Assembly: GCA_018970625.1 (NCBI GenBank)
Contig: JAGWVZ010000003.1
Span: 1-24,620 of the forward strand
Length of the DNA: 24,620 nucleotides
Direction: 5' to 3'
DNA from: Myxococcales bacterium
GTDB lineage: Bacteria > Myxococcota > Bradymonadia > REDH01
The notes under the pieces were generated by a model. That model was not told the DNA's origin, searched no databases, and worked only from the letters and a program-made list of their open reading frames with translations. Below are positions 1-24,620 of this stretch, piece by piece (positions within the stretch are counted from its first letter, which is position 1; every line of letters starts with the position of its first letter). The position numbers and the translations under genes are program-made.

Positions 1-53
1 ATGTTGCGGCTCTCGCGGTGCTGGCCCTGGTGGTCGCGCTGCGCAGATGTTGA
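1..53 (+). pseudogene. 3' end of a small membrane-protein gene (cut by window edge)
   Basis: From base 3 the plus strand reads a hydrophobic tail (VAALAVLALVVALRRC, then TGA at 51-53) identical to the C-terminus of the membrane-protein ORF that ends at 2748. The rest lies outside the window, so I cannot tell whether this copy is intact or a relic. Its stop codon directly abuts the stop of the minus-strand SRPBCC remnant (54-56), the same convergent layout as in the two other A repeats. The family is not recognised. Confidence 0.4.
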
Positions 54-180
54 TCACGGCGACGGCAGCGCCACCTCGACCTCCCGCGCGAGCGGTCCCG
101 CGAGCATCTTTGCCCAGCCGCGCGAGAGGATCATGCCGTTGCGGCGCAGGGCGGTCGCAAACTCACTGAGGCCGCTATAC
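3..180. repeat. Dispersed repeat A, copy 1 (178 bp)
   Basis: This copy matches 2698-2875 over 178 bp with five mismatches counted by eye and no indels. It matches 7398-7553 over its first 156 bp, also without indels. It contains the convergent 3' ends of a membrane-protein gene (+) and an SRPBCC gene (-). The left limit could lie outside the window. Repeat B follows immediately. Confidence 0.9.
54..180 (-). pseudogene. SRPBCC/AHSA1-family C-terminal remnant, copy 1
   Basis: The minus strand reads GLSEFATALRRNG followed by MILSRGWAKMLAG and ends EVEVALPSP-stop. The pattern matches the last helix of SRPBCC (AHSA1, START-like) proteins, in which a G-W-x-x-M-L core follows the conserved THxGF motif. 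Only about 42 codons remain. The gene is cut at 180, where repeat B starts, and no N-terminal domain precedes it. Copy 3 (7449-7775) preserves more of the same gene and supports the family call. Almost certainly non-functional here. Confidence 0.55.
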
Positions 181-281
181 GACTGACTCCCGCCCAACCG
201 TGCATCGGCTGAGCAGGGATTCTGGATCACCCCACAGTCAAACCATCAAGCCAAGCTCGGCCCGACTTTGCGATCACGCTG
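179..281. repeat. Dispersed repeat B, copy 1 (103 bp)
   Basis: This copy aligns without gaps to 3362-3464 at roughly 80 percent identity by eye. It begins with the shared ACGACTGACTCCCGCC and ends with a shared block CCGACTTTGCGATCACGCTG. In copy 2 it sits just upstream of the ISAs1 transposase relic, so it may be the promoter-side end of that element (inference). Here the transposase is absent and B joins repeat A directly. Confidence 0.75.
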
Positions 282-311
282 GTTGAACTGCCAGGCGCGA
301 CGGCAGATGTT

Positions 312-332
312 GCCACATTGACCAGATGTGGC
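312..332. promoter_or_regulatory. Perfect inverted repeat, probable AbiEi operator
   Basis: GCCACAT at 312-318 and ATGTGGC at 326-332 form a perfect 7-bp inverted repeat around a 7-bp spacer, 17 bp before the chosen abiEi ATG. AbiEi antitoxins are known to repress their own promoter by binding inverted repeats. A weak promoter could read TTGAAC (283-288), 17 bp, GATGTT (306-311), which would put the palindrome across the transcription start. The palindrome covers the GTG at 328, which argues against that codon as the start. Confidence 0.5.
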
Positions 333-348
333 TACGTTGACCGCCATC

Positions 349-921
349 ATGATCGACTCCCTACCGAACTCCTTCACCTACCGTATCGCCCACGAGCGAG
401 GCATCTCGGACCGCCGCCTGCGCGAGCTGGTCGCCGAGCGCGCCATCGACCGGCTTGGGCATGGGGTCTACCGCAAGGCGAACGCGCCGCCGGCAGACCT
501 GGACCGGGTGGAGCTCGCGCTGCGTGCGCCAGAAGCAACCCTGTGCCTGACGTCCGCGTTGTCACACCACGACCTGACCGACACCATCCCGTCCGTCATC
601 AACGCCGCCCTGCCCCGCGATCAACGACCGCCAAGCCTCAACGCGCCGGTTCGCTGGCATCGTTTCGACGCTCGCACCTTCCATCTCGGCCGCGAGACAG
701 TGCAGGTAGACCAAGGCATTGCCCTCGGCATCTACAGCGCTGAGCGCAGCATCGTCGACGTATTCCGCCTGCGTCATCAGGAGGGTGAAGAGCTTGCGGT
801 GGAAGCACTCAGGCGTTGGCTCAAGACGCCGGGAGCGACGCCGGCGCGGCTGCTGGCGATGGCGCGGCACTTTCCCAAAGCGGAGCCCTCGTTGCTGAAC
901 ACGCTTAGAATTCTCGTATGA
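349..921 (+). CDS. abiEi: AbiEi-family antitoxin (type IV TA system)
   Basis: This is the predicted antitoxin and autorepressor of an AbiE system. The 190-residue product opens with a winged-helix region (about 10-50, SFTYRIAHERGISDRRLREL, then GVYRKA). It continues with the pattern typical of AbiEi antitoxins, in which a central region (LCLTSALSHHDL) precedes a mixed alpha/beta C-terminal domain. The ATG at 349 was chosen over the GTG at 328 because an inverted repeat covers the latter; no clear Shine-Dalgarno is seen for either. The gene overlaps the next one by ATGA (918-921), the usual coupled antitoxin-first order. In known AbiE systems the antitoxin does not bind the toxin; it represses transcription and counteracts toxicity by another route. 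The module lies between two A-B repeat pairs, which suggests mobility. Confidence 0.85.
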   Translation: MIDSLPNSFTYRIAHERGISDRRLRELVAERAIDRLGHGVYRKANAPPADLDRVELALRAPEATLCLTSALSHHDLTDTIPSVINAALPRDQRPPSLNAPVRWHRFDARTFHLGRETVQVDQGIALGIYSAERSIVDVFRLRHQEGEELAVEALRRWLKTPGATPARLLAMARHFPKAEPSLLNTLRILV

Positions 922-1772
922 AGACAAAACCTTCACATGCGGACTTTGCCGGGGCTCGGTACCTCGCGCTTCAGCGCCTTGCTCGGTCGCAGGGTCGCCC
1001 GACCGATGAGCTGTTGCAACTCTACATCCTTGAGTGTTTCTTGCGGCGGCTTTCGCTCTCGCCGTATCGTGAGCGGCTCGTTCTCAAGGGCGGACTCCTG
1101 CTCGCTGCGTTCGACCTCCGCCGTGCGACGCGAGACGTCGACCTGCTCGCGTTGCGGGTCGACAATGACCCCGCCGCTGTCGAGCGAGTCATCGTCGAGG
1201 TCGCAACGACCGAGGCAGAGGATGGTGTGGAGTTCGTCCTGGACGCACTCCATACGGAGGCCATTCGCGACGACGACGCCTACCCCGGCGTGCGAGTCAC
1301 GCTCGATGCGCGGCTGGCGACCGCCCGAATTCGGTTCAGTGTTGACCTCAACGTTGGGGATCCGGTTGTTCCGGCGCCTGTGTCTACGACGTTCCCGGCC
1401 CTGCTCGCAGACGACCCCATCCCACTGCTCGCGTATCCGATGGCAATGGTGGTCGCCGAGAAGTTGGTCACCGCGCTGCAACGCGGTGCCGCGAATACAC
1501 GATGGCGCGACTTCGCTGACCTGTTCCTCCTGGTGGACAACGTCGGCCACATTGAGGTGGTTGAGGCGTTGCGTGCTGTTGCCGAGCACCGGGGTGTCGC
1601 GCTGCAAGCCCTTGGCGAAGCGCTCGACGAAATGCCGCGGGTCGCGCAAGCGCGATGGGTTGTGTGGCTCAAGCGGCAGGGCGCGAATCGAGCGGTGCCT
1701 GAGGACTTCCTGGCACTGCTCGCGACGTTGGACGGAAAGACGCGCGCCTGGATTGCCGCAGCGGCAGGCTGA
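918..1772 (+). CDS. abiEii: AbiEii/AbiGii-family nucleotidyltransferase toxin
   Basis: The 284-residue protein carries the marks of the AbiEii/AbiGii (DNA polymerase beta-like nucleotidyltransferase, COG2253-type) family. They are LVLKGGLLL with Gly58-Gly59, then ATRDVDLL with catalytic carboxylates Asp73 and Asp75, a downstream Asp at about 143 (FSVDLNVGD), VVAEKLVTAL with Glu181-Lys182, and RWRDFADLF (about 195-203). Family members transfer nucleotides to acceptors such as tRNA and cause reversible growth arrest or abortive infection; the target here is unknown. Length is normal for the family and no frameshift is visible. Translation is coupled to abiEi through a 4-base overlap, so both form one operon. 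Confidence 0.88.
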   Translation: MKTKPSHADFAGARYLALQRLARSQGRPTDELLQLYILECFLRRLSLSPYRERLVLKGGLLLAAFDLRRATRDVDLLALRVDNDPAAVERVIVEVATTEAEDGVEFVLDALHTEAIRDDDAYPGVRVTLDARLATARIRFSVDLNVGDPVVPAPVSTTFPALLADDPIPLLAYPMAMVVAEKLVTALQRGAANTRWRDFADLFLLVDNVGHIEVVEALRAVAEHRGVALQALGEALDEMPRVAQARWVVWLKRQGANRAVPEDFLALLATLDGKTRAWIAAAAG

Positions 1773-1830
1773 CGCGTCGGCTCGGAGTAAGGGTCGTTAG
1801 CTCGGCGGGGCCCTGGCAAAGCGGCTTGAA

Positions 1831-2178
1831 TCAAACCGCGAGCTCTCGCAGCATCGATATCCTCGTCTCGGCCTCGCGCTTGTCACCGTCAATCATCTCG
1901 AGCACCACCCGGCCGGCTGTGTCGCCGCGGCGCTGGACCGCCACCACCCAGCCTTCGCGCTTGGGGGTGGCGCGCACAATGCGTGCAGTCAGGTCGTAGA
2001 GGGTAGCAGCAAGCTCGCGGTAGTGCGCGGTCCGCGGCAGGCGAACCTCGCGGGTCGGATGCGGCGTGCCGCAGGTGGTGTGGTGGTCAGGAGCGTGGCG
2101 GTGAGGGTCGCCTTCGTGTTCTTCATCTTCGTTCTCGGCGAGTGTGTTGTTCCGTTGTCGAGCGACACAATCGCTCTT
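1831..2178 (-). pseudogene. Unrecognised coding remnant without a start codon
   Basis: The minus strand holds an open stretch of 115 codons between TGA at 2179-2181 and TGA at 1831-1833. There is no ATG, GTG or TTG in its first half; the first usable GTG is codon 68. The translation looks protein-like: an acidic and His-rich linker (ENEDEEHEGDPHRH), then HYRELAATLYDLTARIV, and an end reading DGDKREAETRISMLRELAV. I do not recognise the family. It is best read as the 3' part of a gene whose 5' end was lost or frameshifted. A chance open frame cannot be excluded in DNA this GC-rich. Confidence 0.3.
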
Positions 2179-2200
2179 TCACACCGCACATCCAGTCCAT

Positions 2201-2230
2201 ACATCGCAAGGCACGCAGGGTTTGCGATGT
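2201..2230. promoter_or_regulatory. Perfect 9-bp inverted repeat
   Basis: ACATCGCAA (2201-2209) and TTGCGATGT (2222-2230) are exact reverse complements separated by 12 bases. The site lies in the non-coding stretch 2179-2427 between the minus-strand remnant and the membrane-protein ORF. It could be an operator or a transcript hairpin; no T-run follows. Nothing else in 1773-2427 apart from the remnant at 1831-2178 looks like a gene. Confidence 0.4.
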
Positions 2231-2427
2231 ATTATCGCGCCATCTCCGCTCGGGCGTATCTCAGCCCTGACACGGCGAAGCCCAACGGACTGAAGCACCC
2301 TACCCCGAAGATGGTGGCGCGCACCGTCCCATTGTGCAGGTCCCGCACCACGCGGACCACGCCCTGTCGGCGTCAGGAGCCATCAGGCACCAGGCCGGTC
2401 GCAGCTCGGCCCACGAAGCGCAGCGTC

Positions 2428-2748
2428 GTGAACACCGAGCATGACTTCTCGACCCTCGATGCACTCACACCGCATCCGGTCTACGCGTGGATGGGCTGGG
2501 TGCAGATTCTCTCGCCGATGGCGTCCATCTACGCAGTGCTCCTCGCGCTCGTGGGTGTCTTGCTCGCCATCGCTGCATTCCATGATACGTGGCTGCCTGC
2601 ACTGCTCTTGGCGGTCGTCAGCAAGGTGTCGTTCCTCGCGCTCTTCGCCATGACGAGGCCGCACGGCGCGCCAATGCGACGCGTGGCAATCGCGGACGTT
2701 GCGGCTCTCGCGGTGCTGGCCCTGGTGGTCGCGCTGCGCAGATGTTGA
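2428..2748 (+). CDS. Small multi-pass membrane protein, probably N-terminally truncated
   Basis: From the GTG at 2428 this encodes 106 residues with three clear hydrophobic helices: ILSPMASIYAVLLALVGVLL, then LPALLLAVVSKVSFLALFA, and the tail VAALAVLALVVAL. The open frame reaches back to 2023, but that part is not hydrophobic and overlaps the minus-strand remnant. Small membrane proteins of this general type usually have another helix before the first one seen here, so the N-terminus may be lost (inference). The last 51 bases are shared with repeat A copies 1 and 3. The stop abuts the stop of the convergent SRPBCC remnant. The function is unknown. Confidence 0.45.
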   Translation: MNTEHDFSTLDALTPHPVYAWMGWVQILSPMASIYAVLLALVGVLLAIAAFHDTWLPALLLAVVSKVSFLALFAMTRPHGAPMRRVAIADVAALAVLALVVALRRC

Positions 2749-2875
2749 TCACGAAGACGGCAGCGCCACCTCGACCTCCCGCGCGAGCGATCCCGCGAGC
2801 ATCTTTGCCCAGCCGCGCGACAGGATCATGCCGTTGCGGCGCAGGGCGGTCGCAAACTCACTCAGGCCGCTATAC
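2698..2875. repeat. Dispersed repeat A, copy 2 (178 bp)
   Basis: This copy is almost identical to 3-180 (five mismatches by eye) and closely similar to 7398-7553. It again contains the tail of the plus-strand membrane-protein gene, here with an open frame in front, and the tail of a minus-strand SRPBCC gene. At 2876 the sequence switches to an ISAs1-type transposase relic instead of repeat B. Confidence 0.9.
2749..2875 (-). pseudogene. SRPBCC/AHSA1-family C-terminal remnant, copy 2
   Basis: The minus strand reads GLSEFATALRRNG, then MILSRGWAKMLAG, and ends EVEVALPSS-stop, almost the same as copy 1. The upstream part of the gene has been replaced by the transposase relic, whose reading frame runs into it around 2875. 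No start codon or N-terminal domain is present, so this is a non-functional fragment. Confidence 0.55.
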
Positions 2876-3353
2876 CCGAGCGGTCGGCGATAGGTTCGGG
2901 GTATTTCCCGGCGTCGAAGGCGTCCAGGAAAACGGCGGTCATTTCCTGCTGAAGCGTGGGCTGGTTACGCTTCACTTGCAGGAAGTAATCCCCCCAGCCT
3001 GTACGATCTGGTCGGCCAGAGCTGTTTGCGTGTACATGGCATCTCCCGAGACCAACACACCACGAAGTTCGAGCGCCCGTAACAGATCTGGCGCTGTGGT
3101 GATTTCATTGGCGCTGGTATCCACAGCGCACTCCGCGAGTACGATACGCGCGCCGGTTATTACCGCGGCATGCGTCGTCGTTCCCGCAAAGCACGCCCAC
3201 GGCAATGACCGCCAGAACATCGCCGAGACGATAGCGGACTCCGCGCGCCCGTCGCGAGTCACAAAGAAAGCGCGCCTCGAAAAGCAGGTAATCCAGCGCC
3301 ACGAGCGACGACGAGGGACCAGCAACGCGGCTGGTCGATAGAAAAGAACTCAC
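2876..3353 (-). mobile_element. Degenerate ISAs1-family transposase relic
   Basis: Pieces of an ISAs1-type (DDE_Tnp_1-associated plus DDE) transposase are spread over different frames. The N-terminal piece (about 3353-3200) reads LDYLLFEARFLCDSRRARG and VRYRLGDVLAVIAVGVLCG, typical of the PF13808 region. A second frame (about 3190-2972) reads VLAECAVDTSANEITTAPDL and LRALELRGVLVSGDAMYTQ, the region around the first catalytic Asp. A third frame (about 2995-2880) reads DYFLQVKRNQPTLQQEMTAV. The middle of the N-terminal half is missing, at least two frameshifts exist, and the C-terminal catalytic part is absent. Full-length ISAs1 transposases are about 370 residues. It lies between repeat A copy 2 and repeat B copy 2. 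Confidence 0.75.
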
Positions 3354-3361
3354 TCTTCAAC

Positions 3362-3464
3362 ACGACTGACTCCCGCCAAACTCTATATCGTCTGAGCAAC
3401 AATCTTTGATCACCGCAAAGTCGAACCTTCAAGCCAAGCTCCGTCCGACTTTGCGATCACGCTG
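3362..3464. repeat. Dispersed repeat B, copy 2 (103 bp)
   Basis: This copy aligns gap-free with 179-281 (about 19 mismatches in 103). It lies on the promoter side of the transposase relic. Its last bases supply the stop codon of the macro-HEPN gene (TGA, minus strand, 3457-3459), so the present 3' end of that gene was set by the repeat junction or the repeat includes it. Confidence 0.75.
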
Positions 3465-4707
3465 AGCCCGAAACGGGCAACGCCTCGCTCACCCGGTCGC
3501 GCCGCAACGGCCGAAGCCACGTGCATCGCCGGCCTTTGACGTCGACCGATTCGATGACGGCGGTCGCGCCGTCCACGTCGCGAATCCAGAATCGCCCTGC
3601 CTCGCACGGCCATGCTTCTGGAAGCGCCTGAGGACCAAACAGGAGCTCGATGTCTGCGACGACGTCACTGACCCTGCGCGGCTCGCGGTTGTGCGCGATG
3701 TGATTCCGGTCCTCGACAAGCCGCCTGATCGCCGCATGAAAGGTGTTCGACTTCCACGCCGCGGCACGATCGCGCGCCCAATCAGGCATGAGGCGCGCGA
3801 TGTCGCGGCCCACCTCGAGGTCGAGCGTGATGAGTTGAGCGATGGTACCGAAGCTAAGCGTTCCGGTTTGACTCTCGGGAACCTTGAACCGTCGGAAGAA
3901 CTGCTCGATCGGGGCACTCTGAAGGTCCCAAAGCGTACACAGTTCCACGAGGGTGGCGAGCTCGGCGAACTGGAGCAGCGCGTACTCCTGAAGGAGTGGG
4001 TGTGCAAGTCGCCTCGGGCGGGCGCGCAACTGCTCGACCACGGGATGCCCGCCGGCGCGCGCCAGCACGGGTTCGCCTCCGTCGACGAGGCCAGCGAGCA
4101 CCTGCGTGCCGGCACGCACGACCGACTCGAGCGTCATCTGGTCACGAACGACGAGCGCGACGTGCATTCTTGGCGCCGAAGCCCTTGCCCGCACTGCCAC
4201 GGCGGCAAAGAACAACCGCGCCGAAACCTCTGCCGGGAGCCTGAATGATCCTGTTCCGATGAGGGGGAACGCCACACGGCGACGCTCTTCTGCCTCGATC
4301 GCCGCCACCGATTCCAGAATCTTCTCCACACAACGCTCAATGTTGGCTGCATAGTACGCGACTTGATCCTCAGCGCCGTCGGTCATCCACCCGTCCGGTG
4401 CGTGGAAACCGGCGTGGTAGACTCGATGTCCACCGGGCCCCGAAGTCTCGAGCACACTCCCCTCGGGAAGCCATTGATGCCGTGTCTGCGCGTCGAGCTC
4501 CGCCTGCATGATCGGGTGCGCTCGGCGAAACTGTCCAGAGATGCTGTGCGTGCCAAGCGCGAGCCTGAACGCGGAGTTCTCGCTGTTCACGAGGTAAGTC
4601 TCAGGCGCCGCAAGCAGGTTGCCGACACGGACCTCAAGTTGGATGTTGCCAATCGCCCACGTCCAGGGTTTGGGAGCTCCTGAGTCGGCGTCAGAAGGGG
4701 CTGTCAT
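3457..4707 (-). CDS. Macrodomain-HEPN fusion protein
   Basis: From the ATG at 4707 this encodes 416 residues. Residues about 21-190 look like a macrodomain, an ADP-ribose-binding fold: GNLLAAPETYLVNSEN (NSEN in place of the common NAAN), a mid-domain Gly-rich stretch SGPGGHRVYHAGF, and the phosphate loop FPLIGTGSF (148-155). Residues about 240-360 are helical and contain EDRNHIAHN, with R334-N-x-x-x-H339 matching the R-phi-x3-H signature of HEPN ribonucleases. A basic tail (370-416) follows. The HEPN part could cleave RNA while the macrodomain senses or removes ADP-ribose-type signals (inference). An open frame extends to 4848, but that overlaps the divergent gene and lacks domain sequence. 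Neighbours are AbiE, IS relics and an immunity gene, consistent with a defence or toxin role. Confidence 0.65.
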   Translation of the reverse strand: MTAPSDADSGAPKPWTWAIGNIQLEVRVGNLLAAPETYLVNSENSAFRLALGTHSISGQFRRAHPIMQAELDAQTRHQWLPEGSVLETSGPGGHRVYHAGFHAPDGWMTDGAEDQVAYYAANIERCVEKILESVAAIEAEERRRVAFPLIGTGSFRLPAEVSARLFFAAVAVRARASAPRMHVALVVRDQMTLESVVRAGTQVLAGLVDGGEPVLARAGGHPVVEQLRARPRRLAHPLLQEYALLQFAELATLVELCTLWDLQSAPIEQFFRRFKVPESQTGTLSFGTIAQLITLDLEVGRDIARLMPDWARDRAAAWKSNTFHAAIRRLVEDRNHIAHNREPRRVSDVVADIELLFGPQALPEAWPCEAGRFWIRDVDGATAVIESVDVKGRRCTWLRPLRRDRVSEALPVSGSA

Positions 4708-4836
4708 GCAAACCGTCGTTTCGGGTGAGGCGAGCGCGCCGCTCGTCTCGCGATTGACATTGTGCGCGCCCTCGTTCAACAAAATGGCTATTGCTTGGGA
4801 AGAGACTGTGAAAAGAATCGCTGGTCCAAAACGCAC
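4708..4836. promoter_or_regulatory. Divergent intergenic region between macro-HEPN and a small ORF
   Basis: This 129-bp stretch should hold the promoters of both divergent genes. A consensus plus-strand TTGACA lies at 4754-4759, but no convincing -10 hexamer follows at 16-18 bp. The minus strand offers TTGAAC (4780-4775), likewise without a clear -10. No strong Shine-Dalgarno is seen before either chosen start, so both starts are tentative. Confidence 0.3.
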
Positions 4837-5211
4837 ATGTTCAAACAAATCCCCGACGACGCACTCACCCTCGCCGACATCCCCACGCCCGGCACGGCGT
4901 GGCGAGAGCAGCTCGAATTCTGCCTGTCGGTCGACGGGTACGCCCTGTTTCCGACAAAGCGCCTCGCCGCCTTCCGAGCAGGAAAACCGCCGAAAAAGCT
5001 CACCGAACTTCGGGCCGCGTTGTTCTATGAGCAGCGCCGCTGGCGCGACGGCTGGAATGAGCCTGCAGGCGAGGACCTCGAGTACATTCAGGGGCTAGTC
5101 GATGCCATCCGTGCACACGTTGCCCTACGCGAAGCGCTTGCTCGCATTGCGGCTCTCAGCGAGCGGGAGGCTGCGAAGCGCGCGAACCGCGTCAAAGACA
5201 TCGGCCCCTGA
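4837..5211 (+). CDS. Hypothetical protein, divergent to macro-HEPN
   Basis: The 124-residue product is not recognised. It is soluble, with no signal peptide or membrane segment. The N-terminal part (PGTAWREQLEFCLSVDGYAL) looks globular. The C-terminal third is predicted helical and charged (VDAIRAHVALREALARIAAL, then SEREAAKRANRV). The ATG at 4837 was chosen; a GTG at 4762 would add 25 residues of unlikely composition and intrude further toward the macro-HEPN start. The position, head to head with macro-HEPN, allows a partner or antitoxin role, but nothing in the sequence shows that. The next gene in the same direction starts 74 bp downstream. Confidence 0.5.
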   Translation: MFKQIPDDALTLADIPTPGTAWREQLEFCLSVDGYALFPTKRLAAFRAGKPPKKLTELRAALFYEQRRWRDGWNEPAGEDLEYIQGLVDAIRAHVALREALARIAALSEREAAKRANRVKDIGP

Positions 5212-5285
5212 CATTCTGAGCGCCCGCCCGCCGCTCCTGACTCCGCCATCAAAACCGCCGACACCCGCGCCGAGATCGTCAAAAC

Positions 5286-5849
5286 GTGCCCGCCCCGCAG
5301 CGCCGCGTCATCCGCGCGGCGCCGGAGTTTGCGCGCCCGCAGAAGCCCGTCGCCCACCCGAAAACGCGACTGCTGGTGGTCGGCTACCGCCTGCGCGCCG
5401 CCATCGAGTCAGGGGAGTTCGAGAGCCAGGCTGCGCTCGCCGCCGCGCTAGGGCTCAGCCGGGCGCGGATGGCGCAGCTGATTGGGCTGACATTTCAGCC
5501 GCCGTGGGTGCAGGATGCGTGGTTGGTGGGCGTCGAAATAGAGCTCCCCCTCGAGGGGGCTTGCGCCGAAGCCTGCCCCGAGCCGGTCGAGGGCGAGTTT
5601 GACTACTGCAACTGGGACTGCACAACGCGGGGCGACACGGGCGGCAACGTTCAGAACGAGTGCCTCTTCGCGTGGTTGGAGGAGCAGGCCGGGGCCATCG
5701 ATGCGCGCTGCGGTGCGTCGCCCGACTGGGTGGAGAGCGACTTCCGCAGTGCCCGCCGCCTCGACGCTGGTGAGGCCGTCACGCTGACGCTCGGCGAGGG
5801 GGACATCCGTTCCGCGCTGACGGCGGGCGGCTTCATCTTTCTGTACTGA
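5286..5849 (+). CDS. Chimeric HTH protein with inserted PEPVEG-type repeat
   Basis: From the GTG at 5286 the frame gives 187 residues. Residues about 35-70 (GEFESQAALAAALGLSRARM, then AQLIGL) match the helix-turn-helix of phage or recombinase-associated proteins, in which the tract LGxSRARxxQL is typical. After about residue 80 the expected continuation is lost. The frame passes through a palindrome and an ACPEPVEG repeat (5546-5596) into an unrelated Trp/Cys-containing stretch (YCNWDCTTRGDTGG ... GEGDIRSALTAGGFIFLY) that I cannot assign. This looks like a truncated HTH gene fused to the end of another gene through a small repeat. Whether it is expressed is unknown. Confidence 0.45.
   Translation: MPAPQRRVIRAAPEFARPQKPVAHPKTRLLVVGYRLRAAIESGEFESQAALAAALGLSRARMAQLIGLTFQPPWVQDAWLVGVEIELPLEGACAEACPEPVEGEFDYCNWDCTTRGDTGGNVQNECLFAWLEEQAGAIDARCGASPDWVESDFRSARRLDAGEAVTLTLGEGDIRSALTAGGFIFLY
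5546..5596. repeat. Palindromic intragenic repeat (PEPVEG type)
   Basis: CCCCCTCGAGGGGG (5546-5559) is a perfect 14-bp palindrome. It is followed by a tract around 5571-5592 (GCCTGCCCCGAGCCGGTCGA core) that translates as ACPEPVEG, the peptide left by a small interspersed repeat found in many bacterial genomes. It sits at the junction of the two unrelated halves of the 5286-5849 frame. Confidence 0.55.
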
Positions 5850-6303
5850 GGCTCGGTCACGTCCAACGAACACCCGGCCGAAGGCGTCGACTTGTCGCGC
5901 CTGCCTGGGGCCCCGTTCGGCGATGACAGGAAGCAGCTCCAGCTTTGCATCGGGCCCCGTGCCACCGTTCCTGATTGCAGTGGTGTCCACGTTCGCCTGA
6001 GGGCTTCCCTAAGTCCGGTGTCGGGTGCCTCCAGCGTAGCCATGCGTTCCTTCTGAACGAGTCTCTTGAAAGCTGCGCATGCGAACCCGCAAGCTCCTCA
6101 ATACCGTCTTGCGCCTGCTCGCTGGCTGCCCGGGTAACCCAGCCACTGGCCCTGCTGACCATGCAGCGGGCAACGATGCCACTCTAGCACATACGTGGAA
6201 CGGCACATCCGCGGATCCCAGCCCAGACCCGCACAGCACGAAGCCGGTGACGCGGACACTGACGCCCTGAATGTTTCAGACGGCCAAGACCAAACAGTCG
6301 CAT
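5850..6303. other. Stretch without a confident gene
   Basis: Several overlapping open frames exist on both strands but none has consistent protein-like composition. On the minus strand about 6187-5930 reads HRCPLHGQQGQWLGYPGSQ, a stop, then GACGFACAAFKRLVQKERMA. This faintly resembles the zinc-finger start of a transposase interrupted by a stop codon, but it is too weak to name. I see no RNA gene. Confidence 0.4.
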
Positions 6304-6579
6304 TCACGATCCCGTGATTCCGTGGAAGCATGCTCTATTGGTCCGTCGCATCGGCTTGACCGGGTGACCGGCACATTGGGGGGCGCCGGACTGGTTGCAC
6401 GGCGTAAACTTACGCAGTCCATTGGATTTAAGGCAACGATGAAGATCCGGGCGATTGTTGGGCAGGCACCTGAAATTCGGACCCGTGTCGTCATGGCATA
6501 ACCATTCAAACGCGTATTTTGATTCTCGAATCGTGTCGACTGTATCCTGAGCTTCGACTGCGATCTCGCTCGGTGTCAC
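6304..6579 (-). CDS. Uncertain small ORF
   Basis: This 91-codon frame starts at a GTG and opens with a plausible protein stretch (TPSEIAVEAQDTVDTIRESK, then YAFEWLCHDD). The second half is Pro/Cys/Arg-rich and less convincing. Local GC is lower than in the flanks. It lies downstream of the Imm50 gene on the same strand, 130 bp away. It could be a degraded toxin or immunity gene, or chance. The family is not recognised. Confidence 0.25.
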   Translation of the reverse strand: MTPSEIAVEAQDTVDTIRESKYAFEWLCHDDTGPNFRCLPNNRPDLHRCLKSNGLRKFTPCNQSGAPQCAGHPVKPMRRTNRACFHGITGS

Positions 6580-6709
6580 TCCCTCACACTACGCTTCTCA
6601 CGCCTTCGGCGCATCGGTTCGTTTGCACCATGGTTTGGTGACTCACAGCATATTGTAGGCAGTTCCACCGAGCTCGGCGAGCAAGACGGGTGCGGTTCAC
6701 ACTGGGAGG

Positions 6710-7102
6710 CTATGGAAGTTTCAGATAGGACGTTACGCTGTCGACGCGGATGTGTTCGAAGGTCGCAGTCATGTGGCACCCGCCACTCTCAAACACGGTA
6801 ATGACGCCGCCGACCACCTTCTCAAACGACAGGCGCCCGCTGTTGTTGAACGTCCAGCCACGGAGTTCGAGTGCTCGCACACCCACTCCGACCACCCGGA
6901 CCTGGACGGTGTTTCCCATTGCTGACCGCCACTTCACCGGGGGTAGTACCGTGTACTCGCTCAAGTCAAAACGCAGTGAAACCGATGGTGTATACTCAAG
7001 TAACTGAACTTCGTGCAGAAAAACCGACTGAAGGCATGGTCCACCCGTTGGGTAGAGCGACTTCAGGAAGGTGTTGTAGTCCAGCAAATCGATCCACGAC
7101 AT
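6710..7102 (-). CDS. Imm50-family immunity protein (orphan)
   Basis: The 130-residue protein reads MSWIDLLDYNTFLKSLYP, VFLHEVQLLEYTPSVSLRFD, LSEYTVLPPVKW, NTVQVRVVGVGVRALELRGW and ends in a short beta-rich stretch (FEHIRVDSVTSYLKL). The order follows the Imm50 family (PF15594): an N-terminal helix with LxSLY, alternating beta-strands, the E-Y-P-x-K-W segment, then N-T-V-Q-V and ELRGW. Members protect against toxins of contact-dependent or polymorphic secretion systems. The minus-strand leader has AGGTG four bases before the ATG at 7102, a good ribosome binding site. No cognate toxin gene is seen in the window, so it is either an orphan immunity gene or its toxin lies outside. GC is lower than in surrounding genes, which suggests transfer. 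Confidence 0.7.
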   Translation of the reverse strand: MSWIDLLDYNTFLKSLYPTGGPCLQSVFLHEVQLLEYTPSVSLRFDLSEYTVLPPVKWRSAMGNTVQVRVVGVGVRALELRGWTFNNSGRLSFEKVVGGVITVFESGGCHMTATFEHIRVDSVTSYLKLP

Positions 7103-7235
7103 TCGTCACCTGTTGAATGGGCAGTGGCCTCCTTCCAATCACTCTACCTTAACCGAAGACCAAGTCTTCTGGAACAGGCTGCGCGTCTTCGTCTAGCCAA
7201 CTGGCCGGTTGCCAGCCTTGCGTCCGCCTGAATGA

Positions 7236-7448
7236 AGGCGAGGGTCGGCATGTGAACCTTACTTCTGGCGCGCGCACATTCAGGCACTATTCGTGCTTCA
7301 TGCAGACGAGAACCGGCCTGCGATAGTGCGCTATGTTGTAGTCGGACGTTATTCGAATCCGTGGCGCCATTTAGTACTCCCGCTGTTCGTCGCCAGCGTT
7401 GCGGCTCTCGCGGTGCTGGCTCTGGTGGTCGCGCTGCACACACGTTGA
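7236..7448 (+). pseudogene. Membrane-protein tail, copy 3
   Basis: A 70-codon open frame without an ATG or GTG near its start runs from after a stop at 7233-7235 to TGA at 7446-7448. It ends in a hydrophobic segment (LVLPLFVASVAALAVLALVV) whose last part is shared with repeat A copies 1 and 2. The sequence before it (FWRAHIQALFVLHADENRPA) does not match copy 2. The shared tail is therefore joined to different upstream DNA. Likely a relic. Confidence 0.3.
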
Positions 7449-7553
7449 TCACGGAGACGGCAGCGCCACCTCGACCTCCCGCGCGAGCGATCCCGCGAGC
7501 ATCTTTGCGCAGTCGCGCGAGAGGATTATGCCGTTGCGGCGCAGGGCGGTCGC
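7398..7553. repeat. Dispersed repeat A, copy 3 (156 bp)
   Basis: This copy matches the first 156 bp of copies 1 and 2 without indels but with more substitutions, so it is the most diverged. After 7553 it departs from the other copies. Here the SRPBCC gene continues further, up to the join with the helicase. Confidence 0.85.
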
Positions 7554-7775
7554 CGCGGAACCCGTCGTGCGTCAGGGTCAGACGCGTGCCCTCGCGCTCC
7601 GGTGAGAGTTCGAAACGCACGGTGGTGTCTATGCCGCCGCCCTGCCATCGCCAACCATGACGTGCGGCGCGTCGAGTTCGAGCACTTCACAGCGCACGAC
7701 GCCATCGAACCCCGGCCCCGGCTTCGTCTGCATCGTGAACACGTGACCGACCTTCGACGAGAAGTCGTTGGGCAT
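7449..7775 (-). pseudogene. SRPBCC/AHSA1-family remnant, copy 3 (longest)
   Basis: Read on the minus strand from 7775 this gives MPNDFSSKVGHVFTMQTKPG and PGFDGVVRCEVLELDAPHVM, then, after a frameshift near 7645, FELSPEREGTRLTLTHDGF, then a short deletion near 7555, then the repeat-A tail ending EVEVALPS-stop. These are the middle and end of an AHSA1/SRPBCC protein: the WxMPNDF region, the GHxF strand, GFDGxVxCEVLE, GTRLTLTHxGF and the last helix. The N-terminal 30 or so residues are missing and two frame disruptions make it non-functional. The segment 7629-7775 is read in frame as the C-terminus of the helicase ORF. Confidence 0.75.
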
Positions 7776-9155
7776 TGAGCCGGCGCGCGAGGGCATCGGC
7801 GTTGCAGTCAGGCCCAGCAGCTCGGCCGGTCGCAACAGGTCCAGAAGCCTTGTGTAGGTCGGAGCGGCCGCGTGATGAAACTCGTCGACAATGACCACAT
7901 CGAAGTGGTCGGCGTTGAGGTGTTCAAGACCGTTGGCCGCGAGGCTCTGAACTGACGCAAACACATGCTCGAAGCGCTCTGGGCGATTGCCACCCACCCA
8001 GAGCTCGCCAAACGCAGGGTCGCGCAACACATGACGAAAGGTCGCCATGCTGCGCTCCAGAATCTCGTAGCGATGCGCCACGAAGAGCAGCCGTGCGCGC
8101 GGCAGCCGTGAACGCAGCCTGCGGTAGTCTTCGGCCGCCATCACGGTCTTGCCGGTACCCGTTGCGGCGACGAGCAGATTCCGGTGCCGCCCCTGATCAC
8201 GTGCGAGTTCGATTTGCTCGAGCAGCCGCTCCTGAAACGGGTCCAGACGCACCTCGACCGGACTCAACGCCAACACAGTCGGACTGCTGGACCGCGCGTC
8301 CGACGCCCGCCGGGCCTCGCGAAATCGCTGCAACTCGAACGGCTCGAAATCACCGCTGCACCAGTAAGCATCAAACACAGAGACCATCTTCTTCACGATG
8401 TCCGGATTGCGCGCACCCGAGACGCGCACATTCCATTCGCGCCCCGTCTCGGTGCCCGATCGGGTCAGATTCGACGAGCCAACGTACGCCGTGTGAAACC
8501 CGCCCGGTCGATGAAAAATCCAGGCCTTTGCGTGTAGTCGCGTGGCTTCGTTGTCGTAGGAAACACGCACGTCAGCGCCGAGCTTCGCAAGCTGCTCCAG
8601 CGCCTCGGGCTCGGTGGTGCCGGTGAACGTCGTCGTCAGCACCCGCAACACCCGCCCTTCATCTCGGCAGTGCCGCAGCAACGCGTCCTGCAGCGGCCGA
8701 ATACCGCTTCGCACAATAAACGCCATCACCAGATCGACCTGCTCGGCCGACGCAATCTCCGCGCGCAACTGATGCAGCACCCGCGGTTCACGCCGGGCAT
8801 TGGTCAGCAGCACACTGTCGAGCAACGGAATCTCGGGGCGCTCTACGCGTGCGGGCTCCCCATCGGGCCGCCACCCTGCAATCTCGGTCAAAACTCGCAG
8901 CGGCTCGGGCAACACGCTGTCGCGCAGCCAGCTGTCGTTGGCCCCGTCTCCGCCGAGCAGCTCCAGCACCCGGTTGGCGATAATGCGCGCGCGCTCCACC
9001 CGCTCGCGATGGTCGACCATTCGCAGCGACCTCGAAATCGCCTGCGCCACATGCAGCGCCACGCGGTCCACCACATCTTCGGCGTTGGGCGCTTCGAAAC
9101 AGGGGACCAGCTCTCGTTCAAGCGCCGCCAGCTCACGGTCCAGGTCAGCGGTCAC
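7629..9155 (-). pseudogene. Truncated PLD-nuclease/DEAD helicase fused to SRPBCC fragment
   Basis: The 508-codon frame starts at GTG 9155. Residues about 105-270 form a phospholipase-D-type nuclease unit with LHAKAWIF (His208, Lys210) and VGSSNLTRSGT. Residues about 300-455 are the first RecA-like domain of a superfamily 2 helicase, with ATGTGKT (331-337), the Walker B variant VIVDEFHH (421-428) and motif III-like LLGLTATP (447-453). Proteins of this kind (DUF3427-type helicases with an N-terminal PLD domain) are normally about twice as long, with a second RecA domain. Here the frame jumps at about residue 455-461 into SRPBCC sequence (MPNDF onward) and ends after a frameshift at DGRAAA. The helicase cannot be complete; the PLD unit could still fold. 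Confidence 0.75.
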
Positions 9156-9479
9156 AAGCGTCTCAAGACACCTCGGGAAGTTCTGGCCATGGTTTTCCCA
9201 TCCTGCTCGGCAACAAAGTCCACGGACGCCAGGATGTCGGCACGCCTGGCACTGTCAACCCTCTCGCCACGCATGCCGCGCCTTCGACACAGCCGACATG
9301 GTCAAATCCACCGGCGTTGATTTGCAGGGCTGCTCTACGTTTCAGCACAACGCCAGCTGCCAGCCGTGGACGCTCGCCCCGACGTTGCCACCGCCCTGCA
9401 AGCGCTCTCGACTTTCTCAGCGTGGGGCACCCGATCACCACGACAAACCCGGCCGAGTGCGACGGCCCGCGGTCAAACG
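9156..9479. other. Gap between helicase and Rpn-like gene
   Basis: This 324-bp stretch lies between the divergent starts of the helicase (9155) and the Rpn-like frame (9480). Open frames here have unlikely composition. It should hold the helicase promoter and, if the Rpn-like gene was once complete, its degraded 5' part. I see no clear promoter, hairpin or RNA gene. Confidence 0.35.
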
Positions 9480-9947
9480 ATGCAGCTCAATCGCGCCATC
9501 CTCGCGCTCGACTCGGCCGATAGCCGAGGCTACTCCTATTTCATGATGGCGGTGGCCGACCGGTTGCCGTCACCGTTCAAGGAGCATGTCATGAACGAAC
9601 TCAAAGATTACCGGTTTGTTTTCCCCATCCACGACCACGAGTTCAACCTGGTGGAAAAGGGCGAGCGGCAGGGAATCGAGAAAGGCATCGAGCTCGGCAA
9701 GCAGGCAGGCATCGAGCTCGGCAAGCAGGCAGGCATCGAGCTCGGCAAGCAGGCAGGCATTGAGCTCGGAAAGCAGGCCGGCATTGAGCTCGGCGTCGAG
9801 GACGGTCTATTGCTTCACGCCAGAGCAACCCTCGAACGGCTGGACCCGACCGCTGCGGCGCGACTTGGACCCTGTAAAGAGCTTCAGCAGTGGGACGCAG
9901 CGATTGACCATGCGATCCAACAGCTGAAGGCGCGTCGAATCGATTGA
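9480..9947 (+). pseudogene. C-terminal part of an Rpn/PD-(D/E)XK transposase-like protein
   Basis: From the ATG at 9480 the frame gives 155 residues. The opening (DSADSRGYSYFMMAVADRLP, then KEHVMNELKDYRFVFP) and the following GIE-rich tract match the C-terminal part of Rpn/PD-(D/E)XK nuclease family proteins, which often carry GIEKG-type repeats. Here the tract is five copies of GIELGKQA encoded by 24-bp DNA repeats. The nuclease domain with its catalytic Asp and Glu/Lys should precede this but is not found upstream, so the gene is probably 5'-truncated. A helical tail (WDAAIDHAIQQLKARR) completes it. Rpn proteins promote recombination or act in phage defence; this copy lacks the active site. 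Confidence 0.55.
9684..9795. repeat. Five tandem 24-bp coding repeats
   Basis: Units start at 9684, 9708, 9732, 9756 and 9780. The first three are identical (GGCATCGAGCTCGGCAAGCA plus GGCA), the fourth has several changes and the fifth is partial. Each encodes GIELGKQA. Near-identity of the first three units suggests recent slippage. Confidence 0.9.
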
Positions 9948-10097
9948 GTGTTCCATCGGATTGCCGTGGTGGGCAGGACGTCCGGTGCCGGAGGCTCAGG
10001 ATAATCGCTCACGCGAATGGCCCCGACGCAGGGCACTCGAACAGCGACTTCCTGCGAGGACATCGTTTCAAGTGTCCACCACTGACGTGGTAATGCG

Positions 10098-10415
10098 CTA
10101 CCTGCTAGTGAGCCGTCGACGGTGCTCCTGCCAGTTGTGATATGCTTCTTCCTTCTTCTGCATCAAAATGATCGACTGCCGCTTCAAAGCGGCAAGGTGC
10201 TCGTGCCCGATTCTCCTCTCCTCAGGGCTGAGACCAGGCAGTTGCAGACAGCGGTACAAATCAGCCTTGCGTCGCTCCAACTCCGATTGTTGTGACTTCA
10301 GGCTCACCCAATAAGCGAACCACTCGTCGTGCGAGCGCTTCGTGCTGTCGCTTGAAACAGCGAGCAGCAAAGCCAGACCAGCAAGAAAGGCTCCGGCTGC
10401 GACGATTGGATGCAT
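10098..10415 (-). CDS. Small membrane-anchored protein with charged helix
   Basis: The product has 105 residues. An N-terminal hydrophobic helix (IVAAGAFLAGLALLLAVSS) is followed by a charged, probably coiled-coil domain (SQQSELERRKADLYRCL, then EHLAALKRQSIILMQKKEEA). This suggests a single-pass inner-membrane protein with a soluble helical domain; I do not recognise the family. The ATG at 10415 was chosen because AGGTGG lies four bases upstream; a TTG at 10430 in the same frame precedes that ribosome binding site. A possible promoter lies at 10476-10443. The gene is divergent from the acyl-CoA synthetase. Confidence 0.6.
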   Translation of the reverse strand: MHPIVAAGAFLAGLALLLAVSSDSTKRSHDEWFAYWVSLKSQQSELERRKADLYRCLQLPGLSPEERRIGHEHLAALKRQSIILMQKKEEAYHNWQEHRRRLTSR

Positions 10416-10442
10416 CGTACCACCTAACAAGAAACGTATGAC

Positions 10443-10476
10443 AATATCGATATTCAGTCTGTTATGCGTTTGTCAA
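10443..10476 (-). promoter_or_regulatory. Candidate promoter with 12-bp palindrome
   Basis: On the minus strand a consensus TTGACA (10476-10471) is followed at 16-18 bp by AT-rich DNA that contains the perfect palindrome AATATCGATATT (10443-10454), in the place of the -10 element. The -10 match itself is weak (AATATC or TATCGA). The palindrome could be an operator. The site is 28 bp upstream of the 10415 ATG. Confidence 0.4.
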
Positions 10477-10746
10477 CGGTCACCAATCTCCATTTCACAA
10501 TACCCCTACGCAACTGAACCACCCCATTCCGCCTTGTACGCAGACGGTACCCCACTCCCTCGCAAAGCGTATGTCGCGGCCATACAACGATACAGGCGAC
10601 ACCGACGCGACGCATCCCCCGGTGGCCCTCTGGGCAATAGCCATTGCTCTGGCGCTGCGACGGCGAGGCAGTCTCTTCCCGATGGCGCTTGACATAATCA
10701 GACTGGCCCACAACAAGGTCGCGACTTCGCCCACAGCGGAGCGTGT

Positions 10747-12447
10747 ATGAACGAGCTGGACCGATTTCTGTCTGCAAGAGACTTCCTGCTCGCCCACCGT
10801 GATGATCTGGACGAAGCCTGCGCTGGTTTCGCCTGGCCGCAGCTCGAGCATTTTAACTGGGCCATCGACTACTTTGACGTGGTCGCGCGCGAAAACGATG
10901 CACCTGCGTTGCACATTCTGGAGGAATCCGGTGCCGAGGCTCGTCTGAGCTATCGGGAGTTGTCCCGCCGTTCTTCACAGGTTGCTGCCTTCCTTGTCGG
11001 CCTTGGCGCAGCGCGCGGCGACCGTGTAATGCTCATGCTGGGCAATGAAGTGCCGCTGTGGGAAACAATGCTCGCTGCCATCAAGGCCGGTGTGGTCGTC
11101 ATCCCCGCCACACCCCTGCTGTCTGGCGCCGATCTGGCTGACCGCATGTCGCGCGGCAAGGTGCGATGGGTCGTGACCAACGCCACTGGCAGCGCTCGCA
11201 TCTCCGAATTACCACGCGAGGCCACGGCCGGCGTTGGGCTGATCCTGGTCGGAGCTGATGCCGCCCTGCCAGCAGGCTGGATCGACTACCGCGACTCGCA
11301 GGTCGCACCCGACACCTTCGTGCCCGCTCAGGCTTGTAGCGTAGCCGAGCCGCTGCTGGAGTACTTCACCTCCGGCACGACGGCTCAGCCCAAGCTGGTG
11401 CGACACACGCGCCAAAGCTACCCCGTGGGCCATCTGTCAACGATGTACTGGCTGGGGCTGCGGCCCGGCGACGTGCACTGGACGGTGAGCTCTCCGGGTT
11501 GGGCCAAGCACGCGTGGAGTTGCTTCTTCGCGCCCTTCAACGCTCAGGCGTGCGTGTTCATCTACAACTACACGCGGTTCAGCGGTCCGAAGGTCCTGGA
11601 CGTGCTGGTGGCACAGGGCGTGAACACCTTCTGCGCGCCGCCCACGGTCTGGCGTATGCTGATCCAGGAAGACCTCAAGCGCTGGCCGGTCGTGTTGCGC
11701 GAGGCCATCTCGGCTGGCGAACCGCTGAACCCCGAGGTCATTGAGCAGGTGCGCTCTGCCTGGAGCCTGGTGATCCGCGACGGCTATGGTCAGACCGAGA
11801 CCACGGCCCAGGTGGGCAACAGCCCTGGCCAGCGGTTGAAACCGGGCTCGATGGGGCGGCCGCTGCCGGGCTACCGCATCGTGCTGCTGGATGCCGACGG
11901 TCAGCCAGCCGACGAGGGCGAGTTGTGCATCGACCTGTCCGCCCGACCGCTGCCGTTGATGGACGGCTACGCCGACGACACGACGAAGACCGCCGAAACC
12001 ATGCGCGACGGGTACTACCACACGGGTGACGTCGGACAACGCGATGCCGAGGGCTACATCACCTATGTGGGCCGCGCCGATGACGTGTTCAAGGCCTCGG
12101 GGTATCGCATCAGCCCCTTCGAGCTCGAGAGCGCGCTGCTCGAGCATCCCGCGGTGGCCGAGGCTGCGGTGGTGCCTTCGCCCGACCCGGTACGTGGCTT
12201 CGTGCCCAAAGCCTACCTGATTCTGGCGCCGGGCCACCCGCCCGATGAGGCCACGGCCAGGGCGATCTTCAGCTTCCTGCGGGAGCGCGTATCGGCCTAC
12301 ATGATGGTGCGACGCATGGAGTTCTCGGACCTGCCGAAGACCATCAGCGGCAAAATCCGCCGCGTGGAGCTTCGTGCCCAGGAGAAGAGCCGGCCCGCCA
12401 GCGGGCGACGCAACGCGCAGGAGTTCCTCGAAGAGTCCTCGCGGTAG
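10747..12447 (+). CDS. AMP-binding acyl-CoA synthetase (ACSM-like)
   Basis: The 566-residue enzyme belongs to the ANL adenylate-forming superfamily. It should activate a carboxylic acid with ATP to an acyl-AMP and then form the CoA thioester. Motifs in order: phosphate loop FTSGTTAQPK (207-216, Ala replacing the usual Gly after SGTT), acid-pocket region SSPGWAKHAW (248-257), GYGQTE (346-351), YHTGD (424-428), hinge and A8 region VGRADDVFKASGYRISPFE, and PKTISGKIRR with catalytic Lys536. GWAKHAW and FCAPPTVWRML resemble medium-chain/aromatic acyl-CoA ligases (ACSM type) more than fatty-acid FadD. The substrate is not readable. GGAG at 10738-10741 is a good ribosome binding site. A TTGACA at 10689-10694 could be the -35. 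Length is normal and no partner gene is adjacent. Confidence 0.9.
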   Translation: MNELDRFLSARDFLLAHRDDLDEACAGFAWPQLEHFNWAIDYFDVVARENDAPALHILEESGAEARLSYRELSRRSSQVAAFLVGLGAARGDRVMLMLGNEVPLWETMLAAIKAGVVVIPATPLLSGADLADRMSRGKVRWVVTNATGSARISELPREATAGVGLILVGADAALPAGWIDYRDSQVAPDTFVPAQACSVAEPLLEYFTSGTTAQPKLVRHTRQSYPVGHLSTMYWLGLRPGDVHWTVSSPGWAKHAWSCFFAPFNAQACVFIYNYTRFSGPKVLDVLVAQGVNTFCAPPTVWRMLIQEDLKRWPVVLREAISAGEPLNPEVIEQVRSAWSLVIRDGYGQTETTAQVGNSPGQRLKPGSMGRPLPGYRIVLLDADGQPADEGELCIDLSARPLPLMDGYADDTTKTAETMRDGYYHTGDVGQRDAEGYITYVGRADDVFKASGYRISPFELESALLEHPAVAEAAVVPSPDPVRGFVPKAYLILAPGHPPDEATARAIFSFLRERVSAYMMVRRMEFSDLPKTISGKIRRVELRAQEKSRPASGRRNAQEFLEESSR

Positions 12448-12567
12448 CATCTGGTGGAACGCACGGTTCGGTACCACGTATCCACGCAAAGGGACCGTTG
12501 CACTCGCTTCCAGATGTTTATCATGATTCTCCGCGCCTGTCCCATTGGTCGTACGGTAACACGGCGA

Positions 12568-12593
12568 CGCTGGCTACGTCACCGTAGCCAGCG
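12568..12593. terminator. Hairpin between convergent genes
   Basis: CGCTGGCTACG (12568-12578) and CGTAGCCAGCG (12583-12593) form a perfect 11-bp stem with a TCAC loop. It lies in the 233-bp gap between the acyl-CoA synthetase and the convergent lipoprotein gene, so it can serve both strands. There is no long T-run on either side. The rest of 12448-12680 shows nothing. Confidence 0.6.
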
Positions 12594-12680
12594 GCAAACG
12601 TCTGACGCAACGATGTCTGGCACCTGGTGGCCGCCGTTGCGAAACGACGACAACGGGGACTCACATGCTCTTGCGGCTGG

Positions 12681-15600
12681 TCACAGGCACTCTCCACGCG
12701 GGAAGAAGTCCTGATAGCCGTATCGAACGCGAAGACGGATATCCTCAAGACCGTCCCAGTTAATGTCGCCGTTTTCGCCTGTCGTGGGGTCGATCAGGAT
12801 GGTGTACGACGAAGCCAGCGGCAGTCCGCTCAGGGTTCGATTGACGCCCTGCGTGAACTCGTCACTGGTGAAGCGATTGACCCCTGCGGCGACCGAGATG
12901 GCTCGCGACGGGCTGCGGAAGGTGGTCACGTCGCTGAACGCTGTGGCACCCGGATCGAGCCCGTTTACGTAGTCCACGAGGTCTGGCTGGCAAGAACGCA
13001 GGCGGCTCGTGCCGTCATACACGATGCTCACCGTCGGCACCGCCTCGCCGAGGTTGTTGCCGACCAGCTGCACGTCGAATGCGTCGATCCGCGCGTTGCA
13101 ACTCGCCGCAAGGTTTGCAAACTCGTTGACGTCGAACGTCACCGTCGCTGACCACAAGTCGTCTCGTGCAGCGAGCTCGAGCCCACTGGTCGCGCTGCCC
13201 AACCGGACACGCCGGTCGACATTCACTTCGCCGCGTTGCATCGAGGCGATGAACAGTTCGGCGGGCTCGTACCGTTCGTTTCGTCCGTCGTTGAACCGTG
13301 GTTCGCTGACCCCGAGATAGCGCGAGACGCTGACGTCGACAATCTCAAGGCTGGTGCTCCCACCGCAGACGTTCTGCAGACGAGACATTTCGGCAGCGAT
13401 CGTCTCGAGCTGGAAGGTGTTGCGCGCCAACAGGATCTGGATCCTCTGGTCCATGAATGGCCGTACCGCATAGTATTCCATGGCGACCAGCCACTCCATC
13501 AGCGATGCCTTGGCTCGCTCCAGTCGCGCCTCGGCTCGAGAGAGGCTGTTCGCCCAGGCGAAGATGATCGCCGGGCTGCCCAGCAGAGAGTTCACGTTGC
13601 TCGCCTGGCTCTGCAGCTGCGCGAGGCGCGCGCTTTGAAGCCCCGCGCGCTCGACGACGCGGGCGTATTCGAGCACGCGCTGCTGCGTCTGCAGATGTGC
13701 CTGGTTGATGCGAACGCTGAGGTCAGCCAGCTCGAGCGTCGCCCGGAACGCCGCGTCGATGCGGTCATTCAGTTCGATGCGGTCGCGAGCATACGCCAGT
13801 TCGGCCTCAGTGCGCGCCTCGAGGGCCGCGATCAGCCGGTCAAGTTGGAACTCGCGGATTTGAGTGCTCGTCAGGTCGACGTCCATCCGCGCTCGCAGGT
13901 CGTCGATGGTGTTCTGCACCACGAGGTCGTCAGCGATGTCCTGCTCGCGCAGGTTGGCCAGCTGCGCGTCACGCAGCGCGCGTGCCTGTTCCACCTGTGT
14001 CCGGAGCTCCTCAGCCCCCACTTCGAGCGCGAGGGCGGCGGTGCGACCGACGGTCTGTGCGACGGCAGCCTTCATATACAGAGCGCCGCGCAATGGCGCG
14101 AAGGCGTCCGTCGCCGCCCCAACGACTCGGGGCTGTCCCTCGATCGCCGCCTCGGCGAAAAGCTGGATGGAGTCGCCCACAAGGGTCGCTGCGTCCGCGG
14201 TACGTCGCAATCCAAACGCGGCGCGCAGTTGGGAGAAATCACTCGCCACCCCGTCAAGCCGCACCTGGTTCCACGCCGCGGCGTCGTCGGCCGCATCCTG
14301 GGCGAGGAGGCCACGGTTCTCGTTCTGTTCTTCGATGTTGCTGATTACCTCCGCCAGCGAGGCTTCGGCCGCCGCCTCGGACTCGTCGATAATCGTTTTA
14401 ACCTCATTGACGGCCGCCAGCCGCGAGAGGTTCCACGCCTCGATCTGCGCGGCAAATGCACCGGCGTTGGCTTCGGCGCGCGCCGCACGCTGCTCGGCCG
14501 CGCCGTATTCCTGCTCGGCCAGGGTCACTCCCTCCAGCGATGTCAGCACCGCGAGGTATGCCGACGCCGCTTCTGACGCCAGCGTACCGTCCACGGTCTC
14601 TTCTGCACCATACGAGAAACCGCACTCGCCAGCGCCGACGCGGATCTCGCATCCCGCTACGTCAGCCGCCACATCCGACCGTGTGCAGTCGCGTGGCAGA
14701 CCACACAGCTCGATGAGCGTATCGACGACCTCGTCGATCTGGTTATTCAACTCGTTCTGGACCAGCGTCGCGTTCAGCTCTCGCTCCGATGTCTCGGCGA
14801 TGATGTCCTCGACCGCAGCGGCAGCGTCGGCGATGGCTTCGGTTGCGTCGTCTTCGAGGTCAGCAAGCAGGGTGTGGTTGCTGGCGTTGGGGTCCAGTGA
14901 CCGCGACACCACCACCTCCGCGTCCCGCGCATAGACGAGCGCACTGAACGGCAGAGCCAGCTTGCGCTGCTCGCGTAGCAGCGCGCCAAATCCACCGCTG
15001 AAGGTCGCATTCGCAAACCCGGCGCCTGCGCTCTGATTCAGGTTCGCCGCCGCGCCGGCGAGGATGTAGAGGTCGCGCGCACGGGCGCCCACCAAAGCCA
15101 GGTCCGCTCGCCGATCGGCGGCCGCGATGTGCAGGCTGTTCCACCGCTGCGCAGCGATAACCAGTGTCTCCATAGACGCGCGCCACGACTGGCTCATCTC
15201 GAACAACAGCTGCTTGCGCTCCTCGATTGACGCCTCTGCTGTCACCTGACGCGACAACAGCCCCAGCGCCACTGGGTCGTACTGCCCGGCGACAACGTCG
15301 AGGTGCACGTCAAGCACCGTCGTTCGCCAAACGTCGAGCTGGCCGGCGGTGAAGTCGCGCAACACGCTCGTGACGAATTCCGGCAGGTTGTTCAGCTCCA
15401 GCCACTGCAGCCGAAGGTCGGCGTCCGTACGAAACGCGCCCAGCTGTCGGCCGAGGAACGCCTCGCGACTGAGACGACCAAACAGGTCCACCAACGCCTC
15501 TCCGTCGCGGAGCGCTTCCTCCGGTTCCGTCCACGTGCGCGCCACCAGCTCGCGGGCACACAAGACCTCCGGCTGCGGGCGGCACAGCCCGTCGACCCCG

Positions 15601-17108
15601 GCGGCGCAGGCCTGCATGAACTCGTCGAAGCTCTGGTCTCCCGGCGTCACGCCATCGTCGTTGAAGAACTCGCGCAGCAAAGCCGCCGTCGTGTCGCCCG
15701 CGAGGGCCGTCTCGCCGATGGCCGCAGCGCACGAAGCGCGCGCGGCGGCGTCAGCGCCAACGAACTCGTCGACCGACCCCACGCCGTCACAGGTGAGCAC
15801 CTCACCGTCGTCCGTAACGAACGTCAGCGGTGCGCCGGCCTCGTCGACGAACAGGTCGGTGAGATCGGCACACGTCTCCAGTGCCGGCAGCGGTTGCGTG
15901 TCTTCACGGCGCGCGTCATCGGCGCTGACAGCCGCCTCTGCGTCCGCGGGCGACAGGGCCGCGTCGCCGACGCGACGCAACTCCAGGTCGCCCTCGAATA
16001 CGACGACCGCCGGCCGCACTGTGCCACCGACGGTGCGCTCGTCGTACAATCCCGTCCATCGATCTGTCATCGAGCCGAACATCTCGCCGGATGGTAGAAG
16101 CTCGAGTTCGAACCGAAGCGTCCGCTGCGGTACAACCCCGTCGGCCGACGCCAGGAACGACCCCTCGTCGAACGGGAAGTCGTGGCGCGTCGTCGCCACC
16201 CACCGATCGATCAGCGCGTCGTACTCCAGAGCACGAGCCGTGAACGCCGCGCCGTCGTCCCCGGGCGTCGGCGAGAAGAACGCACTCGGCCCTGTCGGCA
16301 GCACAATCCAGACGGCTTCAGCATCGTCCAGCCGGGCGCCTGCCGGTGACGTCACCAGGTCGACCTGGATCGGTAACTCCACAGAACCGAAGCGCGCCAT
16401 GCGGACGCTGCCGCCGTACTCACCGGCCGGGGTTGGCGCCGGCACCAGCGTGGTCGTTAGCGACCCCGCATCAGTCGTCACCCGGCAGTCGATCAGCCCG
16501 AATCGACTCTGGTCGAGCGTCCGGCGGTCAATCGGAACTTCAATCACCGCCTCGCCATCGCGCACCGGAGCGCGGCGCAGCAGGCGGGAATTAACCGCCC
16601 CCTCGGAGTCCTCCACGATGTAGCGTAACTCGCCGGGTAGCGCCCCGCCGGACAAGGACTCGACCCGGACGCCGAGCAGCACTCTCTCATCGGTCGAACC
16701 CACGTACGACTGCGAGGCCGGACCGTCTATGATCCGAAGGTCACTCAACGCATCGCGCGCGTCGATGTCTTTCTGGCCCCCGCCGCAGCGCCCGTCCTCC
16801 GTGCACGTCGCACCATCGGCACACGGCGTGTCGGCGTCGCACTCCGCCACGCAATACCCGGCGAAGCAGTGCTCGCCAGCCGTGCAGTCGAAGTCGATCT
16901 GACAGTAGCCCAGCGAAGGCACCGAAAGCGCCTCGATCGGCGACGCCGTGATCGCGCTGTTGCCAGCGTCCTCGCCGGCATCGGGCTCATCGGGCGAACC
17001 GCTGCTGCCGTCGTCTCCGCACCCTGCGGCCCCGACGAGCAGCCCGGCAAGCACAGACGCCCATCTCGGCGCGAACAATCGATTGGTCACTCTGGTAATG
17101 CGAGCCAT
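12681..17108 (-). CDS. Giant lipoprotein with helical core and TcA-like C-terminus (paralogue 2)
   Basis: From the ATG at 17108 this gives 1475 residues. A signal peptide ends in lipobox LVGAAGC (Cys30), followed by an acidic linker (GDDGSSGSPDEPDAGEDAG). A Cys-rich module spans about 69-108 (CQIDFDCTAG, EHCFAGYCVAEC). Next comes a beta-rich region with DRWTGLYDERTVGG, then about 700 mostly helical residues (about 550-1250) holding the signature CGLPRDCT ... VGAGECGF, and a C-terminal beta domain (about 1250-1475) ending NWDGLEDIRLRVRYGYQDFF. That ending resembles the close of Tc-toxin TcA proteins (inference by eye). Gly at +2 after the lipid Cys fits outer-membrane sorting. The start overlaps the stop of the upstream paralogue as TAATG, so the two are translationally coupled. 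An in-frame extension to 17186 has no signal sequence and was rejected. Function unknown. Confidence 0.85.
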   Translation of the reverse strand: MARITRVTNRLFAPRWASVLAGLLVGAAGCGDDGSSGSPDEPDAGEDAGNSAITASPIEALSVPSLGYCQIDFDCTAGEHCFAGYCVAECDADTPCADGATCTEDGRCGGGQKDIDARDALSDLRIIDGPASQSYVGSTDERVLLGVRVESLSGGALPGELRYIVEDSEGAVNSRLLRRAPVRDGEAVIEVPIDRRTLDQSRFGLIDCRVTTDAGSLTTTLVPAPTPAGEYGGSVRMARFGSVELPIQVDLVTSPAGARLDDAEAVWIVLPTGPSAFFSPTPGDDGAAFTARALEYDALIDRWVATTRHDFPFDEGSFLASADGVVPQRTLRFELELLPSGEMFGSMTDRWTGLYDERTVGGTVRPAVVVFEGDLELRRVGDAALSPADAEAAVSADDARREDTQPLPALETCADLTDLFVDEAGAPLTFVTDDGEVLTCDGVGSVDEFVGADAAARASCAAAIGETALAGDTTAALLREFFNDDGVTPGDQSFDEFMQACAAGVDGLCRPQPEVLCARELVARTWTEPEEALRDGEALVDLFGRLSREAFLGRQLGAFRTDADLRLQWLELNNLPEFVTSVLRDFTAGQLDVWRTTVLDVHLDVVAGQYDPVALGLLSRQVTAEASIEERKQLLFEMSQSWRASMETLVIAAQRWNSLHIAAADRRADLALVGARARDLYILAGAAANLNQSAGAGFANATFSGGFGALLREQRKLALPFSALVYARDAEVVVSRSLDPNASNHTLLADLEDDATEAIADAAAAVEDIIAETSERELNATLVQNELNNQIDEVVDTLIELCGLPRDCTRSDVAADVAGCEIRVGAGECGFSYGAEETVDGTLASEAASAYLAVLTSLEGVTLAEQEYGAAEQRAARAEANAGAFAAQIEAWNLSRLAAVNEVKTIIDESEAAAEASLAEVISNIEEQNENRGLLAQDAADDAAAWNQVRLDGVASDFSQLRAAFGLRRTADAATLVGDSIQLFAEAAIEGQPRVVGAATDAFAPLRGALYMKAAVAQTVGRTAALALEVGAEELRTQVEQARALRDAQLANLREQDIADDLVVQNTIDDLRARMDVDLTSTQIREFQLDRLIAALEARTEAELAYARDRIELNDRIDAAFRATLELADLSVRINQAHLQTQQRVLEYARVVERAGLQSARLAQLQSQASNVNSLLGSPAIIFAWANSLSRAEARLERAKASLMEWLVAMEYYAVRPFMDQRIQILLARNTFQLETIAAEMSRLQNVCGGSTSLEIVDVSVSRYLGVSEPRFNDGRNERYEPAELFIASMQRGEVNVDRRVRLGSATSGLELAARDDLWSATVTFDVNEFANLAASCNARIDAFDVQLVGNNLGEAVPTVSIVYDGTSRLRSCQPDLVDYVNGLDPGATAFSDVTTFRSPSRAISVAAGVNRFTSDEFTQGVNRTLSGLPLASSYTILIDPTTGENGDINWDGLEDIRLRVRYGYQDFFPRGECL

Positions 17109-20100
17109 TAGCGGCACTCCGAACGAGGGAAAGGATCCTGATAGGTGAAGTTGAAGCGCACGAGCACGTCTTCGAGTTCGGACCATGCGACGCCCTGGTT
17201 GTCCCCGCGGTCACGGTCGATCAGCACGACGTATTCGGCCGCGAATGGCAGCCCTCGGAGTGTCTCGTTGCCGTTCTCGAGGTCCGGAGGTGACGCGAAG
17301 TCGCCCACGTCCGAGAGCGGCCCGACCACCCGGGGCTGCGCCTCGAATCGGGTCACCAGACCAAAGGACGTCGCGTCCGGCCCCACGCTGTCGAGGTAAT
17401 CTTGCAGATCCGGTTGGCACGACCGTAACTCGCTCGCACCCGAGTGGACCATCTGTACCGTCGGCCGCACGTCCACGCCCACATCACCAACCACGGCCAG
17501 ATCGACCGAGTACAGTCGCGCATTGCAGTTCGTGGCGAGGTTGGGGAACCGCTCGATATCGATGTCGATCGTGCCCGCCCACAGACTTGGCAGCGACCAG
17601 AGGTCGGCGCCAAACAGCGTGCTGCCGAGACGGACACGACGCCCCACCGCTACGTCGCCTCGTTGCAGCGCTGCGCGGAACGCCTCCGCAGCCGGCACCA
17701 CGTCGCCGCTGACCGGATCGCGTTGCTCCACGTCATAGCCCATCGCTTCGGCGAGGCTCACGGTCACCGAAGCGTAGTTCTGCTGCCCGCCACATTCGCC
17801 CTGAAGCCGTCGCATCTGCTCCGCGATATCCTCGAACTGGTATGGATTCTGGGCGAGCAGCAGCTGGATACGGAGGTCTACGAAGGGACGCACCGCGTAG
17901 TACTCCAGCGCCACGAGCCAGTCCCACAGCGCCGAGCGCGCCCGACTGAGCGACCCCTCGGCACGTTCGAGGCGATTGGCCCACATAAAGACCGAAGACG
18001 GACTGCCAATCAGCAGATTGATCTGCCCCCGCTGTTCGATGAGCTGATCACGGCGCGCGGCGAGCAGCTCGCTGCGTACCGTGAGCTGACCGTAGGCAAG
18101 CTCTGCACGATCAATGGCCAGAAACGCCTGTCCCAGTCGCGTATTGAGGGCCGATGCGTCCAGAATCAGGCCCCAGGTCTCGTCACGCCGGTCGGCGAGC
18201 GACTGCAGGTCCCGTTGGAACGCCAGACGAGCCTCTGACGCCCGTAGCGCGGCTGCAACCTTACGGCCGAAGCCCCACTCCTGCACCTGTGCATCGTTCA
18301 GGTCGATTCTCGCCTGGTCTTCCAGTAGTGCGATCTCGTTCGTCAGCACGAGATCGTCGCCGAGGTCTACATCCGCCAGATTCTGCAATTCATAGCCTCG
18401 TAGCGCCCGGTCCGTGGTGACCAGGGCCTGCAGCACCGTCGAGCCGAGGCTCGCGCTCACTGTGACCCCCTTCGCAATCCTCTTGGGCCATGTTGTAGCC
18501 TGAAGCGCTGCCCATCGACTCGCCCGATACACCGAGTCGTTAACAGCCCCGGTCATGGTTGGCAGGCCGTCCGCACCCTGCCGCAGATTGTTGGCCACCG
18601 TATTCCCCACGGCGGCCGCGGTCTTTGCCAGGGCGAGCAGCGAGATGGAAGCCGCAACTTGCGCGAAGTCTTGCTGGCGGCCGTCGACGGCGATCGAGTT
18701 CCACGCCGCGGCGTCGGCGGCCGCATCCGCGGCCAGAGCGTCTTGATTCTCGATGATCACGGCGATCCGATCGGCGATCGCTGCGAGCTCTGCGGTATAT
18801 TCGCTACGCCGCAGAGCGATGAGCTCGGTGATCGTACTGATCTCGTCCTGGCGAATTGTGTTCATGGCCGCGACCTCGGCGGCGAACGCGTCGGTGCTGG
18901 CAATCGACTGTGAGATGCGTTGGTCCAACGTCTGTATCGCAGTCTGCGCCGCCGTCACCTGAAGCTCAGCCTCGATGATCGACAGCAGTGCAGAGCCCGC
19001 TTCACCGCCCGGTCCAACAACCCCGTCTTCATCCGTCACGAAGCCGCACTTGCCAGCGCCCACAGGCAGCTCACACCCTTCGGCACCTTCGTCGATCTGC
19101 TGCAGAGTACATCCGACAGGCTGGCCGCAAAGCTCGATCAACTCGTCGCGCAGCGCGTCAATCTCATTGCGCAGTCGATTCTCCAACTGCGTTCGGTTCA
19201 GCGCGTCCTCAGACGATTCTGCGATCACTTCGCTGACTCGCGCGCCGGCCAGCGTTACGGCTGCGTCCGCCGCGGTTTCGAGGCTGCCCAGCAGCGTATC
19301 CGCGTTCTCGCTTGCGACGAGCGACCGGTTCACCACCACCTCGATGTCACGCGCGATCAGCACCTCGTCGAACGGCAGGAGCAGCGTCTGCAGAGACCTT
19401 TGCAGGTTTCCGAACCCGCCACCGAACGCGGCGTTCGCGAAGCCGCTGCCGGCGCGTTGGTTCATCCCTGCGAGCAGACCCGCCGCCACGTACAGGTCGA
19501 GCGCGCGACTGACGACGCGCCCGCTCGCCTCGGCACGATCGTCCGTCCCACGCAGCAGGACGTTCCATCGATCCGCGCCCAGCACCAGCGATGTCATCGA
19601 CGCCCGCCAGCTCTGCGTCAGTTCGAACAGTACCTGCTGCCGGGCTTCTTCGGCATCCCCAGCCGTCACCTGGCGGTTGAACATCCCAAGAGACGCTGGC
19701 GTCATCTGGCCGAACACCACGTCAAGGTGCACGTCGAGGACCGCCGCGGACCACGTCTCAAGCAACTCGCCGATGTAGCCTCCAAGCGTCTCCGTACCAT
19801 CGGCCAGCGATGCCGACACGAAGTCCGGGTAGTCACTCGACTGAAGCCAATCCAGTCGCAGCGACGCGTCCTGCTGATACGCGCCCAGTTGAGGCCCGAT
19901 AAAGGCCTCTCGCGACAACCGCGTCCACCGATCTACCAGCGCCGCTGATGAGGCCAGTTCTGCGACCGGTGTCACATAGGCCCACGCCGTCAGGTCCCGC
20001 GCACACAGCACGGCGTCTGACGGACGGCAGAAGCCCGCTTCGCCGGCCGCGCAGGCTTCGATAAACTCCGCAAACGAGAGCCCATCGACCCCGCCGCCGC

Positions 20101-21577
20101 CATCGAAATACGACTGCAGAGCGTCGGCCGTCGTCGCGCCGCTGAGCGCGGCATCCGCCACCGCCAGCGCGCATGACGCCGCCTCGTCAGGCTCCACATC
20201 CGCCAGCTCCCCGAGCCCGAGAACAAGTGGCTCGCCGTCGGCACCCACGCAGTCCTCATCGCCCTGCACCAGCGGCGCGCCGCTCGCATCCGAGAAGATG
20301 GCGTCCGTGCAGGCTGCCGCGATGTCCATCCCAAGCACCAGCTCAGGGCGCAGCTCCAGCGTCGATGCGTCGTCCTGGCCTGCCTCGATGTCGCCAGCCT
20401 CCCGAAGCACCCCGTCGCCGAGCCGCACCCCTTCGAAGTCGCCGCCAAACACGGTTACGCCAGGCGTTGCGACGCCACCAACCGTGCGATCATCATACAA
20501 GCCTGTCCAGCGGTCGGAAAACGTACCGAACACTGCGCCATCTTCGTCGAATCGGACCTCCAACCGAATGGTCCGTTGGGGCGACCGCACGCCTGTCCGC
20601 TCGAGGAAGCTGCCATCGGGCCCATCGAAGTCGTGTCGCCACGTCCCGACCCACGCATCCAGCAGGGCATCGTACTCCAGCGCGCGAACTGCGTACCCGG
20701 ATTCTGCGGCATCGAGCGGGCGAAAGAGGTGATCCTCCGAGGTCGACAGCGCCATCCACACCGTCTCGGCGTCGTCGACTGTCGCGCCCGGGGGCTCTGT
20801 TGCAAGCTCGAACGACATCGGCAGCGTCACCGAACCAAAGTTGGCGACGCGTGCACCTGCGGTCCAGCGTCCCTCGACGGGTGCCTGCTGACTGACGTTG
20901 AACGTCTGCTGCCCCAGCGGGGTGATCAGCTCGACGCTCACGTCCGATGCTTCCAGTTCCCCCACCGTATCGAAACCGACCGGGACCTCTACGTCGAATA
21001 CGCCATCGGCGCTCACCGCACCCGAGTATCGCCGTGTCGGATCCAGCAGCCCCGCCGAATCACGAAGCCGATAATCCAACGAATCCAGACCTCGGTCGTC
21101 GGACTCGATACGCAGGCGAACGCCGAAGCTCTCAGCGCCCGGCCGCAATCGAATCCCCTGGGTCGGGAACTCGACAATCCGGCCGCTGGGGCGCGCAGCC
21201 TCATCGTCTACGCCCTTGTTCGACGACACGCACCGGCCTCGTTCGTCGCACGACGCTCCGCCCGCACACGCCAGCTCAGCGTCACACGATCGCACACACG
21301 CGTCCTCGAAACAGTGCAGACCTGCCGCACAGTCGATGTCGATGGAACACCCGGCTTCAGACGCAATCGCAACCGGTTCACGGGGCAGCGCGACGAGCTC
21401 GCCTTCGCCATCGACGCCTGAGTCCACGCCGGTATCGACTCCTGCATCGGCAATATCGCCACCTCCGCCGCAACCGCCGAGCAGGGTGACCAGCGCGACG
21501 AAAACGAGGCCAACCGTCGCTGACAGCGTCGGAGCACCCGGTTCAAGGCGGTCTGAGGTTGTGTGTTGTCCTCGCAC
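17108..21577 (-). CDS. Giant lipoprotein with helical core and TcA-like C-terminus (paralogue 1)
   Basis: From the GTG at 21577 this gives 1489 residues. Hydrophobic VGLVFVALVTLLGGC ends in lipobox Cys36, followed by Asp/Gly-rich VDTGVDSGVDGEGE. The Cys-rich module lies at about 77-116. The beta-rich region carries DRWTGLYDDRTVGG, and the helical core (about 557-1260) carries CGQPVGCT ... VGAGKCGF. The C-terminal beta domain ends SELEDVLVRFNFTYQDPFPR with a near-terminal Cys, as in paralogue 2. The two align over their whole length. The GTG was chosen because it places the lipobox at a normal distance; GAGAG lies nine bases upstream. The frame stays open to 21862 but that extension has no conserved sequence. 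The protein is probably an outer-membrane or surface lipoprotein acting with its paralogue. Function unknown. Confidence 0.85.
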   Translation of the reverse strand: MRGQHTTSDRLEPGAPTLSATVGLVFVALVTLLGGCGGGGDIADAGVDTGVDSGVDGEGELVALPREPVAIASEAGCSIDIDCAAGLHCFEDACVRSCDAELACAGGASCDERGRCVSSNKGVDDEAARPSGRIVEFPTQGIRLRPGAESFGVRLRIESDDRGLDSLDYRLRDSAGLLDPTRRYSGAVSADGVFDVEVPVGFDTVGELEASDVSVELITPLGQQTFNVSQQAPVEGRWTAGARVANFGSVTLPMSFELATEPPGATVDDAETVWMALSTSEDHLFRPLDAAESGYAVRALEYDALLDAWVGTWRHDFDGPDGSFLERTGVRSPQRTIRLEVRFDEDGAVFGTFSDRWTGLYDDRTVGGVATPGVTVFGGDFEGVRLGDGVLREAGDIEAGQDDASTLELRPELVLGMDIAAACTDAIFSDASGAPLVQGDEDCVGADGEPLVLGLGELADVEPDEAASCALAVADAALSGATTADALQSYFDGGGGVDGLSFAEFIEACAAGEAGFCRPSDAVLCARDLTAWAYVTPVAELASSAALVDRWTRLSREAFIGPQLGAYQQDASLRLDWLQSSDYPDFVSASLADGTETLGGYIGELLETWSAAVLDVHLDVVFGQMTPASLGMFNRQVTAGDAEEARQQVLFELTQSWRASMTSLVLGADRWNVLLRGTDDRAEASGRVVSRALDLYVAAGLLAGMNQRAGSGFANAAFGGGFGNLQRSLQTLLLPFDEVLIARDIEVVVNRSLVASENADTLLGSLETAADAAVTLAGARVSEVIAESSEDALNRTQLENRLRNEIDALRDELIELCGQPVGCTLQQIDEGAEGCELPVGAGKCGFVTDEDGVVGPGGEAGSALLSIIEAELQVTAAQTAIQTLDQRISQSIASTDAFAAEVAAMNTIRQDEISTITELIALRRSEYTAELAAIADRIAVIIENQDALAADAAADAAAWNSIAVDGRQQDFAQVAASISLLALAKTAAAVGNTVANNLRQGADGLPTMTGAVNDSVYRASRWAALQATTWPKRIAKGVTVSASLGSTVLQALVTTDRALRGYELQNLADVDLGDDLVLTNEIALLEDQARIDLNDAQVQEWGFGRKVAAALRASEARLAFQRDLQSLADRRDETWGLILDASALNTRLGQAFLAIDRAELAYGQLTVRSELLAARRDQLIEQRGQINLLIGSPSSVFMWANRLERAEGSLSRARSALWDWLVALEYYAVRPFVDLRIQLLLAQNPYQFEDIAEQMRRLQGECGGQQNYASVTVSLAEAMGYDVEQRDPVSGDVVPAAEAFRAALQRGDVAVGRRVRLGSTLFGADLWSLPSLWAGTIDIDIERFPNLATNCNARLYSVDLAVVGDVGVDVRPTVQMVHSGASELRSCQPDLQDYLDSVGPDATSFGLVTRFEAQPRVVGPLSDVGDFASPPDLENGNETLRGLPFAAEYVVLIDRDRGDNQGVAWSELEDVLVRFNFTYQDPFPRSECR

Positions 21578-22167
21578 GATAACATCTCTCGAAGGAGCCA
21601 CCAGAGGCAGCAGGAAGAAAACAGCAAGGACTGAAGAGGGTCCGCTCCGCCAACGCGTCCGGGCCTTCGCCGCCGCCACACCGACCAGCTGCAGGTCGGT
21701 GCACGAACATCTCAAGTACGCAGGCAATCCTACGAGCGGGGGCTCGCGACTGCGGCTTATCGCGTGACTAACTTCCGCGCGAGGCGCGGTACAAGCGCGG
21801 TTGGATTTTTCCCATGGAGAATAAAGAGCTAGCCGCATCCTGTGGCTCGATTGAAACGTCAAGCAAAATGAAACGAGCCTTCAGGGCGGTCGCATTTTCG
21901 GGTGTCGACGATCGCGAACTCATTCCGTCGAGTGACCACCTCGCGTTGGGATCGGACAAAGCCGTCGGCCTCGAAGTGCACCCGATTCGAGCCACCGCGA
22001 TGCACCCGCGTCGCCACCGGGCCTCGGGTACGAACTTCCGGTCGCTTTCGGAGTCGCCTTCGCGGTTCGAGCTACGCGCACGAGGGATATACGCGTCGGT
22101 ATCCAGCGACGAACAGGGCGGATTGACGGCTTCGAGCGCCCGGAACCACCGACGCAAGCGTGTCGTG
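21578..22167. other. 590-bp leader or intergenic region
   Basis: This stretch separates the Gly-rich secreted protein gene from the lipoprotein pair on the same strand. It is too long for simple operon spacing, so it probably holds a promoter for the pair. On the minus strand TTGACG near 21862 has no good -10 partner at the normal distance. A plus-strand open frame at 21814-22431 overlaps the end of the Gly-rich gene and is not convincing. No strong hairpin was found. Confidence 0.4.
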
Positions 22168-24620
22168 TCAGCCTCTGACGCACGCAACCCCCGTACGGGT
22201 CGACGCGTCGTAGGACTCACAACTCTGCCCAGCCGGACCACTCTGGCCTGCGCCGGATTGGAGAACCCTGACTCCATCATTTCCGCCTTGACCGCCGACA
22301 CCACCAACGCCCCCCGCACCACCGGGAGCAGCGACCGTCGGCTCGCGAACTTCGATGCCCGCGTCGACGCCCGACGGGAGCGTTGCACCAAAGGTCAGCA
22401 CGCCAATGAACCATCCGCCAGCGCCCCCTGACCCGCCGGCACCGCCGGCACCACCGCCACCGTATCCTCCCTGGCCCGCGGCGCCGCGCAACGAATCCAG
22501 GAAAGCCCTGGACGGACCGTCGGTGTCGATTCGGCCCCCGTCCGGAGCGGACACATAAGGCTGTGCGCCCCGATTCCACGCTGTGTTGATCGGGCTTGCA
22601 GTCGCCAGGGAGTCCGACGAGCCACCGTCGCCACCGTTCTGGCCGGATCCGCCATTGCCGCCCGCACCTCCAGAGCCAGCGCTCACGACGACCCCGTCCA
22701 CGACGGGGAAATCCAACCCGCGGACCGCAAGGCCGATGCGCGTGCCGCCTGCGCCGCCTCCACCGCCGCCAGAACCGCCGCATCCGCCGGTCGCGCCGCT
22801 CGATCCATAGCTGCCGGCAGACCAGTACTCATAATAGCAGTCGGAGCAGCAGCAGTAGCCCGGGTCACGAAATGAGTCCCTCACATTGAACGACGGCGAG
22901 CCACCACCACCGCCGCCCGAGCCGCCTGTATGCCCCCACAATCCGTCAGGACCGTCGGTCGCAACCCAAGGCCTCGACACCGGGTTCAGCGCCGCGCTCG
23001 TCGCTGGTCGTACCGCTGCGTTGGAGCCGGCCCCCCCCAGGGCATGCCGCTGTTGGTTGGAGTTTGTGTACGAACATCCGACATTGCTGATGAAACTCCC
23101 GCCGGCCGAGCCAGTCCAGGTGAATCGGAGACCCGACTGGGTGCAATAGTCGGTCATAAAGGCACCTGTATAAGCGCGATTGCCTCTGAGCCCGTTGGCG
23201 GTTCCGGTGCCTCCGAACCCGTCAAAACCATCAGATGAGGGGAACAGCGCCGCAGAGAGCCGGTCCGAACCCCTTGTTTGCCTCGCGTCGGTGTCACCCG
23301 GGGCCCCGCCCACGCCACCATAGAGAGTTACTAGGGGACGATCGTCATATTCGCACAAGAGAACAGGCGAACTGGGCGAAAAACCGAACTGATCATTCGG
23401 GGGCACCTGTCCATCCACGCCGGACGCCGCCGGGCCGGTCGACGCCCGACCCGCCGCGCCGGGCTGGCCCGAGCCCGCGTTCAACGACACCTCGGATAGC
23501 TGCAGCCGGTCGCAGTCGCCCTCGCATGCCAGCGCTGCCACGGGGCCTTCGGACGCCGCCACGTCACCGATGGTGATCGTTGTACGGTCCATCCGAATGT
23601 CGTTCGCATTGTTCACAAGGACCGCTGCGGTGTAGTCCGCGGAGCGGATACAACGGACATCACAGAATGTTGGAACAAACGTCAGATTTGACGTTCCGGT
23701 TTGCACCTCGAACCGTGCGTCATAGCCCCCGAAGATACCGTAGTCGCCCGAGAGCACGGCCTGGCGCCCGACGACATGGTTACCCGACACGAGAATCTGC
23801 GTTACGCTGTTGCCGCGAGACTCGGCGAGGTCGAGTGCCACGCCAAAGGTCGCCACAGGGCGTTCCCTCGTGCCTGGATTCGCGTCCGATCCCACCCCGC
23901 TTAGCACGAAGATCGCGGACTCTTCCCTGCCATCCATACCGTCGCAGTTCGTGTCGAGCCCATCACCAGGCCAGTCGATCTCCCCGCGCGGCCTGACCGT
24001 CAGACGGCTAACCCCCGCCGAGTCACTCCCCACTGACACCGACGAGTCCTTCACATAGGTGAACGTTACGACGTGTAATCCAACCTGCAGATCCGCAATG
24101 AACGTCCCGCTGTTGCTCCCCGAGTACCTGGCCTGCTCTGCGCCATCGACCGAGATGATCAGCCAGTCATAGTCCAGTTCCGAGCTGACCGTGTAATCCG
24201 CTTCCACGCGGGCATCGGTTTCCAGGTTGAGCGTCAACGTCAGCGTGCTCGATTCGTTGTCTCCGATGAGCGCCGATTGTGCGAAGTTGAGGGGGCCGAC
24301 GAACCATGACGGCTCAGAGGTTGAGAAGGGCTCGACGATGCCTGCGCTCCAGTCGCTTTCAAAGCTGAACCCAGGCGACTCGGTCGATTCATTGTATATG
24401 CACGATAGCTCGCGCGCGGCGCTGTCGCATGCCAGCAGGCCCGTGCGGCAGATCCCCAGCCGATCACTCTCTTCCGGAGCCGTGCACGCACCACCGGTTG
24501 CACCTATGAGCCCTGTCGCATCCGGGCGGGACCACACGGGCACCTCGGCGCCGTCGTCGTCCACGCTCGCGTTGTCAGCGATTCCGTCGCAGTCGTTGTC
24601 GATGCCGTCGCAGACCTCGG
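22168..24620 (-). CDS. Secreted MopE-like, beta-helix, Gly-rich protein (partial, 5' end outside window)
   Basis: The frame is open from the window end to TGA at 22168, over 810 codons, so the start is missing. At the edge it reads VCDGIDNDCDGIADN, a MopE-type Asp/Cys repeat known from secreted proteins and thought to bind calcium; a second one, DGLDTNCDGMDG, follows further on. Then a DUF1565/pectin-lyase-like beta-helix entry (SDANPGTRERPVATFGVAL, later GIFGGYDARF). The last third is Gly-rich (GGAGGSGGAGG type) and interrupted by a Cys/Tyr cluster GYCCCSDCYYEYW. An N-terminal signal peptide is expected outside the window. A surface adhesin or matrix role is inference. It lies upstream of the two giant lipoproteins on the same strand and may belong to the same surface programme. 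Confidence 0.8.
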   Translation of the reverse strand, partial: EVCDGIDNDCDGIADNASVDDDGAEVPVWSRPDATGLIGATGGACTAPEESDRLGICRTGLLACDSAARELSCIYNESTESPGFSFESDWSAGIVEPFSTSEPSWFVGPLNFAQSALIGDNESSTLTLTLNLETDARVEADYTVSSELDYDWLIISVDGAEQARYSGSNSGTFIADLQVGLHVVTFTYVKDSSVSVGSDSAGVSRLTVRPRGEIDWPGDGLDTNCDGMDGREESAIFVLSGVGSDANPGTRERPVATFGVALDLAESRGNSVTQILVSGNHVVGRQAVLSGDYGIFGGYDARFEVQTGTSNLTFVPTFCDVRCIRSADYTAAVLVNNANDIRMDRTTITIGDVAASEGPVAALACEGDCDRLQLSEVSLNAGSGQPGAAGRASTGPAASGVDGQVPPNDQFGFSPSSPVLLCEYDDRPLVTLYGGVGGAPGDTDARQTRGSDRLSAALFPSSDGFDGFGGTGTANGLRGNRAYTGAFMTDYCTQSGLRFTWTGSAGGSFISNVGCSYTNSNQQRHALGGAGSNAAVRPATSAALNPVSRPWVATDGPDGLWGHTGGSGGGGGGSPSFNVRDSFRDPGYCCCSDCYYEYWSAGSYGSSGATGGCGGSGGGGGGAGGTRIGLAVRGLDFPVVDGVVVSAGSGGAGGNGGSGQNGGDGGSSDSLATASPINTAWNRGAQPYVSAPDGGRIDTDGPSRAFLDSLRGAAGQGGYGGGGAGGAGGSGGAGGWFIGVLTFGATLPSGVDAGIEVREPTVAAPGGAGGVGGVGGQGGNDGVRVLQSGAGQSGPAGQSCESYDASTRTGVACVRG

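What the first reader, a model, noticed from the sequence alone, without database searches (positions are those of the whole stretch)
12681..21577. Tandem giant lipoproteins with TcA-like architecture
Two full-length paralogues in one transcript each combine a lipid anchor, a Cys-rich module, a beta-rich region, a very long helical segment and a C-terminal beta domain. The ending pattern (R-x-L-x-G-L-P-F/L-A, then W-x-x-L-E-D-x-x-L/V-R) recalls the end of TcA toxin subunits, whose helical pore domain precedes a TcB-binding domain. A lipid-anchored pair of this type would be a new kind of surface device, perhaps for prey or host contact.
Basis: partly seen in the sequence, partly recalled or inferred. 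Interest (0 to 1): 0.75.

Follow-up and report, generated by a model that had tools for sequence, protein, structure and literature searches.

The report
Lipid-anchored relatives of Tc-toxin injection pore
Two neighbouring genes encode very large fat-anchored proteins whose predicted shape matches the syringe-like pore of insect-killing Tc toxins, in a little-studied bacterial group that includes predators of other bacteria.

Summary
In detail: two 41%-identical giant lipoproteins (P0002 then P0001, minus strand), coupled by a TAATG overlap, belong to an unannotated family of about 1,450-1,500 aa (105 hits).

The TcA idea survives a strong test. In Foldseek, all 22 PDB matches at E <= 1e-3 to a model of residues 553-1501 are TcA subunits, and the end domain overlays the TcB-binding domain. 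Sequence profiles, including PF18276, do not see this.

Gene neighbours support it independently: in three places a relative is followed directly by a TcB-like gene.

The usual partner is different: a Cys-rich lipoprotein with MopE motifs, adjacent in 15 of 16 loci seen on both sides (one by hand), and found in 14 of 15 family-positive and 0 of 173 other genomes drawn.

Most likely this is a membrane-anchored, disulfide-rich, TcA-like translocation pore; a single-contig genome carries it without recognisable TcB. Function is inferred, not shown. The window's pair is one old duplication; most relatives seen are single genes.

The parts
17108..21577 (-). P0002, upstream TcA-like lipoprotein (GTG start; lipid Cys at residue 36)
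   Evidence: translation, start read; 41% identical to P0001; upstream-paralogue clade
12681..17108 (-). P0001, downstream TcA-like lipoprotein (ATG at 17108; residue numbers below use the longer frame from 17186, lipid Cys = 56)
   Evidence: downstream-paralogue clade
17106..17110 (-). TAATG stop/start overlap coupling P0002 to P0001
16782..16919 (-). P0001 Cys-rich module (residues 90-135)
   Evidence: Cys 95, 101, 107, 112, 116, 122, 128, 134 nearly invariant in 74 members
15969..16748 (-). P0001 beta region (residues 147-406): Ig/macroglobulin-like domain, then a barrel weakly like factor H binding protein
14703..15503 (-). P0001 helical bundle (residues 562-828), place of the last part of the TcA shell
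   Evidence: model; three VIA rows extend from model residue 9, 12 or 19 against TcA 1757-1798, but with rmsd 48-54 A
14574..14702 (-). P0001 mostly unstructured segment (residues 829-871) with invariant Cys 834, 846, 855 and Cys 828 just before it; linker candidate
   Evidence: linker equivalence is inference
13581..14573 (-). P0001 giant helical hairpin (residues 872-1202), pore-domain candidate
   Evidence: model helices 320-387, 390-464, 478-549, 560-650; TcA matches
14031..14087 (-). P0001 hydrophobic stretch (residues 1034-1052) beside the hairpin turn, membrane-tip candidate
   Evidence: most hydrophobic family-mean 19-mer after the signal peptide; per member 44 of 74 have their helical maximum in the tip zone, P0001 and P0002 not; model confidence at the turn is low (blocks of pLDDT 55-57)
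12711..13358 (-). P0001 C-terminal beta domain (residues 1277-1492), TcB-binding-domain fold
22168..24618 (-). P0003, probable C-terminal part of the Cys-rich MopE partner lipoprotein; 5' end cut off by the window edge
   Evidence: MopE match below Pfam's cut-off (22.7 of 27 bits, E 1.2e-4); similar to the C-terminal part of the L002 partner, E 3.6e-15; the conserved partner domain itself would lie outside the window

Best explanation
These are extracytoplasmic, lipid-anchored relatives of the pore-forming A subunit of Tc (ABC) toxins.

Anatomy, from sequence or model: a lipobox; a Cys-rich module and Ig/barrel domains; a helical bundle; a mostly unstructured Cys-rich segment; a giant helical hairpin with a hydrophobic turn region in the family mean; and a TcB-binding-type beta domain.

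Inferred mechanism: the protein goes through Sec and the lipoprotein pathway and sits on the cell surface or on vesicles. It oligomerises like TcA, and on contact pushes its hairpin tip into a neighbouring membrane to make a channel.

In one branch a signal-peptide-bearing TcB-like RHS cocoon encoded next door would dock on the beta domain and feed its C-terminal toxin through the pore. In the main branch, to which the window's pair belongs, the regular companion is instead the Cys-rich MopE lipoprotein, which could act as receptor/adhesin or cap. In the window the pore would be a mixed oligomer of two old paralogues.
Confidence: 0.6

Rival explanations
1. The TcA fold is real, but the protein is now a structural or adhesive stalk: the long hairpin and end domain hold the Cys-rich MopE partner away from the cell and no longer make a pore or pass cargo.
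For: The regular partner is a Cys-rich lipoprotein, not TcB. G016 shows no RHS or TcB match. The hydrophobic tip is modest and not universal.
Against: One branch keeps TcB-like genes directly next door. The family-mean hydrophobic maximum still sits at the turn.
Confidence: 0.25
2. Only the end domain is related to TcA; the long helices match TcA because any long antiparallel helices do.
Against: Foldseek separates the TcA chains from every other long-helix protein (weakest TcA 3.3e-7, next 2.1e-3) and aligns 604 to 998 columns. The order bundle, hairpin, beta domain is the same as in TcA.
Confidence: 0.1
3. No relation to TcA: a lineage-specific surface lipoprotein whose model happens to resemble TcA.
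For: No sequence-profile hit in Pfam, NCBIfam or PDB.
Against: Two independent lines, fold and TcB neighbours, point to the same known system. Of 9 PF12256 places in 20 genomes, 3 lie directly downstream of a family member.
Confidence: 0.05

Closest known systems
TcA subunit of Tc/ABC toxins (TcdA1, XptA2, YenA2)
   Same: Predicted helical hairpin followed by a C-terminal TcB-binding-type beta domain, in the same order. YenA2 has pore 862-1170 (309 residues), a 49-residue linker and binding domain 1171-1343 (173) (PMC6486591, passages); here 331, 43 and 216 residues.
   Different: Lipobox, Cys-rich, N-terminal TcA parts replaced by Cys-rich, Ig-like and barrel domains; about 1,450 aa, against over 2,200 for most single-chain TcA; no PF18276 match; usual companion is not TcB.
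Canonical Tc loci in the same phylum (G156)
   Same: G156 carries three dispersed family members and also PF18276 proteins with TcB-like genes elsewhere.
   Different: Its PF18276 and PF12256 matches lie at 4.24-4.33 Mb, away from its family members (3.78, 5.61 and 7.78 Mb), so the two systems coexist.
Bacterial teneurin-like proteins of Myxococcota (PMC13018210; section 6 and passages seen)
   Same: Predicted SEC/SPII-targeted surface RHS/YD polymorphic toxins, in over 20% of Myxococcota; [quoted passage not shown]
   Different: They are the cocoon and toxin, not a TcA-like pore. A link to the present family is speculation.

Membership tests
TcA subunit of Tc toxins | C-terminal TcB-binding beta domain | tested here: met
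TcA subunit of Tc toxins | Alpha pore-forming domain of extended antiparallel helices | tested here: met
   By predicted fold only; a channel is not shown
TcA subunit of Tc toxins | Sequence match to PF18276 (TcA_TcB_BD) | tested here: not met
   0 of 29 C-terminal domains at E <= 10; whole P0001 and P0002 no match. In a genome-wide scan one member (G004:C188) had a sub-threshold match of its last residues, E 0.93
TcA subunit of Tc toxins | Neuraminidase-like pore-closing domain | tested here: inconclusive
   Not among the listed matches of the N-terminal model
TcA subunit of Tc toxins | Hydrophobic pore-forming loops at the tip | tested here: inconclusive
   Family mean yes; per member 44 of 74, not P0001 or P0002
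TcA subunit of Tc toxins | Linker between shell and pore, with trefoil knot (PMC11435725, passages) | not tested
   Candidate segment 829-871; knot analysis needs coordinates, which scripts could not read
TcA subunit of Tc toxins | Homopentamer and pore in membranes | not testable with these tools
   Needs complex prediction or experiment
TcA subunit of Tc toxins | Acts with co-encoded TcB-TcC | tested here: inconclusive
   TcB-like gene directly downstream in 3 places; none in the window; PF12256 in 6 of 20 positive genomes
TcB subunit (downstream genes in L026, L061, L062) | SpvB, FG-GAP, TcdB_midN and RHS domains in one protein | tested here: met
   All four above Pfam cut-offs in each of the three; L026 and L062 frames are cut by contig ends
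Bacterial lipoprotein | Signal peptide with lipobox Cys | tested here: met
   65 of 74 members by a simple pattern; lipidation not tested

The most novel reading that the evidence does not exclude
A two-lipoprotein, RHS-free contact-injection or perforation machine. A TcA-derived, disulfide-stapled, membrane-anchored pore (in this lineage a hetero-oligomer of two old paralogues) works obligately with a Cys-rich MopE lipoprotein instead of a TcB-TcC cocoon. It could serve contact-dependent killing in Bradymonadia and other Myxococcota, with the TcB-linked branch as the surviving bridge to classical Tc toxins.
Probability: 0.3. Interest if true: 0.9.

Novelty: new variant of a known kind. Interest (0 to 1): 0.77.

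Why it matters
Tc toxins are known as translocation syringes released as large complexes (recalled). A family of about 100 lipid-anchored, Cys-rich relatives without any Pfam domain would extend that architecture to surface display and, at least in G016, to a genome without recognisable TcB. Named relatives include Persicimonas caeni and Lujinxingia litoralis. Bradymonabacteria appear to kill by contact, with an inactive supernatant; type IV pili and a type III apparatus are the suspects so far (PMC7460792, passages). The family and its partner are further concrete candidates that a gene deletion could test.

Tried and rejected
Sequence proof of TcA kinship: Pfam and NCBIfam on P0001 and P0002, PDB profile searches with the family and with its end domain and PF18276 on 29 end domains all failed. 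Profile-profile comparison with two PF18276 proteins of G156 gave E 0.018 in the expected register against 0.12 for the reversed control: suggestive, not proof. An hmmsearch of that two-sequence profile against members gave only scattered weak hits, best E 0.068. The first run included an antisense frame by mistake and is discarded.

The partner's conserved domain has no PDB match at E <= 0.01. Eight of the partner-type proteins given to Pfam showed MopE motifs, two of them with other C-terminal domains as well (Big_5/beta-helix was in one, FGE-sulfatase in another), and three given to NCBIfam had none.

The pair as the general unit was rejected: of 32 loci only L001, L004 and L010 show two members side by side, though many of the 32 are short fragments.

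Literature: seven searches. In the listings seen (10 of 18 papers) no title or abstract start told of a lipid-anchored TcA-like protein or of TcA-TcB in Myxococcota. The two papers that hold 'TcA-like' and 'lipoprotein' were not opened. Only open-licence PMC papers were searched. Papers opened, passages or one section only: PMC13018210, PMC11435725, PMC6486591, PMC7460792.

Limits: one search scored at most 3 candidates per genome (E <= 1e-30) and at most 9 (E <= 1e-15), so counts are minima; only the first genomes without a match are listed, so that both calls drew the same 188 is judged from equal size and shared handles. The genomes are not phylogenetically independent and many are drafts. 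In G103, G111 and G138 the partner-type match lies on another contig than the member. Loci L014, L016 and L020 show over 5 kb downstream without a partner (upstream not seen). A1 used 74 of 107 available proteins, picked by hand to thin near-duplicates. The partner profile was built from 18 proteins found beside members, so hits at those loci are partly by construction (of the 15 adjacent cases, L001, L007, L061 and L064 were outside the seed); A5 uses 10 of the 18. The tree is a FastTree with midpoint root.

Full report
WHAT IS THERE. The minus strand carries P0002 (17108-21577, GTG start) and P0001 (12681-17108, ATG start), joined by a TAATG overlap. They are 41% identical over almost their whole length. 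Both have a lipobox-type end. Upstream on the same strand, about 590 bases away and running off the window, is P0003 with a MopE-type motif (below Pfam's cut-off) and a Gly-rich tail. Downstream lies a convergent AMP-binding enzyme.

THE FAMILY. A search with P0001 residues 560-1501 gave 105 proteins at E <= 1e-3 (7,989 candidates scored). Most are about 1,420-1,530 aa and none carries a precomputed Pfam domain. Of the 10 with an organism in their name, 9 are Myxococcota or Deltaproteobacteria and 1 is labelled a Flavobacteriales MAG. A 74-member alignment shows invariant Cys and a conserved C-terminus. A scan of GTDB-species contigs gave 32 loci. In a draw of 188 genomes of one phylum, 15 had a member at E <= 1e-30.

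SEQUENCE-LEVEL TEST. Negative or marginal: PF18276 in 0 of 29 end domains, no PDB profile hit, hhalign E 0.018 against 0.12 reversed. So this is not filed as a PF18276 member.

HYDROPHOBIC TIP. In the family mean, the most hydrophobic 19-mer after the signal peptide is residues 1034-1052, beside the hairpin turn. Per member, 44 of 74 have the maximum of the helical region in that zone, which covers 71 of 488 positions. P0001 and P0002 do not; among the TcB-linked members L062 does not either.

TcB NEIGHBOURS. In 20 family-positive genomes PF12256 occurs at 9 places in 6 genomes. Three of the 9 lie directly downstream of a member on the same strand (L026, L061, L062); two of these are in one genome, G004. 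These proteins hold SpvB, FG-GAP, TcdB_midN and RHS domains and begin with signal-like stretches (by eye). Their TcA-like neighbours form one clade with P0105-P0108 (support 0.979). G016, one contig, has a member and a partner but no PF12256, PF03534 or PF05593; G094, one contig, lacks the first two and has two weak RHS repeats.

THE PARTNER. Large Cys-rich lipoproteins with MopE motifs share a conserved domain of about 400 residues. Of 43 loci tabulated, 35 have 900 bases or more on at least one side, and 24 of these had the partner next door by the script's rule; L011, whose partner frame overlaps too far for that rule, makes 25. Of the 16 seen on both sides, 15 have it, counting L011 (not L027, where the member frame is itself a fragment); several of the 16 come from the same genomes. 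At genome level a partner-type domain is in 14 of 188, all 14 among the 15 family-positive genomes, and in none of the other 173 (Fisher p 3e-20). G156 has three dispersed members, each with its own partner beside it. P0003 looks like the C-terminal part of such a partner, so the window probably reads partner, P0002, P0001.

THE PAIR. P0002 falls in a clade of 15 (support 0.992), P0001 in a sister clade of 16 (0.908). L001's two copies (the upstream one as its longest open piece) split in the same way, as do P0019/P0012 and P0040/P0007, which share their longest-contig lengths. So the pair looks like one old duplication kept in order. A second, separate pairing involves P0081/P0056, P0071/P0064 and P0094/P0080 (shared contig lengths; clades of 6 and 7, supports 1.0 and 0.997); one L010 copy falls in the first of these clades, its other copy was not in the tree.

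READING. A lipid-anchored TcA-like pore is the best reading. Shown: lipobox pattern, paralogy, predicted fold similarity, TcB neighbours in one branch, a recurrent partner. Inferred: oligomer, surface position, pore, contact use. Bradymonabacteria appear to kill by contact and their supernatant is inactive (PMC7460792, passages), which suits an anchored weapon. The relatives P0053 and P0070 are from Persicimonas caeni and Lujinxingia litoralis; that these belong to Bradymonadales is recalled.

Noticed in passing
L061:4946-11419 (minus): TcB-like RHS protein of 2,158 aa with a hydrophobic stretch and a lipobox-like motif before the RHS core end, then a unique C-terminal region of about 190 aa that looks like a polymorphic-toxin tip (by eye).
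   Followed up: partly
G156 contig C1, 4.24-4.33 Mb: Canonical PF18276 proteins and TcB-like genes coexist with three dispersed lipid-anchored TcA-like genes in one genome.
   Followed up: partly
L071:3338-11218 (minus): A 2,627-aa frame directly upstream of a TcB-like gene, with no Pfam match above cut-off and no family-profile hit.
   Followed up: partly
L001:3779-8293 and L008:8998-13545: Family members with one in-frame stop each; pseudogenes or assembly errors. Left as separate pieces.
   Followed up: no
L025:13428-22325 and L019:3-2555: Partner-type frame of 2,966 aa with FGE-sulfatase-like domains; a 79%-identical piece lies upstream of the member in L019.
   Followed up: no
G179:C117:3031-6228: Three matches to the partner's conserved domain in one 2,322-aa frame.
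   Followed up: no
window 7629-9155 (minus): PLD-like plus ResIII/DEAD helicase protein, possibly a defence or restriction-like gene.
   Followed up: no
window 3460-5094 (minus): Frame with a macro-domain match just above cut-off (24.2 against 22 bits).
   Followed up: no
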